A DNA stretch of 64,000 nt. Origin: a bacterium. GTDB lineage: Bacteria; JAJVIF01. Positions 1-64,000 of the stretch are shown in pieces. Location: positions 62,001 through 126,000 of the forward strand of contig JAJVIF010000002.1 of assembly GCA_022072165.1 (NCBI GenBank). The letters run 5' to 3'. The notes beneath the pieces are model-generated. The model was not told where the DNA came from. It did not search any database and saw nothing but the letters and a program-made list of their open reading frames with translations. Positions within the stretch are counted from its first letter, which is position 1; each line of letters starts with the position of its first letter. The position numbers were made by a program, and so were the translations under genes.

Positions 1-714
1 ATCGAGGTCATTGCCTCGCCGGTGATTCGATCGACGGCCACCCTCGGCGGCAATCTGCTGGTGGATACCCGGTGCTACTACGTCAATCAGTCCTATGAAT
101 GGCGACTCTCCAAAGGAGCCTGCCTGAAGAGTGAAGGGCAGGATTGTCTGGTGGTGCCGAACCCCGACACCTGCTACGCCACCTTCAGCGCGGACACGCC
201 CGCGCTGCTGATGTGCTGGGATGCTTCGGTGCATCTGGCAGGTCCCGATGGCGAGCGGGATGTCCCGCTGACGGCGTTCTATCAGTACGACGGCATTGCG
301 CGGCATGTCAAACAGCCCGGCGAGATCATCACCTGGGTCGACATCCCGGCGGAGGCGCAGACGCTGACCAGTGGCTACAGCAAACTGCGGGTCCGCGACG
401 CTTTCGACTATCCCGAGCTGGGGGTCGCCGCGGCGCTGTCGCTGCATCCTGACGGGACCCTCGCGGCCCTGCGACTGGCGTTCTGTGCGGTCGATGCCGT
501 GCCGAACCGGATCGATGACGCGGTGGCATCGCTGCTGGGTCAACCCCTCACCGACGAAGCCATCGCGCAAGTCTGTGCCGCTTTGCCGGAAAAGCTGCAG
601 CCTTATCGCAATACGGCGCTGCCACCGGGCTATCGTCGCCAGATGACTGCAGTCTTCGCACGTCGGCTCCTGGTCCGGCTTCGGGATCAGGCACGACAGC
701 AGCCTGAGGCCTAA
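1..714 (+). CDS. 4-hydroxybenzoyl-CoA reductase beta-type FAD subunit (5' partial)
   Basis: FAD-binding medium subunit of a xanthine oxidase-family molybdenum hydroxylase. The frame is open to the first base, so the N-terminal FAD lobe lies outside the window. The visible part starts with the FAD-contact motif STATLGGNL and continues with the C-terminal CODH_FAD domain. After the TLGGN motif there is a cysteine-bearing loop: four Cys spaced C-x15-C-x7-C-x8-C (residues 25, 41, 49 and 58 of the visible part). From memory this is the spacing of the extra [4Fe-4S] ligands that distinguish 4-hydroxybenzoyl-CoA reductase beta from ordinary CoxM-type subunits. That enzyme reductively removes the ring hydroxyl in anaerobic phenol/benzoate metabolism. 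The downstream moaD, moaE, mocA-like and modA-like genes fit a molybdenum enzyme. Family is secure; the exact substrate is inferred. Confidence 0.85.
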   Translation: MEVIASPVIRSTATLGGNLLVDTRCYYVNQSYEWRLSKGACLKSEGQDCLVVPNPDTCYATFSADTPALLMCWDASVHLAGPDGERDVPLTAFYQYDGIARHVKQPGEIITWVDIPAEAQTLTSGYSKLRVRDAFDYPELGVAAALSLHPDGTLAALRLAFCAVDAVPNRIDDAVASLLGQPLTDEAIAQVCAALPEKLQPYRNTALPPGYRRQMTAVFARRLLVRLRDQARQQPEA

Positions 715-718
715 GGCC

Positions 719-1576
719 ATGCCCTGGAAGCTCGGAGTCGCGCTGGCAATCGTGGGACTTTGGCTCTATGGCCTGGGCACCGGACAGGGCTGGGCCAGTC
801 GATGGGAGATTCTGGCCATCGCCTGGGGTCTGTTCGCGGGCTACAACAAAGAGCGCTTTGAATCGAGCCATCAAACCACGTCTGGACAGCAAAGCAGGTT
901 CTCAGAAGCGCTGGGTGCGCTTTTCGAGCCGGAGCCAGCAGATGATGACGACGATGATGTTGAGCAACCGCACGGCAGTGCTACTGAGGGCTTTTTGCTC
1001 AGCGATGAGGACTACCACCGTCTGGTTAGCACTCTAAGGACGCAGATCCCCTTCTTAGAGGGACTCCCGCTGTTTGACCCCGCCTGGCGACGGCAACTGG
1101 AAGGGCAAATCGTCAGCGGCCAGGGGTACGACGAAGTCATCCAGTACTGGAGCGCTGCGGCCGGTCAGCCTGCGGAAGCTCCAGCGTTCGGCCAGCGTCT
1201 GATGGTGCAGGATCCGCAGCTCCAGGCGGCTCACGACTCCAATCGCCGGATGATCGAGGGGCTCATCGCGGTCCTGCCGGTCTCCAAAAACACCGCACTG
1301 CTGCATGAGGGTGCGGCCGAGCGCCGACGTCGCAGCTTTCACCCGCAGGCCCGGATGGTGCCGATGGGACTCCGGGCAGCCGCGCAGATGCGACGCCGTC
1401 GGCTCGCCCCTTCCCGGATGCTCCGGGAGTACCACCTGGCCCGAAGCACCATGCTGCATACCGCGCTCGATTCATTGCAGCCGCTGAAAGCCCCGCCGGC
1501 GCGTCCGGACGCCAATGGGCAGCTGACCGGCGCGCCGCTGATCATGCGGACCGCGCCCCCACCCTTTGTCCGATAG
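719..1576 (+). CDS. hypothetical membrane-anchored protein
   Basis: 285 residues, not recognised. The N-terminus holds two hydrophobic stretches (about residues 5-22 and 29-41) that could form a membrane hairpin, followed by an acidic run of six Asp (about residues 76-81). The C-terminal half is Arg- and Ala-rich, with RRRR clusters near residues 203 and 226. It starts 4 bases after the stop of the reductase subunit, so it is probably cotranscribed with it, and it ends just before the moaD promoter. Position suggests an accessory role for the molybdenum enzyme, but nothing in the sequence proves that. Confidence 0.6.
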   Translation: MPWKLGVALAIVGLWLYGLGTGQGWASRWEILAIAWGLFAGYNKERFESSHQTTSGQQSRFSEALGALFEPEPADDDDDDVEQPHGSATEGFLLSDEDYHRLVSTLRTQIPFLEGLPLFDPAWRRQLEGQIVSGQGYDEVIQYWSAAAGQPAEAPAFGQRLMVQDPQLQAAHDSNRRMIEGLIAVLPVSKNTALLHEGAAERRRRSFHPQARMVPMGLRAAAQMRRRRLAPSRMLREYHLARSTMLHTALDSLQPLKAPPARPDANGQLTGAPLIMRTAPPPFVR

Positions 1577-1583
1577 ATGGGCG

Positions 1584-1589
1584 TACACT
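1584..1589 (+). promoter_or_regulatory. -10 element TACACT for moaD, leaderless
   Basis: TACACT ends 8 bases before the chosen ATG at 1598 and no Shine-Dalgarno fits between them, so transcription should start at or within a base or two of the start codon. Confidence 0.55.
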
Positions 1590-1597
1590 CCGTATCC

Positions 1598-1849
1598 ATG
1601 GACAGCACGACACTCACGATCCTGCTCTTCGCCCAGGCCCGGGATGTCGCCGGGCAGAGCGCGGTGGAACTCCCCTGGAGCAGCGGGACCTGCGATGCGC
1701 TGCGCGCCGCCCTCGCTGCGGCGGTCCCCCAGGTCGCACCACTCCTGGGGTCCTGTGCGGTGGCTGTGAATCAGCAGGTCGCGTTGCCCACGACCCTGGT
1801 CCATCCGGGCGATGAAGTGGCGATTTTGCCCCCCTTCGGAGGTGGCTAG
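1598..1849 (+). CDS. moaD: MoaD, molybdopterin synthase sulfur-carrier subunit
   Basis: 83-residue beta-grasp protein that carries the C-terminal thiocarboxylate used by MoaE to convert cPMP to molybdopterin. It ends in the obligatory Gly-Gly (PPFGGG). I chose ATG 1598 (MDSTTLTILLFA) over an in-frame ATG at 1577: it gives the usual MoaD length and N-terminal beta strand, and it sits 8 bases after a TACACT -10 element that would fall inside the longer version. moaE follows after 3 bases, so the two subunits are cotranscribed. Confidence 0.85.
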   Translation: MDSTTLTILLFAQARDVAGQSAVELPWSSGTCDALRAALAAAVPQVAPLLGSCAVAVNQQVALPTTLVHPGDEVAILPPFGGG

Positions 1850-1852
1850 ACG

Positions 1853-2416
1853 ATGCCCCACGACATCAGTGCGCCTATCACTCCCCATCCGCCGCTCATT
1901 CGGTTAACCACCAGTGCTTTGGATCTGGAGGAAGTGCTCGCTTACCTGACGGATCCGAAGGCTGGAGGCGAAGCGCTCTTTGTGGGACGGGTCCGGGACC
2001 ACAATCATGGATTACAGGTGGAGTATCTGGAGTATGAGGCGTACGCCCCCATGGCGGAGCGGTTACTGGGAGTTTTGGCGGCTCATCTGCAGCGCACTTA
2101 TCACCCGGTACGACTCGCGCTGGTCCATCGACTGGGGCGGCTGGCGATTGGTGATGCCGCTGTGGTGGTGGGGGTCAGTGCGGTCCATCGCGACGAAGCA
2201 TTTCGCGCCTGCCGGGAGGGTATCGACCGCTTGAAGCTGGAGATTCCCATCTGGAAGAAAGAGTTTTTCACGGGTGGCGCACGCTGGGTCGATAACTGCC
2301 AGGGCTGCGCGGCGGTGGCGGCGGACTATGCGGATTACCTCTTGCAGGCTCCGGAGCATCAGCCGCAGGGGTCCATCGAACATGCCGGCAGCTTCGTTAC
2401 GGATTCGCGAGGGTAG
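1853..2416 (+). CDS. moaE: MoaE, molybdopterin synthase catalytic subunit
   Basis: 187 residues. MoaE inserts two sulfurs from MoaD thiocarboxylate into cPMP. Family motifs are visible: GALFVGRVRD-like near residues 38-48, LEYEAY (about 57-62), HRLGRLAIGDAAVVVGVSAVHR (about 90-112) and the active-site region KLEIPIWKKEF (about 127-137). It follows moaD by 3 bases. Its 3' end overlaps the 3' end of the convergent MobA/MocA-like gene by 20 bases. The N- and C-terminal extensions are longer than in E. coli MoaE. Confidence 0.92.
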   Translation: MPHDISAPITPHPPLIRLTTSALDLEEVLAYLTDPKAGGEALFVGRVRDHNHGLQVEYLEYEAYAPMAERLLGVLAAHLQRTYHPVRLALVHRLGRLAIGDAAVVVGVSAVHRDEAFRACREGIDRLKLEIPIWKKEFFTGGARWVDNCQGCAAVAADYADYLLQAPEHQPQGSIEHAGSFVTDSRG

Positions 2417-3038
2417 AGTCGTCCTGTGACAACGAGAGCCCCAGCGTTCGCGCATCCTCTGGCGTGTTGACATCCTGCAACACTCCCGGGTCCTTCACGG
2501 TTACTTCGATCAGGGGAACCTGCTGAAAGACCGGACGGAGCGAGTCCTCCGGGTCGAGGTCCATGAGAGTGGGTATCAGACTGGCTGTGAACAGGATGGG
2601 ATGCCCACGGCGCTCATCACAGACCGGGACCCAGCGTCCCGCGACATGGTCTGCTGCGCTGGCGTAAGCCGACAGCAGCGCCGGGATGACCGTCGGTCCG
2701 ATGCAGGCGTATTCCACCGGGAACAGCAGGATGGGAGTCCTGGGACTGAGTGGCCCCAACGCCCGGAGTCCGGCCTTCAGGGAGGACGTGCGTCCGGCAG
2801 CCCACGTCGCATGTGCCAGCAGTCGCGCCTCCTGGGGTAGGTCGGGCAGGGCCAGCATGGCTTCGAGGTCGGCGCCGAGCACAACGACTGGTGCAGCGAT
2901 GCCTGCACTCAGGCAGCGTTCTACCGCTAATCCCAGCAGGGATCGGTCTCCCCGGAAGAGTCGGCCCTTCGCGATCCCTCCCAGCCGGGTACCAGCCCCG
3001 GCTGCGAGAATCACGGCATGACATGTGCTTTCAGCCAC
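2397..3038 (-). CDS. MobA/MocA-like molybdenum cofactor nucleotidyltransferase
   Basis: 213-residue NTP_transf_3 protein that probably transfers CMP or GMP to molybdopterin. The N-terminal signature AVILAAGAGTRLGG, followed by K in GIAKG, is the nucleotide-binding loop. The central TSSLKAGL segment resembles the substrate loop of MocA, the cytidylyltransferase serving xanthine-oxidase-family enzymes, which would match the upstream reductase. The C-terminus DVNTPEDA matches the family. I chose GTG 3038 because a CACAAT -10 element ends 7 bases before it; an in-frame ATG at 3107 would add residues unlike the family. CMP versus GMP specificity cannot be told by eye. Confidence 0.8.
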   Translation of the reverse strand: MAESTCHAVILAAGAGTRLGGIAKGRLFRGDRSLLGLAVERCLSAGIAAPVVVLGADLEAMLALPDLPQEARLLAHATWAAGRTSSLKAGLRALGPLSPRTPILLFPVEYACIGPTVIPALLSAYASAADHVAGRWVPVCDERRGHPILFTASLIPTLMDLDPEDSLRPVFQQVPLIEVTVKDPGVLQDVNTPEDARTLGLSLSQDDSTLANP

Positions 3039-3045
3039 ATTCAGT

Positions 3046-3051
3046 ATTGTG
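3046..3051 (-). promoter_or_regulatory. -10 element CACAAT for the mocA-like gene, leaderless
   Basis: CACAAT on the minus strand ends 7 bases before GTG 3038. It is back to back with the promoter of the modA-like gene 15 bases away. Confidence 0.5.
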
Positions 3052-3065
3052 CCCGACAAGCCGGG

Positions 3066-3071
3066 TACACT
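3066..3071 (+). promoter_or_regulatory. -10 element TACACT for the modA-like gene
   Basis: TACACT lies 62 bases before ATG 3134, giving a leader of about 55 bases that ends in a Shine-Dalgarno AGGGAG at 3122-3127. Confidence 0.5.
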
Positions 3072-3133
3072 AACGGGCTGGTCCTCAAACCGGTCGTATC
3101 CGGACACTCGCAGGGATCACAAGGGAGACAGGC

Positions 3134-3994
3134 ATGGCGTATCGCGCGGTACTGATCATCGGGCTGCTGGTTGTGGGGCTCCTGGGCTGTGCGAAGTGTG
3201 GCGACGCCCCCGCCGATCAGAAGCAGGGAGCCGCAGCCACCAGTGGCGACCCGGCAGCCACCGAAGAGGCCGCTCCTGGAGGTCGCAAGCTGCGGTCAGA
3301 AATCCCCTTGCGGGTCTTCGCCGTAAACAGCTTCAGCGCGGCCCTCCCCGCCCTCGCGAACCGGTACCGGGAGAGCTACAACGGCAAGGAACTGGCGATT
3401 ACGTTCGGAACACCGGACGACCTGATTCGTCAGATCCGGGACTCCCAGGCCGCCGATCTCCTCATCCTCGATGACCCCGACCTGGTGCGGATGCTGAAAG
3501 AAGAAAAGCTCATCGAGCACGCCTCGGTCCTGGCAGCGGCCCAGCTGGTGGTTATCACCAATGCAGAGAAGCCGATTCTCCTGTCGGTCGCGGAAGACCT
3601 CCGGAAGGCCGAGATCAAAACCATCGGGATCCCGGCCAGCACCACCGCCGCGGGCAAGGCGAGCATGGCCTACCTCGGGGATCAGACACTCCTGAATGTC
3701 CTGCAGCCGCGCCTGAAGGAGTACCCGACAGTGGCCGAAGTGGTGAAGGCGGTCGGCAGCGGGGAAGTCACGGTCGGCTTTGCCTATGCCAGCGCGGTCC
3801 GGGGTCGCAAGCAGGTGAAGAGCACCCTCGCCTGCGGCCTGGATGCTCCCCCTGAGTTCATCGCCATGCCGGTGACGGGGAGCCAGAATGAAGGGAACGC
3901 CGAGGAGTTCGTCACCATTCTGCAGGACGAAGCCTCGAAGAAGGCCCTGGTGACGGCGGGGTTTGTCGACTCCGCCTCCAGGGTCATTTACTAG
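3134..3994 (+). CDS. ModA-like substrate-binding lipoprotein (molybdate type)
   Basis: 286 residues. The N-terminal signal ends in a lipobox (VVGLLGC, Cys 19), followed by an Ala/Asp-rich linker and a type 2 periplasmic-binding domain from about residue 57 (LRVFAVNSFSAALPALANRY). Matching ModA features are the ADLLILDDPD segment, VVITNAEKP and the second-lobe GSGEVTVGFAYASA hinge. It should capture molybdate or a similar oxyanion for an ABC importer, but no modB or modC is adjacent. The position beside Mo-cofactor genes supports molybdate. The gene starts after a good Shine-Dalgarno and is convergent with fliP, 19 bases away. Confidence 0.75.
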   Translation: MAYRAVLIIGLLVVGLLGCAKCGDAPADQKQGAAATSGDPAATEEAAPGGRKLRSEIPLRVFAVNSFSAALPALANRYRESYNGKELAITFGTPDDLIRQIRDSQAADLLILDDPDLVRMLKEEKLIEHASVLAAAQLVVITNAEKPILLSVAEDLRKAEIKTIGIPASTTAAGKASMAYLGDQTLLNVLQPRLKEYPTVAEVVKAVGSGEVTVGFAYASAVRGRKQVKSTLACGLDAPPEFIAMPVTGSQNEGNAEEFVTILQDEASKKALVTAGFVDSASRVIY

Positions 3995-4013
3995 CGCTGA
4001 CGTTCTCGCAGCC

Positions 4014-4847
4014 CTAGAAGCGGAAGCTCCCCACCAGGCTCCTGGCGATCAGGACCCAGCCATCGGTCATCACAAAGAGCAGAATCTTGAACGGCAGACT
4101 GATCAGGACTGGCGGCAGGAAGATCATGCCCATGCTCATGAGGGTGCTGGAGACGACGAGGTCGATGATGAGGAAGGGCATGTAGACCACGAAGCCCATC
4201 TGGAACGCGGTCTTCAGCTCGGAGAGTACAAACGCTGGCAGCAGCACCCAGGTCGGGACATCGGCCCGGGTCTGTGGGGCGGGGAGTCGGGCCAGTTCGA
4301 GCATCACTTTGAGATCGCGTCCCCGGGTGTTGTTAAACATGAACTCCCGCAGGGGAATCTGAGCCTTCTGCAGCCCATCCTGATAGGTGATTTCTTCCCG
4401 GAGGAACGGCTGCAGTGCTTCCTCGTTCATCTGATTCAGCACCGGACTCATCACGAAAAACGTCAGGATGAGGGAAAGCCCCACGATGACCTGATTCGGC
4501 GGCAGATTCTGCGTCCCCAGGGCATTGCGGACCAGCCCCATCACGATGACGATCCGGGTGAAGCCGGTCGCAAGAATGATGATGCTCGGCGCCAGGCTGA
4601 GGAGTGTCAGGAGAAAGAGGAGCTGGAGTCCGGCAGAAACTTCCTGAGGCGACTGAGCCGGTCCTGCTTCCAGTGTCACCCGAGGGAAGGGGAAGGCCCC
4701 CATGCCACCACCTTCACCGCCACCGCCAGCCATCGCCGGCAGAGCATAGAGGAGGCAGCCGAGACCCAGCGCGACGCCAAGGACCCGGCGATGCCGGTGC
4801 CACCAGGCGGTTAATGGTGTCACTGGTGTGGTGCGCGGCCCATCCAT
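4014..4847 (-). CDS. fliP: FliP, flagellar export gate protein
   Basis: 277 residues. FliP forms the FliPQR export gate inside the MS ring. There is a signal peptide-like N-terminus (hydrophobic about residues 22-40, ending PAMAGG), as in other FliP. Family motifs follow: LAPSIIILATGFTRIVIV, the RNALGTQNLPPNQVI segment, VLPAFVLSELKTAFQMGF and the C-terminal SLPFKILLFVMTDGW. It is the last gene of the flagellar run on this side; fliQ, fliR, flhB and flhA are not in the window. The gene follows fliO by 35 bases. Confidence 0.97.
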   Translation of the reverse strand: MDGPRTTPVTPLTAWWHRHRRVLGVALGLGCLLYALPAMAGGGGEGGGMGAFPFPRVTLEAGPAQSPQEVSAGLQLLFLLTLLSLAPSIIILATGFTRIVIVMGLVRNALGTQNLPPNQVIVGLSLILTFFVMSPVLNQMNEEALQPFLREEITYQDGLQKAQIPLREFMFNNTRGRDLKVMLELARLPAPQTRADVPTWVLLPAFVLSELKTAFQMGFVVYMPFLIIDLVVSSTLMSMGMIFLPPVLISLPFKILLFVMTDGWVLIARSLVGSFRF

Positions 4848-4882
4848 GAGCAGGGGGATGCTACCGCGAATCGTCAGGGGCG

Positions 4883-5656
4883 TCAGTGCCCGGCGGACCC
4901 CGGCTCCTGCGGTGCGCGCAATTCCTCGATCGCCTGTCGCAAATCCGCGAGCTTGTCACCGCTTCCGGCAGCAGCCCCATCGGAGTCGTCGCCGACAACC
5001 CAGACCCGGGCTTCACGCTCCGCCTGGCCGGATTCCGGACCAAAGAGTGTCGCACCATCCAGACGCGGTAACGGGGGGGTCCCCTGCCCCATCTGGCGCT
5101 GCACCCGCTGCAGGACCGCAGCGAATCCGGCGGGGTTGGGGGTACCGGGAGGTGGTGACAGGGTCCGGAGGAAGAAGGCGACCCGCTCAGGATCGGTAAT
5201 CCGTTCGATCAGGGTGATGCTGGTTCCAGTCGCGCCGAGAAGCAGCAACTCATCGTGGAAGCGGACTACATGCAGCGCGAGTCCCGGCGCGATGGGCACG
5301 ACTGTCAGGGGTTCGATCAGGCTGCTTGCCATCCCCCCAGGGGAGCGTCGATAGAGCCAGCGCATGATCGCGACCAGGCCATAAATCAGTCCGCTGCAGA
5401 TCAGCAACCAGACCGCCACAGTCAGGAGATAGCGTCCGATGCTCGCCCCCGGCAGGCTGGAGGTCGGGGAAGTCTCCGAAGCGATCCCGGCAGCGCCCAG
5501 ATCGCCATCGAGATTCAGGGGCCGCTGTTCGCGGGGGTCCACTACCGGCGCTGCCGTCTCGTCAGCCGCTGGCGAGTCGCCAGCGGGTTGCGCCATGGTC
5601 GCCATGGGCGACAACGCGAGGAGGAGGCATATGAGCCAGAGGACAGCGCGAGTCAC
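4883..5656 (-). CDS. fliO: FliO, flagellar export apparatus assembly protein
   Basis: 257 residues. FliO is a membrane scaffold for FliP assembly. A signal-like hydrophobic start (RAVLWLICLLLALSPMATMAQ) is followed by an Asp/Pro-rich linker, one transmembrane helix (YLLTVAVWLLICSGLIYGL) and a cytoplasmic FliO domain (LTVVPIAPGLALHVVRF..ELLLLGATGTSITLIERI). I chose GTG 5656 because it overlaps the stop of the cheY-like gene as GTGA, typical of translational coupling. The reading frame continues upstream but gives a non-family extension. The C-terminal tail is low-complexity. Confidence 0.9.
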   Translation of the reverse strand: MTRAVLWLICLLLALSPMATMAQPAGDSPAADETAAPVVDPREQRPLNLDGDLGAAGIASETSPTSSLPGASIGRYLLTVAVWLLICSGLIYGLVAIMRWLYRRSPGGMASSLIEPLTVVPIAPGLALHVVRFHDELLLLGATGTSITLIERITDPERVAFFLRTLSPPPGTPNPAGFAAVLQRVQRQMGQGTPPLPRLDGATLFGPESGQAEREARVWVVGDDSDGAAAGSGDKLADLRQAIEELRAPQEPGSAGH

Positions 5657-6012
5657 AACAGCGCCTCTTTCAGGGCCAGGACCAGGTCGGCGGACTCGTA
5701 GGGCTTTGCGACAAATCCAAGCGCACCGAGTTCCTGGGCACGCTGCCGGACTCCGGCACTGGCAGAGCCCGTAACCATCACGACCCGGGCCGTGGGATCC
5801 TGGGCGCGGAGGGCAGCAAGGCAATCCAGGCCATTGAGGACGGGCATCTGCACATCGAGGGTCACGACATCGGGAGTCACCGACGGATAGAGCGCCAGCG
5901 CGATCGCGCCATCTTCGGCTTCCCCAACAATCTCATGCCCCGCAGGGACAAGCGACACCCGGGCGACTGCTCGCCACTCCGGGGAGTCATCGACGATCAT
6001 CACCCGCGCCAT
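5653..6012 (-). CDS. CheY-like single-domain response regulator
   Basis: 119-residue stand-alone receiver domain. Acidic pocket D8-D9, phosphoacceptor D53 in VTLDVQMP, T81 and K103 (AKPY) are all present, so it should be phosphorylatable. It sits between fliY and fliO, so a chemotaxis or motor-switch role is likely, perhaps binding FliM, whose N-terminal peptide is encoded two genes away. It has a leaderless promoter of its own in addition to read-through from fliY, and its stop overlaps the fliO start by 4 bases. No output domain. Confidence 0.9.
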   Translation of the reverse strand: MARVMIVDDSPEWRAVARVSLVPAGHEIVGEAEDGAIALALYPSVTPDVVTLDVQMPVLNGLDCLAALRAQDPTARVVMVTGSASAGVRQRAQELGALGFVAKPYESADLVLALKEALL

Positions 6013-6019
6013 GATCGGG

Positions 6020-6025
6020 AGTGTA
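6020..6025 (-). promoter_or_regulatory. -10 element TACACT for the cheY-like gene, leaderless
   Basis: TACACT on the minus strand ends 7 bases before ATG 6012 and sits in the 18-base gap after fliY, giving an operon-internal promoter. Confidence 0.55.
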
Positions 6026-6030
6026 GCGCC

Positions 6031-7032
6031 TCACCGGAGGCTCTGCAGTCGCTCCTCCGGCGAGACAATAGATGTGATCCGCATCCCGAAGCTTTCATCA
6101 ATCACGACTACCTCACCCTTGGCGAAGAGCTGGCCATTGATCATCAGGTCCAGGGGCTCGCCCGCGAGGCGATTGAGTTCAATGAGCGCGCCGGGAGAGA
6201 GCTCGAGAATCTCCTTGATCGTGAGGTCCTGACGCCCCAGCTCCACCGTAATGGTGAGCGGGACATCCTTCAGCAGATCAATGCGGGCGGGTTCCGTCTG
6301 AGGAGCCTGACGCTCTCCCAACTGCTGAAACTGTGGACGTCCGACAGCGATGGGCTCAACAGGCGAGCCGCCCGGGGCAGGTCCTGGGGTCGGGGCAGAC
6401 ATGGCGGCATCCATGGGGGCGGTCTCCGGTGGGGTGTATGCAGGATGACTGGTGACCAGTACGGTAGCAGCAGCCGGTGTCAGCCAGAGTTGCAGGCTGC
6501 CAGCCGCGCCATTCACCAGAAAAGGATGATGTTCGAGAATGGCCGGTCCGGAACGGGCCAGGGAGCTTTGCAGCAGGACCCCGCCCGCCATCAGCGGATC
6601 GGCGGCGGACTCCAGCGAGACCTCCTGACGCGCCTGTCCCAGCATCGCACTGACACTCGCGCTCCAGCGCCCCAGCACATTGGCCAGGGTATCCCGCAGC
6701 ATCGGCACATGGATCTCTTCGATCGCTGCTGCCGGTCCGGGGTCGCCCAGCAGCGCTCCGATGAGATGCAAAAGGCCCTCGCCTTCGCAGAGGACGACCC
6801 CTTCCAGCGGCAGATCAGGTCCGATCGAGAATGGGAAGGCGATCGATGAGAGCGAGAGCGACTGCGCGACCGATGTCACTGGTAACAGTTGTGGGCTGGC
6901 GGCACCGAACTCCAGCGACCCACCGATCAGCATCGCGCCCAGGACATCCTGTGCGCCGGGGGCCAGCAATGCAATGGCTTCCCGATAGAGGGGATGGCCA
7001 AGATCGAAGGCGGGAGGTGTCACGCTGGCCAT
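6031..7032 (-). CDS. fliY: FliY/FliN-type flagellar motor switch protein
   Basis: 333 residues. The N-terminal about 200 residues resemble the CheC-like middle domain of FliY (for example EGEGLLHLIGALLGDP and the IHVPMLRDTLANVLGRWSA helix), then a Pro-rich linker (about 205-245) and a C-terminal SpoA/FliN domain (LKDVPLTITVELGRQDLTIKEI, then GQLFAKGEVVVIDESFGMRITSIV). It forms the C ring with FliM and FliG. It lies 6 bases after fliM, so it is coupled. CheC-type acidic/Asn catalytic residues are not obvious, so phosphatase activity on the CheY-like protein is uncertain. Confidence 0.93.
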   Translation of the reverse strand: MASVTPPAFDLGHPLYREAIALLAPGAQDVLGAMLIGGSLEFGAASPQLLPVTSVAQSLSLSSIAFPFSIGPDLPLEGVVLCEGEGLLHLIGALLGDPGPAAAIEEIHVPMLRDTLANVLGRWSASVSAMLGQARQEVSLESAADPLMAGGVLLQSSLARSGPAILEHHPFLVNGAAGSLQLWLTPAAATVLVTSHPAYTPPETAPMDAAMSAPTPGPAPGGSPVEPIAVGRPQFQQLGERQAPQTEPARIDLLKDVPLTITVELGRQDLTIKEILELSPGALIELNRLAGEPLDLMINGQLFAKGEVVVIDESFGMRITSIVSPEERLQSLR

Positions 7033-7038
7033 GCCTCC

Positions 7039-8064
7039 CTAGGGTGCCCGGCGTCCGGTCGCAGATTCAGCACCAGTCCCTGTCAAATCCACGACTTCGG
7101 TCAGCTCGATGGCGTAGTAATCCCCGACCTGCCCGGGGCGTCCCCGATACTTCGTGCGGTTGTGGATCTGGATCGCCAGGGGGAGCTTCACCCGCTGGTC
7201 GAGGCGGATGACATCGCCGATTTCCAGACTCAGAACCTCTTCAACACTGAGGCGAGCTTCCCCGAGTTGGGCACAGACAGGCACCGGCACCATCGCGATG
7301 CTTGCTGCCACTTCGGTCATGTGAGTGCCAACTTCGCGCTTCCCCGCGAAGAATTGCTCCGTACTCAGACGGGACACCGCCGGTTCCAGGAGGATGAAGG
7401 GGAGGCAGAAAACAACCTGGTCCTGAACATCCCCAACTTTCATGTCGATGGCGACATAGAGCACGATGTCGCCGGGGGGCACGATCTGTACGAACTGCGG
7501 GTTAGACTCCAGGGACTCCAGACGGGGTGCCACCGGGACGATGTCCTTGAACGCAGTCCGCAGGTAGCCCCACATGTCGCCCATGATCCCGCCGATGATG
7601 GCTTCTTCGATCTCGGTCAGTTCCCGCCGGAAATCACCACCCCGTCCGGGACCGCCGAGCAGGCGGTCGATGAAGGCGAAGGCCAGCGGCAACTTGATCT
7701 CCATGAGGGCGGAGCCTTCCAGCGGCTCCATCGAAAAGACTGTCACCACTGTCGGGCTTCCCAGGGACTGCTGGAACTCCTCATAGGTCATCTGTTCAAT
7801 GGTCTGAACTTCGAGGTAGACCCCGGACCGGAGCTTCGCGGAGAGGAAGGTTCCCCACCCCCGGGTGAAGACCTCCATGATCATGTTCAGGGCCCGGATC
7901 TGATCTTTGGAAAACTTATCGGGACGCCGGAAATCGTAGGCCTTGATCTGCGCCGGCAGTAGCCGGGTCCCGCCACCAAAAGGCTTGGCAGTTGTTGACG
8001 CACCGCCCTCTTCCAGGGCGGCGAGCAAGGCATCAATTTCCGCCTGGGAGAGGGTGTCGACCAT
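7039..8064 (-). CDS. fliM: FliM, flagellar motor switch protein
   Basis: 341 residues. The N-terminal CheY-binding peptide LSQAEIDALLAAL (residues 4-16) is conserved. A middle CheC-like domain follows (YDFRRPDKFSKDQIRALNMIMEVF onward, including the GGxG-type GGPGRGGD loop), then a C-terminal SpoA domain ending in the fliM-typical NRTKYRGRPGQVGDYYAIEL. I chose ATG 8064 (MVDTLSQ); an in-frame ATG at 8097 would add 11 unrelated residues. The gene has its own upstream TATAAT after the fliL terminator, and overlaps functionally with fliY 6 bases downstream. Confidence 0.96.
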   Translation of the reverse strand: MVDTLSQAEIDALLAALEEGGASTTAKPFGGGTRLLPAQIKAYDFRRPDKFSKDQIRALNMIMEVFTRGWGTFLSAKLRSGVYLEVQTIEQMTYEEFQQSLGSPTVVTVFSMEPLEGSALMEIKLPLAFAFIDRLLGGPGRGGDFRRELTEIEEAIIGGIMGDMWGYLRTAFKDIVPVAPRLESLESNPQFVQIVPPGDIVLYVAIDMKVGDVQDQVVFCLPFILLEPAVSRLSTEQFFAGKREVGTHMTEVAASIAMVPVPVCAQLGEARLSVEEVLSLEIGDVIRLDQRVKLPLAIQIHNRTKYRGRPGQVGDYYAIELTEVVDLTGTGAESATGRRAP

Positions 8065-8138
8065 CCGTGGTTGCTTTCTCAGGACGCCGTTGGGCAACGC
8101 TCCGGCTGCTGGGGTCCAGTCCTTCCTTGGTGAAGCGG

Positions 8139-8144
8139 ATTATA
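8139..8144 (-). promoter_or_regulatory. -10 element TATAAT upstream of fliM
   Basis: A perfect TATAAT on the minus strand 74 bases before fliM, just after the fliL terminator. No strong -35 is visible. It would start the fliM-fliY-cheY-fliO-fliP unit. Confidence 0.5.
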
Positions 8145-8246
8145 GCGGCCCCAGCGGTGACAAACTCCCTTTGCTGCCGGATGTCAGCACGTCTGAGCAG
8201 ACTCCTCGCCCTTATGTCGCATCGGACTATGCTCCCTCAAACAGCA

Positions 8247-8267
8247 CAGGCGGCCCTGGGCCGCCTG
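8247..8267 (-). terminator. rho-independent-like terminator after fliL
   Basis: Inverted repeat CAGGCGGCC / GGCCGCCTG (9-bp GC-rich stem, 3-base loop) starting 29 bases after the fliL stop, followed on the minus strand by a short T-rich TGCTGTTTG. It separates the mot-fliL unit from fliM. Confidence 0.7.
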
Positions 8268-8295
8268 CGGGAAGGTCAGCGTTGGAGTGGTGGAG

Positions 8296-8841
8296 CTACT
8301 GGGCGACCAGGGTCGTGAAATGGACCTGCACGACCGGTGGCGTCCCTGCCTTCCCGGTTTTGGGGTCCGCCGGGGGCGTGAAAGCCACGTTCAGCGCCTC
8401 TAACAGCTTTGTCGCGTACTTGCGCTGGCCCGCCTCGGTCGAGATGGACGCGTAGGCGACATTGTTCATGATGCCGTTGATGATGGACTTCAGCTTCGGA
8501 AGCTTCGCCCCCAGGGCATCGGCGGCCTGGGTGTCGGTGACTTCCAGGGAAATTGCGAACTTCAGGTAGCTGTAGGGGAACTCCTGGCTCGGCTCCAGAT
8601 TGACGATGAATGGATCTTCGATGGAGTAGAACGCGCCTCCTTCGGCGGGACGTTCATCTCCCATTCCATCGGCGTCATCAGTTTGCTCGGCGGACACAGG
8701 CGCCTTCGGCTGCAGTAGCAGGATCGCCGCGACACTGCCGCCGCCGACCAACAGGGCAACGGCCAGGACAATCCCGATGAGCAGGGGGAGCGGCAGGGCG
8801 ACTGCGCCCCGGGACGGTGTGGCCTTCTCACTCTCTGCCAT
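8296..8841 (-). CDS. fliL: FliL, flagellar basal-body/stator-associated protein
   Basis: 181 residues. A single transmembrane helix (about residues 19-44, PLPLLIGIVLAVALLVGGGSVAAILLL) is followed by a periplasmic FliL domain (YSIEDPFIVNLEPSQEFPYSYLKFAISLEV) and a C-terminal LNVAFTPP..VVQVHFTTLVAQ. FliL supports the stator. It follows motA and motB, the common order. I chose ATG 8841 (MAESEKATPS); an upstream in-frame ATG at 8880 would add 13 residues. A terminator hairpin lies just downstream. Confidence 0.92.
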   Translation of the reverse strand: MAESEKATPSRGAVALPLPLLIGIVLAVALLVGGGSVAAILLLQPKAPVSAEQTDDADGMGDERPAEGGAFYSIEDPFIVNLEPSQEFPYSYLKFAISLEVTDTQAADALGAKLPKLKSIINGIMNNVAYASISTEAGQRKYATKLLEALNVAFTPPADPKTGKAGTPPVVQVHFTTLVAQ

Positions 8842-8913
8842 GTGGTGCCTCCAGGACAGTGTGGTCCGCAGTAGTGTCATCCGCAGGACGCTGACTCACT
8901 TAAGGAGTCTTCA

Positions 8914-9789
8914 TCACGGACCGGTCGCTGCCGCCGAGTCCTTGGCGACTTCGGGCGGCAGGGCCAGAAGATCGACCTGCTGCTTGTCCCCTGGCAGTGA
9001 TTCCGGCACCACGATGGTCTCTTCGCCGGACTGCCCTGTCGGGACCTCGACAGTCTTGTGCTCTTCTTCGGCCAGGATCATGATTTCCACGCGCCGGTTG
9101 TACGCCCGGCGCTCCGGGGTGTCGTTGGGGACCAGGGGCCAGTACTCGCCATAGCCGGCAGCGGTCAGACGATGCGGGGTGATGCCTTCGTTTTCGATGA
9201 AGTAGTGCACGACCGCGGTTGCGCGGGCGGTGGAGAGTTCCCAGTTCGACGGGAACTGTGCCGTGTTGATCGGGGTGCTGTCGGTGTGCCCCTCAATGGC
9301 GACCCGATTCGGCACTTCGAGCAGCATGTCGGCGACCAGCCCGAGGACTTCCCCGGCATCCGGCCGGAGCTGGGCGGACCCCGGCGCGAAGAGCGTCCGG
9401 TCCGTGAAACGGAGCTTGAGTCCCTGGTCGGTGATTTCGGTTTCGATCCGCCCATCGACAGCGAGGGTTTCGATCTGCTTCGCGTACTTTTCACGAATGA
9501 CATAGAGCGGCGTGATCTGGGTCGGGACCCGCTCATCGCCGGGGGGGATATTGGTGGGGAGGTCAGCGAGATAGAGCACGCCCGGTCCTCCCGAGAGGAC
9601 ACCGAAAGCACCATTGAGGGAGATCACGACTTCCTGGAACTTCGTGACATCGACCATCGACATCGAGTAAAGCAGGACGAAGAAAGCCATGAGGGTGGTC
9701 ATCATGTCTGCGAAAGAGACCATCCACAGCGGCGCGCCAGCGGGCTTGTCCCCGCCGCTACCGCCTCCCCGACTCCGTCCGGCTGCCAT
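8914..9789 (-). CDS. motB: MotB, flagellar stator subunit
   Basis: 291 residues. The N-terminal plug/transmembrane segment PLWMVSFADMMTTLMAFFVL contains the proton/ion-carrying Asp (D28). The periplasmic OmpA-like peptidoglycan-binding domain (from about residue 135) carries IEGHTDSTPI and NWELSTARATAVV. It follows motA by 6 bases. The sequence does not tell H+ from Na+ coupling with confidence. The Gly/Arg-rich N-terminus is cytoplasmic. Confidence 0.96.
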   Translation of the reverse strand: MAAGRSRGGGSGGDKPAGAPLWMVSFADMMTTLMAFFVLLYSMSMVDVTKFQEVVISLNGAFGVLSGGPGVLYLADLPTNIPPGDERVPTQITPLYVIREKYAKQIETLAVDGRIETEITDQGLKLRFTDRTLFAPGSAQLRPDAGEVLGLVADMLLEVPNRVAIEGHTDSTPINTAQFPSNWELSTARATAVVHYFIENEGITPHRLTAAGYGEYWPLVPNDTPERRAYNRRVEIMILAEEEHKTVEVPTGQSGEETIVVPESLPGDKQQVDLLALPPEVAKDSAAATGP

Positions 9790-9795
9790 ACGTGC

Positions 9796-10599
9796 TTATG
9801 CCTCCACAGCGGCGGCTTTGGCATCTTCCGCCGCGAAACGTCGACGCAGGGTCGGTGACAGGAAGCTCAGGAGCTTCTGCTCCACCAGCTTGGGGTTTTC
9901 GCCCTGCTGGATGGCGAGGATGCCCTCCACGATGACCTGCTTGCCGAGCATTTCCTCGCGATGGCGCATTTCGAGCTTGTTGCTCATGGGGATGAAGATG
10001 AAGTTCGCTCCGATGGCGCCGACGAACGTGGTGATCATGGCCAGGGACATCCCGGGGCCGATGGCTGATGGATCCGAGAAGTTTGCCAGCATGATGATGA
10101 GCCCCATGACGGTCCCGATCATCCCCATCGCCGGAAGGAGCGCGCCGAACTGGTCGAGCACCTTCTTCCCGGCGGCGTGACGATCTTCCAGGAAGGCCAG
10201 GTCGATTTCGAGAATCGAGCGGACAATCTCCGGCTCGGTCCCATCGACCACCATCTGCAAACCGGTCTGCAGGAAGGGGTCCTCGATGTTCGCGGTTTCT
10301 TCTTCCAGAGCCAGCAGTCCCTCACGTCGGGCCTTCTCCGCCATGCTCACCAGCGTACCGACGAGGCCATAGAGGTCCTTGCTTTTGCTGAAGAGCGTTT
10401 TGGCGAACACTTTGCCCGCGTTGATGACCTGGTCCATCGGGAACGAAATCAGGATGGCACAGACTGCGCCACCCATCACCAGGACATAGCTCCCGGGATC
10501 CCAGAAGAGCCGCAGGTTGCTGGGTCCCTGGGAGCCCATCATCCCCCAGATGAAGCAGCCGATGCCCGCGATGAGGCCGATGATCGTTGCGATGTCCAT
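9796..10599 (-). CDS. motA: MotA, flagellar stator subunit
   Basis: 267 residues, normal length, four transmembrane helices (about 4-20, 34-50, 155-175 and 188-208). The TolQ/ExbB/MotA core is visible: the LLPAMGMIGTVMGLIIML helix and the cytoplasmic loop with KARREGLLALEEE. MotA surrounds MotB and pushes on FliG. It is the first gene of the motA-motB-fliL unit, which has a roughly 150-base leader following the flgE terminator. Confidence 0.96.
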   Translation of the reverse strand: MDIATIIGLIAGIGCFIWGMMGSQGPSNLRLFWDPGSYVLVMGGAVCAILISFPMDQVINAGKVFAKTLFSKSKDLYGLVGTLVSMAEKARREGLLALEEETANIEDPFLQTGLQMVVDGTEPEIVRSILEIDLAFLEDRHAAGKKVLDQFGALLPAMGMIGTVMGLIIMLANFSDPSAIGPGMSLAMITTFVGAIGANFIFIPMSNKLEMRHREEMLGKQVIVEGILAIQQGENPKLVEQKLLSFLSPTLRRRFAAEDAKAAAVEA

Positions 10600-10749
10600 G
10601 GGTGGACTGTCCGCTCCCGCTACGGCCCAGACCGGTCCCGGCCGGCGCTGGGAAATGAGGTGCCATGCCTAATATCAAGAGGAGCACAGCTTGCTTGACG
10701 TCGGTTGCATCCCGCACATCAGGATTCAGCTTCACGAAGCGGAGGACAC

Positions 10750-10755
10750 ATTATC
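10750..10755 (-). promoter_or_regulatory. candidate -10 GATAAT upstream of motA
   Basis: GATAAT on the minus strand about 150 bases before motA and after the flgE terminator. The 10600-10878 gap otherwise holds only that terminator; a GTG-started frame inside it runs into motA out of frame and looks non-coding. Confidence 0.35.
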
Positions 10756-10820
10756 CGGTCGGCATTAATGTCCAGTCAGGTGGGAAGAGCGTGAACCGCA
10801 GTGGCGCGGTGAAAAGCAAT

Positions 10821-10844
10821 CACCGCCGGGAGATCCCGGCGGTG
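10821..10844 (-). terminator. terminator after flgE
   Basis: Perfect 11-bp inverted repeat CACCGCCGGGA / TCCCGGCGGTG with a 2-base centre, 34 bases past the flgE stop, followed on the minus strand by TTGCTTTT. It separates the fliK-flgD-flgE unit from motA. Confidence 0.8.
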
Positions 10845-10878
10845 AAGATCAACAGTCGCAGGTGATTTCAGCTTGTCA

Positions 10879-13170
10879 CTACCGGACCAGATTCACCACT
10901 TCACCGAGAATCTCGTCCTGTGTGGTGATGACACGGGTGTTCGCCTGGAAGCCACGCTGTCCCTGGATCAGTTCCGTGAACTCAAAGGCGAGGTCGACAT
11001 TCGACTGCTCCAGCGAGCCGGGGATGATGGTCCCGGCCCCGCCGCTCCCCGGACGCGTGACTGTCACGACGCCGGAGTTGGCACTGACCGCCCAGGCGTT
11101 GTTCCCGATGCGCTGAAGGCCTGCCGGGTTGTTGAAGTTCGCCAGGGCGAGCTGCCCTAACGGCCTGGTCAGACCATTAGAGAACGACCCCTGAATGGTG
11201 CCGGTGATGTCGAAAGCGAAGGACTGCAGCACTCCCAGGGGATAGCCATCCTGGAAATTCGCGGCGGTCGTGCTCTCGCTGGCGAACTGCGTAACGCCTT
11301 CGATTGGACTCCCACCACCATCGAAACGGAGTTCGAGGTCGACCGTATTCGCCCCCGGCGGGGTGAAAGAGACCGGGATCAGGGGATTCGGTGAGGCAAT
11401 CAGCCCATCGTTGCCGAAATCGATGAACCCCACGTCGTTGTTCAGGACAATGTTGGGCTCTGCTGGCAGACTGGCGGTCCACTTCCAGCGATTCTGATCA
11501 AAATGCTGGAACTCAATACGGAACTGATGAGGTGCCCCGGCACTGTCGAACACTTCAATGGTCGTGGAGTGAGTGAACGCATCGGCGGTCACGATGCGAG
11601 CCTGACCATTGCGCAGCACATCTGCCGTCAGGGTGACACCAGGAATGAGGGGCAAGGGAGCGTTGTCACCCAGGAGTTGCGGACCAAGATTCGAGAGTGA
11701 ACTGGCGGAGCCGAATGGGGGTGAGTTGAAGAACTCGCGGGTCCGCTGAATCACGCCATTGTCAGCGGTGTATTCCGCCCGCACGAACGCATCGGAGCCA
11801 TTGGCGAGAACATAAGCCTGCAATGGCGAGGGGCCATCAGGAGCGCCGGGAAAGGGGTTCAGCGTAAAGGTGCCGATGGTGTCCAGGCCCGTATTCCCGC
11901 TGGCACCCGGATCCTCAATCGCGATGAGGTTGTTGGCTCCGGCGAGTGTGTTACGGAGCGATATGGTGCCGTTCGCATTGGCGGTCGCCTGGACATAGGT
12001 CGGCGTCGGCGACGCGGAGGTCGCGGCATTGATGGCATCAGCAATCACCTGGGCATTTTGCGCGGCGGTATTTGCAGACGAGGTGGGGCCATAGGTGATG
12101 GAGACGTTGTTGATGATAATTGTCTCCGGGGCGAGCAGTCCTGCCGGGACGGGTCGGGTGGTGGTCCCGGAAGCGTTGGTCGCTTCCCGGACCGTGATGT
12201 TGTAGACCCCGGCTTCATTCGGTCCCTGGATCGGCTGCTGGAAGGTCCCTGCCGAGAGTCCGAGTTCGCCCAGATTGACCGGGTTGCCACTGACAATAAT
12301 GGAGGCCCCATTCCCAAACAGGGACTCAATCTCGATCTGACTGCCGTTGACGACCCGGGCGTAGACCGTCGGAACCTGCGTGTTGATCTGATTGACGACA
12401 AAGCTGGCGATGTTGTTGGCATCGGTGAAGTCGAAGCCGCCAGGCCAGTTGAAGATCACATCGGTACCATCGATGGTGATGTCACCTGGGCCGGCATCGG
12501 TGAGCACGACATTCGTGGTCACGTTGTTGCCGCGGAAGCTCGCGAGGGGGGAGGCAATGCCCGCAGCGAGGGTGAAGCCGGTGGAACCTGCTGAAGCAAG
12601 ACGAGCGGTGCCGAACGTATCGGAAGAAGAGTCAAGATTCGAGCGGTAATTCACGAACGTTGTGGTCCGCGCCGGGATCTTCGCACCAAAGTTGATCTGG
12701 ATATCACCCAGCGGCGACGAGGGGTCAATCGCCGTCCCGTCACGATTAAGCAGCGTGTAGCCCTGGATCCGCTCACCGTTGGTGGTCACCAGTTTACCGG
12801 TGTAGTCCACCGTGAAGTTCCCGGCCCGGGAGTAAGAACGTCCGCCTTCTCCTTCCAGGACAAAGAAGCCGGCTCCATCAATGGCGAGGTCCCGGATGTT
12901 GCCGGTGCTCTGGATCGATCCCTGCTGCATGATGTTGTCGATAGAGGCCACCTGGACGCCCAAACCGACCTGCAGGGGATTGATCCCACCCCGACTCCCC
13001 TGCGGACTCGACCCGGCGCGGATCGTCTGCGAGAGGAGATCCGAGAAGGTGATACGGCTCGACTTAAAGCCGAAGGTGTTCAGGTTGGCGATGTTGTTCG
13101 AGACCACATCGAGCTTGGTCTGATTCGCGCGAAGTCCTGAAATCGCGGCGTAAAAGGCGGATCCTGCCAT
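10879..13170 (-). CDS. flgE: FlgE-type flagellar hook protein, enlarged
   Basis: 763 residues, roughly twice the enterobacterial FlgE. The N-terminal rod/hook signature is clear (AFYAAISGLRANQTKLDVVSNNIANLNTFGFK), with FlgE-specific ITFSDLLSQTI and GGINPLQVGLGV. The C-terminus (GVLQSFAFDITGTIQGSFSNG, LEQSNVDLAFEFTELIQGQRGFQANTRVI) is typical. The extra length is in the exposed D2/D3 region (about residues 200-560), rich in Asn, Thr and Gly. Subunits polymerise into the hook after FlgD capping. It lies 66 bases after flgD, with SD AAAGGAG, and is followed by a strong terminator. Confidence 0.95.
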   Translation of the reverse strand: MAGSAFYAAISGLRANQTKLDVVSNNIANLNTFGFKSSRITFSDLLSQTIRAGSSPQGSRGGINPLQVGLGVQVASIDNIMQQGSIQSTGNIRDLAIDGAGFFVLEGEGGRSYSRAGNFTVDYTGKLVTTNGERIQGYTLLNRDGTAIDPSSPLGDIQINFGAKIPARTTTFVNYRSNLDSSSDTFGTARLASAGSTGFTLAAGIASPLASFRGNNVTTNVVLTDAGPGDITIDGTDVIFNWPGGFDFTDANNIASFVVNQINTQVPTVYARVVNGSQIEIESLFGNGASIIVSGNPVNLGELGLSAGTFQQPIQGPNEAGVYNITVREATNASGTTTRPVPAGLLAPETIIINNVSITYGPTSSANTAAQNAQVIADAINAATSASPTPTYVQATANANGTISLRNTLAGANNLIAIEDPGASGNTGLDTIGTFTLNPFPGAPDGPSPLQAYVLANGSDAFVRAEYTADNGVIQRTREFFNSPPFGSASSLSNLGPQLLGDNAPLPLIPGVTLTADVLRNGQARIVTADAFTHSTTIEVFDSAGAPHQFRIEFQHFDQNRWKWTASLPAEPNIVLNNDVGFIDFGNDGLIASPNPLIPVSFTPPGANTVDLELRFDGGGSPIEGVTQFASESTTAANFQDGYPLGVLQSFAFDITGTIQGSFSNGLTRPLGQLALANFNNPAGLQRIGNNAWAVSANSGVVTVTRPGSGGAGTIIPGSLEQSNVDLAFEFTELIQGQRGFQANTRVITTQDEILGEVVNLVR

Positions 13171-13236
13171 GAGGGGGGGGCTCCTTTACCGGGTACCTGA
13201 CTGCTGTCCTGTGCGGAATAATCGACGGTGCCTGCG

Positions 13237-13758
13237 CTACTCGTCAGTGGGGTCAGTGGGAGGGTCGGCGGGCGGCTCTGGCGCTGGCTCCTCGGCTGGC
13301 GGAGGGGCCGCAGCCGGGGGTGTGGCTGGTGCAGGTGGAGGGTTCTTTCGAGCGCCGATGCTGATCAGGGAGGTGTGCGGCATCTCCTGACCATTCGTGA
13401 GCGTCAGGACCGGCTCGCCGCCGACAAAGATGATTTCCCGGACCGTCCCTTCCACCACCTGGCCGTTGAAGAAGCCGGAGACTTCCTGGCCGATCAGGCT
13501 CGCGGCCTGCCCGATGAGCTGGAACTGCAACAGCCGGCTCATCTGCTGATTCATGGTGATCTGCTGTTCGAGGTTGGAGAAGGTCGCGACCTGCTGGATG
13601 AAATTCTCCTGATCCGTCGGGTTGAGCGGATCCTGATTCTGGAGCTGGGCTGTGAGGAGCCGCAGGAATGCGTCCTTATCGAGCTGATTGTTGGGCGTCG
13701 ATCCCCGCTGGGGGGTCGTGGCGTTGATCTGGCTCGTGATGGCATCGGCGAACAGCAT
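13237..13758 (-). CDS. flgD: FlgD, flagellar hook-capping protein
   Basis: 173 residues. The conserved N-terminal part is present (LDKDAFLRLLTAQLQNQDPLNPTDQENFIQQVATFSNLEQQ), followed by a short FlgD tudor/Ig-like core (QVVEGTVREIIFVGGEPVLTLTNGQ). It ends in an unusual Pro/Ala/Glu-rich tail of about 35 residues. FlgD caps the growing hook. It sits between fliK and flgE in the classic order. The low-complexity tail is lineage-specific and its function is unknown. Confidence 0.95.
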   Translation of the reverse strand: MLFADAITSQINATTPQRGSTPNNQLDKDAFLRLLTAQLQNQDPLNPTDQENFIQQVATFSNLEQQITMNQQMSRLLQFQLIGQAASLIGQEVSGFFNGQVVEGTVREIIFVGGEPVLTLTNGQEMPHTSLISIGARKNPPPAPATPPAAAPPPAEEPAPEPPADPPTDPTDE

Positions 13759-13779
13759 GGCGGAGGCCTCCCTGGGCTC

Positions 13780-15582
13780 TTAGACCGTCAGATTGAGTCC
13801 CTGCAGGATGCCCGGGAGGAGATCCTGGAGTTCCAGGTCTGTCCCCTCCTGCTCCGGAACTTCCAGCAGATGCGGGGCGAGGGGTGGCTTCTCCCAGCCC
13901 TGTTGCGGACGCGCCCACTGTTGACCACCGCTGCGGTCACCATCGTGGTACTGCGACTGCTGCTGGGCGAGATCGAACTCCCGGACCTGGAATCCCCGCT
14001 CTGTCAACTGCTGTCGCAACTCAGGCAACAGACGCTCGAAGAGGAGATGCGCTTCGCTGGTCCGGGTCACGATCCGGGTCTGCAACTGATCGCCCTTGCG
14101 GGTCAGCTCGATGGTGATCGTTCCCAGGTCTGGCGGACGCAGGGTCACCCGGAGGCGAGTGGTCCCTTCGGGAAGGTTGTCTTTGGTCAGTTGTGCGGTC
14201 AGGCGACTGGCGACTTCGCGCAGCGGCACCGGTGCGTCGGCTTCCGCAGATCGCGTCACGGCCCCCGCAGCAGGTGCCTGCTGGAGGGTCGCGGCTGCGA
14301 CATCAGGAGCGAGCGGTCCGGCAGCCATTGGACCCTGCACCGGTTGCGGTGGGGCAATGACCTGTGCGGACAGACCCGGCGCACTGAACTGCGCTCCTGG
14401 GACCGGAGCAGTGAGATTCGCCGGCTGCGCGACAGGCGTTTCGGCCTCAACAGGAATCGGAGCTTCAAAGCCCGGAGTCGCGGCCTTCAGGTGCGTGGCC
14501 AGGGGGCGATACGCCACTGGCTGCCCGAAGGTCGGGATCTCCGGTTCAGTCACGGCGGATTGCTCACTGACTGTCGGAGCAACGCCACCGGGTCGGAGGA
14601 CTGTCCCAGCTACCGAGTCAGCCTGCTGCTGCATACGCCCCACGTTGAGCTCGGGGAAATCGGACGCGACACTGATGGCTGCTGCGGGAGTCGGCAAGCC
14701 AGTCCTGGACTGGGGGATCGCGACCACAACGTTTTCCGGCAACGGTACAGGACGTTGGAAGCGATCGATATGTCGCCGATTAACCGCCGCGTGTCCGGCG
14801 AAGGGCTTCCCTAAGCCGAAACCGTACCGACGTTCCCTTGGGCTGATGACCTGACTTGTTGCGGTTCCAGACCCCTCCTGGGGTAGTGCAGTCAGCACAA
14901 GTTGAACGGCGGGAGGAAGCATCCCGGCAGCGGAGGGCTCACTCGGGGTGTCCGCTACGGGCAGGCTTCCCTGTGTCTCCGCCCCGCTGAAGTACTCCGG
15001 AAACAGCTGCTCGAGAGTCGGGACTGGAGGTGGGGCGACCGGCGATTCGCTCAGTGGCTGGCCGGTCAGAGGAGTCGCCAGGAGTTCCATAGCAAGAGAC
15101 ACGTCATCACCATCGGCGAACCCGGACTCCGGTACGGATTCTGCATCCGGCGCAACGGATGCATCTGCAGTACCGGTGATCGCGTTTTCAGTCAGGGCAT
15201 CCTGACGGGTCCCGGACGCTTCCTGCGCGGGTTCCTTTGTCGCCTGGACCGGAGCTTGCGGATCACGCGGGACGTCGCTTCGCGAGGAGGCTGCCGGTTC
15301 GGCAATGGGGCGCGGACGCTGCGGGTCATTGGCGGGGGATTCGCGATTAATGCGGAGTTCCCGCCACTCTCCCCTATCCGATGCCGGTTCCGGTCGACGC
15401 TGATCTGCTGCTTTTCCGGGTCGGGGAGCGATCTCGCGCGCTCCCTGCCCCTGTCGATCGGTGGCCTGTACCAGCAATTGCTGGAAGGGCATCGGCCCGG
15501 TGGGAGGCGGGGGGACCGGTAAAGGACCCGGCATGCCGAGGGGGAGGAGTTCGGGAAGTGAGAGTCCTGGCAGGGCTGTCAT
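13780..15582 (-). CDS. fliK: FliK, hook-length control protein
   Basis: 600 residues. A long Pro/Ala/Glu-rich low-complexity N-terminal ruler region is followed by the Flg_hook C-terminal domain (about residues 465-560). That domain carries LREVASRLTAQLTKD, RLRVTLRPPDLGTITIEL and LLFERLLPELRQQLTERGF, which switch export specificity when the hook reaches length. It is upstream of flgD by 21 bases. The very long open frames on the opposite strand here are composition artefacts. Confidence 0.93.
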   Translation of the reverse strand: MTALPGLSLPELLPLGMPGPLPVPPPPTGPMPFQQLLVQATDRQGQGAREIAPRPGKAADQRRPEPASDRGEWRELRINRESPANDPQRPRPIAEPAASSRSDVPRDPQAPVQATKEPAQEASGTRQDALTENAITGTADASVAPDAESVPESGFADGDDVSLAMELLATPLTGQPLSESPVAPPPVPTLEQLFPEYFSGAETQGSLPVADTPSEPSAAGMLPPAVQLVLTALPQEGSGTATSQVISPRERRYGFGLGKPFAGHAAVNRRHIDRFQRPVPLPENVVVAIPQSRTGLPTPAAAISVASDFPELNVGRMQQQADSVAGTVLRPGGVAPTVSEQSAVTEPEIPTFGQPVAYRPLATHLKAATPGFEAPIPVEAETPVAQPANLTAPVPGAQFSAPGLSAQVIAPPQPVQGPMAAGPLAPDVAAATLQQAPAAGAVTRSAEADAPVPLREVASRLTAQLTKDNLPEGTTRLRVTLRPPDLGTITIELTRKGDQLQTRIVTRTSEAHLLFERLLPELRQQLTERGFQVREFDLAQQQSQYHDGDRSGGQQWARPQQGWEKPPLAPHLLEVPEQEGTDLELQDLLPGILQGLNLTV

Positions 15583-15690
15583 GCGCCGTCCTGAGCCGGG
15601 AAGAGATCATCCGCGACGCTGTCTGCTATCGGCGGATGTCTGCCCGGCTTTAGATCGGCTACAGACTCATGGCATCAAGTAGTGCTCAGC

Positions 15691-16434
15691 TCAGTTCGCT
15701 CCAGCGGGAGTACTGGCCCCATCTGACTCCTCTTCGTTGTCATCCTGGTTTCCTAATCCGCCAAGGGGATCGACGTTAACAGTCGTGTTTGCGGGGGTTG
15801 GCGGGGTCGCCGGATTCACCGGGGGACGGACATCCGCAGAAGACAACGGTGGCGTGAAGCCCGCGAGGATGTCGCTGATGAGCCGGGCGCGGGAGGGGTC
15901 GAGGCCACCGAGGATTTCCGCCGCCATCTCCTGCTTCATCGCACCGATGATGATCGCCGCGCGCTCTGGCTCCATCCCCTCGAGGATCTTCACGGCATCG
16001 CTGCTGTTCATCCGCTCGTAGATTTTAGCCACTGCCGCCTTCTGGGCGTCCTTCTGGAGATTTTGCTGATCCTTGAGGCGAGCGAGATCCGCCTGCAGCT
16101 TCACAATGTCCTGATTGCGCTGTTCCAGGTCGGCTTCCAGCGATGACTTCAGTCGCTGATGGTTTTCGAGCTTCGCGGTCAGTTCCCGGACCTGCTGCTG
16201 CAGGATCTCCTGTTCGCTCATGCGCCGTCCCTGGGTGGCGGCTTCCGGATCCGGGGTCGGTGCGGGAACATTGAGCCAGCCTCCGATCACCGGAATATCC
16301 GCAGCTTCCGGGGGATAGCTGATGACTCCCACGCCCTTGTACGACAGGACTGCGACTGTGAGGAAGGTAAAGAGGAAGAACCACCCGACGCCGCTGGCGG
16401 CGGAGAGTCCCCGGTGGTGATGTCGCCCGATCAT
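15691..16434 (-). CDS. MotE-like (MgtE-N domain) flagellar coiled-coil protein
   Basis: 247 residues. One N-terminal transmembrane helix (about 15-32), a long coiled coil (about 75-135, repeated Gln/Leu/Glu heptads) and a C-terminal MgtE-N-like helical domain (KIYERMNSSDAVKILEGMEPERAAIIIGAMKQEMAAEIL). This layout matches the MotE/FlaY family found in flagellar operons of several phyla, reported as a chaperone of periplasmic motor protein MotC. An SD AGGAGG precedes ATG 16434. It lies between the peptidase and fliK. A Pro/Asn-rich tail follows. Confidence 0.8.
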   Translation of the reverse strand: MIGRHHHRGLSAASGVGWFFLFTFLTVAVLSYKGVGVISYPPEAADIPVIGGWLNVPAPTPDPEAATQGRRMSEQEILQQQVRELTAKLENHQRLKSSLEADLEQRNQDIVKLQADLARLKDQQNLQKDAQKAAVAKIYERMNSSDAVKILEGMEPERAAIIIGAMKQEMAAEILGGLDPSRARLISDILAGFTPPLSSADVRPPVNPATPPTPANTTVNVDPLGGLGNQDDNEEESDGASTPAGAN

Positions 16435-16450
16435 CTTGTTGCCTCCTGCA

Positions 16451-16500
16451 GCTCCCTACTCAGTCGCATCCTGCGGCTCCCTACTCCGTCGCGTCCTGCA
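16451..16500. repeat. 25-bp tandem duplication at the end of the peptidase gene
   Basis: Two 25-bp copies, 16451-16475 and 16476-16500, differ at 3 positions, and a partial third copy is seen at 16441-16450. The second copy holds the last codons and stop of the prolyl oligopeptidase gene (QDATE then TAG); the first repeats them as a non-coding echo just before the MotE-like gene. Confidence 0.85.
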
Positions 16501-18619
16501 CCAGCAGCGGGGAAGCGACCGGGAAGGTCCCGACCCCCAGTTGAGTAGCCAGAAAAGTGTACTGGTCTGTGAGTTCCACGATGACCTTGCTCAGGGGCGA
16601 ACCCTGGCCGTGGCCCGCCTTGAACTCTACGCGCAGCAGGACCGGCAGCCCGCTTGCGCTGTCCTGTTGCAGCAATGCGGCCATCTTGCGGGCGTGGAGC
16701 GGGTCCACCCGGCTGTCCTGGTCACCCGACATGAAGAGGACCGCGGGATAGTCCGTCCCGGGGACGGCGTTGTGATACGGGGAGTACGCCCGCAGGAAGG
16801 GGAAGTGCTCCGGATTTTCAGGGTCACCGTACTCGGGGATCCAGAGGCGTCCCAGCAGAAAGCGGTGGTAGCGCAGCATGTCGAGGAGCGGCACCGAGCA
16901 GATGACCGCGCGGCAGAGGTCCGGACGCTGCACCATGACCGCCCCAACCAGCAGGCCACCATTTGACCCACCGGCAATCGCGAGCTTCTCCGGTCGGGTA
17001 TACCCCTCGGCAAAGAGATACTCCGCGCAGGCGATGAAGTCGTCATAGACATTCTGCTTCCGCTCCAGGCGTCCTGCTTCATGCCACTCTTTCCCGAACT
17101 CCCCGCCACCGCGGAGGTTGGCGTAGACATAGATGCCGCCCGCCTCAATCCAGGGGAGCGCTCCCCGGCTGAAGTAGGGCGTGAGGCTGTTGTTGAAACC
17201 GCCGTAGCCGTACAGGATCGTAGGATTGCTGCCATCCCGGGGGCGATCTTTGAGGCTGACCACAAACATCGGGACCTGGGTCCCATCTTTCGAGGTCGCC
17301 CACTCCTGCGCGACCGCATAGCGATCCCAGTCCAGGGGGATCTCCAGTTGCGACAGCACGCTGACGTCGCCGGTTCGGGCGTTGATCTGGAGAATCGCGG
17401 GGGCATAGGTGAAGCTCGTGAAAGAGCAAATGAGGAGGGGCTCCGTGGGATGAGCGTGGAGCCCGGAGAGGGTTCCCAGTGTCGGCAATGCAATGGTGCG
17501 CTGCAGTGCGCCGTTCAGGTCGTAGATGTTGAGTTGGTGAAAGGCGTTCTCCAGCGTCTGGACCGCCAGGAGCCCATCCACGACCGCGAACGTTTCAATG
17601 ACCCCATCGCCTTCGGGAATGATCTCTTCGGCCACCAGGGGATCGGCCAGCAGTCCCTTAAGGATTCGGAATCGGGGGGCCCCGACATTGGAGAGCAGAA
17701 TCAAATGCTCTCCCACCACTTCGGCGGAGGTCCTGCCATCTTCTCCCACCACGAGAGGGGTCCAGGGAGCATCGACCGGTCCGGTGAGGGGGCGCATGTA
17801 GAGGTCATTGCGCGCCCAGTCGGTGCTCGCGAACCCGAAGATCGTGGAGTAATCGTGGGAGACCCCCACCGACACCCAGGTTTCCTTATCGAAGCTATCG
17901 CCGAACACCAGCGGGTCCTCAGCAGGGTCAGACCCCAGTGCATGAAAGTAGATGCGCCGCCAGAAGGATTCCTCTCCTTCAGGAACCGTCCCGGGTTCCG
18001 GGAGTCGGCTGTAGTAAAAGCCGCTGTTGTCCGGGAGCCAGGCAATGGAGCTGGCCCGGGTAAAGGGGATCACGTCGGGGAGCTTCTCCCCGGTGAGGGC
18101 ATTCCGGACATAGAGGGTCGAGCGCTCGCTCCCGCCCTCGCTGAGTCCATACGCCACCAGGACACCATCGCGGGAGGGCTGCATCCAGTCCATCGCTACT
18201 GTGCCATCCTCGCTGAGTGTGTTGAGGTCCAGGAAGACGGTTCCCCCGGTCGGTCCCTGGGCGAAAGTACCGGAGTAGACCACCGGCTGGTCCGCGCCGG
18301 CATCCCGACGCTTCCAGAAGAGGCGATCGCCTGCGATTTCGGCTTCAGTGGTGATGGGGTACTGCCACAGGGCCTCGTACTGCGCCTGCAGCGCTTCCCG
18401 TCCGGGGTGGGCATCGAGGGTCGCCCGGGTGTAGGCCCCTTGCGCCTCGACCCAGGCCTGGACCTCCGGGTTAGATCCATCTTCCAGCCAACGGTATGGG
18501 TCGGCGACCACCTGCCCGTGGAAGTCTTCGGTGACATCGTCTACCCGCGTCGGCGGATAGGATTCAGGCGTGAGCGCCATGACCATGAGCAGCAGGGACC
18601 CCAGGGCGAAAAGTGTCAT
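16481..18619 (-). CDS. prolyl oligopeptidase family protein (S9A)
   Basis: 712 residues. N-terminal signal-like segment (MTLFALGSLLLMVMALT), then the S9A start (DDVTEDFHGQVVADPYRWLED), a seven-bladed propeller and the alpha/beta hydrolase domain. The catalytic Ser is in GGSNGG, the Asp in GDQDSRVDPLHARK and the His in KAGHGQGSP, so the triad is complete. It cleaves Pro-containing peptides, here probably outside the cytoplasm. I chose ATG 18619, 11 bases after CTGGAG; a GTG at 18649 is possible. It is inserted between fliJ and the MotE-like gene, an unusual place, and has its own promoter. Confidence 0.93.
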   Translation of the reverse strand: MTLFALGSLLLMVMALTPESYPPTRVDDVTEDFHGQVVADPYRWLEDGSNPEVQAWVEAQGAYTRATLDAHPGREALQAQYEALWQYPITTEAEIAGDRLFWKRRDAGADQPVVYSGTFAQGPTGGTVFLDLNTLSEDGTVAMDWMQPSRDGVLVAYGLSEGGSERSTLYVRNALTGEKLPDVIPFTRASSIAWLPDNSGFYYSRLPEPGTVPEGEESFWRRIYFHALGSDPAEDPLVFGDSFDKETWVSVGVSHDYSTIFGFASTDWARNDLYMRPLTGPVDAPWTPLVVGEDGRTSAEVVGEHLILLSNVGAPRFRILKGLLADPLVAEEIIPEGDGVIETFAVVDGLLAVQTLENAFHQLNIYDLNGALQRTIALPTLGTLSGLHAHPTEPLLICSFTSFTYAPAILQINARTGDVSVLSQLEIPLDWDRYAVAQEWATSKDGTQVPMFVVSLKDRPRDGSNPTILYGYGGFNNSLTPYFSRGALPWIEAGGIYVYANLRGGGEFGKEWHEAGRLERKQNVYDDFIACAEYLFAEGYTRPEKLAIAGGSNGGLLVGAVMVQRPDLCRAVICSVPLLDMLRYHRFLLGRLWIPEYGDPENPEHFPFLRAYSPYHNAVPGTDYPAVLFMSGDQDSRVDPLHARKMAALLQQDSASGLPVLLRVEFKAGHGQGSPLSKVIVELTDQYTFLATQLGVGTFPVASPLLVQDATE

Positions 18620-18678
18620 ACGACGAGCGACTCCAGAGCTGTGATGCACCGGTAATCCGGCAGGACGACAGCGGAGCC

Positions 18679-18684
18679 ATTGTA
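18679..18684 (-). promoter_or_regulatory. -10 element TACAAT for the prolyl oligopeptidase gene
   Basis: TACAAT on the minus strand 59 bases upstream of ATG 18619, in the gap after fliJ. The peptidase can therefore be expressed apart from the flagellar genes. Confidence 0.55.
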
Positions 18685-18727
18685 CGGGTCCGGAAGCTGT
18701 GTGAGTCAGCCAGCAGAGATCTGTCAG

Positions 18728-19189
18728 CTAGAACTGTCGGCGTCCATAACGAAGAATCGTCAGTTCATCGAGTTGCTGCTGTTCCAGGGTCCGGACTGCC
18801 CCCTGCCATTGCTGCCGAGCCGTCCCGGTCGCCCGGGACATGATCTGCTCTTCCTGTCGCGCTGCCAGCCAGTGCTGATGCTGCCGGGCAGCGATCGCGC
18901 GGGCTGCCTGCAGCTGACGCTCTGCTCCCTCTACGGCGCGACGCGCATCTGCCACCATCAGCTGCAGCAGCGGGAGTCGGCGGACATTGACCTCCCCCTG
19001 GAGCTTGTGATTTCCATCGGCCAGGATTTCGCGATAGGCCTGCTGACAGAGGAGGAGCCGGTCTTCCGCTGTCCGCTCCTCCGCCAGCGCCTGCTGGTAC
19101 TGCACCCGCGCCAGGCGGGTCTCCCCGCTCCGGAGGCGCTCGAGTCGCTCCAGCCGATCCAGTCGCAGACGGGGGTCGGGGGCTGGCAT
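18728..19189 (-). CDS. fliJ: FliJ, flagellar export chaperone/ATPase stalk
   Basis: 153 residues, almost wholly alpha-helical coiled coil with repeated LERLERLRSGETRLARVQYQQAL-type heptads, the length expected of FliJ. FliJ acts like the gamma subunit of the FliI ring and escorts chaperones. It begins 3 bases after fliI, the conserved position. Identification rests on context plus coiled-coil character, since FliJ is poorly conserved. Confidence 0.85.
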   Translation of the reverse strand: MPAPDPRLRLDRLERLERLRSGETRLARVQYQQALAEERTAEDRLLLCQQAYREILADGNHKLQGEVNVRRLPLLQLMVADARRAVEGAERQLQAARAIAARQHQHWLAARQEEQIMSRATGTARQQWQGAVRTLEQQQLDELTILRYGRRQF

Positions 19190-19192
19190 GGG

Positions 19193-20545
19193 TTAGGCCC
19201 GGACTCCCGGGAACAGCGTCGCCAGGGCTGCCTGCGTAGCGGCCAGGGGGGCACCCTCGTCTACCGGCTGCTTCAGGAATGTCATTAGCGATGGCACCTG
19301 CCGTAATAGGGCATCTGTCTCGGCATTCGTGCCGGGCTTGTAGGCCCCGATTTGCACCAGGTCTTTCACCTCATTCCAGGCGGAGAGCTGCGACCGGAGG
19401 GCTCCGGCTTGTTCCCGCTGGGCAGGAGGCACGACCTGCGTGAAGCAGCGCGAGAGACTCTCCAGGACATCGATGGCAGGGTAATGGCCGGCACTCGCCA
19501 GTTGTCGCGACAACACGATGTGGCCTTCGAGGATGGAGCGGGCGAGATCGGCGACCGGCTCGTTGAAGTCGTCGCCTTCCACCAGGACGGTGTAGATCCC
19601 GGTGATCGCCCCTTTGGCTGTGGGTCCCGCCTGCTCGAGCAACTGCGGCAGGAGGGCAAAAACACTCGGGGGATAGCCACGACTGGTGGGGGGCTCCCCC
19701 ACCGCCAGACCGAGCTCCCGCTGTGCATGGGCGACCCGGGTGAGGGAGTCCATCATCAGCAACACCTGCTGCCCATCCTCGCGGAACTGTGATGCGATAG
19801 CCGTGGCAAGTTGCGCGGCTTTCAGGCGACGCAGCGGCGACTCATCACTGGTTACCACGACCACCACAGAGCGCGCGAGTCCGGTGGGTCCAAGGTCGTT
19901 CTCAATGAACTCCCGCACTTCCTTCCCCCGCTCGCCGATCAGGGCGATGACATTGACATCAGCGGCCGTGTTACGGGCGATCATCCCCAGGGTGACCGAC
20001 TTTCCGACTCCCGAGCCGGCGAAGATGCCAATTTTTTGCCCCCGTCCGATGGTGAGGCAGCTGTCAATCGCCCGGACCCCGGTCGCCAGGGGGGTCTCGA
20101 TGCGGGCACGTTGCACCGGATTCAGGGTGCTGGTGTTCGCGGTCTGCCAGACCACATCCTGCAGAGGCCCCTGGTCATCGAGGGGCTGGCCGAAGGCATC
20201 GATGATGCGGCCCAGGAGGCCTGCCCCGGTGGGGATCTGCCGGGCTGTCGGATGCGCCTCGACCGGGAGGCCGGGTGCCAGACCTTCCACGGAGTCATAG
20301 GGCATCAGCAACAGGGTCCGTCCCCGGAAACCGATGACTTCCATTTCCCAACGGCGATCCTGATGCCGGGCAACGACGCGACTCCCGAGGGGCAGCGGCA
20401 GGCCGCTCGCTTCAGCGATGGTCCCCACCACCTGCGCGATGCGTCCGCGAGCCACGACCGGCTCACACCCCTCCACCTGCGCCTTTGCGCGGGTGAAGAA
20501 GGGTGCGAGGGGGGGCGGAGTGGTCATGGTGTGCGGGGTGTCCAT
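19193..20545 (-). CDS. fliI: FliI, flagellar export ATPase
   Basis: 450 residues. Walker A GIFAGSGVGKSVTLGM (about 175-190), IALIGERGKEVREFIE, Walker B LLMMDSLTRVA and the EPPTSRGYPPSVFA signature are all present, as is the ADLARSILEGHIVLSR block. FliI energises export-substrate unfolding with FliH and FliJ. The alternative ATG at codon 7 (MTTPPPL) is possible. It lies 18 bases after fliH and 3 before fliJ. Confidence 0.97.
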   Translation of the reverse strand: MDTPHTMTTPPPLAPFFTRAKAQVEGCEPVVARGRIAQVVGTIAEASGLPLPLGSRVVARHQDRRWEMEVIGFRGRTLLLMPYDSVEGLAPGLPVEAHPTARQIPTGAGLLGRIIDAFGQPLDDQGPLQDVVWQTANTSTLNPVQRARIETPLATGVRAIDSCLTIGRGQKIGIFAGSGVGKSVTLGMIARNTAADVNVIALIGERGKEVREFIENDLGPTGLARSVVVVVTSDESPLRRLKAAQLATAIASQFREDGQQVLLMMDSLTRVAHAQRELGLAVGEPPTSRGYPPSVFALLPQLLEQAGPTAKGAITGIYTVLVEGDDFNEPVADLARSILEGHIVLSRQLASAGHYPAIDVLESLSRCFTQVVPPAQREQAGALRSQLSAWNEVKDLVQIGAYKPGTNAETDALLRQVPSLMTFLKQPVDEGAPLAATQAALATLFPGVRA

Positions 20546-20563
20546 GTCGGCTGGTCTTGAAAG

Positions 20564-21334
20564 CTAAGGAGCAGTGGCAGCGGACCGCTTGCCTGACTGG
20601 CAGAGGGCGAGCAGCAGCTCCGCCTTGAGGCGGACAAGCTGGCTGTGCAGGGAGGCATCGAGATCGCCCCCCTCGAAGGTGACTTTTAGACTGCCTACAG
20701 GAAGGGAGGGGTCCGCGACCCAGGCGATGGTCCCTCCTGCCATGCCGCCGGCGAGAGACGCACTCTGCTCCTGCAACCAGGGGAGGTCATCAGGATGGAC
20801 CCGGAGGCCGAGGGTGGGAACCGGCATGAGGGGTTCGAGAAGCTCAGTCAGCATTGCCATAAGCAGCGCTGGATCCCGGGCGACATCCGCCCGCAGGATC
20901 CGGTCGGCCATGACGGTCGCCAGTTCCAGTCCTGCGGTCTCGAACTCCTGGAGGAGTCGGCTGCGGAGGGCGGCGAGTTCGACGTGTATTTTCGTCAGCT
21001 CGCAGAGCTGCTGGCCACAGGCCTGCTCGATTTCCTGGCGGGCTGCAGCGAGACCTTCCTGATAGCCGGACTGCCGCGCCGACTCGCGCAGCTGAGCAGC
21101 ATCCCGTTCCGCCGCTGCGCGGATATTCGCGGCCTGGGCTTCGGCCTCCTCCCGGAGCTGCTCGGCATGGCGTCGCAGATCCATGAGGGGATCGGCGGCA
21201 GCCTGCTGCACACCGGAAGCGAGGGCGCGTGACAACGTGCCCGACCGGTGGCTCTCCGCCGGTACGACAATCACCGCCGCGTCCTGCGTCGGCTCCAGTA
21301 CCTGGATGACCTCGGCGCGGATGAGGTGTCCCAT
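20564..21334 (-). CDS. fliH: FliH, export ATPase regulator
   Basis: 256 residues. A helical central region rich in Ala/Glu/Gln (about 50-110, AEQLREEAEAQAANIRAAAER) is followed by the FliH/V-ATPase E-like C-terminal domain (LATVMADRILRADVARDPALL, then LRVHPDDL, WVADPSLPVGSLKVTFEGGDLDASL). FliH is the FliI stator. It follows fliG by 180 bases containing two hairpins and a possible new promoter, then fliI. Confidence 0.92.
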   Translation of the reverse strand: MGHLIRAEVIQVLEPTQDAAVIVVPAESHRSGTLSRALASGVQQAAADPLMDLRRHAEQLREEAEAQAANIRAAAERDAAQLRESARQSGYQEGLAAARQEIEQACGQQLCELTKIHVELAALRSRLLQEFETAGLELATVMADRILRADVARDPALLMAMLTELLEPLMPVPTLGLRVHPDDLPWLQEQSASLAGGMAGGTIAWVADPSLPVGSLKVTFEGGDLDASLHSQLVRLKAELLLALCQSGKRSAATAP

Positions 21335-21430
21335 GCTCGGTCCTGTCAGCGCTCCGACGCCCCCAAAGCGGCGTCGTTGCGCGGGGAGACTGCTGCCATC
21401 CGCTGGCTCCGACCGGGGCCGGAGTCATCG

Positions 21431-21436
21431 AATGTA
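21431..21436 (-). promoter_or_regulatory. candidate -10 TACATT upstream of fliH
   Basis: TACATT on the minus strand about 97 bases before fliH and just after the paired hairpins following fliG. The -35 is weak. Confidence 0.35.
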
Positions 21437-21461
21437 AAGTCCACCCGCTTCCCCTTGTGTT

Positions 21462-21507
21462 GACCCGGCGCTTTCCGGGTCCGCCGCTGACCTGGCAAGT
21501 CAGCGGC
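21462..21507 (-). terminator. two tandem hairpins after fliG
   Basis: GCCGCTGAC / GTCAGCGGC (21483-21507, 7-base loop) starts 8 bases past the fliG stop and is followed at once by GACCCGG / CCGGGTC (21462-21481, 6-base loop). No T tract follows, so they may attenuate or stabilise mRNA rather than fully terminate. Confidence 0.55.
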
Positions 21508-21514
21508 ATCGCTG

Positions 21515-22510
21515 CTAGATGAGTTTGTCCCCTTCGCCCCGTCCCATGATGATGTCGCCGGACTCCTCCAGCGCCCGAATGATGGCGACAATCTGCTGCT
21601 GCGCTCCCTCGACATCCTTCACGCGCACCGGGCCGGAGAACTCCATGTCCTCTTTGAGCATGGCAGCTGCCCGTTTCGACATGTTGCGGTAGATCTTGCC
21701 GGAGACGTCCTCGTTGACTCCTCGCAGCGCGAGGCCGAGGAGCTTGGAGTCGACTTCCCGCAGGATCTGCTGAATCGACCGGTCATCCAGCTGCACGATG
21801 TCCTCGAAGATGAACATCCGGTTTTTGATCTCGGCAGCCAGTTGCGGGTCATCCTGCTCGAGAATCTCGAGGATGGAACGCTCAGTGGTCCGGTCAACCA
21901 AATTCAGGATGTTCACCAGCGCATCGAGCCCTCCCGCAGAGGTGAAGACCTGACTGATGATGCCGGAGAGATTCTTTTCGAGGACCCGCTCGACCTCCCG
22001 AATGACTTCGGGGGAGGTCCGCTCCATGAGAGCCATGCGTCGAGCGACATCGGCCTGCATCTCCGGCGGGAGCTTCGAGAGGAGTTCACCGGATTGCGTG
22101 GGATGCAGATACGCGAGGATCAGCGCAATGGTCTGCGGATGCTCATTGTGGAGAAAATTGATGAGATTCGAGGCATCGGTGCGCCGGATAAAGTCAAACG
22201 GCGTCACCTGGAGGAAGTTGGAGAGCCGCTGAATGATCTCGCTGGCGCGATCGTCGCCAAACGCCTCGGACAGAATGCCCCGGGCGAACTCCACATCCCC
22301 GGAGGAGATGAACTGTGAAGCCATGCCAGCATGCCAGAAGTCTGCCAGGACTTCGTCGGCGACATCGGGACTCACCGGTCCGAGGTTGGCGATTTCCATC
22401 GTCAAGTCCTCGATCTCGGCTTCCGATAAGTGGGGATAGATGGCAGACGCCACTTCGCGTCCCACGAAGAGGAGGAAGATGGCGGCCTTGGTCCGTCCAC
22501 GTAATGGCAT
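21515..22510 (-). CDS. fliG: FliG, flagellar motor switch protein
   Basis: 331 residues, normal length. N-terminal RGRTKAAIFLLFVGREVASAIYPHLSEAEIEDL, the middle-domain EHPQTIALILAYL (the EHPQ motif that binds FliM) and a C-terminal torque helix region (FEDIVQLDDRSIQQILREVDSKLLGLALRG with charged residues for MotA contact, then KIYRNMSKRAAAMLKEDMEF). All three FliG domains are present. It has its own upstream CATAAT promoter, after the SixA-like gene. Confidence 0.97.
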   Translation of the reverse strand: MPLRGRTKAAIFLLFVGREVASAIYPHLSEAEIEDLTMEIANLGPVSPDVADEVLADFWHAGMASQFISSGDVEFARGILSEAFGDDRASEIIQRLSNFLQVTPFDFIRRTDASNLINFLHNEHPQTIALILAYLHPTQSGELLSKLPPEMQADVARRMALMERTSPEVIREVERVLEKNLSGIISQVFTSAGGLDALVNILNLVDRTTERSILEILEQDDPQLAAEIKNRMFIFEDIVQLDDRSIQQILREVDSKLLGLALRGVNEDVSGKIYRNMSKRAAAMLKEDMEFSGPVRVKDVEGAQQQIVAIIRALEESGDIIMGRGEGDKLI

Positions 22511-22582
22511 TGCCGCGCCTCCTCCCTTCTGGCGGGTGGCCCTCCTGGCCGCGGCGACTGGTACTGTTATTCACCCTGGACT

Positions 22583-22597
22583 GCCGGACGCTCCGGC
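22583..22597 (-). repeat. small hairpin in the fliG leader
   Basis: GCCGG / CCGGC with a 5-base loop, between the -10 element at 22606 and fliG. Too short to call a terminator. Confidence 0.35.
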
Positions 22598-22605
22598 TGG
22601 CGGCG

Positions 22606-22611
22606 ATTATG
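22606..22611 (-). promoter_or_regulatory. -10 element CATAAT upstream of fliG
   Basis: CATAAT on the minus strand 95 bases before fliG in the 162-base gap after the SixA-like gene. The same CATAAT form precedes frr and pilT. Confidence 0.45.
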
Positions 22612-22672
22612 ACGCATTCTCCCCAGCCATGCACCCGTTCTCCACGAATCAGACTAACTTTGCGTGGGCATG

Positions 22673-23182
22673 CTAGTGCGTCGACGAGTGGGTTCGCTGC
22701 CAGCGGGGCGGGATGAGCCCCAGCAGCGAGGCGTGACCCGGCAAAATCGGTGTGGAAAGATCCAGCAAGGCCAGGGTCCCCTTCTTCATCCGGACGCCTT
22801 GAGTGCCTGATCGCAGTCCCAGCAGCCAATGAATAAACCAGCTGAGATCCGGTTCATGCCCTACCAGTGCAATCGAGGCGACATCAGTCATGCGAATGGC
22901 ATCGAGCAGTCCATCCGGCGTGTAGTCCATGCCCAGGAGGTCACAGACTTCTGGTGACTGGGGGGCTTCAGTCCCTTCGATGATCGCTTCGGCGGTCTGC
23001 CAGGCCCGGACCAGGGGACTGCTCCAGAGGCGATCTGGCTGAAGGTCATGGTGTCTCAACAAGCGTCCAAGCTGTCGGGACTCCTGATGTCCCTGTGGCA
23101 GGAGGGGGCGTTGCCCATCATCAGGCCAGCGGTCCGGGTCGCGCTCCTCGGCTTTGCCATGACGAATGACGAGGAGTCGCAT
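22673..23182 (-). CDS. SixA-like phosphohistidine phosphatase
   Basis: 169 residues, histidine phosphatase superfamily. The N-terminal RHG motif (LLVIRHGKAEERDPD) carries the catalytic His 8; WSSPLVRAWQTAEAI and the late GHEPDLSWFIHWLLG hold the second Arg and His of the family. SixA removes phosphate from phosphohistidine in phosphotransfer proteins. It starts 3 bases after fliF, so it is cotranscribed between fliF and fliG. Its relation to the flagellum is unknown; a CheA-type Hpt domain is a possible substrate. Confidence 0.85.
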   Translation of the reverse strand: MRLLVIRHGKAEERDPDRWPDDGQRPLLPQGHQESRQLGRLLRHHDLQPDRLWSSPLVRAWQTAEAIIEGTEAPQSPEVCDLLGMDYTPDGLLDAIRMTDVASIALVGHEPDLSWFIHWLLGLRSGTQGVRMKKGTLALLDLSTPILPGHASLLGLIPPRWQRTHSSTH

Positions 23183-23185
23183 CCC

Positions 23186-24781
23186 CTATTCCCGGAGCCA
23201 GGCGCGGATCACCCGGGCGGCCTCATCGGGGTGGCTCTTGGCGATTTCCAGTATCTCATCGCGGATTTTCTGTTTCGCCGCTTCTTCGGGTGAGAGCTGG
23301 GGACGCTCGATGTCGATGCTGGCTCCTCCGGCACCGCTGCCGGCCAGCACGGCATTCCCCCGAACGCGGGTGCCACTCATGCCTGCACCAGGCTGGAGGA
23401 CTTTGACGATCTGCATCGTGCCCCAGGCAAAGAGGGCCAGCGCCAGGAGCCAGCCACCAGCCTGCAGGGCCGTGTCCATTGTCTGCTGCTGTTTAGCAGC
23501 TGCGAATTCTGCCTGCATCGCCTCTTCAGCTTCAGTATTGAAGGGGAGAGCCAGGACTTCGATGGCATCGCCGCGTGTTTCGTCGTAGCCCACAGCCGCC
23601 TTGACGAGATTGCTGATTTGCATGGCGCGGGAAGAGTCGAGCTCGTCGGGCTGATCAATGAGCACCGAGACCGATAGTCGCTTGACGGTCCCGGGGGCTT
23701 TGTCGAGGAGTTCCTGGATCCGGTTCACTTCGTAGTTGATGGTCGATGACGACTTCCGGGTCCGGCTATTGCCGCCTGTGCTGTCTGGCGTGGGATAGGA
23801 GGGGATGTTGGAGACTGTCCCCGCCAGCCCTTCATCGGAGGCGGGCGCATTCTGGGAGGACTCTTCGACCATCTCCTCGCTGCGCGGGATCCCCTTCCCG
23901 GTGGTTTCATCAGGAATAAATGTTTCTTTGGTGCTGGAGACCCGGTCGAGATCCAGGTCGGCGCTGACACTGACCCGGACATTCCCTTTGCCGTGCGATG
24001 CTTCCAGCATCAGCAGCACCTTTTCGGCGACCCGCTCTTCGAACTGCGCCACGACCGAACGCCCTTCGGAATCGTGCATCAGTGTGGGCTGGGCATGGGG
24101 ACCGGCCAGCATGGTCGCACGCTGGTCCACGATGACCACATTGCGCGGATCGAGTCCGGGGACCGACGCTGCCACCAGATTGGCGATGGTCGAGGCTTCG
24201 CCGCTACTGAGGGACCGTACGCCCCCCCGGAGGGTCAGGGCCACGGACGCGCCGGGCTCTTCGCGGTCACTGAGGAAGGGGGAGTCGTTGGGGAGGGTCA
24301 GCATGACCCGGGCGTCCTTCACGACCTCCAGGCTCATGAGGGTCCGGGCGAGTTCCCCTTCCCGGGCCCGTTGCAGGTTGATGCGCTGGGAAAAGTCGGA
24401 CAGGCTAAAGGGATTCGGATTGTCGAGGATTTCGTAGCCCCGGGGACCGCTGGGCAGGACTCCTTCGCCAGCAACGGCGATGCGGGCGGCATCGCGCTGA
24501 CGTGACGGTACCAGGACGGCAGAGCCTGCCTCGTTCAGCCGGTACGGGATCGATCGCTGATCGAGGACCTTCGCGATACTTGCAGCATCTTCCTGCGTCA
24601 GCCCCGAGTACATCGTGCGGTACTCCGGCTGATTGAGGCGCACACCTAAAAAGATCATCAACGACAACGCCACGGCCCCCAGCAGGCCATAGGCCAGCCG
24701 GTTGTTCGGAGCCTGGCTTTCCCACCAGCCTCCCATGCCCGACATCCCTGCCGGATATTGCGGCGCAACACTCGCTTCCAT
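23186..24781 (-). CDS. fliF: FliF, flagellar MS-ring protein
   Basis: 531 residues. N-terminal transmembrane helix (LAYGLLGAVALSLMIFLGV), YscJ/FliF domain with LARTLMSLEVVKDARVMLTLP and RGGVRSLSSGEASTIANLVAASVPGLDPRNVVIVD, a second TM (GGWLLALALFAWGTMQIV, about 437-454) and a C-terminal cytoplasmic FliG-binding tail (ARVIRAWLRE). It forms the base ring around the export gate. The gene lies 103 bases after fliE, with a TATAAT promoter between them. Confidence 0.97.
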   Translation of the reverse strand: MEASVAPQYPAGMSGMGGWWESQAPNNRLAYGLLGAVALSLMIFLGVRLNQPEYRTMYSGLTQEDAASIAKVLDQRSIPYRLNEAGSAVLVPSRQRDAARIAVAGEGVLPSGPRGYEILDNPNPFSLSDFSQRINLQRAREGELARTLMSLEVVKDARVMLTLPNDSPFLSDREEPGASVALTLRGGVRSLSSGEASTIANLVAASVPGLDPRNVVIVDQRATMLAGPHAQPTLMHDSEGRSVVAQFEERVAEKVLLMLEASHGKGNVRVSVSADLDLDRVSSTKETFIPDETTGKGIPRSEEMVEESSQNAPASDEGLAGTVSNIPSYPTPDSTGGNSRTRKSSSTINYEVNRIQELLDKAPGTVKRLSVSVLIDQPDELDSSRAMQISNLVKAAVGYDETRGDAIEVLALPFNTEAEEAMQAEFAAAKQQQTMDTALQAGGWLLALALFAWGTMQIVKVLQPGAGMSGTRVRGNAVLAGSGAGGASIDIERPQLSPEEAAKQKIRDEILEIAKSHPDEAARVIRAWLRE

Positions 24782-24834
24782 GCGTGGCGTGTCCTCAGGA
24801 GCCCCCCATCCATAGGGAGGTCTCCGAAGTCGCC

Positions 24835-24840
24835 ATTATA
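24835..24840 (-). promoter_or_regulatory. -10 element TATAAT for fliF
   Basis: Perfect TATAAT on the minus strand 53 bases before fliF, in the gap after fliE. The -35 is weak. Confidence 0.5.
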
Positions 24841-24884
24841 GGAAGCCTGGGCAGGCTGTGAGGGACCTGTGAATGAGATGTGGA

Positions 24885-25190
24885 TTAAACAGGCATCCGC
24901 AGGAGGGTTTCGTACGCCTCCAGGACCTTGTTCCGCACCTCGATGAGCAGATTCATCGCGAGGCTGCTCTCCTCAAGGGCGATGGCGACCTGGGAGATAT
25001 CCACCGGCCCCCCGGCGAGAAACTCCTGTGTCAATGCCCGGGAGTCCGCCTGCGCGGAAGTGAGCTGCGACATGTAGCCGCTGAGGATGTCGCCGAAGCT
25101 CTTCGTCAATGCCCCAGTCGGTCCCGGACCTCCCACCTGGGTAGTCTGGGCTGATGCAGCAGCGGCGGGTCCGATGAGGGGATCGATCAT
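24885..25190 (-). CDS. fliE: FliE, hook-basal body junction protein
   Basis: 101 residues, normal length. The conserved C-terminal half reads VDISQVAIALEESSLAMNLLIEVRNKVLEAYETLLRMPV, matching FliE, which connects the MS ring to the rod. It follows flgC by 79 bases in the standard flgB-flgC-fliE-fliF order. Confidence 0.95.
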   Translation of the reverse strand: MIDPLIGPAAAASAQTTQVGGPGPTGALTKSFGDILSGYMSQLTSAQADSRALTQEFLAGGPVDISQVAIALEESSLAMNLLIEVRNKVLEAYETLLRMPV

Positions 25191-25269
25191 GGGCTGGTCG
25201 GTATCTTAACGCTCCCACGCTCCGGTCTGACAGCACGAGCTGCCCCTGGGCTGCCAGCCGACGGCAGCG

Positions 25270-25701
25270 CTACTGGAGGATGTTCAGCGCGCGCAGGAAG
25301 AGTTCCTTGCCGCTGTCGAGGGCGGTCAGGTTCGCTTCGTAGGCGCGACTCGCCGCCATCATGTCGACCATTTCGTTGATCGGGTTCACGTTGGGATAGA
25401 GCACATAGCCCTGTGGGTCCGCATCCGGATGCGAGGGGTCAAAGACCTGTCGTCCGGGAGTGGTGTCGAGATGGATCCCCTTCACCCGGACCCCGGCGAG
25501 TCCGGCGAGGGGGCCGCCCCCCCTTGCCCCCGCGCCCTCCGCGGTCCGGCTCTGAAACAGCGCCAGTTGTCGCTGAAAGGGCGTTTCGCCTGCCGGACGG
25601 GTTGTGTTGGCATTCGCCAGGTTGGAGGCGATCAGGTCGAGGCGCATCCGCTCGGCGGTCAGCCCCGACCCACTGATGGCAAAGGTTTCGAAGAGTCCCA
25701 T
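25270..25701 (-). CDS. flgC: FlgC, proximal rod protein
   Basis: 143 residues. N-terminal LFETFAISGSGLTAERMRLDLIASNLANANTT and C-terminal YPNVNPINEMVDMMAASRAYEANLTALDSGKELFLRALNI are both hallmark FlgC segments. It builds the proximal rod with FlgB and FlgF. It begins 21 bases after flgB. Confidence 0.97.
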   Translation of the reverse strand: MGLFETFAISGSGLTAERMRLDLIASNLANANTTRPAGETPFQRQLALFQSRTAEGAGARGGGPLAGLAGVRVKGIHLDTTPGRQVFDPSHPDADPQGYVLYPNVNPINEMVDMMAASRAYEANLTALDSGKELFLRALNILQ

Positions 25702-25722
25702 GACTGTGCGTCCCTCTGAGCG

Positions 25723-26136
25723 CTAGCCGGCGCGTCCGGAGATGATCCGGTCGTAACCAGAGAAGCGATTGCGAATCATCGTGCTGACCGTGGCGTAGTA
25801 GAGCTGATTCGCCGAAAGCTCCGCGAGCTCCCGGTCGAGGTCGACGTTGTTGCCGTCATTGCGCATGGAGGTGGCGTTGTCCCGGATAAGTCGCGCTCCA
25901 GTCGCGGCAGCCAGACCATCGGCACGCTCACCCGGCACATGTGCCGGATGTGTCCGGCTGAGCGCCAGCGGACCATCAGATCCTTCCGCTTTCGCCTGGG
26001 CATCCGCAAAAGTGAGCCGGAAAGCCTTGTAGCGAGGCGTCTCAGCGTTCGCGATGTTGTGCGCCAACACCCGCTGGCGCAGGCTGCTCTCGACCAGTTT
26101 GCCGCCCATGGCGTCGATTAGGGGATCGCGTAGCAC
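25723..26136 (-). CDS. flgB: FlgB, proximal rod protein
   Basis: 137 residues. N-terminal LRQRVLAHNIANAETPRYKAFRLTF and C-terminal NNVDLDRELAELSANQLYYATVSTMIRNRF are typical FlgB. The start is GTG 26136, 9 bases after a GGAGGG Shine-Dalgarno. The gene begins 19 bases after the glycosyltransferase stop, so flgB is probably read from the glycosyltransferase promoter. Confidence 0.96.
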   Translation of the reverse strand: MLRDPLIDAMGGKLVESSLRQRVLAHNIANAETPRYKAFRLTFADAQAKAEGSDGPLALSRTHPAHVPGERADGLAAATGARLIRDNATSMRNDGNNVDLDRELAELSANQLYYATVSTMIRNRFSGYDRIISGRAG

Positions 26137-26155
26137 AGTCCGGTGCCCTCCAGGG

Positions 26156-27211
26156 CTACTTATCGGCAGGGACCGGCCCGCGCTTGACCTCCCACCGGGG
26201 TCGGGTGTCGATCCAGCGGCGATCAGGCGGGGTCCCGCGCAGCGGTCGCCATTGACCGGTCACCCATTCGAGGAAGAACGGGAGCGCGCTCAGATGCAGC
26301 CAGGGACTCGTGCAGGTGGTCCGCAAGCACTGGTACGCCTCCTGGAGCAGCAACGGACCGATATCCGGGGCCAGTGAACTCAGCGACTCATGCTGCGCCA
26401 GGAGCCGGTACCGATTCATGTGCGCCCGCCACCGGATGGAAGCCCGCGCCCGTCCGCCAGACCCGTGGGGCTGATGCAGGGCGACAGCATCCGGGACGTA
26501 GCGACACGTAAAGCCTGCACGACGCAGGCGGTAGTCGAGGTCGACATCTTCCAGATAGGCAAAGAGCCGGGCGTCCCACCAGTCGCCATTGGAACGCCGA
26601 ATCGCATCGAGGGCCGACCGTCGATAGAGCGCCGCGGATCCCGGACACCCAAACACTTCCCCCGCCTCCCGCGCCTGGCCAGCATCAATTTCGCCCCCAT
26701 GCCGATTCATCACGATCCGGTCCCGGAAGAGGAGATGCCCGGTGGAGTCAAAAGTCAGACCCGCGCCGAACTTCAGCGAGTCGGCAGCTGCAAGAAGAGC
26801 TGGGGTATCGGCAGCGAGGGAGGCAGAGCGATAGAGTCTTCCGCACACCGCGCCGGTCTCCGGATGGGCCTCCATGGTGTCTCGCATGGCCGTCCAGAAG
26901 TCGGGATGGAGGGCGGCATCCTGATTCAGCGCCAGCAGAAAGGGTGCGTGGGAATGCTGTGCGATGACGTTCATGCCGGCGGCGTAGCCTGTATTACGGG
27001 GCTGACGTATCAGCCGCCAGCGTGATGGTGGCAGGGTCTGGGAACACCAGGCAGCAATGATGGACCGGGAGTCATCAGCGGAGGCGTTGTCCACCACGAC
27101 CAGTTCCCAGTCATCTGTGGGGATCGCTGCCAGGCTGTTCAAACAGGCGGGGAGCGTGGCAGCACCGTTCCAGCTCAACAAGCCAATGGTCAGTGCGATC
27201 GGACCACTCAT
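26156..27211 (-). CDS. family 2 (GT-A) glycosyltransferase
   Basis: 351 residues. A GT2 domain with LTIGLLSWNGAATLPACLNSL at the start, VVVDNASADDS, the LALNQDAALHPDFW metal-binding segment (DXD-like) and the later LEDVDLDYRLRRAGF. This resembles rhamnosyl/galactofuranosyl-type transferases. ATG 27211 overlaps the TGA of the upstream GT4 gene (ATGA), so they are coupled. Proposed substrates are surface glycans or flagellin; context only. Confidence 0.88.
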   Translation of the reverse strand: MSGPIALTIGLLSWNGAATLPACLNSLAAIPTDDWELVVVDNASADDSRSIIAAWCSQTLPPSRWRLIRQPRNTGYAAGMNVIAQHSHAPFLLALNQDAALHPDFWTAMRDTMEAHPETGAVCGRLYRSASLAADTPALLAAADSLKFGAGLTFDSTGHLLFRDRIVMNRHGGEIDAGQAREAGEVFGCPGSAALYRRSALDAIRRSNGDWWDARLFAYLEDVDLDYRLRRAGFTCRYVPDAVALHQPHGSGGRARASIRWRAHMNRYRLLAQHESLSSLAPDIGPLLLQEAYQCLRTTCTSPWLHLSALPFFLEWVTGQWRPLRGTPPDRRWIDTRPRWEVKRGPVPADK

Positions 27212-28380
27212 ACCGCCGCCGATGGCGCAAGGAGTTCCGGCACCGGCAGGCCAGCCTGACGGATTTCGGCGAAGGTCTCGGCGGAGGGGAGGGGCTCCCG
27301 TGCAGCCAGAGTCAGCGCCAGTGCTGCGATCCCCGCTGCGTGGCGGTCCCAACGGTACTGCTGCGCGACTCCCCGACTTCGTGCAGCCATCTCCCGATGC
27401 TCCGCATCCTGAGTCCATAGACGAGCAATCGCCTCGGCCAGGTCGATGGGATCGCCGACGGCGGCATAGGTGCCCGCGCGTCCCAGCACTTCCCGATGAA
27501 CCGGCAGATCAGAGCAGATAACCGGTGTCCCGACACTCGCTGATTCGATCAGGGGCAGATTGAAGCCCTCGGCCAGCGATGGCGACACCGTGCAATGGGC
27601 AGCGGTGTACATCGCTCTGAGACTGGCATCGTCGCTCACGAACGGCTGCCAGGAGCAGAGGTCCGCGATGCCCGCACGCTGAGCCTCCGCCTGCAGTTCC
27701 CACCGATACGGGTCGCCATCACCCACCAGCACGACCGGCACACTTAGTCCGCGCTGCCGTAACCGTGCGATTGCAGCAAGGAGGAGCCCCGGGGCTTTAC
27801 GGGGAACGAGACTCCCGACAAACAGCAGGTAGCGGTCGAAGGGACAGCGCTCCCGCCACTCGGCTTCTACCGCCGTATTGGGTAGCTCTGCGAGATCCCA
27901 GGGGAGCCCCAGGGGATTCACAAACACGCGCGCCGGATCCACAGGAACCAGGCGGCAGAGGTCCAGACGTGTCTGACGTGAATTAGTGATCACCGCATCG
28001 GCCCAAGTGGCGGACTCCGGCAGGTACTGGCTCCAGTACCACCGGGCGCGTCCTGTCTCCCAGGGCTGCAGTCGGGGAATCAGGTCATGCACCATCAGGA
28101 TGCGGGGAGTCGCACTGAGGCGGGGTGTCCCGAAGGCTGGGGAGTACAGCACATCGGCGCCCTGGTCCTTCACCTTACAGGGCAGCGTGGCCTGTTCCCA
28201 GACAAAACGCTCCCAGGCCCGCGCAAAGCCCTCTGGTGCTGGCGGCATGAGCGGCAGTAGCGCCAGTCGCGAGCCCTGTTTCAGGGCAGCAGTCACAGAC
28301 CGCGCGACACGACCGAGACCGGTCGGACGGTCGCCAGCCAGAGCCTGTCCATCGATGGCCAGTACCAGGGGGTCTGCCAT
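27208..28380 (-). CDS. family 4 (GT-B) glycosyltransferase
   Basis: 390 residues. GT4 features: N-terminal GDRPTGLGRVARSVTAAL acceptor loop, MVHDLIP, LLFVGSLVPRKAPGLLLAAIA (donor domain start) and the C-terminal SPSLAEGFNLPLIESASVGTPVI (EX7E-like motif). It resembles mannosyltransferases of the WbaZ/MtfB kind. A TACAAT -10 ends 6 bases before ATG 28380, so the transcript should be leaderless, and it is the first gene of the GT4-GT2-flgB-flgC-fliE run. Confidence 0.9.
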   Translation of the reverse strand: MADPLVLAIDGQALAGDRPTGLGRVARSVTAALKQGSRLALLPLMPPAPEGFARAWERFVWEQATLPCKVKDQGADVLYSPAFGTPRLSATPRILMVHDLIPRLQPWETGRARWYWSQYLPESATWADAVITNSRQTRLDLCRLVPVDPARVFVNPLGLPWDLAELPNTAVEAEWRERCPFDRYLLFVGSLVPRKAPGLLLAAIARLRQRGLSVPVVLVGDGDPYRWELQAEAQRAGIADLCSWQPFVSDDASLRAMYTAAHCTVSPSLAEGFNLPLIESASVGTPVICSDLPVHREVLGRAGTYAAVGDPIDLAEAIARLWTQDAEHREMAARSRGVAQQYRWDRHAAGIAALALTLAAREPLPSAETFAEIRQAGLPVPELLAPSAAV

Positions 28381-28386
28381 AGGGGC

Positions 28387-28392
28387 ATTGTA
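28387..28392 (-). promoter_or_regulatory. -10 element TACAAT for GT4, leaderless
   Basis: TACAAT ends 6 bases before ATG 28380. It probably drives the two glycosyltransferases and the flgB-flgC-fliE rod genes. Confidence 0.6.
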
Positions 28393-28406
28393 GTGAAAAG
28401 CACGAC

Positions 28407-28426
28407 ACGGGCCCCTAGGGACCCGT
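28407..28426 (-). terminator. terminator after the NHL-type lipoprotein gene
   Basis: Imperfect inverted repeat ACGGGCCCCT / AGGGACCCGT followed on the minus strand by GTGCTTTTC, 45 bases after the lipoprotein stop. It isolates the lipoprotein cluster from the GT4 promoter 15 bases away. Confidence 0.65.
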
Positions 28427-28470
28427 ATCGGCAGGCAATGTCGTGGGCGCGTCAGTGCGACGCGATCCCG

Positions 28471-30393
28471 CTAGATGTCGATGCGGATCGACCCGAGGTC
28501 CTTGGTCTGCCCGTCAGCGACCTGCACGCCAGGGATCGTCTTCACGATGGTCCCGTTCGCGCTGATGACCACGGTCTGGGTTCCCGCCGGGACACCCAGG
28601 ATGGCGAACTCGCCAGCCCCGTTCGAGCGGTCAGAGATACCGGTGCCCTGGATGCCGACGTTGAAGTTCGGCAGGGGGGACCCGTTCTTGCTGCTCTGCA
28701 GGGTGCCGGTCACCACGCCGAAGCCGGGGGTGCTGGTGTTCTGAGGCACCATCACGATCTCGACAGTGGTGGTCTGGCCAGGAGTGACATCCACGGAGAC
28801 CGTGGCATCCACATAGCCAGCGCGGGTCGAGGTAAGACCAAGCTGATCGGCGAGCACCACCTGATTGAAGCGGAAGTAACCAGCGTCGTCGGTCAGCACC
28901 TGCTGGCGCAGGAACGGATTGTCGGCGGGGTTATTGGGATCCGCGTTGGGGGTGCTGTAGGACGTCGGATAGTTGATGCGGACCAGGGCCCGGGAGACGG
29001 TGCGGCTGGTCTGGCTGTCCTTCACGAGGCCTTCGATGGAACCGAAGATGGGGGTCTTGCCGAACTCGTCGAAGATCTGCAGCCCACCACCATCACCGGT
29101 GTTCCCCGCGCCGCGGACGGCGACGAAGATGCGGCCGAAGTTGTCGACCCGGACCATGTACGGGTTGCGGCCAGTCACGAACTGGCGCTTGTACTCGCCG
29201 GAGCTAGTGAAGATGACGATCCGGTCATGACCGGTATCGGCCACCAGAATGTCCTGGGTCCGGGGATTCACGACGACAGAGCTGGGACCCTGGAAGTCCA
29301 GGGGACCCGAGCCATCGCCGTTCTGCAGCCCGCCCAGTTCCTTCTGGATGATGATGTGGGCCGACTCATCGGTGTGCGGCTCGGTGATGATCACAGTGTT
29401 GGCTGTCGGAATCGCAGCGATGAAACGGGACTGCCCATCGAAGCAGAAGTCCTTGATGCCAGCGACTGTCACGCCGGTCCGGGGGCTTTCACCAGAGGTG
29501 AAGGGAGTCGGCGGGATGCGGTCGAAGGCGACCGCCCGGATCCCGGTCGACCAGGGGGCCCAGGAGGGGAAAGTCATCTGGATCGCCTGAATCTGGTCGT
29601 GAGTCGACTTCTGCACCCAGAAGGTGAAGTCACCGGCGGGCAGATCGCTGAACCCGGGGAGATTCCAGAGGCGGTCCATGAAGGGCGCCCGGCGGTCATA
29701 CGCCAGAATACCCTGCACCGGCGTGCCGAACGTGATGGTCGGCGGAATGGCATTACAGGGAGCAGCGCCACCATCGTTGTCATTGTCGATGGTCAGCGAC
29801 TGCGCCGCGACACGGGTGTAAGGTCGCAGTGAGACCGGATGATGATCGAAGCCAACCGGCGCCGCAAGGCCCGATCCACGCCACTGGGCAGAAATACCCG
29901 TGGTGCAGCCCAGTCGGCTCGGGTCCGCGATGCCGCCGAACCAGTCGCCGTTGTAGGTGGTGCAGTTATGGGTGTTTTGCACGAAGGCGTCGTCATCCAC
30001 GCCGCCCAACGCGCCATCTTCCCCAATAAAGCACATCCCGCGACCAGAGTCCCGGTTAGAGAGACCGAGCGCCGGACCACCCTGCAGGTTGCGTTTGAAG
30101 ACGCCACCGGGGGTGTAGAGCTTCCAGCCCTGGCTGTCGTACACCACGATATCCCCGTCGGCCTCGAAGTCGAGGTCGGCGATCTGCGTGTTTTCGCTCC
30201 GCAGATCCTCAAAGGGCGTGAAGTCGATGTTGCCGACACCGCCGCCGCCACTACCCGCGCCTGAGCCGGGATCCTGGGGATTCGGCACGACCGGAGATGG
30301 CTCCCCGCTGTTCGAGCAACTGGCGAGCGCCAGCGCTCCAGCGGTCAGCAGGGTGAAGAGCCAACGGGACGGCGTGTTGTGCATCTGCCTCAT
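28471..30393 (-). CDS. lipoprotein with NHL/beta-propeller and carboxypeptidase-regulatory-like repeats
   Basis: 640 residues. Signal peptide with lipobox LALASC (Cys 25), an Asn/Pro/Gly linker, then an NHL-type propeller (for example PSSVVVNPRTQDILVADTGHDRIVIFTSSGEYKRQF and PYMVRVDNFGRIFVAVRG), then two CarboxypepD-reg-like beta domains (GSIEGLVKDSQTSRTVSRALVRI; GVVTGTLQSSKNGSPLPNFNVGI). It is probably an outer surface protein, perhaps sensing or displaying ligands. ATG 30393 is 9 bases after AAAGGA. It is the last of three co-oriented lipoprotein genes. Confidence 0.8.
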   Translation of the reverse strand: MRQMHNTPSRWLFTLLTAGALALASCSNSGEPSPVVPNPQDPGSGAGSGGGGVGNIDFTPFEDLRSENTQIADLDFEADGDIVVYDSQGWKLYTPGGVFKRNLQGGPALGLSNRDSGRGMCFIGEDGALGGVDDDAFVQNTHNCTTYNGDWFGGIADPSRLGCTTGISAQWRGSGLAAPVGFDHHPVSLRPYTRVAAQSLTIDNDNDGGAAPCNAIPPTITFGTPVQGILAYDRRAPFMDRLWNLPGFSDLPAGDFTFWVQKSTHDQIQAIQMTFPSWAPWSTGIRAVAFDRIPPTPFTSGESPRTGVTVAGIKDFCFDGQSRFIAAIPTANTVIITEPHTDESAHIIIQKELGGLQNGDGSGPLDFQGPSSVVVNPRTQDILVADTGHDRIVIFTSSGEYKRQFVTGRNPYMVRVDNFGRIFVAVRGAGNTGDGGGLQIFDEFGKTPIFGSIEGLVKDSQTSRTVSRALVRINYPTSYSTPNADPNNPADNPFLRQQVLTDDAGYFRFNQVVLADQLGLTSTRAGYVDATVSVDVTPGQTTTVEIVMVPQNTSTPGFGVVTGTLQSSKNGSPLPNFNVGIQGTGISDRSNGAGEFAILGVPAGTQTVVISANGTIVKTIPGVQVADGQTKDLGSIRIDI

Positions 30394-30436
30394 GGGTCTG
30401 TCCTTTCGTACGTCACAGGAACCGGGGAGCGGCGCT

Positions 30437-30450
30437 GTTGCCAGGGCAAC
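30437..30450. repeat. short inverted repeat between lipoprotein genes
   Basis: GTTGCC / GGCAAC with a 2-base loop in the 128-base intergenic stretch. No T tract; possibly an mRNA element. Nothing else is visible in that gap. Confidence 0.3.
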
Positions 30451-30521
30451 TCCGGGCTGACCGGTCCGGGATGGCCATCACCCCGCACACTGCTGGTCAG
30501 CCACTTCTGTTTCAGCAGGCC

Positions 30522-32138
30522 TTACGAGCCGCTTGTACCAGAAGTAAAGAGGGGCAGGTAGTAGTTGGTTTCCTCGGACCCGCCCGGGAAGCGGGCACCG
30601 ATCTCACGGATGGTCGGCGGGAGGAGGAACGGCCCATCCACGGAGGTCACATCGACGGTAATGAGTCCTGCCGGAATCAGGGCAAAGTACTGCCCGGTGT
30701 CAGGATCGGTATCGACCTCCACCGGCTCGCCGCCATCGCCAGGAAGATACCCCACGGGGCGGGAGCGGACCGTCACGGTCGCTTCCAGCGGCGCGTTGTT
30801 GGCTCCAGAGCGGACCTCGCCGAAGATGAGGACCGTCCGGCCGGTCTGCTGACCGTTTACCGGATCGATGCCGCAGGCACGATTGATCGCTTCCGCTTCG
30901 ACCAGGCCGAGACGAACAGCGGCTGCCGTGTCGTGGACACGGACCGCAACGGCGTCATCCCCGTCAAAGGAGTTGGCGGTCCAGGGGTTAGTGGTCAGGA
31001 AAACGATGGGGTTCGCCAGGGCCGGCGGCGTGATGCGGAACTCCTGGATCGCGGTCGGGAAGTCAGAGGCGAACCAGCTGTGCTGCATCGTGTTCAGAGA
31101 GATGTTCGCGCCGGCATAGATATACGGCAGCGCGTTGCCGTTCTGAAAGAGCGCCTGGCCGTTAGGGGTCAGGAATCCATCAAAGTATCCGGACACGTTG
31201 CCATCTGTGCGATTCACCGCCGGGAAGAGAAAGCGGGTCTGCAGCTCGCTGTCGGTGAGCCGACCACAGGCATACACGCCCCGGACCCGGGTGTCGAAAA
31301 GGGTCTCGGAGAGGGCATTGCGGATGTTCCCCTTGGGACCAAAATAGAGGTCCACCGGGACACCGACGTTGAACTCGGTGCGGGTAATGGGAGTTTTCGC
31401 ATTGCCGAAGCGCTGACGGAGGAACATTTCCTCGAAGTCAAACGCGAAGGCGTCGATCACGGTCGTGACATCCGCCGCGCTGCCGCCAGGAGCCAGGGAG
31501 CGGGAGCCATTGATCATGAAGACCGTATTGACTGCGCCGCTGGGGTTGCCATCCGCGATGTCATAGAAGTCACGGGAGAGGAGGTCGGCGGATCCCACAA
31601 TGACCGTCCGGTTATCGATGATGGCGTACCGGGCATTCATCGCCCGGTTCAGATCGTCGCCATCAAACCGAACCTGCACACCAGCCTGCTGCAGCGAGCT
31701 GAGCAGTGCCTGGGGATTCGGGCTGCCGGAGGGGGGCGGGGCGATGGTCGAGAACTGACCACTCTCCGTCACTACGCGGACTGTCACACCCCGGTTTGCC
31801 AACTGAACCAGGGTATTCACCATGGTCTGGCTGGAGAGGCTGAAGGCGGCGATGTCCAGCGAGGACTTCGCGCCCTGAATCTCCGTCAGCACATCCTGGA
31901 GGGTGTGGTAGGTCAGCCGAAACTGATCGAGCAGGTACCGGGTGCGATCGTCTGTGCCAGGCTGGCGGAACCGCGGATCGGTCACCACCACCCGTACGTT
32001 CGGAGTGTCATACAGGCGGAACCCGAGGTTCGGATTGAACTCGTCCGCATTCTTACAGTTGATGCCCGTCACCAGACCGGCGGCCAGAAGGGCGCCGACG
32101 AGGGTGAGGCGGAGCATCCGCTGATTCAGCACAGGCAT
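30522..32138 (-). CDS. degenerate phospholipase D-like lipoprotein
   Basis: 538 residues. Lipoprotein-like signal ending LLAAGLVTGINC (Cys about 28). The body resembles the PLD superfamily: KSSLDIAAFSLSSQTMVNTLVQLANRGVTVRVV, then a first catalytic block RYAIIDNRTVIVGSADLLSRD. The expected HxKxxxxD reads NARYAIID, so His and Lys are replaced by Asn and Arg. A second HKD motif is not found; QHSWFAS is the closest piece. The C-terminus is a carboxypeptidase-regulatory-like domain (RTVLIFGEVRSGANNAPLEATVTV). It is likely a catalytically dead surface protein. I chose ATG 32138 for its AAGGAG site. Confidence 0.7.
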   Translation of the reverse strand: MPVLNQRMLRLTLVGALLAAGLVTGINCKNADEFNPNLGFRLYDTPNVRVVVTDPRFRQPGTDDRTRYLLDQFRLTYHTLQDVLTEIQGAKSSLDIAAFSLSSQTMVNTLVQLANRGVTVRVVTESGQFSTIAPPPSGSPNPQALLSSLQQAGVQVRFDGDDLNRAMNARYAIIDNRTVIVGSADLLSRDFYDIADGNPSGAVNTVFMINGSRSLAPGGSAADVTTVIDAFAFDFEEMFLRQRFGNAKTPITRTEFNVGVPVDLYFGPKGNIRNALSETLFDTRVRGVYACGRLTDSELQTRFLFPAVNRTDGNVSGYFDGFLTPNGQALFQNGNALPYIYAGANISLNTMQHSWFASDFPTAIQEFRITPPALANPIVFLTTNPWTANSFDGDDAVAVRVHDTAAAVRLGLVEAEAINRACGIDPVNGQQTGRTVLIFGEVRSGANNAPLEATVTVRSRPVGYLPGDGGEPVEVDTDPDTGQYFALIPAGLITVDVTSVDGPFLLPPTIREIGARFPGGSEETNYYLPLFTSGTSGS

Positions 32139-32225
32139 GTGTCTCTCCTTGCGTCTCACATCCGAACCTGCCGTAGTTTCAGGTCCGGCGTACTCTCACA
32201 CCGCGGTTCTAACGGGAAGGCGGTC

Positions 32226-32759
32226 TTAGTCGTCTTCAGGCCGATAGCTGAAGAAGTTGCCGTCGTAGTTATAGGGGAAGGCGATCCGGTCGTCCTTGTT
32301 TTCCTTATCAGGATCATAGGCGGACCCATCCGAAGTCGGGGCTTCACCCGGTGAAAGCGTGAAGTCCAGCACCACTTTCCCATCAGCCGCCAGGGAATAC
32401 TGCACTGGCTTGCTGCTCCGGAACCCCTTGGCATACGCCCGGACCGTGAGCAGACCGACGGGTGTGTTGGGGGCGTTGTAGGTCCCCTCCACACTGGTCA
32501 GGCTGCCGAAAGTGAACTTCTTGTTGTCCGGAAATCCGCCAGTCGGCCCAACATCACTAACCACGATGATCGTGGCATTCGGGATGGGGCGATTGTCGAC
32601 CGAACTGATCACCGTGCCCTGCACGGTCCCGGCGGGCCGGTTCGGGGGATTCACAGAGCCAGCGAGCAGGCTGCCTCCGCCACCGCCGTTGCATCCGGTG
32701 AGTGCTGCAGCGAGCACCAGCGCCAGCATCCCGGCTCCGCGTGTCCATACTGCGGTCAT
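32226..32759 (-). CDS. small lipoprotein with carboxypeptidase-regulatory-like domain
   Basis: 177 residues. Signal peptide with lipobox LAAALTGC (Cys 23), poly-Gly linker, then one CarboxypepD-reg-like beta sandwich (GTVQGTVISSVDNRPIPNATIIVV..YNAPNTPVGLLTVRAYAKGF) and an acidic tail. I chose ATG 32759, about 9 bases after AAGGAG, over an upstream in-frame ATG. It is the first of the three lipoprotein genes; a TACTAT -10 and a hairpin lie in its 5' region. Confidence 0.75.
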   Translation of the reverse strand: MTAVWTRGAGMLALVLAAALTGCNGGGGGSLLAGSVNPPNRPAGTVQGTVISSVDNRPIPNATIIVVSDVGPTGGFPDNKKFTFGSLTSVEGTYNAPNTPVGLLTVRAYAKGFRSSKPVQYSLAADGKVVLDFTLSPGEAPTSDGSAYDPDKENKDDRIAFPYNYDGNFFSYRPEDD

Positions 32760-32839
32760 AGCCCGTATCTCCTTCGTCTGCATGCTTCCCCTGTATAGCT
32801 CCACGCGACCGCGTAGTGCCCCGGGGGATGCACATATCT

Positions 32840-32857
32840 CGCCTGGCGGTCCAGGCG
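32840..32857 (-). repeat. hairpin in the 5' leader of the small lipoprotein gene
   Basis: CGCCTGG / CCAGGCG with a 4-base loop, between the -10 element at 32866 and the gene start. A possible mRNA stability or regulatory stem. Confidence 0.45.
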
Positions 32858-32865
32858 GTGGCCGG

Positions 32866-32871
32866 ATAGTA
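32866..32871 (-). promoter_or_regulatory. -10 element TACTAT for the lipoprotein cluster
   Basis: TACTAT on the minus strand about 107 bases before ATG 32759. Confidence 0.45.
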
Positions 32872-32912
32872 ACACACCCGGTCCGCCACGTCCCATCAGG
32901 TCATACATGCCG

Positions 32913-33052
32913 TTACAGAAACTGACACGGCCTCCAGACCTTTCGCGATCGCTTCTGGCCTGCAGGCTGGCAGGGTTGGCGCCCCGCAACTCCCCTGGTC
33001 GGTTCCCTGGTGACCTTAGAGCTTACAGGAAGTTACACGAACTAACAGAACG
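32913..33052. repeat. 10-bp direct repeats upstream of the lipoprotein cluster
   Basis: Three contiguous 10-mers, TTACAGGAAG, TTACACGAAC and TAACAGAACG (33023-33052), and a fourth related copy TTACAGAAAC at 32913-32922 followed by TGACACGG. One-helical-turn spacing is typical of repeated protein-binding sites. The interval 32760-33054 otherwise holds only the -10 element and hairpin noted here. Confidence 0.5.
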
Positions 33053-33054
33053 TG

Positions 33055-33411
33055 TCAATCCCCCAGGGCGAGAAAATCTGCCTCGCGTTGGTGGACCTGA
33101 ATCCCGGCATTTTCCGCAGCCCACAGCGCGCCCGGAGCGATAGGACCAAAAATCGCGGCGATACAGCGCCAGTCGGGATGACTGACCCGCAGTTCCAGCA
33201 ACCCCTGGAGCTCATGCAGACCGACAGGATGCTTTGGGTCCGGGCAGTAGAGTCGACAAACGCCATACGCTCCATCAGCCAGCCTTAAAATCCAGTCGAT
33301 TTCGCCGTCCGGGGTCCCCAGACGCTGCAACCAGTGGAGGCCCTGTGAAGTGAGCCACTCTTCAACAGCCGCGACATCTTGCTGCTTCTGGGAAAGCTGA
33401 TCGGCGTCCAC
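33055..33411 (-). CDS. small Mrr-like protein, probably inactive nuclease fold
   Basis: 118 residues. The order of short motifs (GEIDWILRL, YGVCRLYCPD, PVGLHELQGLLEL, IAAIFGPIAPGALWAAENAGIQV) recalls the Mrr/PD-(D/E)XK nuclease core, but the position of the catalytic QxK reads CRLY, so the Lys is missing. I read it as a degenerate fold of unknown role. The start is GTG 33411, 6 bases after a TACCAT -10; a longer frame reaches 33537 but would run through the divergent promoter. Family assignment is tentative. Confidence 0.5.
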   Translation of the reverse strand: MDADQLSQKQQDVAAVEEWLTSQGLHWLQRLGTPDGEIDWILRLADGAYGVCRLYCPDPKHPVGLHELQGLLELRVSHPDWRCIAAIFGPIAPGALWAAENAGIQVHQREADFLALGD

Positions 33412-33417
33412 GCCTGA

Positions 33418-33427
33418 ATGGTACGTT
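33418..33427. promoter_or_regulatory. overlapping divergent -10 elements
   Basis: TACCAT on the minus strand (33418-33423) and TACGTT on the plus strand (33422-33427) share two base pairs. Each ends exactly 6 bases before a GTG start (33411 minus, 33434 plus), so both transcripts would be leaderless. Confidence 0.55.
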
Positions 33428-33433
33428 GCTGCC

Positions 33434-33733
33434 GTGTCCACCGAGCTGCCGCCACTCCCCTTGCGCACCTGTGTCACCTGCCGGCACCTGAGGTCGCTCG
33501 GGCAGTCGCAGGCGGTCCCGGGACTTGTGGAGAGCACCAGTGAGCGCTGGCGATGCCTGCTGTTCGGTGATGAAGCAGAGGAGTTCCCCTACTTCCCGGC
33601 GGAAAGGAGAGTCGAGATTGAAGCGCCGAGTCTGACGCCAGTGCTTTGCCCCGGCTGGACCTGGTGGCAAATCGATGAAACAGCAAAGGCAGGAGCAGAA
33701 GGCGAGGCGCGCGGGGACCCGACAGCAGCGTAG
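33434..33733 (+). CDS. small cysteine-rich protein, possible zinc binding
   Basis: 99 residues. Cys pattern CVTC near the N-terminus (residues 13-16), then WRCLLFG and VLCPGWTWW, four Cys that could bind a metal. No family recognised. The GTG start 6 bases after a TACGTT -10 is the same layout as the divergent partner. Its TAG stop abuts the uppS stop with no intervening base. Confidence 0.55.
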   Translation: MSTELPPLPLRTCVTCRHLRSLGQSQAVPGLVESTSERWRCLLFGDEAEEFPYFPAERRVEIEAPSLTPVLCPGWTWWQIDETAKAGAEGEARGDPTAA

Positions 33734-34540
33734 TTACTGTTTGCCGTAGCGGCGATCCCGGGTCTGGAAGTCCAGCAGCGCTTCCAGAAAATTGGGGCGC
33801 TGGAAGTCGGGCCACTTCTCATCGGTGACCCATATCTCTGTATACGCGAGTTGCCAGAGCAGGAAATTGGAGAGCCGTCGCTCGCCGGAGGTACGAATCA
33901 GGAAATCCGGATCCGGGGCATCCCAGGTATCGAGATACTTTTGGAACAGCTCGACATCAATGGTCTCGGGATCGAGCCCGGCATCCCGGACATCCAGCGC
34001 GAGTCGTTTGACCGCCTTCACGATTTCCTCGCGCCCGGAGTACGAGAGCGCAAAGTTCATCGTCAGGCCTGAGTTACCGACCGTGAGGTCGACAATTTCC
34101 TTAATGGCCGCGAAAGTTTGCTTCGGGAGTTCGGCAGGATCGCCGATGATCCGGACCCGGATGTTCCGCTGATGGAGATTCCGGATTTCCTGCATCGCGG
34201 CCTTCTTGAAGATCTCCATGAGTCCGGAGACTTCTTCCACCGGGCGTAACCAGTTCTCTTTGGAGAACGCATAGAAAGTCAGGTGCTGAATCCGTTCTTC
34301 CGGATTCGCCAGCAGATTGACATCCAGGGCCGTTTCCGCGATCTCCCGGATCGTTTTGACGCCCTCGGCGTGCCCCACCAGCGCATGAAGCCCCCGGTCC
34401 CGGGCCCAGCGGCGATTGCCATCCATGATGAAGGCGATGTGACGGGGCAGCTTGTCGAGCTGGATCTGGGACACCAGCTGTGGATGGCGCTCAAGCGTCA
34501 GATTACGGGGGGCGGAGGTATTCGGGATGACCGCACTCAT
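33734..34540 (-). CDS. uppS: UppS, undecaprenyl diphosphate synthase
   Basis: 268 residues. cis-prenyltransferase motifs: HIAFIMDGNRRWARDRGL with the catalytic Asp, GHAEGVKTIREI, LTFYAFSKENWLRP, and RTSGERRLSNFLLWQLAYTEIWV. It makes undecaprenyl diphosphate, the lipid carrier of peptidoglycan and glycans. It lies 29 bases after frr in the common pyrH-frr-uppS order. Confidence 0.97.
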   Translation of the reverse strand: MSAVIPNTSAPRNLTLERHPQLVSQIQLDKLPRHIAFIMDGNRRWARDRGLHALVGHAEGVKTIREIAETALDVNLLANPEERIQHLTFYAFSKENWLRPVEEVSGLMEIFKKAAMQEIRNLHQRNIRVRIIGDPAELPKQTFAAIKEIVDLTVGNSGLTMNFALSYSGREEIVKAVKRLALDVRDAGLDPETIDVELFQKYLDTWDAPDPDFLIRTSGERRLSNFLLWQLAYTEIWVTDEKWPDFQRPNFLEALLDFQTRDRRYGKQ

Positions 34541-34569
34541 GGGTGCTGTCGGAAAAACCGGGGCAGGGG

Positions 34570-35130
34570 CTACTCCAGAATCTCCGCCTCCTTCTTCTTG
34601 AGATCCTCATCGATCTGGCCCATGAACTTGTCCGTGATTTTCTGGATCTCGTCGTGGCCCTTCTTTTCCTGATCCTCGGTGATCAGGCTGTCGGCCTTCA
34701 GCTTCTTGATGTGGTCATTGGCATCCCGGCGCACGTTACGGATGGCGACCCGGGTGCTTTCAGCTTCGGACTTGGCCTGTTTGACGATCTCCTCACGTCG
34801 CTGCGTGGTCAGCGCCGGGATATTGAGGCGAATCGTGAGTCCATCATTGTTGGGAGTCAGCCCGATGTTGGCCGCGCTGATCCCCTTTTCGATTGCGCCA
34901 ATGACGTTTTTGTCAAAGGGCTTGATCAGGAGCGACTGGGCATCGCCCACTGTCACGGTCGCGACCTGGTTGATCGGCATGGAGGAGCCATAGGCATCCA
35001 CCATCACCCGATCCAGCAGCGCTGCGGATGCCCGGCCAGTCCGCAAGGCCCCAAACTCATGGTGCATGGCATGGAGCGAGGCTTCCATCCGGTGCTTGGC
35101 GTCGGCGTAAACCTCATCGAGCGTCTGCAT
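34570..35130 (-). CDS. frr: Frr, ribosome recycling factor
   Basis: 186 residues, standard length. Typical RRF features: the three-helix bundle with LRTGRASAALLDRVMVDAYGSSMPINQVATV, SLLIKPFDKNVIGAIEKGI, NDGLTIRLNIPALTTQRREEIVKQAK and a final DEDLKKKEAEILE. It splits post-termination ribosomes with EF-G. It has its own promoter 70 bases upstream. Confidence 0.98.
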   Translation of the reverse strand: MQTLDEVYADAKHRMEASLHAMHHEFGALRTGRASAALLDRVMVDAYGSSMPINQVATVTVGDAQSLLIKPFDKNVIGAIEKGISAANIGLTPNNDGLTIRLNIPALTTQRREEIVKQAKSEAESTRVAIRNVRRDANDHIKKLKADSLITEDQEKKGHDEIQKITDKFMGQIDEDLKKKEAEILE

Positions 35131-35200
35131 GGGTCGGACTCTCCCGGGAAGACTGGCTGTCCGGAAGCGCCTGCGTGCGGCGGCGATCCGGCTGTGGGTG

Positions 35201-35229
35201 ATTATGGCCTGCTGCGGGACGAGGGTAAA
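35201..35229 (-). promoter_or_regulatory. sigma-70-type promoter for frr
   Basis: TTTACC (35224-35229) and CATAAT (35201-35206) are separated by exactly 17 bases on the minus strand, about 70 bases before frr. Confidence 0.6.
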
Positions 35230-35251
35230 GCATCACCCCGCAAGTCGCAGC

Positions 35252-36028
35252 CTACCCGATGGTGGTGCCGGGGGCATGACCAGTCACTGCCCGGATCATG
35301 TTCCCGTACTGGTGCATGTTGAAGAAGATGATGGGGATGTGGTAGTCCTTGGTCAGGGCGATGGCGGTGAGGTCCATCGCTTTGAGGTCCATGGTCAGGT
35401 AGTCCTGATAGGAGATGTTTTTCAGCCTGGTGGCGCCGGGATTCTTCCGGGGGTCACTGTCGAAGATCGCGTCCTCTTTCGACGCTTTTAGCAGCGCATC
35501 GGCTTTGATTTCCAGCGCGCGGAGGGCAGCGGCGGTGTCGGTGGTGAAGAAGGGGCGTCCGATGCCCGCCCCAAAAATCACGATGCGTCCCTTTTCCAGA
35601 TGACGCCGGGCGCGCCGGACAATGAACGGCTCACAGATGTCCCGGACCTCGATACCAGACATCACCCGGACATAGAGTTCCTCTTTCTCGAGCCGATCCT
35701 GCAGTGCGAGGGCGTTCATCAGGGTCGCCAGCATCCCCATCTGATCGGCAGTCGACCGGTCCATCCCCAGCTTGTCTGACCCCTGCATCCCGCGAAAGAT
35801 GTTGCCGCCTCCGACCATGATGGCGACTTCCACATTCATGCCATGCAGCAGACAAATCTCTTTGGCCAGTGCATCCAGGACTTCAGGCGAGAAGCCGGAT
35901 TCCCGGTCACCCATGAGAGCCTCGCCGGAAATTTTCAGCAGGATCCGCTTGTAGACAACCGGCTGATCGACCGGAAAGATGCCACTCTCCGCGGCAGTGT
36001 CAGGGAGGTCGGTAGAGGTCGGATTCAC
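35252..36028 (-). CDS. pyrH: PyrH, UMP kinase
   Basis: 258 residues. Amino acid kinase fold: RILLKISGEALMGD, AIMVGGGNIFRGMQ, ADQMGMLATLMNAL, GAGIGRPFFTTDTAAALRA and DAIFDSDPRKNPGA. It phosphorylates UMP to UDP. I chose GTG 36028 (VNPTSTDLP), which follows ACGGAG; the frame extends upstream into non-family sequence. The N-terminal extension of about 25 residues before the core is longer than in E. coli. Confidence 0.95.
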   Translation of the reverse strand: MNPTSTDLPDTAAESGIFPVDQPVVYKRILLKISGEALMGDRESGFSPEVLDALAKEICLLHGMNVEVAIMVGGGNIFRGMQGSDKLGMDRSTADQMGMLATLMNALALQDRLEKEELYVRVMSGIEVRDICEPFIVRRARRHLEKGRIVIFGAGIGRPFFTTDTAAALRALEIKADALLKASKEDAIFDSDPRKNPGATRLKNISYQDYLTMDLKAMDLTAIALTKDYHIPIIFFNMHQYGNMIRAVTGHAPGTTIG

Positions 36029-36198
36029 TGGATGCTCCGTGGCGGAATGCGGCTCCAGCGCTGGGGAGTCGCGGCGTCCGGAAAAACCGGATTGCCGGAC
36101 CGTTATGGTAACACCTCTTCCGCCGGCCACCCCACGCCCCGTCGACTCACCATCAGGCGACACTGCGTCTCCCCCGCTCGCTTTTCCCCAAACGGACC

Positions 36199-36223
36199 AC
36201 GCCCCGGGCAGGACCCGGGGCGT
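36199..36223 (-). terminator. terminator after tsf
   Basis: ACGCCCCGGG / CCCGGGGCGT, 10-bp stem with 5-base loop, 34 bases past the tsf stop, followed on the minus strand by GGTCCGTTTGGGG. Confidence 0.75.
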
Positions 36224-36256
36224 GTTGAAACTGACACTGACAGCGAAGCAGAGCGC

Positions 36257-37180
36257 TTAGCCGCCGAGGGCGTAGCGGACAAACCGTCGGACTTTCACCG
36301 CCCCGCCCAGCGCTTTGCCGGACTCGGTGATGTACTGCTCGACGTTTTTGTCGGGCTCCTTGACGTACTGCTGCATCACGAGGACGACTTCGCTCATCCA
36401 CTTTTTGATGCGGCCTTCGACGATGCCGGGGATCACATGCTCGGGCTTGCCCTCTTCCCGGGTCCGCTCCTCTGCGATCTTCCGCTCCCGGGCCAGAGCG
36501 TCCTCGGTGATCTGCTCCTTGTAGACGTACTCCGGGTTGGAGGCGGCGATGTGCATCGCGACATCTTTGCGGAATGCCTCGAAGTCCGGATGGCTCAGGC
36601 AGGAAACATCGCTGACTTCGAACTCCACCAGGACGCCGACTTTGCCACCCAGATGGATGTAGCTGTCCACGGCCCCCGGGGTGCCGGCGAGGTCGAAGCG
36701 GGTGAAACGGCGGATGACGATGTTCTCGCCCATCTTGCCCAGCAGCCCGCCAAGCTCGAGGCCAACATTCACCTGGGGATTCCCCTTCCAGTTCAGGTTG
36801 AGGAGACTTTCACCGGGGATGTTGGGGTTGCCCGGATCCTCGACACCCGTGGGGTTCTGATCAACCACCAGCTGGGCGAGGTCGCGGACGAATTCCTGGA
36901 AGACCTCGTTGTTGGCCACGAAGTCCGACTCGGAGTTGACCTCCACCAGGGCACCGATCTGGCGATTCTCGCTGATAGCGCTCCAGATCATGCCGGCGCT
37001 GGCTGCCCGATCCGCGCGCTTGGCAGCGGAGGCCAGCCCCTTGGTGCGAAGCCAGTCCCGGGCCGCTTCCATGTCGCCATTGGTCTCTTCCAGGGCCTTT
37101 TTACAGTCGGACATCCCGGCGAGTGTGGCCTCGCGCAGGGCTTTGATGTCCGCCGGACTCGGCTTGTATGTCATCTCCAT
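36257..37180 (-). CDS. tsf: Tsf, elongation factor Ts
   Basis: 307 residues. UBA-like N-terminus (IKALREATLAGMSDCKKALEETNGDMEAARDWLRTKG), NSESDFVANNEVFQEFVRDLA, VGVLVEFE and a C-terminal EQYITESGKALGGAVKVRRFVRYALGG. It exchanges GDP on EF-Tu. I chose ATG 37180 (MEMTYKPS) after a GAGGAG site; the upstream frame is not tsf-like. rpsB, the usual partner, is not adjacent; a TPM-domain gene lies upstream instead. Confidence 0.96.
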   Translation of the reverse strand: MEMTYKPSPADIKALREATLAGMSDCKKALEETNGDMEAARDWLRTKGLASAAKRADRAASAGMIWSAISENRQIGALVEVNSESDFVANNEVFQEFVRDLAQLVVDQNPTGVEDPGNPNIPGESLLNLNWKGNPQVNVGLELGGLLGKMGENIVIRRFTRFDLAGTPGAVDSYIHLGGKVGVLVEFEVSDVSCLSHPDFEAFRKDVAMHIAASNPEYVYKEQITEDALARERKIAEERTREEGKPEHVIPGIVEGRIKKWMSEVVLVMQQYVKEPDKNVEQYITESGKALGGAVKVRRFVRYALGG

Positions 37181-37267
37181 GGGTCCTCCTCGTCGCGGAT
37201 CGTACAGTCGCGAACGTGCGTGCGTGCGTACACCGGCCCCCCGCAGATGCGGGATGCCAAGCGAGGG

Positions 37268-37273
37268 AGTGTA
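37268..37273 (-). promoter_or_regulatory. -10 element TACACT for tsf
   Basis: TACACT on the minus strand 87 bases before ATG 37180, right after the stop of the TPM gene. Confidence 0.5.
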
Positions 37274-37277
37274 CCAG

Positions 37278-37826
37278 CTATTCCCCGGACACGGTGGAGT
37301 TCGGGGCCGGCGCGTCGGGGAGTGCCTGTCGGGCAAGATCGGCCAGGGCGGCCACCGTCGCCAGAATCCCGACATCCCAGGCATCGTGCTTCAGTTGCGG
37401 CACCAGGTGCTCCAGTAGCAGCATCTGCAATTCCAGGCGCGTGGTGTCGGTGTAGGCCGGCCCCAGCGCCAGTCGCGCAGTCCGGTCGCCGACTGAAACA
37501 AAACACCAGGCGGTCTGCTCCCGCACCGAGTCGTCTTCCAGTTCCCAGTCGAGCATCCATTGGGTACTGAAGGGGACGAGGTCCTCCTGCGGCAGGTCCG
37601 GAAAGGCGGCCATGGCGGGGAGGATGACGACGATCAGGGGGATCGCCTCGGCTTCCCAGACCTCCGCGCCGATTGACTCAATGGCGATCGCGGTCTCCTC
37701 AGTCAGCAACCCGGCATAGTCCTGCAGGACCACCCCCAGCGGCTCCGGAGTCCCCTGAGCAAGTGCAGAAGTGGCTGGAGCGAGCCAGAGGAGACCCAGG
37801 ACGAGGAGTGTGATCACGCGAGGCAT
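37278..37826 (-). CDS. TPM-domain secreted protein
   Basis: 182 residues. Signal peptide (MPRVITLLVLGLLWLAPATSALA, cleavage about residue 23) then a TPM-like domain: VLQDYAGLLTEETAIAIESIGAEVWEAEAIPLIVVIL, FSTQWMLDWEL, CFVSVGDRTARLALG. TPM proteins occur in photosystem repair and in bacteria of unknown function. Start ATG 37826 is 6 bases after a TACGAT -10; a much longer upstream frame runs antisense through the peptidase gene and is not real. Confidence 0.75.
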   Translation of the reverse strand: MPRVITLLVLGLLWLAPATSALAQGTPEPLGVVLQDYAGLLTEETAIAIESIGAEVWEAEAIPLIVVILPAMAAFPDLPQEDLVPFSTQWMLDWELEDDSVREQTAWCFVSVGDRTARLALGPAYTDTTRLELQMLLLEHLVPQLKHDAWDVGILATVAALADLARQALPDAPAPNSTVSGE

Positions 37827-37832
37827 GACACT

Positions 37833-37838
37833 ATCGTA
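37833..37838 (-). promoter_or_regulatory. -10 element TACGAT for the TPM gene, leaderless
   Basis: Ends 6 bases before ATG 37826 on the minus strand; divergent from the peptidase promoter 18 bases away. Confidence 0.55.
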
Positions 37839-37856
37839 CCCCGCCGCCGTTGCGGG

Positions 37857-37862
37857 TACACT
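37857..37862 (+). promoter_or_regulatory. -10 element TACACT for the HExxH peptidase gene
   Basis: TACACT 42 bases before ATG 37905; the leader carries a GGAGGA Shine-Dalgarno. Confidence 0.5.
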
Positions 37863-37904
37863 CCCGCTGGCTGCCGCACTTCCCACTGGAGGACCGATCC
37901 CCTC

Positions 37905-39491
37905 ATGTCCGATGTCCAGGCCTTTTTGGCCGCTGAAAACGCTGTTATGCAGCAACTCTTCCCCGCGATGGCGGAGGCGCACTGGCAGCTGTCGATCACC
38001 GGGACCGAAGAAGCAGCGACGGTCGCTGAAGCTGCAAATCGCCGCATCCTGGAGCAGTACTCCCGCAAGGAACCCTTTGAGCAGGCGCGCGCCCTGCAGG
38101 CGGCGGCGACCGACCCGCTGGAGTTGCGTCAGCTGCAGATCCTGGAGCGTGAGTACCTCCAGAATCAGTTTGCGCCGGACCAGGTCGCGGCTATCGCCCG
38201 GCTGGAAACAGAGCTGAACGCGCTCTTCACCAGCTTCCGCGGCACCATCGATGGCGTGCAGGTCACCGACAACGAGGCGGTCCGGATTCTCCAGCAAAGC
38301 CTCGACAGCGAAGAGCGCCGAAAGGCCTGGGAAGCCACCAAGATGGTGGCCGGCGAAGCCGCCCCCCGACTGCTGGAACTGGTGAAAATGCGTAACGCCG
38401 CCGCCCAGGCGTTGGGCTATCCGGATTACTGGCATCTGCGGATGGCAGCCTCCGAAATCGAGGTCCCCCAGCTGGAAGCCTGGTGGGACCGACTCGCCAC
38501 CGAGAGCGATCCGGTCTGGACCCGCATGAAGGGGAAGCTCGATGCGCGGCTGGCGAAGAAATTCGGCATCAGTGTTGAAGAATTGCGTCCCTGGCACTAC
38601 GAGGACCCGCAGTTCCAGAAGGCACCGCAGAATCCCGAGGCCAACCTCGATGCGTGGTACGCCGATCGCGATGTCGAGCAGATCACGACCACCACGTTCA
38701 GCCAGATGCTGCAGCCCATCGACGACCTGCTGCCAAAGTCCAGTCTCTACCCCGCTGAAGGGAAGTACCAGTCAGCTTTCTGCATGAACGTGGACCACGA
38801 AGGGGATATCCGGGTCTGCTGCAGCATCGTGCCGAACGAGCGCTGGATGGCGACCAATCTCCACGAGTTTGGCCATGCGGCGTATGAAAAATTCGTTGAC
38901 CCGCAGCTTCCGTATCTCCTCCGGACCGCCAGCCACAGCATCACCACGGAGGGCATCGCCATCTTCATGGGGAACCTGGCGAACGATCCGGATTGGATGG
39001 CGGCCTACGCTGGCATCGATGCAGCGCAGGTCGCAGCAGTCCTGCCGATCATCCAGGAGCAGAAGCGTCTGGAAGATATGATCTTTACCCGGTACGAGCA
39101 GGTGATGGTCCGCTTTGAACGGGAGCTGTATCGCGACCCTGACCAGGACCTCAACACCTTCTGGTGGGATCTGGTGGAGCGCTATCAGGGACTGACCCGT
39201 CCTGAAGGACGCCAGTGGCCCGACTATGCCTCCAAGGTCCACTTTTCTGTCGCACCCTGCATGTACCAGAACTACCTGATCGGCTACATGTTCATCACGC
39301 AGCTCGCCTCCTATCTGCGACGCGAAGTGACCCAGGGCGGCCCCCTTGCGAGTCCGGAAGTGGGGCAGTATCTGCGCGAGCGGGTCTACCACCCCGGCGC
39401 GTCTGTCCGCTGGGATGCCCTGATCGCGTCAGCCACTGGCGAAGCGCTGAATCCCACCCACTGGCTGACCTATCTCGCAGCAGAGTCATAG
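37905..39491 (+). CDS. M2/M3-family zinc metallopeptidase
   Basis: 528 residues, all-helical gluzincin. The zinc motif is HEFGH in ATNLHEFGHAAYEKF, with the third ligand Glu about 25 residues on (SITTEGIAIFMGNL). The RNAAAQALGYPDYWHLRM segment and general layout resemble bacterial M2 (ACE-like) and M3 (oligopeptidase) enzymes; I cannot separate the two by eye. No signal peptide is seen, so cytosolic peptide degradation is likely. It has its own promoter with a GGAGGA site. Confidence 0.85.
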   Translation: MSDVQAFLAAENAVMQQLFPAMAEAHWQLSITGTEEAATVAEAANRRILEQYSRKEPFEQARALQAAATDPLELRQLQILEREYLQNQFAPDQVAAIARLETELNALFTSFRGTIDGVQVTDNEAVRILQQSLDSEERRKAWEATKMVAGEAAPRLLELVKMRNAAAQALGYPDYWHLRMAASEIEVPQLEAWWDRLATESDPVWTRMKGKLDARLAKKFGISVEELRPWHYEDPQFQKAPQNPEANLDAWYADRDVEQITTTTFSQMLQPIDDLLPKSSLYPAEGKYQSAFCMNVDHEGDIRVCCSIVPNERWMATNLHEFGHAAYEKFVDPQLPYLLRTASHSITTEGIAIFMGNLANDPDWMAAYAGIDAAQVAAVLPIIQEQKRLEDMIFTRYEQVMVRFERELYRDPDQDLNTFWWDLVERYQGLTRPEGRQWPDYASKVHFSVAPCMYQNYLIGYMFITQLASYLRREVTQGGPLASPEVGQYLRERVYHPGASVRWDALIASATGEALNPTHWLTYLAAES

Positions 39492-39530
39492 CCGACTCGC
39501 GCTGCGACCGCTCACTTGAGCGACATCCCG

Positions 39531-39536
39531 TATGCT
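39531..39536 (+). promoter_or_regulatory. -10 element TATGCT for the luxC-like gene, leaderless
   Basis: Ends 7 bases before GTG 39544. Confidence 0.5.
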
Positions 39537-39543
39537 CCCCACC

Positions 39544-40920
39544 GTGATCGACGCCCCCCGTCTGGCACGCGCCATCGCCGTGCAACCCGAACTGCTGCAG
39601 CGTCCGCTCCAGGGCGTGATTGATCCCATTGTGGGGCTCTGCCAGCGCTGGTGTCAGCCCGCCGATCCCCTGCGTCAGCGCACCATCACGCTCCTTGAAG
39701 AGTGCACGGGACATCATCCGTCGGTCATCGCCTGGGGACTGGATACGACCATCGGATCCTGGATTGGCCAGCAGCGGGATGAAGCCGCTGCGATCCGGGA
39801 GTTGCTCCAGGCGGAACTCACGCAGCCCGCGAGTCTCGGGACCTGGGTCCCAGGCTTTCGTCCAGGTGAGGAATATCGCTGGGTCCCGGTTTCCGTGACG
39901 CTGCAGATTCTCGCGGGCAATGTGTTCGCGGCGCTGTTTCATCAGCTCCTGGCGGGGGTCCTCTCCCGGTCAGTGCAACTGGTGCGTTGCGCGTCCGGGC
40001 AGAAACCAATGTTGGCGTTGTTCATCGAAGGCCTGAGCCAGGTGGACCCCGACCTCGCCGCCTTGTTGGTCCCTGTCACTTTCGACCATCAGGACACCGA
40101 AGCCCTGGATGCCGCTGTCGCACTGGCCGATGTCATCACGATCACCGGCGCGGATGCCGCTGTCGAGGCCGTTACCTACGCGACCGCACGAGTGAACGCC
40201 GCTGATGGACGTGGGCGGGTGGTGCATGGATTTGGGCATCGCGTGAGTGCGGCATATCTGGCACACGCCATTTGGCATGACCCGGAACGACTGGTCCTCG
40301 CGGCTTCTGCCCTGGCGATCGATACCTGCGCCTACGATCAGCAGGGGTGCCTGAGTCCTCATGTCGTGTTCGCTGAGGATGCCCTCCCAACCGATCTGCC
40401 GGTCATAGGTGCAGCACTGTTCGCGGCATTGCAGGAACAGACCGTGCGCTGGCCCGTCGGCGTGCGGCACCCCGCATTCCTCAGCGCGCGTCGCGCCTGG
40501 CTTGACACACATCGTATGAGGGGCGGACACCCGGGGCTCCCTCATTGCTGGGCCGATGACAACATCGCGGTCGTTACCGATCCGGATACCCCGATCAAGC
40601 TGCTGCCTGGTGGCCGCACGCTTGTGCTGGCGCCCGTCGGCTTTCCGCAGGGCGTTTTGGAACGCCTGCGCCCGTGGCAGCAGTGGTTAGGGACGCTGGG
40701 AGTCGCGCTCCATCCGGCGGTCCCCCTCAAGGGCTTTCGGCAATCGAGTGGGTTGTTTGGAAAGGGGCCGAGTGGTGAAGTCACCGGACCGGGGTTCAAT
40801 CGCGTCTGTGTCCTGGGACAGATGCAGACACCATCATTGTCAGAGCCCCACGATGGCCGTCCGCGACTCCGGCTCATGTTGCGTCAGGAAAAGCGACAGG
40901 TCGCAGGAAAGTCCAGTTAG
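39544..40920 (+). CDS. LuxC-like acyl-CoA/fatty acyl reductase
   Basis: 458 residues, aldehyde dehydrogenase superfamily, LuxC branch. The catalytic Cys is in AYDQQGCLSPHVVF (about residue 277); also visible are an NAD-binding type VPVSVTLQILAGNVFAALFHQLLAGVLSRS and the late NRVCVLGQM. LuxC reduces acyl groups to aldehydes in luminescence; non-lux homologs occur widely with unknown acyl substrates. No luxA, luxB, luxD or luxE is nearby. GTG 39544 was chosen because TATGCT ends 7 bases before it; an in-frame ATG at 39532 overlaps the -10. Confidence 0.85.
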   Translation: MIDAPRLARAIAVQPELLQRPLQGVIDPIVGLCQRWCQPADPLRQRTITLLEECTGHHPSVIAWGLDTTIGSWIGQQRDEAAAIRELLQAELTQPASLGTWVPGFRPGEEYRWVPVSVTLQILAGNVFAALFHQLLAGVLSRSVQLVRCASGQKPMLALFIEGLSQVDPDLAALLVPVTFDHQDTEALDAAVALADVITITGADAAVEAVTYATARVNAADGRGRVVHGFGHRVSAAYLAHAIWHDPERLVLAASALAIDTCAYDQQGCLSPHVVFAEDALPTDLPVIGAALFAALQEQTVRWPVGVRHPAFLSARRAWLDTHRMRGGHPGLPHCWADDNIAVVTDPDTPIKLLPGGRTLVLAPVGFPQGVLERLRPWQQWLGTLGVALHPAVPLKGFRQSSGLFGKGPSGEVTGPGFNRVCVLGQMQTPSLSEPHDGRPRLRLMLRQEKRQVAGKSS

Positions 40921-41876
40921 CTCACGAGATTGAGTTCCATCATCGCGCTCTTCACCTGGTCACCGAGCGATGTCAGTTCTTCAATGAAAGTCCCCAGATC
41001 GATGTAGTTGATCTGCGGCGCGGTCTCCTGCAGCAGACGGTAGCTTGGCATCTGGTCGAAGTTGAGGGAGTCGACTGGCAGGGTATCGCCGACTCCCAGG
41101 CCCTGGGCTTTGGCCAGGATTTCCGCCAGTGACACGATACCGACCAGCGGCATCGAGGCATCCGCCAGTTCCGGGGTCTCGTGATAGAGCACCACTTCTG
41201 CGAGCTGCGGCGGGAAGTTCCAGAGTTCCAGCAACCAGCAGCCGAGTTCAGGATGGCAATTGCCGAAGTTACGACGCTCCGCTTCCAGCAGGTTGTCCCC
41301 CGATGCTTCCCGGGCGGCCAGGACTTCCAGATAACGATTGGCGTCATAGAGATAGAACAGGAGCTTGCCGACATCGTGGAGGAGTCCGGCGAGGTACGCC
41401 TGCTCAGCGTCTTTCATGCGGAGCGCTTTGGCGAGCTTGCGGGAGGTCTGGGCGACCGCCAGTGAGTGGACCCAGTACTGCTCCCAGACCGGCGGAATCT
41501 GCTTTTGCAAATCGCCGAACGCGCGGAAGACCGAGATGGTGAGAACGAGGGCACGCATCTCCCGCAGGCCGAGCAGCACGATGGCATCACGGATATTCGA
41601 GACCTGTCGCGAGTAGCCGATGTAGGCCGAGTTCGCCAGCTTGAGTGTCTTCGCCGCCAGGGCTGGATCCCGCTCCACCACTTCAGCAATCTGCAACACC
41701 GAGGCATAGGGATCATTGGCCAGCGACATGAACTCCGCTGCCACAGCGGGGAACGTCGGCAGCTCCCCCTTCCGGAGGAAGAACTGCTTGACCTCTTCCG
41801 CCGAAGGGACCTGCGGTCCCAGGCGTGGCAGCAGACCCATAAGGGACCATCCGCGGACAGGGGTACGACCTTCCAT
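40917..41876 (-). CDS. HDOD-domain signalling protein
   Basis: 319 residues. HDOD core: LPTFPAVAAEFMSLANDPYASVLQIAEVVERDPALAAKTLKLANSAYIG, NIRDAIVLLGLREMRALVL, and AYLAGLLHDVGKLLFY, an intact-looking HD pair. HDOD proteins mediate signalling and cell-cycle or motility control with unknown ligands. The C-terminal 60 residues are variable. Its stop overlaps the luxC-like stop by 3 bases (convergent). No output domain such as GGDEF or EAL is attached. Confidence 0.85.
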   Translation of the reverse strand: MEGRTPVRGWSLMGLLPRLGPQVPSAEEVKQFFLRKGELPTFPAVAAEFMSLANDPYASVLQIAEVVERDPALAAKTLKLANSAYIGYSRQVSNIRDAIVLLGLREMRALVLTISVFRAFGDLQKQIPPVWEQYWVHSLAVAQTSRKLAKALRMKDAEQAYLAGLLHDVGKLLFYLYDANRYLEVLAAREASGDNLLEAERRNFGNCHPELGCWLLELWNFPPQLAEVVLYHETPELADASMPLVGIVSLAEILAKAQGLGVGDTLPVDSLNFDQMPSYRLLQETAPQINYIDLGTFIEELTSLGDQVKSAMMELNLVS

Positions 41877-41938
41877 GAGGTCGCGGCAGACTACGCACCT
41901 GTAATGTCCAATTGAACGGTGGTTTCAGGACCGCGTGT

Positions 41939-41944
41939 TACGCT
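41939..41944 (+). promoter_or_regulatory. -10 element TACGCT for the dehydrogenase gene, leaderless
   Basis: Ends 7 bases before ATG 41952. Confidence 0.5.
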
Positions 41945-41951
41945 CCCATTT

Positions 41952-42962
41952 ATGGCAGGTCCGGTCCGGGTCCTTGTGGACTTCCACTCCGAGCGCTATC
42001 CCCTCTGGAACTTTCCCGCACCTCTGTTTGCGTCTCTGGTGGAAGCCTTTCCGACCGTGATGTTCCATGCGTGCACCTCGGAAGCTGACTTTCGGACGCA
42101 TCTCCCATCAGCCACGATCATCTTCGGTCGCTGGCTCCGTCCGGAAGACCTCCCCCTCGCCGAGCAGTTGGTCTGGTTTCACACGGCGGCGGCGGGTGTG
42201 GAACGCCAGCTCTACCCAGCCTTTCTGGAACGGGAGATCGTGCTGACCACCTCAGCAGGTGCCCGGTCCGGGGCCATGGCCGAGGGGATGCTGGGAGCCA
42301 TCATTGCGTTTAATCGGCAGTTGCCGCGCCTCTGGGAAGCGCAACGACGGCAGGAATGGATCGCGTCTGACATCTGGTTGCGCCATCAGCAGCTGCTGAC
42401 ACTGGATGGCCGGCTGATGGTCATCGCGGGGCTGGGGAGCATCGGCCAGGAGGTGGCGCGGCTGGCGAAGGCCTTTGGCATGGAAGTCTGGGGCACCAAA
42501 CGCGATCTGAGCACGGACTGTCCCTGGGTCGACCGGATCGCGCCGCCCGAAGCGCTGGGGGAACTCCTCGGAGGGGAGCCGCTGGTAGTGGTCGATGCGC
42601 TGCCCGCCAATGCCTCGACCCGTCAGCTCTTCGGTGCCGCCCAGTTCGAACAGATGGGTCCAGAGGCCCTCTTCGTCAATGTCGGGCGAGGCGCGACGGT
42701 GGATGAATCGGCGCTTGTTGCCGCGCTGTCATCGCAGATTATTCGTGGGGCGATCCTGGATGTTTTTGTCACGGAACCGCTGCCGGAAGACTCCCCATTG
42801 TGGCAACTGGAAAACTGCTGGGTCCTGCCGCATATCACCAATATTGTGGATCGCTTCTGGGAGCCGACCACCGCGATTTTCGAGGAGAATCTCCGCCGCC
42901 ATCTCTTTAGGCAAGCCTTGTTAAACGAGGTCGATCAGTCACTGGAGAGCCATGCGCCGTGA
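41952..42962 (+). CDS. D-isomer 2-hydroxyacid dehydrogenase family protein
   Basis: 336 residues. The NAD-binding Rossmann fingerprint is VIAGLGSIGQEVARLAKAFGMEVWGTKR (about 158-184). Catalytic Arg in NVGRGATVDESALV, Glu in VFVTEPLPEDSPLW and His in VLPHIT. The substrate is not evident; it may act on hydroxypyruvate, glyoxylate or another 2-keto acid. ATG 41952 follows the -10 directly, so the longer N-terminus from 41919 is unlikely. Neighbours give no clue. Confidence 0.88.
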   Translation: MAGPVRVLVDFHSERYPLWNFPAPLFASLVEAFPTVMFHACTSEADFRTHLPSATIIFGRWLRPEDLPLAEQLVWFHTAAAGVERQLYPAFLEREIVLTTSAGARSGAMAEGMLGAIIAFNRQLPRLWEAQRRQEWIASDIWLRHQQLLTLDGRLMVIAGLGSIGQEVARLAKAFGMEVWGTKRDLSTDCPWVDRIAPPEALGELLGGEPLVVVDALPANASTRQLFGAAQFEQMGPEALFVNVGRGATVDESALVAALSSQIIRGAILDVFVTEPLPEDSPLWQLENCWVLPHITNIVDRFWEPTTAIFEENLRRHLFRQALLNEVDQSLESHAP

Positions 42963-43033
42963 CATATCGCACGAACGCGGTACCGATCTGTCGGTTTTGA
43001 GTCAACTTTTTTGCCCCGTTATGGGTTCTCCCA

Positions 43034-43060
43034 TTGACTCCCCGGTATACGACATATGAT
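43034..43060 (+). promoter_or_regulatory. promoter for the first FlhG-like gene, leaderless
   Basis: TTGACT (43034-43039) and TATGAT (43055-43060), spacer 15, with GTG 43069 eight bases further on. Confidence 0.5.
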
Positions 43061-43068
43061 GATGGGCC

Positions 43069-44058
43069 GTGCCTTCAGAAACCGTGGCCATCCTCTCTAA
43101 TAAGGGAGGCGTCGGGAAGACTCATCTCGCCACGAATATGGCGCTCAGTCTGGCTGAACGCGGACTCCAGGTGCTCGTCGTGGATGCCGACTGGTCCTCG
43201 GCATCGGTGACCCGCAAACTGGGGCTTTCACCGATGAAGACCTGGACCCAGTATTTTCAGGGCGAAGCGCATATCAATGATCTGATCCAGCGAGCGCCGT
43301 ATCACCACAACCTCTATGTTCTGCCAGGTACTACCGGCGAATTGCGGGTCGCCAACATGGACGATGCGCAAAAGAACCGGATGTTGATGACTCTGCGGAA
43401 CCTGGCGACTCACGCCCGGGGCGACATCATCTTCTTCGACCTCGGCGCGGGCATCGATGCCCGAACCCTCGATACCGCCCTCGCCGCCGACCGCATCCTG
43501 CTCATCACGACGCCGCAGGATGTCCTGCATGGCTACGGCTGCCTGAAAGCGCTGCTGCATCGCTATCTGGAACTCTGCGAAGACTCCCCCGACTGGTTTG
43601 TGCGACGTCACTTCAAGCCAATGGTGGCGGTCAACATGGTGCTGGAGCCTGGACAGGGACACAACGTCGTCCGGACCATGCGGCATCTGCTGCAAGAGTA
43701 CGCCCGGGAACGGGCGCTGGCCGACAAGGCACCGTTCGGCACACCGGACTACCCGCAGCGACGAGGGGTCTGGGGGGAGCCCCGGCCGGACCTGCCACTG
43801 GATGCCTGGTGCGATGTCCTGTTCGTCGGCGAGATCCCCTATGTCCGGGAACGCTTTATCCTTGCGGAACTCAACAAGACACCGTTCATCCGCGCCTTCC
43901 CGACGGACCGGGCGACGCAGGCGATTCGGGAGCTTGGTGCGGCGGTCGCGGCCCATCCATTGACCGGCACACACCGCGACACACCTCCTCCGACTGGCGG
44001 CTTTTGGGATCGGCTGGCCTTGTTGATGGGAGGTCAGGAGCGTCCGGTTCCACGTTGA
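43069..44058 (+). CDS. FlhG/MinD-like ParA-family ATPase, first of a tandem pair
   Basis: 329 residues. Deviant Walker A SNKGGVGKTHLATNMALSLA (residues 10-29), a DADWSSASVTRKLGL block (switch I-like), DIIFFDLGAGIDARTLDTALAAD and ITTPQDVLHGYGCLKALL, all as in FlhG/FleN/YlxH. It probably controls the number or position of flagella or pili. The last residues (GGFWDRLALLMGGQ) could be an amphipathic membrane-targeting helix as in MinD. About half of its residues look identical to those of the next gene by eye. flhF is not in the window. Confidence 0.8.
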   Translation: MPSETVAILSNKGGVGKTHLATNMALSLAERGLQVLVVDADWSSASVTRKLGLSPMKTWTQYFQGEAHINDLIQRAPYHHNLYVLPGTTGELRVANMDDAQKNRMLMTLRNLATHARGDIIFFDLGAGIDARTLDTALAADRILLITTPQDVLHGYGCLKALLHRYLELCEDSPDWFVRRHFKPMVAVNMVLEPGQGHNVVRTMRHLLQEYARERALADKAPFGTPDYPQRRGVWGEPRPDLPLDAWCDVLFVGEIPYVRERFILAELNKTPFIRAFPTDRATQAIRELGAAVAAHPLTGTHRDTPPPTGGFWDRLALLMGGQERPVPR

Positions 44059-44192
44059 TGCAGCTGGGGCGCGGCACTTCTCCACTTCTCTCCCCAGCAA
44101 GCCTGCAATTCAACGGCGCAAAGCTGGACTATTTTCGGCGCTGCTGAATCAGAGGTCATACTTCTAAAAGCATTCTGTTACAATCCCTGCGC

Positions 44193-44221
44193 TTGCAATC
44201 TGTCTTGAAGTCCCGTACAAC
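44193..44221 (+). promoter_or_regulatory. promoter for the second FlhG-like gene, leaderless
   Basis: TTGCAA (44193-44198), a 17-base spacer and TACAAC (44216-44221), ending 8 bases before GTG 44230. An upstream TTACAAT at about 44179 may be a second -10. Confidence 0.55.
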
Positions 44222-44229
44222 TACCCCTC

Positions 44230-45219
44230 GTGCCCGCTCAGGTCCTAGGCATTCTTTCCAATAAAGGGGGGGTGGGGAAAACCCACCTCGCAACTTCGCT
44301 TGCAATTGCCCTGGCCCAGCGCGGTAAAAAAGTCCTGATCATCGATGCCGACTGGTCCAGCGCCAATGTCACCCGGAAGCTGGGACTCACCCCGCCCCGG
44401 ACCCTGCGGCAGTACTTCGCCGATGAATGCTCCATTACGGACCTCATCTGCGCGACCCCGCACCACCCGAATCTCTACATCCTTGCCGGCTCGCCAGGCG
44501 AGTTCGCCATTGCCAACATGGACCAGGCGCGCAAGCTCCGCCTCCTGACCGGTTTCCGGGAAATCGCCGACCACGCCCGGGGCGACTTCATCATTTACGA
44601 CCTCGGCGCAGGTGTCGAAGCCCGGACCCTGGATACCGCGCTGGCTGCGGATTATCCAGTGGTGGTGACCACGCCGCAGGATGTCCTGGCGGGCTACGGT
44701 TGTCTGAAGGCGCTGCTCTATCGGTTCCTCGACCTGGCCCCCCATCGGCCACAATGGTTCATCAACGGCCAGTTCCGCCCCCTGTTGGTGGTGAATCAGG
44801 TCATGGAACCAGGACAGGGCAAGGTGGTCGCCAGCACCATGCGGAATCTGCTCAGGGAGTATGCCCGGGAGCGGGCGACCAAAGATCCGGCCATCATGCA
44901 GTACTTTCAGCAGGTCCCGGGCATCACGGCCCGCGGCGGCGATGGCGCAGCCCTGGCTGAAGGACTCACGCCCGAGCTGTTGCAGGGGATCGAACTCGGC
45001 TGCGACCTGCGGCTGATGGGCGAGGTCCCACACGCCCGGGAGAAGTTCATTACCGCCGAAATGAACCGCACACCCTTCATCCTGGCCTATCCCACACATC
45101 CGGCCAGCATCGCCATCCAGCATCTGGCAGACAGCCTCACTGGTGAGACCGTGACCCCGGTCCTGACCGCCCAGGGCACCGGATTCTGGCAGAAGCTCGC
45201 TGACCTGGTCGCCACCTGA
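44230..45219 (+). CDS. FlhG/MinD-like ParA-family ATPase, second of a tandem pair
   Basis: 329 residues, same length and layout as its neighbour: SNKGGVGKTHLATSLAIALA, DADWSSANVTRKLGL, DFIIYDLGAGVEARTLDTALAAD, VVVTTPQDVLAGYGCLKALL. The end (TGFWQKLADLVAT) could again be an amphipathic helix. It differs most from the first copy in about residues 215-255, a likely partner-binding region. It has a promoter of its own, so the two copies can be regulated separately. A role in flagellar or pilus placement is inferred from family. Confidence 0.8.
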   Translation: MPAQVLGILSNKGGVGKTHLATSLAIALAQRGKKVLIIDADWSSANVTRKLGLTPPRTLRQYFADECSITDLICATPHHPNLYILAGSPGEFAIANMDQARKLRLLTGFREIADHARGDFIIYDLGAGVEARTLDTALAADYPVVVTTPQDVLAGYGCLKALLYRFLDLAPHRPQWFINGQFRPLLVVNQVMEPGQGKVVASTMRNLLREYARERATKDPAIMQYFQQVPGITARGGDGAALAEGLTPELLQGIELGCDLRLMGEVPHAREKFITAEMNRTPFILAYPTHPASIAIQHLADSLTGETVTPVLTAQGTGFWQKLADLVAT

Positions 45220-45232
45220 TTTCCGGACTTTT

Positions 45233-45248
45233 GGAGCATCGATGCTCC
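45233..45248. repeat. perfect 16-bp palindrome GGAGCATCGATGCTCC
   Basis: Uninterrupted palindrome between the second FlhG-like gene and the prfC promoter. No T tract, so it may be a protein-binding operator rather than a terminator. Confidence 0.4.
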
Positions 45249-45278
45249 GCTGCGCTGATGCGATGGCCTCCTGACGGG

Positions 45279-45284
45279 TACACT
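45279..45284 (+). promoter_or_regulatory. -10 element TACACT for prfC, leaderless
   Basis: Ends 8 bases before GTG 45293. Confidence 0.55.
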
Positions 45285-45292
45285 CCCCTGTC

Positions 45293-46924
45293 GTGACTGA
45301 ACCGACTGCACCACTCGCATCCCTCATTCGCGAAGAAACCGCGCGTCGCCGGACCTTCGCCATCATTTCGCACCCCGACGCCGGCAAAACTACCCTGACC
45401 GAAAAGTTGCTCCTTTATGGGGGCGCGATTGAAACCGCCGGGGCGGTGAAGGCACGTCGTGCCGCGCAGTCGGCCACCTCCGACTGGATGGAGCTCGAAA
45501 AGCAGCGCGGGATTTCGATTACCTCGACCGTCCTGCAATTCGACTATCAGGGCCATCGCCTCAATCTGCTGGACACCCCGGGGCACCAGGATTTTTCCGA
45601 AGACACCTATCGCACCCTTACAGCAGTGGACTCCGCAGTCATGCTGGTAGATGGCGCTAAAGGGGTCGAGGCCCAGACCCGCAAGCTCTTCGCGGTCTGT
45701 CGTCGGCGCGGTATCCCCATCGCCACGTTCGTCAACAAGATGGACCGTCCGGTACGGGATCCGTTTGATCTGCTCGATGAAATCGAAAAGGTACTGGGCA
45801 TTACGGCGGTTCCGGTGACCTGGCCCATCGGGACACACACGACTTTCCGGGGGGTGTACGAGCGGAGTACGGGTCTGGTGCATCTGTTTGAAAAAGATGC
45901 CACCCACGGTGCGCGCAAGGCGGCGGTTCAGACGCACGGGCTGGATGATCCCGCACTGCCAGGACTGATCGGTGCGCCGGAGCTGGCACAGCTGAAGGAA
46001 GACTTGCAGCTCCTGGACGACATGCTGGGATTCCCCGATGTGGACCTGATCCGGGGCCAGTTACAGACCCCGGTTTTCTTTGGATCGGCGGTCTCAAACT
46101 TCGGGGTGCAGCATTTCCTCGAGCGGTTTATTGATCTGGCACCCGCGCCCGGCACCCTGGCAACCGCCGATGGTCTGACCACCGAAGTCACCGGCCCCTT
46201 CGCGGGCTTCATCTTCAAAATTCAGGCGAACATGAACAAGGCCCACCGCGACCGGATCGCCTTCGTGCGGGTCGCGAGCGGCCAGTTTGACCGGGGAATG
46301 GATGTCCTGCTCGCCAGGACCGGCAAGGTCGTGAAGCTGAGTCACTCCTCGGCGTTCTTTGCGCAGGAGCGGACCCTGGTCGAGACCGCTTTCCCGGGGG
46401 ATGTGGTAGGGCTGATCACCTCTGGGCAGTTCCGAGTTGGAGATCAGCTCTATGTGGGACAGCTGCCACCACTGCCGCGGATGCCCCACTTCCCGGCCGA
46501 GTTTTTTGCGTCACTCCGGAACGAGAACACCGCGAAGTACAAACAGTTTCACAAAGGGCTGACGGAGCTCGCTGAAGAAGGGGCCATCCAGGTGCTCCGA
46601 AATCCTGATGGTTCTGGTGATCCGATTCTGGCCGCCGTCGGCGAGTTGCAGTTTCAGGTGGTCCAGTACCGGCTGGAAAACGAGTATGGCTGTCAGGTCC
46701 GTCTCGACCGGCTCCCTTACGCCGCCAGTCGCTGGCTCGCACCGGACTCGGTGCAGGATGTCCGGGGTGTCGGGCGCTGGGCGCGGATTCTGGTGGACTC
46801 GCACGGCGATACGGTCCTGTTGTTCAAGAGCGACTGGGAGATGAACTACGCGCTGGAAGCGGTGAAGGGACTGCTCCTGTCGGAACTCCCACCCGCCGGA
46901 GCCCTGGAGTCGATTCGCGTCTGA
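45293..46924 (+). CDS. prfC: PrfC, peptide chain release factor 3
   Basis: 543 residues. GTPase motifs: ISHPDAGKTTLTEKLLLYGGAI (G1), DTPGHQDFSEDTYRTL (G3), NKMDRPVRDPFDLLDEIE (G4) and later FKIQANMNKAHRDRIAFVRV, GELQFQVVQYRLENEYG. RF3 removes RF1/RF2 from the ribosome. GTG start 8 bases after TACACT. The DUF5522-like gene begins 2 bases after its stop. Confidence 0.97.
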   Translation: MTEPTAPLASLIREETARRRTFAIISHPDAGKTTLTEKLLLYGGAIETAGAVKARRAAQSATSDWMELEKQRGISITSTVLQFDYQGHRLNLLDTPGHQDFSEDTYRTLTAVDSAVMLVDGAKGVEAQTRKLFAVCRRRGIPIATFVNKMDRPVRDPFDLLDEIEKVLGITAVPVTWPIGTHTTFRGVYERSTGLVHLFEKDATHGARKAAVQTHGLDDPALPGLIGAPELAQLKEDLQLLDDMLGFPDVDLIRGQLQTPVFFGSAVSNFGVQHFLERFIDLAPAPGTLATADGLTTEVTGPFAGFIFKIQANMNKAHRDRIAFVRVASGQFDRGMDVLLARTGKVVKLSHSSAFFAQERTLVETAFPGDVVGLITSGQFRVGDQLYVGQLPPLPRMPHFPAEFFASLRNENTAKYKQFHKGLTELAEEGAIQVLRNPDGSGDPILAAVGELQFQVVQYRLENEYGCQVRLDRLPYAASRWLAPDSVQDVRGVGRWARILVDSHGDTVLLFKSDWEMNYALEAVKGLLLSELPPAGALESIRV

Positions 46925-46926
46925 CG

Positions 46927-47172
46927 ATGGCTCGTGTACCCCTTCCCGCCGACCGGCTGACGCCACACCCGGACCGCTGCCCCACGCATCGTCCGGACTT
47001 CGCCGAGATCCAGCGGCGTCATGCCCAGGCCCTCGCCGCCGGACATCCGACGTACATCGATCCGCGAACGGGCTACCAGGTTTTTACGGCGCAAGCGCTG
47101 TGGGATCAGGGCACATGTTGTGATTCCGGATGCCGGCATTGCCCGTTTGTGGAGCGTCCGGCTTCACCGTAG
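46927..47172 (+). CDS. DUF5522-like small cysteine-rich protein
   Basis: 81 residues. Carries the signature YQVFTAQALWDQGTCCDSGCRHCPF near its end, which I associate with DUF5522, a small protein of unknown function with four closely spaced Cys that may bind a metal or cluster. It starts 2 bases after prfC and is probably cotranscribed. It reads DPRTGYQVFTA just before the Cys motif, also typical. Confidence 0.75.
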   Translation: MARVPLPADRLTPHPDRCPTHRPDFAEIQRRHAQALAAGHPTYIDPRTGYQVFTAQALWDQGTCCDSGCRHCPFVERPASP

Positions 47173-47196
47173 GCCCTCCTTCTCGTAGCTCCCCAC

Positions 47197-47202
47197 TACA
47201 AT
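47197..47202 (+). promoter_or_regulatory. -10 element TACAAT for the adenosine deaminase gene
   Basis: Ends 9 bases before ATG 47212, so at most two or three leader bases. Confidence 0.5.
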
Positions 47203-47211
47203 CGGTCGGGA

Positions 47212-48192
47212 ATGGACCTGCGCGCACTCCCCAAAGCTGAACTGCATTGCCACCTGAATGGTGCGGTCCCGGCGGATGTCCTGGCGAGTTTGCTCTTGCG
47301 CTACCAGCTGGCACCACCAGAGCTGCAGGATCCTGATCGTCTGCGACAACGCCTGACCTACAGCGTGCCCTGTGGCAGCCTGGGGGAGTACCTCGAAGTC
47401 TGGTCGTTGCTCCGGAAGCTCCCTGCAGGTCGCGCCTGCTTTCATGCCATGGTCGATGCCGCCATCCGGGCGCAGGCGGAAGCGGGCGTGCGCTATGTGG
47501 AACTGCGACACAGCGTGGTCACCCTCGCGCAACTGAATCACCTGACCTATGAACGAGCCCTGGGCTGGATATGCGAGGAGCTGCAGGATGCCGGCTCCCG
47601 ATGGGGGGTCGAGGCACGGCTCATCGTGCCATTCCTGCGCGACAAGTTCGATGCCTGGAACTATGAGGATCTCCTGGGGGCGGTGCTGCGGCTGCAGGAT
47701 CCCACCATCGTGGGGCTCGACTCCGCCGGCGATGAAGCGCATCCGGCACCACTGCGGGCCGCGGAGTTCTTACGTCGCGGGCAGGACCTCCTGGGGCTGA
47801 AACTGACGGTCCATGCGGGTGAGACCGGCATCGTGGAGCACATCCGGTGGGCCATTGATGAGTGCGGGGCGGATCGCATCGGGCACGGGCTGGCGGCGGC
47901 GAAAGATGAGTCGCTGATGGCGGAGTTAAGAGAGCGGGACATCCCCATCGAGATTTGTCCCACCAGCAACTGGCTCACCGGCGGCATCTCCAGACTGGAG
48001 GACCATCCCGCCACGACTTTCATTGAGCATGGCGTCCCGATCGTGCTCGGTACAGACAATCCGGGACTGCATGGGGTCGATCTGGCGGAGGAGTACGCGC
48101 GCTTCGCCCAGTTCACGGGCCGGCTAGACCTGCTGGAGGGGATGGAAGCGGTGGCACGTCGCTACGCCTTCGCTCGCAGCGCTGGACCATAG
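47212..48192 (+). CDS. add: adenosine deaminase family protein
   Basis: 326 residues. Metal site HCHLNGAV (HxH), HAGE, HGL and GTDNPGLHGVDLAEEY; active-site CPTSNWLTGG. It hydrolyses adenosine to inosine, or a related aminopurine nucleoside. The frame is of normal length. The usual TDDP near the metal reads TDNP here, seen in some family members. The 184-base gap after it holds the flotillin terminator. Confidence 0.88.
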   Translation: MDLRALPKAELHCHLNGAVPADVLASLLLRYQLAPPELQDPDRLRQRLTYSVPCGSLGEYLEVWSLLRKLPAGRACFHAMVDAAIRAQAEAGVRYVELRHSVVTLAQLNHLTYERALGWICEELQDAGSRWGVEARLIVPFLRDKFDAWNYEDLLGAVLRLQDPTIVGLDSAGDEAHPAPLRAAEFLRRGQDLLGLKLTVHAGETGIVEHIRWAIDECGADRIGHGLAAAKDESLMAELRERDIPIEICPTSNWLTGGISRLEDHPATTFIEHGVPIVLGTDNPGLHGVDLAEEYARFAQFTGRLDLLEGMEAVARRYAFARSAGP

Positions 48193-48321
48193 CGTTCGTT
48201 TGGATTCTGCTGGATTGATGACCGTACAGGCGTGGTCGCGTCATGCAGTATTCGAATCGACGGCGCAAGCGACGTCGTCCAAAGACAAAGACCAGAGACA
48301 GGAACGGTCCGCAACAGCAAA

Positions 48322-48343
48322 GCGGCGGAGCAGGCTCCGCCGC
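48322..48343 (-). terminator. terminator after the flotillin gene
   Basis: GCGGCGGAGC / GCTCCGCCGC, 10-bp stem with 2-base loop, followed on the minus strand by TTTGCTG, 34 bases past the flotillin stop. Confidence 0.7.
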
Positions 48344-48376
48344 AACTCGTTGATGTCCGACTGACGTTTCGTGTGA

Positions 48377-50107
48377 CTACTCGGGGATGCCCGGACGCAC
48401 ATGCGGCGCGGTGCCGCCAGGGGCGATCACTTCGCCCGGGATCGCAGCGGGATAGGCCGTCGCTTTGTCCGTCGGGGTAGCCTCTGGACCATCCGACGCT
48501 CCATTGGCGGCGGCCCGTTCAGCCATCGCTTCCTTCAGGGCGGGAAGCTGCTCCATCAGCGTCTGGAAGTCGATCCCCGTGAGAGCTTCCAGAACTGGCG
48601 GCAGTTGGGTCATGACATCGGTCACTTCCTTCGTCACCTGCGATGCCAGTCCCCCCCCCTGCTGCCCGCTCCCCTGCCCGCCACCACCGTAGTTAATCAT
48701 CACGATCTTGTCGGTCTTGGCGAGCGGCTCGCTAATGGCGCGCGCGAGGTCCGGCAGCCGGTCGATGAGTTGCTCGAGGATGGCCGCCGCGCCGTACTCC
48801 TTGAACGCTTCCGCCCTCAGGCGCATCGCCTCGGCTTCTGCTTCACCGCGCTTGAGCACGACCTCGGCATCCGCGAGGCCCTTGGCGCGGAGGACTTCCG
48901 CTTCGGAGCGTCCCTGCGCGGCGAGGATCTCGGCTTTCACGAGACCCTCCACTTTGCGGGCATCAGCCTGAGCCTTCTCGACTTCCGCGTCTGCGAAGCC
49001 CCGGAGCTTGGCAGATTCCGCCGCACCACGAGCCGTGGTTTCCAACTGGAACTTCTCGGCTTCCGCCAGGGTCTGGATCCGCAGGCGCTCCGCTTCGGCA
49101 GGCTTCGTCACCGTGGCTTCGAGTTCCTTCTCCCGGCGGAGAATCTCCTGCTGCTGAATCTGCAGCTGCTTGTTTTTCTCCACGACCTGAATCTGGAGCT
49201 CCTGCTCTTTCACCTGCTGGGCCGTGATGTTCCGCTGCAGTTCGTACGCCAGTTCGGCTTCCGCCTTGGTCTTGTTGACCTGGGCGGTGTACTCCGCGAG
49301 CTTGACCTGATAGTCGCGCTCATTCGCCGCAACTTCCGCTTCAGCTACAAACTTTGCCTCACCCTGCGCGGCGTTCTTCCGGGCTTCGGCGGCTGAGATG
49401 GCCGCTTCAGCAGCGAACCGGGCTTCCTCGGCCAACCGACGCGCTTCAGACGATCGCTGCGCGGCTTCGGCATCCGCATCGGCCTGTCCGATGATGGCCT
49501 CTTTCTTCACCAAGGCAATCTGCGGCTTACCGAGGGCATCCAGGTAACCATGCTCGTCCCGGATGTCGCGGATCGTGAAGCTCACGACCTTCATCCCCAT
49601 ATTGCCGAGGTCAGCCGCAGCGGTCTCCTGGACCTGCGAGGCAAATTTGTCCCGGTCGGAGTAGACCTCTTCGACGGTCAGTTTGCCGAGGATTGCACGG
49701 AGGTGCCCTTCCACAGTCTGGAGGGCGATCCGCTGGATTTCAGGACGCGTTTTGGACAGGAACTGTTCCGCCGCGGTCGCGATGGCCATCTCGTTGCCAT
49801 CGATTTTGATCTGCGCGATGCCATCCACCACGATCGGCACACCCCGGGAGGTGTAGACCGGAGGCGTCTGGACATCCAGTGTCAGGATTTCCAGGCTCAG
49901 CCGATCCAGCCGTTCCAGCAGCGGAAAGTACCAGGTGGTGCCACCCTGGACCACCCGGAAGCGTCGTCCCTTGTTGACTCGGGGACCAGACACTACCAGC
50001 GCTTCGTTGGGTCCTGCCTTCGCGATGCGCAGGACGAACGCAAAGAGGAGGACGAAGACAACGAACAGGAGTATCAGCGCGACAGCCAGCAACGTGAGCG
50101 GATCCAT
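48377..50107 (-). CDS. flotillin/SPFH-domain membrane protein
   Basis: 576 residues. N-terminal membrane segment (PLTLLAVALILLFVVFVLLFAFVL), SPFH domain (GPNEALVVSG, FPLLERLDRLSLEILTLDVQTPPVYT, EVYSDRDKFASQVQE, GMKVVSFTIRDIRDEHGYLDALG) and a long Ala/Glu/Lys coiled coil with repeated AEAE motifs (about 190-470). The C-terminus is a Gly/Pro-rich tail. Flotillins form scaffold microdomains in the inner membrane. ATG 50107 follows GAGGT; a longer frame reaches 50161. An NfeD-like partner is encoded upstream on the same strand. Confidence 0.93.
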   Translation of the reverse strand: MDPLTLLAVALILLFVVFVLLFAFVLRIAKAGPNEALVVSGPRVNKGRRFRVVQGGTTWYFPLLERLDRLSLEILTLDVQTPPVYTSRGVPIVVDGIAQIKIDGNEMAIATAAEQFLSKTRPEIQRIALQTVEGHLRAILGKLTVEEVYSDRDKFASQVQETAAADLGNMGMKVVSFTIRDIRDEHGYLDALGKPQIALVKKEAIIGQADADAEAAQRSSEARRLAEEARFAAEAAISAAEARKNAAQGEAKFVAEAEVAANERDYQVKLAEYTAQVNKTKAEAELAYELQRNITAQQVKEQELQIQVVEKNKQLQIQQQEILRREKELEATVTKPAEAERLRIQTLAEAEKFQLETTARGAAESAKLRGFADAEVEKAQADARKVEGLVKAEILAAQGRSEAEVLRAKGLADAEVVLKRGEAEAEAMRLRAEAFKEYGAAAILEQLIDRLPDLARAISEPLAKTDKIVMINYGGGGQGSGQQGGGLASQVTKEVTDVMTQLPPVLEALTGIDFQTLMEQLPALKEAMAERAAANGASDGPEATPTDKATAYPAAIPGEVIAPGGTAPHVRPGIPE

Positions 50108-50134
50108 AGCAGTACCTCGGGCTGGGGAGACGTT

Positions 50135-50153
50135 CCCCGGCTGCGGGCCGGGG
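50135..50153 (-). repeat. hairpin in the flotillin leader
   Basis: CCCCGG / CCGGGG with a 7-base loop, 28 bases before the flotillin start. It could modulate the mRNA leader. Confidence 0.4.
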
Positions 50154-50277
50154 CACATCAATGTGACGCTTTCAGTCGCCGCCCGTTGCAGTCAGGCTGC
50201 GATTTTTGCAGGAGACACTAGTATATGGCAGTCCCTTAATCATCCTGAATCTCTCCAGCCGGGAAAGGAGCGCCGCG

Positions 50278-50844
50278 GTGGAGCCAGCGGACCGAACCGT
50301 AGCGTCGCCACCCCCCCGCTGGAGGGATGTGGTAGTCACACTCGTCGCGGTCAGCGCCTGGCTGATCGTGGGCGGGTCGCCGCGACTCGTGGAGTTCGAC
50401 CCCCCGCTCATGCGGGCGGTCCTGATGGGAGCAGGGTTACTCCTCGGACTCCCGGCGCTGCTGGAGCGTCCGCTTCGCTGGGATGGCTGGCGGGGCGGGG
50501 CGCGGGCCGCAGCGCTGGTGGTTGCGTCGTATGTGGCGGTGTTCGTGGAAATGATCCTGGTGGTGCAATGGCACGCGGCGGCGATGGCGACCTCCGATCT
50601 GCCGACTGCCGGCCAGGCGATCCCCACCTGGCAGGAGTACACCACCATGCGACTACTGGCCGGACTCCCCTGGATTGCCGCGATTGTGCTCGCTGCGACC
50701 AGGGGTGCGGTCAGTGTGTCAGAGTCGGACGATCATCAGCCTGGACCGGAGCCTCAGTCTGCCGATCAGGCGCCTGGTCCAGGGTCGCTTCCAGCGACCC
50801 CAGGGCCAGGAGAAACTCCAGATCCTCCCGCGTCAATGGACTGA
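50278..50844 (+). CDS. hypothetical integral membrane protein
   Basis: 188 residues, not recognised. Hydrophobic segments about residues 18-35, 45-60, 77-100 and 125-145 suggest four helices, then a Pro/Gly/Ser-rich tail. GTG 50278 lies 8 bases after AAAGGAG. It lies between the flotillin and NfeD-like genes on the opposite strand, and its last 134 bases overlap the 3' end of the NfeD-like gene. Confidence 0.6.
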   Translation: MEPADRTVASPPPRWRDVVVTLVAVSAWLIVGGSPRLVEFDPPLMRAVLMGAGLLLGLPALLERPLRWDGWRGGARAAALVVASYVAVFVEMILVVQWHAAAMATSDLPTAGQAIPTWQEYTTMRLLAGLPWIAAIVLAATRGAVSVSESDDHQPGPEPQSADQAPGPGSLPATPGPGETPDPPASMD

Positions 50845-51541
50845 GGCGGAAGAAAGCACCTTCCCGGCCGGCGAGCCGGACCTTGGCGCGTCGACCGAGC
50901 GGCTGCCCTGTGGTGTTTTTTGCGGGTCCTGTCTGGCGGCGTCCCCCGACCTCAAAGGCGACCTCACCGATCGCTCCGATCTCCATGGGAATCGTGGTTT
51001 CTGCCAGGACTCCCAGATAGTCCCGCTCGGTCAGGGTCGAGTTGGACTCCACAAACTGCATCATCCGGTCAAGCAAGCGCCAGAGGATCCAGGCAAGGAG
51101 GAATCCGCCAGTGAGCCCGCCCCCAAGGATGACCGCCTGCGGCAAATCTGTGATGCCGTAGCGCAAGCCGAGCCCGACGACGCCGAAGCCTGCCAGAAAG
51201 CCGAAGATTGTGAACGAGGAGACCGGCTTGATCCGGGGGACCGGGGTATCGGGCAGTCGGGACCCGGCACCGGAGTGCTGGTCCAGCACCTGCGCGACCT
51301 GTGTCAGCTCCAGATGAGCTGCGTGGGCATGAAAGGCCGCATGGGAATCGGCGAAGGCCTCGTGACTCTCCAGGGCATCCGTGAGATCCCCGGCGTCTGC
51401 CAGGTCCAGAACCTCGCCGAGTTCCGCCACATCACCGGCGCTGGCAACCGAGTCTGCCGACTCCAGGCCCAGCCCACCGAGCGCCAGGGAGATGGCACCC
51501 AGCAGACCGAGAACAAGGCAGGTCCAGAGGAGGAAGTCCAT
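50711..51541 (-). CDS. NfeD-like membrane protein
   Basis: 276 residues. An N-terminal membrane helix (LLWTCLVLGLLGAISLALGGLG), an acidic/Ala-rich extracytoplasmic region (residues 28-95), two more helices (about 108-128 and 138-160, GGGLTGGFLLAWILWRLLD) and a C-terminal OB-fold-like domain (DYLGVLAETTIPMEIGAIGEVAFEV). NfeD proteins pair with flotillins; the flotillin gene lies 600 bases downstream on the same strand. The 3' 134 bases overlap a convergent gene. Confidence 0.7.
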   Translation of the reverse strand: MDFLLWTCLVLGLLGAISLALGGLGLESADSVASAGDVAELGEVLDLADAGDLTDALESHEAFADSHAAFHAHAAHLELTQVAQVLDQHSGAGSRLPDTPVPRIKPVSSFTIFGFLAGFGVVGLGLRYGITDLPQAVILGGGLTGGFLLAWILWRLLDRMMQFVESNSTLTERDYLGVLAETTIPMEIGAIGEVAFEVGGRRQTGPAKNTTGQPLGRRAKVRLAGREGAFFRLSPLTREDLEFLLALGSLEATLDQAPDRQTEAPVQADDRPTLTH

Positions 51542-51589
51542 AGTGTCTGTAGGAAGCGTACCCCACCTCCCCGGTTGCGTGCCGGGGCC

Positions 51590-51595
51590 TACAAT
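51590..51595 (+). promoter_or_regulatory. -10 element TACAAT for the ABC ATPase gene, leaderless
   Basis: Ends 6 bases before ATG 51602. Confidence 0.6.
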
Positions 51596-51601
51596 CTCGC
51601 C

Positions 51602-52798
51602 ATGACCTCAGCGCTGGAAGTCGAAGGCCTCTCTAAGTCTTTCAGGCTCTACAACCGGAAGACCCAGTCGCTACTGGAACGGCTGCTGATGGGTCGCGTC
51701 TCGGCCTGGCGACCGCTGGAAGCCCTCCACGAGGTCTCCTTCACGGTCAAACCCGGGACACTCCTCGGACTCATTGGTCGCAATGGTTCTGGCAAATCAA
51801 CGCTGCTCAAAGTCCTCTCTGGCATCTATGTCGCCGACCGGGGGCACTACCGGACCGCCGGCAGGATGGCGGGCCTGCTGGAGCTGGGGGCGGGCTTTCA
51901 TCCGGAGCTCACCGGACGCGAAAACATTTTCCTCAACGGGTCCATTCTCGGCATTCCCGCCCGGACCATCCGGCAACAGTTCGACCGGATCGTGGAATTC
52001 TCCGGCCTCGAGGACTTTCTCGATACCCCCATTCGCGCCTACTCCAGCGGCATGGTGGTCCGCCTGGGATTTTCGGTCGCAATGGCGGCGGAACCGGAGA
52101 TTCTGCTGGTGGACGAAGTCCTGGGAGTCGGGGATACCGCCTTCGCGGTGAAGTCGGTAGAGACCATCCGCGAGTTTGTCCGCAATGGGCATACGGTCAT
52201 TTTTGTCTCCCATGATCTCCCCCTGGTCACGGAGCTTTCCGACCGCGTACTCTGGCTGGAGGGAGGGCAATTACGGGGTGAGGGAGAACCAGCGAATGTG
52301 GTCAAAGACTATCTGAACCTGTTACGGCATCAGGACATCAGCCCATCGACTGTCACCAGTGCTACCGGCGAGATGCCATCGCTCGACCACGCTCCCATCA
52401 TCGTGGAGCGGCTGCAGCTCTGGGACATCAATGGCCATGAGTCCACGTTGTTCAACACCGGCGATCCGGCGAATCTCTATGTGAATCTGCGGGCGCTCCA
52501 TGCACCCAAGGACGCCTACATCCAGCTGTCGGTCCGGAGCCTGCAGGGCGAGACCCTCCTCGGCCCCATCACGGTTCCCCTTCCTGAGTTCGTGGAGGGC
52601 TCTACCGGCGGCGCTTTTCGCTTTCACCGGCTGCCGCTGAACAAGGGGGAATACCTGATAGCTGTGGAAGTCTGGGACCGGAATCTACTGGAGCGGTACA
52701 CCCCGAAGCCTGCGCTGCTGCGGTTCACGATCGGACGCTCATCGCATCCAGGGGTCACGGGTCCCTGGGAGATCCCGGGGGACTGGGAGTGGAGTTAG
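51602..52798 (+). CDS. Wzt-like polysaccharide ABC transporter ATPase
   Basis: 398 residues. Walker A GLIGRNGSGKSTLLKVLSGI, TGRENIFLNGSILG, the ABC signature YSSGMVVRL, Walker B ILLVDEVLGVGD and H-loop FVSHD. The C-terminal about 150 residues form a Wzt-type carbohydrate-binding beta sandwich (from LQLWDINGHESTLFNTGD). Such ATPases pair with a Wzm-type permease to export O-antigen or teichoic acid; the permease is not adjacent. Upstream in-frame sequence continues to 50675 but is antisense to the NfeD-like gene. Confidence 0.93.
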   Translation: MTSALEVEGLSKSFRLYNRKTQSLLERLLMGRVSAWRPLEALHEVSFTVKPGTLLGLIGRNGSGKSTLLKVLSGIYVADRGHYRTAGRMAGLLELGAGFHPELTGRENIFLNGSILGIPARTIRQQFDRIVEFSGLEDFLDTPIRAYSSGMVVRLGFSVAMAAEPEILLVDEVLGVGDTAFAVKSVETIREFVRNGHTVIFVSHDLPLVTELSDRVLWLEGGQLRGEGEPANVVKDYLNLLRHQDISPSTVTSATGEMPSLDHAPIIVERLQLWDINGHESTLFNTGDPANLYVNLRALHAPKDAYIQLSVRSLQGETLLGPITVPLPEFVEGSTGGAFRFHRLPLNKGEYLIAVEVWDRNLLERYTPKPALLRFTIGRSSHPGVTGPWEIPGDWEWS

Positions 52799-52827
52799 AC
52801 CGACATCCCCGGTGCCGTACCATTCCC

Positions 52828-52863
52828 ATGTTCACCGAACGAAGATGCCCGCAGGAGTATTGA
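52828..52863 (+). other. candidate leader peptide ORF before the zinc-ribbon gene
   Basis: Eleven codons (ATG to TGA, reading MFTERRCPQEY) start 4 bases after TACCAT and end 3 bases before the next ATG. Its last codons contain the AGGAG site of the zinc-ribbon gene. Speculative. Confidence 0.3.
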
Positions 52864-52866
52864 GTC

Positions 52867-53106
52867 ATGTCGCAGTCGATGGTGCCGCGTCCACCAAGCC
52901 AGGGCCTGGGGTATTGCCCGCAGTGCGGCAGTACGCATATCCGGGAAGGGCAGGAAACCAGCGGTGACAACAATCTGGCGGCGACTTCCTGCTGTCTCGG
53001 GGCCTGCTGCGCCTGGCCCTTCCTGCTGATTGCGCCGTTTTTGATGAAGCGCAACACCTACCGGTACCGGGAGTGCCGGGGCTGCGGCAACCGCTGGCAG
53101 GTCTGA
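52867..53106 (+). CDS. small zinc-ribbon membrane protein
   Basis: 79 residues. An N-terminal CPQC and C-terminal CRGC pair frame a hydrophobic Cys-rich middle (SCCLGACCAWPFLLIAPF), so a zinc ribbon is split by a membrane-inserted helix, as in LITAF-like proteins. The end reads YRECRGCGNRWQV. It follows the candidate leader peptide and precedes the PspA-like genes. Function unknown; a membrane-associated zinc site is the only supported claim. Confidence 0.6.
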   Translation: MSQSMVPRPPSQGLGYCPQCGSTHIREGQETSGDNNLAATSCCLGACCAWPFLLIAPFLMKRNTYRYRECRGCGNRWQV

Positions 53107-53110
53107 GGCG

Positions 53111-53116
53111 TACAAT
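53111..53116 (+). promoter_or_regulatory. -10 element TACAAT for the PspA-like operon
   Basis: TACAAT 21 bases before ATG 53138; a GGAGGGG Shine-Dalgarno lies in the short leader. Confidence 0.55.
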
Positions 53117-53137
53117 CCCTCCCCCGGAGGGGTCGGG

Positions 53138-53749
53138 ATGGCGTCGGGCTCACATCCCTGGCAGTTTCTCAGGCGTCTGCTGGGCACCGCCGAGTCCGGC
53201 CTGACTACCACTTCCGCCTCCTCTGCAGCGACCGCCGATCCCAAAGCACAAGTCCGGGCATGGATTCAGGAACTCCGGGAGCAGCTTCCGGTGCTGGATC
53301 AGACTGTTGCCCGGATTCGGGAGGAACTCCCGGGGCGTGAAGCGCTCGTACGGCAGACCGCCATCCGCCTGCAGGCGGTAGAGCAGGAGATCACGGCTTC
53401 GCTGGAAGCCGGTGACCGGACGCACGCCGGCTCGCTGGCGCTGGAACGGGAGCGCTTGCGGGGCGTACTGGAGCAACGACACGCCTCACTGGACCGGGCC
53501 AGGGAGTCGCTGTCACGGGCCGAAGACATCAGAAGTCGGTACCTCCATGCCATGACGCTTCAGCTGCGGGAACTCCAGGCGCTGCTGCAGGAGCCCTCCG
53601 CGCCGCGACTCGCAACGCGGGTCGCCACGCTGGCATCGGAAGCCAAAGCGGCGGGAGCCGGGTCGCTGGCAGCACGACTCCTACAGGACGCCGATCCGCA
53701 GCAGGCCGGGGCAGTTACTGAAGCCGGGTCGACAGCGGGAGAGGACTAA
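53138..53749 (+). CDS. PspA-like coiled-coil protein, first copy
   Basis: 203 residues. A single long helical coiled coil (about residues 35-165): VRAWIQELREQLPVLDQTVARIREELPGREALVRQTAIRLQAVE and GDRTHAGSLALERERLRGVLEQR, which resembles the PspA/IM30 pattern of short Ala/Glu/Arg helices (LAREALERK-type). It is shorter than canonical PspA and lacks an obvious N-terminal amphipathic helix apart from PWQFLRRLLG. It is 6 bases before a paralog. Confidence 0.65.
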   Translation: MASGSHPWQFLRRLLGTAESGLTTTSASSAATADPKAQVRAWIQELREQLPVLDQTVARIREELPGREALVRQTAIRLQAVEQEITASLEAGDRTHAGSLALERERLRGVLEQRHASLDRARESLSRAEDIRSRYLHAMTLQLRELQALLQEPSAPRLATRVATLASEAKAAGAGSLAARLLQDADPQQAGAVTEAGSTAGED

Positions 53750-53755
53750 CAACAG

Positions 53756-54412
53756 ATGTGGCAACGATTCCTGGCCTGGATTCATCAACTCCTCGGGCAA
53801 AAAGCCCGCTCTCCTGAAGAACAGGTCGAAGCCTGGCTGCAGGAACTCGCGGCCCAGGTACCCCGACTCGATAACGCCGCGGCGCGTCTGAAGGCGGAAG
53901 CGACCGGGGCAGAGCATCTCCTGGAGCAACTGGAGTTCCACATCGCCGACAGCGAAGCGCAGATCGCCGACGCCCTGAAGCGTGGGGACCGGGCGCACGC
54001 CGCGAGTCTGGCACTGGAGCGGGAGCAGCTCCAGGCGCGTCGCCCGCACCGGGAGGAGCAGCTGCGACGCGCCCGGGCGGACTGGGAGCAGACCGAGCGC
54101 ATCCGGCGTCACTTCATGAAGCGTCAGGCTGAAGAAACCCAGCGTCTGCGTAGCCTGCTACGGGAACATGCCACTGCGGCACTCATGGCAGAAGTCCAGG
54201 CCATTCATGCAACGGTCGCCGCTGGCAGCAGTCCTACCCTGAGCACGCATCTGCTGGCGGAAGCGGAAGCGGCGGCTGATGCGGAACGCGGACGCCTTCG
54301 CGTCGCCGCCGATCTGGCAGTCATGGAGCATCAGCACCCGGCGGAGGCAGTACACTCCACGGAGGTTGCCATGGAGGAACAGCCTCCGGCGCTGGAGACC
54401 ACCTCAGAATAG
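53756..54412 (+). CDS. PspA-like coiled-coil protein, second copy
   Basis: 218 residues, paralogous to the previous gene: EEQVEAWLQELAAQVPRLDNAAARLKAE and GDRAHAASLALEREQLQARRPHREEQ align with it. The N-terminus WQRFLAWIHQLLGQ could be an amphipathic membrane-binding helix. The C-terminus is Ala/Glu-rich. It starts 6 bases after the first copy with the SD overlapping that stop, and the next gene starts 17 bases after it, so the three are one operon. Confidence 0.65.
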   Translation: MWQRFLAWIHQLLGQKARSPEEQVEAWLQELAAQVPRLDNAAARLKAEATGAEHLLEQLEFHIADSEAQIADALKRGDRAHAASLALEREQLQARRPHREEQLRRARADWEQTERIRRHFMKRQAEETQRLRSLLREHATAALMAEVQAIHATVAAGSSPTLSTHLLAEAEAAADAERGRLRVAADLAVMEHQHPAEAVHSTEVAMEEQPPALETTSE

Positions 54413-54429
54413 TCAGGACCTGCTCACTC

Positions 54430-55500
54430 ATGGGAAGCTCGAAAAATCGGGGCATCCGAATCGAACTGGATGGGGAGTTCCTCGAGGATATCGGGGACGT
54501 CATCGAGCAGAAGGTTGAGCGGGGCGTCAAGAAGCTGGAGGAGTCGCTTAAAGACTTCAAGGGTCTGGAAATTCGGATTGAGCAGCCGGGCGAGAAAACC
54601 AGCCGGAAGCGACGGGGTCGCGAGTCTGCAGCACAGATCAGCGGACCCATCGCGATTCCCCCGGAAACCGATGTCGAGAAGCGCGAGCGATTCTGGAAGG
54701 CTGTGGTGAGTCCCGGCGCCCTCTTCACCTTCGGGGGCATGATGATTCCGGGCCTGATTACGTTTCAGGAGGGCATCGGCATCGCCTTCATTGTGGCGGG
54801 ATTCATCTTCTATGTGGCCATCGCGGCGGGGGAGTACTCCGCTCTGGAGGCCCGTCGCGAACGCAAACTGCGGCGCATGATCCAGCAGGGGGAACTCCCG
54901 GCGTATCAGCCAGAAGCCACTCCGATCTCCCTCCCGCAGGCTTATGCAACACACGCCGCCGTGACCGACCCCGACTCGCCCCGTGCCCGCATGGATGCCC
55001 TCATCAGCCGGATCCGGTCGCGCATGGACGAGGATCAACCCGCCATCAGCGTCAGCGAACTGGGGCGCTACAGCGAGCTCGCCTCCCACTACGAGGCCAA
55101 GGCCATCGAGATTCGGGAATATCTGAATGAGGTCGGCGGACTGGCGGAGGCCCAGACCGACCTGGCCCGGCTCCGGGTCCAGCAGGAGCAGCTCGCACCC
55201 GGGGATGCCCGGGCCGAGTCGCTGGCGAAACTCATCAGCATCAAAGAGCGGACGGTCCGGGACTTCCAGGCGCTGGAACGCTATCTGGCGACGGTTGAGG
55301 GGAAGTTCGAGGAGCAGATCGCGCATCTGGAGAGTCTGGACGCGGCGCTGATGCGGCACAAGCTCGGGTCCTTCGCGCGACAGACTCATGCAGACGAAAC
55401 GTTGTCCACCCGGGAAGTGGAGTCCCTCGCGCTGGGGCTGTCGCAGACTGCCGATGCCCTGGAGCAGGACCTCGCCCGGATCAATGTCGAACTCGCCTAG
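54430..55500 (+). CDS. membrane-anchored coiled-coil protein
   Basis: 356 residues, not recognised. The N-terminal 80 residues are charged (ELDGEFLEDIGDVIEQKVERGVKKLEESLKD), then two hydrophobic helices (about 92-107 and 115-135: LFTFGGMMIPGLITF; GIAFIVAGFIFYVAIAAGEY) and a long coiled coil (about 190-345). Cotranscribed with the two PspA-like genes. A role as their membrane partner is inferred from context only. The 139-base stretch after its stop, up to the interrupted lipoprotein frame, shows nothing I can identify. Confidence 0.55.
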   Translation: MGSSKNRGIRIELDGEFLEDIGDVIEQKVERGVKKLEESLKDFKGLEIRIEQPGEKTSRKRRGRESAAQISGPIAIPPETDVEKRERFWKAVVSPGALFTFGGMMIPGLITFQEGIGIAFIVAGFIFYVAIAAGEYSALEARRERKLRRMIQQGELPAYQPEATPISLPQAYATHAAVTDPDSPRARMDALISRIRSRMDEDQPAISVSELGRYSELASHYEAKAIEIREYLNEVGGLAEAQTDLARLRVQQEQLAPGDARAESLAKLISIKERTVRDFQALERYLATVEGKFEEQIAHLESLDAALMRHKLGSFARQTHADETLSTREVESLALGLSQTADALEQDLARINVELA

Positions 55501-55639
55501 AGCAATGCCGGGCGGAACCACTTGTTTTGGTGGGACAGAGTGTCAGCCACCCGTTGGGCAGGAGTACCAAAGAACCATGGAAGATTGATGGGAGAGAGTG
55601 CCATCGATGAGTCCCTTCTGATCTGCAGGAGTCTGACAA

Positions 55640-57418
55640 CTAGTAGGCGCTATCGGCTAAGGCATATCGCAAGCGCGTAGTGGTCGGTTCACACCAGAAG
55701 ATGGCAATGCGCCCATTGAGCTCCAGCACCAAAGGTGGCACCCAGTAGCGCCCCTCGTTCCCCTGGGCAAACGCCACAGTTGTGCGCCGCCAATCCTGGA
55801 GTCTCTCTATATCGGTCGTCACCTGACGGGCGAGGCGAAGCCTCTGATTCGTGTTGTCAAAATAGGCGACGGCAGCGCGTCCCAAAACGATGCCTACGGA
55901 GGGAGCAACGCTTGCCGCAGGAGGACTCTCCAAAATGAAATATGTCCAATCCGTGTACCCAGGATTTGAGAGCGGAGTGCTCGCCACTGTCACGTTCTTC
56001 ATCATGAAATCGTTGGCCACTACTCCCCAGCCAGATTTATGCGGCCATAGGTCAAGATTACCATCCATGCCGCTGTTACCTCCAATGAACTCGGCTGTCC
56101 AGTCCTCACTGGCACGAGGCGGGCTGTCCGTTCAGCGATACAACACAGCGGACTCCCCCGCCGGCCCCCAGTTATCCAGTGGGCCATAAGTCGAGGCGAT
56201 AGAGTAAATGCTCCCATCCCGTTCAATAATGCGGCCAAGGACTGCGGCTTGCCCACCACCGCCAGAATATGGGGCTTCGACGAAGTACACTATCCAATCC
56301 TCGGTTGAGTAAGGAGCGTCCGCCGACACGAGGACAGGCAGCCCACGGCCCATGGTCGTTCCTAACAAAAATTCGTCATTGATGCTGGTGAGAGCATAGA
56401 GGGCGAACCCCATTGTAGTGCCGTGCTTCACCTCGTGGATCTGCCAGTCCGCACTCGTCGCTGGTTGCGCAACATCCGCCCAAGCCAAGTATTCGCGAAC
56501 ATCGGTTCGGGGACGGCGGTTGGTGCCGAAGTGCCTCTGGTAGAGAATCGCCAACCGACCCTGTTGGATTGTTAAGGAGTATCTTCCCGAGACGAAGCCG
56601 TCGGGATCAATGATGTGTTCCTCTCAGTCCTCAGGTGTTAAGGGCATCGCGACCAGGGCTCGACGAATCGCTAGTCCCTCAGGCGAGGAGTAAGCCAGCA
56701 CGACTCGCCCATCCATCACCAGGCCAGTCACCATGGCGTAGGGAGCGCGCAGAATTCCCCGCTCCTGGCTTCCGGCACATGGCCCTAAATCCTGGACGGT
56801 CCAGGTCGGCACAACTGGGGTGCCGACCGTGAACTTGAAGGTAAGCGTGTTTGAACTGCCATACACGTTTGAGGCGCGCACAGTGCCGCTATAGGTACCA
56901 GGATTTGGGAGTGAGACTTCCGGTTCCGCGACATCGAATTCGGCTGGTGCTGCTGACATAAGGTTGAATTCCCACTACCAGGCCGTCGCGTTCGGCCAAT
57001 TCAGGACCGCGCTGAACAGCACGGTGCCCGCAGGCAGCCCCACGTCACTTTCCGGTGTCACTGAGTCGATCACAGGGACGCCAGCTACAACGTACACTTC
57101 TGAGGCGGAGTGAGTCATACCGCCATCGGTGATTTCCAAGCTGACTGCATAGGCACCGGGATCTCGAAGGATGACTGTAGGCGTCGCATCGGTGCTGGTC
57201 GACGGCATCGTCCCATCACCAAAACTCCACGCATAGGTCGCTCCGAGGCTGAGCTCGTCGATCTCAGCGGAGAATTGCACCTCGGCATCCGGGGCACCGA
57301 TAGTACCGATGGGGGAAATCGTGAGCGGCATGCCCGGGTTGGTTCCTTTCGTCGAGCAACCGGACACGACGTGTGCTAGCAGCAGGGACACTGCACGGTA
57401 GAGCCAGCGGTGGTGCAA
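55640..57418 (-). pseudogene. PKD/beta-propeller lipoprotein frame interrupted by three in-frame stops
   Basis: One reading frame, 593 codons including stops, no frameshift. Start TTG 57418 is 8 bases after TAATAT and gives a signal with lipobox HVVSGC. Then a PKD domain (TYAWSFGDGTMPSTSTDATP, residues about 55-100), a second PKD-like domain, and propeller-type repeats (GQAAVLGRIIERDG; GRAAVAYFDNTNQRLRLARQ; three xDW units). Internal stops: TAG 56977-56975, TGA 56626-56624, TGA 56134-56132. Homologous repeats run on both sides of each stop. It looks less GC-rich than its neighbours. Either a young pseudogene or a recoded gene. Confidence 0.7.
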
Positions 57419-57426
57419 GTGATTCA

Positions 57427-57432
57427 ATATTA
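57427..57432 (-). promoter_or_regulatory. -10 element TAATAT for the PKD lipoprotein
   Basis: TAATAT on the minus strand ends 8 bases before TTG 57418. Confidence 0.4.
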
Positions 57433-57544
57433 CCGGCTGAATCAGCACACTAGCAACCATACAACTTTCAGCGGAATGATGCAAGAGGAGCCGCCAGAAA
57501 CGGTTGTCCGCTCCTACTTGTTGTGCCATTCCTAAAGCAGAGCG

Positions 57545-57568
57545 CGCCCCCGGAAGGCTCCGGGGGCG
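57545..57568 (-). terminator. terminator after pilC
   Basis: CGCCCCCGGA / TCCGGGGGCG, 10-bp stem and 4-base loop, followed on the minus strand by GCTCTGCTTTAGG, 32 bases past the pilC stop. Confidence 0.75.
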
Positions 57569-57599
57569 GTGGCATTTCGTGCTGGTGCAGGCGGGATCG

Positions 57600-58826
57600 C
57601 TACTTGATCACGTTCACCAGGTTGAAGATCGGCAGATAGAGGGAGACCACGATGACCCCGATGATCCCACCGATGATCACGATCAGCAGCGGCTCGATGA
57701 GCGAGGCCAGACCCCGGACCGTGTTGTCGATCTCATCATCGTAGTAGTCGGAGAGCTTGTAGAGCATCTCCTCCAGGTTCCCGGCATCCTCCCCGACCGC
57801 AATCAGGTTCGTGACCATGGCCGGGAACTGCTTGGTCCGCTTCATGGGCGCGTTGATCGACTCCCCTTCCCGGATGCGGTCGCGGGTGTAGTCGATGGCG
57901 TTGGCGATCACGATGTTGTGCGCCGTATCGCGGGTCACCTCGAGGGCTTCCACCAGCGGCACGCCGGACTCCTGGAGGGTCCCCAGGGTCCTGGTAAACC
58001 GGGTGATGGCGACCTTGCGGGCCAGCGGGCCAAAGATGGGCATCCGCAGGGAGATCGGGTCGCAGACCCGGTGGCCCAGCTTCGTGCCCCGGAACTTCCA
58101 GAAGAAGATCGCCGCGATGGCGGGAATGATGGTGTAGTAGTACCAGTGGTAGCGGAACTCTTCCGAGATCTCCAGCATCTTCTGCGTGAGTTCGGGGAGT
58201 TGCGCCTCGCCGCCGGAGAAGTCCTTATAGAACTCGGCGAACTGCGGGATGATGTAGATGAACATGAACAGGATGATCAGGATCGAGACCCCGACCACCA
58301 GGCTCGGATACACCATCGCCGACTTGATTTTGTTGCGGAGTTCGAGTTCGTTTTCATAGAACTTCGCCACGCGCTGGAGGATCTTGTCCAGCACGCCACC
58401 GACCTCGCCGGAGTGGATCATGGCGATGAAGAAGTTGGAAAACGCCGCCGGATGCTTCTTCATCGACTTGGCGAGGGTCTCGCCCCCCTGGACGTCCATG
58501 CGGACCTTGTGCAGGATCTTCTTGAACTTCCGGTTGGTGGTCTGCTCTTCCACCGTATCCAGGGTCTCGGAGATCGTGAGCCCGGCGTTCACCAGGAGGC
58601 TCATCTGCCGGGAAGAGAGGGTGAGGAGCTTGAGCCCGACTTTCGTGAAGTAGTCGATGACATCCCAGGGATGCCAGCCCCATTGCTTCTTCTCATAGAT
58701 CTTGAGAACGAAGTACCCCTCCTTCTGGAGGGTATCGACAACGGAGTGCTGGGAATCCGCATCGACCGAGTTCCGGATGATGTTGCCGGAAGAGTCGCGG
58801 GCGACGAAGACGTATTGCTTGGCCAT
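57600..58826 (-). CDS. pilC: PilC/GspF-type inner membrane platform protein
   Basis: 408 residues. Two T2SSF repeats (residues about 70-190, SLLVNAGLTISETLDTVEEQ; and about 275-400, FTRTLGTLQESGVPLVEALEVT) and three membrane helices (about 168-190, 220-240, 375-400). It is the platform protein of type IV pili or type II secretion. The N-terminus KQYVFVARDSSGNIIRNSVDADS is the usual PilC beginning. pilB is not in the window. It has a promoter about 75 bases upstream. Confidence 0.93.
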   Translation of the reverse strand: MAKQYVFVARDSSGNIIRNSVDADSQHSVVDTLQKEGYFVLKIYEKKQWGWHPWDVIDYFTKVGLKLLTLSSRQMSLLVNAGLTISETLDTVEEQTTNRKFKKILHKVRMDVQGGETLAKSMKKHPAAFSNFFIAMIHSGEVGGVLDKILQRVAKFYENELELRNKIKSAMVYPSLVVGVSILIILFMFIYIIPQFAEFYKDFSGGEAQLPELTQKMLEISEEFRYHWYYYTIIPAIAAIFFWKFRGTKLGHRVCDPISLRMPIFGPLARKVAITRFTRTLGTLQESGVPLVEALEVTRDTAHNIVIANAIDYTRDRIREGESINAPMKRTKQFPAMVTNLIAVGEDAGNLEEMLYKLSDYYDDEIDNTVRGLASLIEPLLIVIIGGIIGVIVVSLYLPIFNLVNVIK

Positions 58827-58899
58827 GGAGCCTCACGCAGGGTGAAGTGACAAGAGTGGTGCCTTCCCCGTCAGGTGAGACCGGGCACACAGCGCCGAT

Positions 58900-58905
58900 T
58901 GTAGC
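58900..58905 (-). promoter_or_regulatory. -10 element TACAAT for pilC
   Basis: TACAAT on the minus strand 73 bases before ATG 58826. A CATAAT further upstream may be a second promoter. Confidence 0.5.
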
Positions 58906-58941
58906 GCAGCCTGCGGTCCTCGCCGACAAAGAAGTGGGGGT

Positions 58942-58972
58942 CCGGCAGGATCAGGAGGAAGCGACCTGCCGG
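58942..58972. repeat. inverted repeat between the propeller lipoprotein and pilC
   Basis: CCGGCAGG / CCTGCCGG with a 15-base loop. The 202-base gap also repeats GACCTGCCGG a second time nearby. No T tract, so a terminator call is not supported. Confidence 0.4.
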
Positions 58973-59028
58973 GGAAGTCGCCGCGAGCGCGTCGACCTGC
59001 CGGGCATTATGCCATGAATTCTGTCGCT

Positions 59029-62000
59029 TCAGGGGGTGGCTCCTGTCTGTAGGAGTCTCCAGCGCTGGATTTCCCAGCTCCCGGTTTCCCGCACCCACAA
59101 CTCAGCTGCACCAGCGCCCGGAGCGTCGGGGACTACCTGGACCCCATCGAACGCCCCAGGCAGCGTGGTCTCCCCGCCGTTGGGCCAACGACAGGTGATA
59201 CCCCCACTCCACCAGGCAACGACCACCAGGTCCGGCGTGAGCCAGAGTCGATCCGGGGGACCTGGCAAAAGATGTTCGGCGATGGTGGCTCCCCCCTGCC
59301 TGACGACGACGACCGCCTGTGGGGGGCTGCCCGCCGCCAGGCGTTCGCCCGCAGCGGCCCAGGTGTCGGGCGACACCACAGCAACGGCTGTCGCCTGTAG
59401 CTGCGGGATGGCATCTGTTTCCTTGCCGTCCTGAAACAACCAGGCTCCGCCGAAGGCTTCCGCGGTCGCGAAGACCGCACCTGAGCTCCCGGCGAGTACC
59501 GCCCCATCGACCACCTCGAAGGCACCGGCGGTCGTGCCCGGATGCGTCCCTTGCCAACTCACTGCATCCAGCGGCTGCGGTGCACTGTCGGGCTGCAGGC
59601 GCAAAACTTCATAGCTCAGCCGCTCGTGATCCCAGACCAGAACATGGCCGTCGATGGCGCTGAGCACATGTTCGCTGGCTTTGAGGGGCCAGGGATCAGT
59701 CGCGATGGTGCCGTAGGAAGTCGTGTGGAGATGGACCCATTGCTTCCGGACCACCGCCAGGACCCCGGTGCCGGCGGGGTGCAGGAGGGTGTCCTGTGCC
59801 CGACGCCGCTCTTTCGGCACCCAGATGGTGGGATCGAGATTGAATGGGGCCTGCGCGACCGGGGTCGGCGGATCAGTGCCGGGTGCAACCACCGAGAGGA
59901 AAGCATCAGTCGCCGACCAGAGTTCCAATCCCCCCAGGCACCAGGGACCGGTCCCGGTCGCGAGCGTGATGGTGCCTGTCCGCTGGATGCGCTGTTGCCC
60001 CCCATGTGCATCGAGGCTCTGGACTCCCCGGGGACCACCCGGTTCCCCCCAGGCGACCGCCAGCACTGCGCTATTGGGCAGCTGCCGAATCGCGGTGGGG
60101 GGACCATGCAGCAGCGTGGAACCGAGGAGGGTCGTGCTGCCATCGGGAGCCAGCCGATAGGCCCGTACCACACCCCAGCGCGCGGAGAGTCGCACCCCAA
60201 CATAGAGCTGGTCCTCCAGTATGGTCAGCGCAGTCACCGGTCCCCCGGGAGCAAGGAGGCCCCGGAGCTCGGGGGCATTCGCCCGGGACATGTCGAAGAT
60301 CGCGACTTCGCTCTGATTGCGGACTGCTGCCAGGAGCTGACCCTGGGTCGCAAGTGCGCCCCAGTGATGCCCGGTCACGATCTGGTGGAGGATGATGACC
60401 GGGTGGCCCTCGCCGGTGTCGAGGACTTCGATGCCCTTGTTCCCGCAGGCGACATAGGTCCTGTTGTTCATGACCGCCAATCCAGTGGCCCGATCTGGCA
60501 GGGTGTACTGCAGATCGTCATAGATCGCACCGGGCTGACTGTTCCGCATCAGGGTCAACTGTTGATCAGCGGCGAGGAGTCGTCGCCCCTGGACCGCCGC
60601 CAACCCCTGACCCCGTCGCTGGTGGTCCATGCTGGGGAGCAGCAGCGGCTCGGCCGAGTTCCGCAGATCCAGCACTTGCCAGCCAGCATTCGACGTGCAA
60701 TACGCCCAGTTGTCCCGCACGATCAGTTGCTGGATGTCGCCTTTCACCGGGAGCTGGCGGATGACCTGCGCCTCCGTGAAGGGCTCGGTGGGATCGCTGC
60801 CAGGAGCCACCAGTGCCAGTCCTCCCTCGCCCATCGCGACCAGCAGGTGTTCCCCGACCTGTACGACATCCTGGGGGTAGTGCCGCTCTCCGGTCCCCGG
60901 CAGCATCGGACGGCCACTGGCGCGTCGTTGAGTGAGATCCAGGCCCCGTATGGAGACCAGCGGATGCGACTGCACGGTCTGACTGGCAGTTCCCAGGGTG
61001 AGCGGCGGCTGTGACTCCAGATCAGGCGCAGGCGGATTGGGATCGACATACCAGAGTCGCCCCTGCAACAGCGCCACAGGGACATCGGGAGGAAGCGGCG
61101 CGAGGTCGATTTGCTTCAGTGATGGAGCCTGGGCTGAACGCACTGAAAGATGCCAGGTGGATGACGCCCCCTTGAGCAGCAGCGTTGCGCCATCGGAGGC
61201 CAGCGGGCGCAGCCACTCGGTGGTCTGCAGCCGCTTACCGGAAACAAGTCGCCCCCGGAGTGTCCGTTGCAATACCTGCAGCGCGACACCCTGCACCGCC
61301 ACCAGTCCGTGCGAGCCAACCCAATGGAGCGCTTCAATGGGGGACTGCTGCGGTGCAGCCCACCGGTCGTGAAGAATGGGCTCTACCGGGGAATCGCCCA
61401 GTCCATAGAGGAGGATACCGCTACCGGTCCGGGGACGTCCCCTGACATGGAATTCGGTGTCTGTGACGGCAATCGCGAGTGATTCACCCTGGATCGCCAG
61501 ACTGGTTGTCTGAGGTGGCAACGGCCATTGCCAGGCGGGTGTCAGCTTCCGCTGCGCGCGGTCGATGATCCAGCAGTCGAGACGCTGTGTCGGCTGATGC
61601 CAGGCGATGACCCGCTCGGGCGACACGGCGAACAACTGGTCGTAGTGTCCGCGCTGGAAGACTCCCACGTGGTGCCAGGCGACCTCACCGGGGCGTGCGG
61701 GGTCTGTGGCTTCTTTCAGGAACAATTCCAGCGCGAAGGGACCCTGTCGCGACCGGACCACCAGAGCCGCCGGGTCGGGATGGACCACTTCGGCTGGCTG
61801 CTGCAACGGTCGGAGGAGCGCGAGTTCCCTTAGCGCGATATCTGATTCCGCGTCGGCGACGGGATGAATCTCCCGAATCCCTCGTTGTGGATCAATGCTC
61901 CACAGGATGTCACCACTGGCGACGAGCGAGCCGGAAGCCCGGGCCAACAGCGAAGCCCCGGACAGAATCCGGGGCGGAAGCTGTGGGTCCTGCGCGAAGA

Positions 62001-62124
62001 GCGGGCTGGCGGTCGGCAAGCCCAGCGGATTCGCACCATCGGCACCCGCACCCATCTGACAGCCACTCATGCTGATCAGCGGGAGGAGCAGGCAGGCGAG
62101 GGCGATCCGCAGTGCGGGGCTCAT
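59029..62124 (-). CDS. large beta-propeller lipoprotein (1031 residues)
   Basis: Lipoprotein signal with lipobox SMSGC (Cys 22), then an all-beta protein with many repeats of about 40-50 residues carrying LLVAMGEGGLALV, NRTYVACGNKGIEVLDTGEG, QGQLLAAVRNQSEVAIFDMSR and similar, i.e. LVIVD/WD-like propeller blades, likely two or three propellers. No enzyme motifs are seen. ATG 62124 is 6 bases after TCTAAT. It lies between pilT and pilC on the same strand, so it may serve pilus or surface function, or be a surface adhesin or scaffold. Family assignment is structural only. Confidence 0.7.
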   Translation of the reverse strand: MSPALRIALACLLLPLISMSGCQMGAGADGANPLGLPTASPLFAQDPQLPPRILSGASLLARASGSLVASGDILWSIDPQRGIREIHPVADAESDIALRELALLRPLQQPAEVVHPDPAALVVRSRQGPFALELFLKEATDPARPGEVAWHHVGVFQRGHYDQLFAVSPERVIAWHQPTQRLDCWIIDRAQRKLTPAWQWPLPPQTTSLAIQGESLAIAVTDTEFHVRGRPRTGSGILLYGLGDSPVEPILHDRWAAPQQSPIEALHWVGSHGLVAVQGVALQVLQRTLRGRLVSGKRLQTTEWLRPLASDGATLLLKGASSTWHLSVRSAQAPSLKQIDLAPLPPDVPVALLQGRLWYVDPNPPAPDLESQPPLTLGTASQTVQSHPLVSIRGLDLTQRRASGRPMLPGTGERHYPQDVVQVGEHLLVAMGEGGLALVAPGSDPTEPFTEAQVIRQLPVKGDIQQLIVRDNWAYCTSNAGWQVLDLRNSAEPLLLPSMDHQRRGQGLAAVQGRRLLAADQQLTLMRNSQPGAIYDDLQYTLPDRATGLAVMNNRTYVACGNKGIEVLDTGEGHPVIILHQIVTGHHWGALATQGQLLAAVRNQSEVAIFDMSRANAPELRGLLAPGGPVTALTILEDQLYVGVRLSARWGVVRAYRLAPDGSTTLLGSTLLHGPPTAIRQLPNSAVLAVAWGEPGGPRGVQSLDAHGGQQRIQRTGTITLATGTGPWCLGGLELWSATDAFLSVVAPGTDPPTPVAQAPFNLDPTIWVPKERRRAQDTLLHPAGTGVLAVVRKQWVHLHTTSYGTIATDPWPLKASEHVLSAIDGHVLVWDHERLSYEVLRLQPDSAPQPLDAVSWQGTHPGTTAGAFEVVDGAVLAGSSGAVFATAEAFGGAWLFQDGKETDAIPQLQATAVAVVSPDTWAAAGERLAAGSPPQAVVVVRQGGATIAEHLLPGPPDRLWLTPDLVVVAWWSGGITCRWPNGGETTLPGAFDGVQVVPDAPGAGAAELWVRETGSWEIQRWRLLQTGATP

Positions 62125-62130
62125 GCCGCC

Positions 62131-62136
62131 ATTAGA
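62131..62136 (-). promoter_or_regulatory. -10 element TCTAAT for the propeller lipoprotein, leaderless
   Basis: Ends 6 bases before ATG 62124 in the 37-base gap after pilT. Confidence 0.5.
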
Positions 62137-62161
62137 ACACGCTGGCAAAAGCGCCGTGGGA

Positions 62162-63304
62162 TTACTCGGCCTGGCGGAACTTGGCGACGTTGGTCATATC
62201 CTGACCTCCGCCTTCCTCGCCACCACCACCAGGGGGGCCCGCCGCGATGAGTCGCTGCAGGTTCGAGGGGCTGGTCGCCACGGTCATGGCGGTTTCCATG
62301 GTGATCTCGCGACGGAAATACATGTCGCGGAGGCTCTGGTCGAGGGTGATCATCCCCAGCTTGGAGTGGGTCATCATCGTGGAGTGAATCTGGAAGATCT
62401 TCTTCTCACGGATGAGGTTCCGGATGGCCGGGATGTTGAGCATGACCTCAAACGCCGCGATACGTCCGGCACCATCGGCGCGGGGGAGGAGCAGCTGGGT
62501 CATGACGCAGACCAGGGCGTTGGCCAGCTGGGCGCGAATCTGGTCCTGCTGCCCGAAGGGGAAGACGTCGATGATGCGGTCGATGGTGGCGGGGCAGGAG
62601 TTGGTATGCAGGGTGGCAAACACCAGGTGGCCCGTCTCCGCCGCAGTGATTGCGGTGGAAATGGTTTCGAGGTCGCGCATTTCACCCACGAGGATGACGT
62701 CCGGGTCCTGACGCAGGGCCTTCACCAGCGCGGTGTTGAACGAAAGAGTGTCGGTGTGGACTTCGCGCTGGTTGATGTTGGAGAGCTTGTGCTCATGCAC
62801 GTACTCGATGGGGTCTTCCATCGTGATGATATGCAGGTCGCGGCTTTCATTGATGACATTGAGCATCGCCGCGAGCGACGTGGACTTACCAGAACCAGTC
62901 GGTCCGGTCACCAGCACCAGACCGCGGGGCTCGATGATGACGTCCTTCAGAATCTCCGGAATCAACAGTTCTTCCATGGTCGGAATCCGCTCCGGGATGG
63001 AGCGCATGACGATGCCGATGGAGCCCTTCTGCCAGAAGCAGTTGACGCGGAACCGGCCAATCCCCCGCTGGGAGTAGCCGAAGTCGATTTCTTTGTCGCG
63101 CTCCAGGGTCTTGCGCTGATCTTCCCGCATGAGGGAGAAGGCGAGACCGCGGGTGTCTTCCGGCGTGAGGGGTTCGTAGTCCAGTCGGGTCATCCGCCCG
63201 TGCACCCGGAGGGTGGGGGGGACCCCAACGGTGATGTGGAGGTCGGACGCCTGTCGCTCGGCGAGTTCGACCAGAAGATCGACGATCGTGTAGTTCGCTG
63301 CCAT
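62162..63304 (-). CDS. pilT: PilT, twitching motility retraction ATPase
   Basis: 380 residues. Walker A TGPTGSGKSTSLAAML, Asp box ITMEDPIEYVH, Walker B LVGEMRDLETI and His box LVFATLHTNSC, plus the PAS-like N-terminus (LVELAERQASDLHITVG) and the C-terminal AIRNLIREKK (AIRNLIRE motif of PilT). It drives pilus retraction. It has a C-terminal Gly-rich tail. It is upstream of the propeller lipoprotein and pilC on the same strand. Confidence 0.97.
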   Translation of the reverse strand: MAANYTIVDLLVELAERQASDLHITVGVPPTLRVHGRMTRLDYEPLTPEDTRGLAFSLMREDQRKTLERDKEIDFGYSQRGIGRFRVNCFWQKGSIGIVMRSIPERIPTMEELLIPEILKDVIIEPRGLVLVTGPTGSGKSTSLAAMLNVINESRDLHIITMEDPIEYVHEHKLSNINQREVHTDTLSFNTALVKALRQDPDVILVGEMRDLETISTAITAAETGHLVFATLHTNSCPATIDRIIDVFPFGQQDQIRAQLANALVCVMTQLLLPRADGAGRIAAFEVMLNIPAIRNLIREKKIFQIHSTMMTHSKLGMITLDQSLRDMYFRREITMETAMTVATSPSNLQRLIAAGPPGGGGEEGGGQDMTNVAKFRQAE

Positions 63305-63328
63305 GGGAACCCTTCAGGTCAGAGTGAA

Positions 63329-63345
63329 CGCACCGGGCCGGTGCG
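63329..63345 (-). repeat. hairpin in the pilT leader
   Basis: CGCACCG / CGGTGCG with a 3-base loop, between the -10 element and pilT. Confidence 0.45.
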
Positions 63346-63358
63346 ACAGGTAGGGCGC

Positions 63359-63364
63359 ATTATG
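63359..63364 (-). promoter_or_regulatory. -10 element CATAAT for pilT
   Basis: CATAAT on the minus strand 55 bases before ATG 63304. Confidence 0.5.
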
Positions 63365-63405
63365 CCGCATCAGGCGCGGGTCGTCACCGGCCAGCAGGGG
63401 AAAGC

Positions 63406-63609
63406 TCAGGCGGGACGAGGTTGCATGGGAGGCGCGGAGGCATCATCCGTGGGAGTTCCCACTGGATCGACCAGCGGCTGCCGTGTCAACAGCACCACGG
63501 CTGGCTCCCGCTCCGGGGATGTTGGCAGGGCATCGGCGCGATGTCCGACGGTCGGGGTGAGCGGGACCGGGGTCGGGACCTGAGCCAGAAAGGCGTGATA
63601 TCCGCGCAT
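63406..63609 (-). CDS. small proline-rich hypothetical protein
   Basis: 67 residues, Pro/Ala/Thr-rich, no recognised domain. A TACCAT -10 ends 6 bases before ATG 63609, the leaderless pattern used by other genes here; that is the main reason to accept it. Its stop precedes the pilT -10 element by 41 bases. Confidence 0.4.
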   Translation of the reverse strand: MRGYHAFLAQVPTPVPLTPTVGHRADALPTSPEREPAVVLLTRQPLVDPVGTPTDDASAPPMQPRPA

Positions 63610-63615
63610 AGGGGA

Positions 63616-63621
63616 ATGGTA
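63616..63621 (-). promoter_or_regulatory. -10 element TACCAT for the small proline-rich protein
   Basis: Ends 6 bases before ATG 63609. Confidence 0.4.
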
Positions 63622-63636
63622 ACGCAGACGGCTCTT

Positions 63637-64000
63637 TCAGTGACCTGCTTCCAGTTCATCGAGGGCTTCGGCTGGAGTGCAAATTCGAAATGGCACCTGT
63701 CCCTTCAGGACATCAAAATCCTGATCTCCAGTCACCAACAACTGAGCTCCAGCAGCCATGCAGCAGGCAAGCCACTTCAGGTCGGACCGGTCACGCAGCG
63801 GATTACAGGGAGCGGCTCCGGGTCCACCACCACAAATGCGGGCTCTATCAGCTGCCACAGCCGTTGTTGATCAGCCTGAAGAATGCGCAGTCGGGGCCTT
63901 GCGAACACTGCCCGATACTCCGCCACGATCTCGGCACTTACGAGCCAGGCAGGCGCTGGCTGTCGGACAATCGCCACCAGCACGCGATCTGAAGTTTGCC
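63637..64000 (-). pseudogene. PIN-domain toxin-like gene, frameshifted and cut by the window edge
   Basis: Two frames give one PIN domain: the first (from the edge) reads SAEIVAEYRAVFARPRLRIL..VVVDPEPLPVIRC, the second continues RDRSDLKWLACCMAAGAQLLVTGDQDF..RICTPAEALDELE. A single missing base after the TGC codon near 63797 would join them in one frame. The N-terminal catalytic Asp and any antitoxin lie beyond position 64000. PIN proteins are RNases, often toxins of VapBC pairs. Confidence 0.65.

Follow-up and report, generated by a model that had tools for sequence, protein, structure and literature searches.

A lipoprotein frame with three in-frame stops, probably a fairly recent pseudogene of a multi-copy PKD/DW family

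Can a bacterial gene that is stopped three times by in-frame nonsense codons, and shifted nowhere, still yield its full-length protein? The question is raised by a locus in a 64,000-nucleotide stretch of DNA (contig JAJVIF010000002.1, positions 62,001 to 126,000; hereafter the window), where positions 55640-57418 of the minus strand read as a PKD/DW-repeat lipoprotein gene of 592 codons with three internal stops. An earlier note on this DNA had left three options: a very young pseudogene, assembly or sequencing errors, or stop-codon recoding. The first of these is the best supported. With a probability of about 0.8, we regard the locus as a fairly recent, ordinary pseudogene that belongs to a multi-copy and lineage-specific family of PKD/DW lipoproteins, one that gains and loses copies; intact paralogs, disabled sister copies and standard decoding all point in this direction.

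The frame and its three stops

As the earlier note had described, a single frame leads from the lipobox to a final TAG and is stopped by only three codons, with 592 codons translated between 57418 and 55640. Counted from 0, the internal stops are codons 147 (TAG), 264 (TGA) and 428 (TGA). The remaining frames of the same region hold far more stops (23 and 18 on the minus strand; 16, 17 and 24 on the plus strand), and mononucleotide shuffles average 20, with a minimum of 6 (n = 2000). A stop count far under the 16-24 of the five other frames, and under the shuffle average, marks the frame as a true coding relic. It contains a lipobox, a PKD domain (Pfam PF00801, E = 3.8e-14), a second PKD-like domain and repeated, propeller-like DW motifs; the list of open reading frames shows no overlapping gene of 100 codons or more on the plus strand inside the region. 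The frame was also said to be free of frameshifts, and comparison with the paralogs revealed no compensating one, at an identity (about 30%) too low to judge small in-frame indels.

Stop 1 (TAG; 56975-56977, minus strand) lies within the second PKD-like domain, in a W-x-W context. Its position between two Trp codons had suggested a change from TGG to TAG, which is not borne out by the family, where the corresponding column holds Ser (15), Ala (10) and others (4). The same stop restricts the claim that DW repeats continue on both sides of every stop, which is correct for stops 2 and 3 only. Stop 2 (TGA; 56624-56626, minus strand) occupies the conserved Trp of a DW repeat motif, and stop 3 (TGA; 56132-56134, minus strand) falls in a column of Ala (30), Ser (8), Thr (7) and others (4). 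Two TGAs at such unlike residues (Trp versus Ala/Ser/Thr) are a misfit with one reassigned meaning. No notable stem-loop was seen 3′ of any of the three stops.

The lipoprotein signal region with its lipobox, V-S-G-C (57356-57418, minus strand), has no convincing start: a Shine-Dalgarno sequence is absent at TTG 57418, and none is well placed at the upstream ATG 57460 or ATG 57529. Scans of the locus returned no promoter-like site, with nothing above shuffles, and one terminator-like site that is not above shuffles; an Rfam search across the region gave no match.

The lipoprotein family and its disabled copies

About 20 intact paralogs with uninterrupted frames are present in the host genome. 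The best of these (G000:C2:658245-659990) aligns across residues 1-586 with 29% identity (E = 1.6e-35). Orthologs at the family, class or phylum level were not found in the three other genomes of the phylum examined (four including the host). A search of the GTDB genome collection returned nothing beyond PKD-level similarity, in unrelated bacteria, and a plasmid search for relatives gave no match.

Counting the present copy, at least three members of the family are disabled. One sister copy (L049 1081-2929; G000:C1, about 1823080-1824928) is broken by one frameshift and has an otherwise clean C-terminal part, and another (L055 8837-11647; G000:C2, about 418836-421646) carries four frame changes and two in-frame stops. 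With two sister copies disabled, copy loss appears normal for this family, and frameshifts do occur there. The stretch C1:961060-961455 (two TGAs and one TAG) was rejected as a further stop-bearing member, as its alignment had overrun the natural end of the open frame. The last part of L055:8837-11647 contains a metalloprotease-like HELAHVFNLPH motif.

Three tandem paralogs are located on the minus strand of L049 (G000:C1:1822000-1834000), at about 1081-2929, 4853-6673 and 8591-10432. Approximately 450 bases of their front DNA are 96-100% identical and their propeller halves are strongly diverged, with a dS of 0.03-0.08 in the first 200 codons and up to 0.9 beyond. Such a pattern, with the front constant and the back variable, is suggestive of gene conversion or reshuffling. 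Two other members, similar to each other (L057:1274-2915 and L057:9048-10731, plus strand), lie about 7.8 kb apart and have the lowest GC3 among the intact paralogs (0.67-0.68).

The upstream neighbour of the present copy (57600-58826, minus strand) is intact and encodes a PilC-like protein, which we take to be an inner-membrane protein of type IV pilus/type II secretion. This gene is kept in two relatives within the phylum (77% and 75% identity), where it is followed by a different, unrelated lipoprotein gene, so the site carries lineage-specific genes. In a same-class relative (L120:5427-8780), the PilC-like gene is directly followed by lipoprotein genes in tandem whose signal peptides are almost the same, and each genome seen has different lipoproteins at this spot.

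Composition and domain scores set the broken copy near or beyond the edge of its family. Its GC (0.584) and GC3 (0.645) are under those of all window genes and intact paralogs compared, whose GC3 ranges from 0.67 to 0.90. Relative to leave-one-out scores of 32 intact domains, one of its PKD domains is the second lowest (66.1 bits, range 60-120) and the other the third lowest (59.3 bits, range 52-111); the blade past stop 2 scores near the median of intact blades. The shift in GC3 is too big for the approximately 60-90 substitutions implied by three stops, and must therefore be partly older than the breakage or have another cause.

Alternatives to a pseudogene

If the stops were recoded or read through, a full-length lipoprotein would result, and it fits such a scheme that the interruptions are stops only and that one of the TGAs takes the place of a conserved Trp. 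The decoding capacity of the genome argues otherwise. The Rfam tRNA model finds 46 tRNA genes, which ARAGORN types as standard throughout, including one tRNA-Trp with CCA; the suppressor tRNA for which the earlier note had proposed a search is not among them, as the anticodons CTA, TCA and TTA occur in none of the 46. A tRNA-Sec model, run over the genome, reached at best 45.8 bits (cut-off 47 bits), at a place that is a tRNA-Ser(tga). RF1 and RF2 are present, both over their family cut-offs, and TAG and TGA are routine terminators, ending 18 and 8 of 33 window genes (TAA ends the other 7). Both stop types are involved in the broken frame, the TGAs stand at unlike residues, no stimulatory stem-loop accompanies them, and the intact paralogs need no readthrough. 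The recoding option is contradicted by this evidence: general recoding is excluded as far as present tools show, and specific readthrough is not supported by any positive sign. We consider readthrough or recoding at this locus highly improbable. The same holds for a low level of readthrough by near-cognate tRNAs, which would produce some full-length surface lipoprotein, keep the frame under selection and so explain why frameshifts are missing.

It is also improbable that the gene has been split into separately translated pieces through internal starts such as ATG 56068, which lies about 63 bases past stop 3 and has GGAGGT nine bases 5′ of it (region 56068-56083, minus strand). The last open piece from this ATG (55640-56068, minus strand) has 142 codons; it would be a fragment without a signal peptide, cut from a repeat protein, and the other pieces are without good starts. 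GGAGG occurs 239 times in the window on both strands, and the GGAGGT before ATG 56068 is probably there by chance, with reinitiation possible. The main rival, itself rather unlikely, is that base-calling or assembly (strain-mixture) errors account for one or more of the stops, in which case the cell would carry an unbroken gene. In its favour, the assembly (four contigs, 99.1% complete) has an unstated read type, the frame is otherwise clean, and the blade past stop 2 scores like intact ones. However, for a single gene of 1.8 kb to collect three substitution errors independently would be unlikely, the other main window genes are clean, and the gene in question stands out by a low GC3 and a low PKD score as well. 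Errors in long reads are mostly indels, which likewise counts against this explanation. We treat the stops as probably real bases in the cell.

Decay by nonsense substitutions and comparison with known systems

For a pseudogene, the course of events would be simple: selection on the present copy would have lapsed, and three nonsense substitutions would then have arisen by chance, with no frameshift. Any translation would run for about 147 codons, as far as the first TAG, leaving no full product and presumably no functional one. A counterpoint is that neutral decay would bring a frameshift in most cases. Among random substitutions in this frame, 3.3-4.8% are nonsense; the probability that nonsense accounts for all three disabling mutations is then about 0.24-0.35 at 0.02 frameshifting indels per substitution, 0.015-0.034 at 0.1 and about 0.01 at 0.15. 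One measured pair of indel and substitution rates (1.55e-10 and 1.14e-9) gives a ratio of about 0.14, with not all indels being frameshifting (PMC5833318). The earlier argument that decay should bring indels as well is thus right in direction but weak, as the probability varies between about 0.01 and 0.35 with the indel ratio and the finding was picked for its pattern. Three nonsense changes without a frameshift are mildly unusual at most under neutral decay, in a finding selected for that feature.

Alone, one decaying copy in a multi-gene family is of little weight. The lesson is that, where several stops interrupt a frame that otherwise stays in phase, the tRNAs, the release factors and the paralogs should be checked before recoding is proposed. 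The family, in which about 20 members are intact, at least three are disabled and one tandem set shares near-identical front ends, may itself be interesting as a system of surface-lipoprotein turnover in a poorly sampled phylum.

Among known systems, the closest are the intact PKD/DW lipoproteins of the same genome (G000:C2:658245-659990 and C2:129312-131165), which likewise have a lipobox, PKD-like domains and DW repeats at 29-34% identity; unlike the broken copy with its three internal stops, their frames are uninterrupted. A survey of pseudogenes in 64 prokaryote genomes found many with atypical codon-position GC (PMC522871). Pseudogenes of bacterial multi-copy families resemble the present case in having a disabled copy, intact relatives in the genome and atypical GC at codon positions (PMC522871), whereas here the frame is damaged by nonsense changes alone and by no frameshift. 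The likeness to stop-codon reassignment (NCBI codes 4 and 25) or selenocysteine insertion is superficial and limited to an in-frame TGA or TAG; here, in contrast to those systems, the tRNAs, release factors and routine termination point to the standard code.
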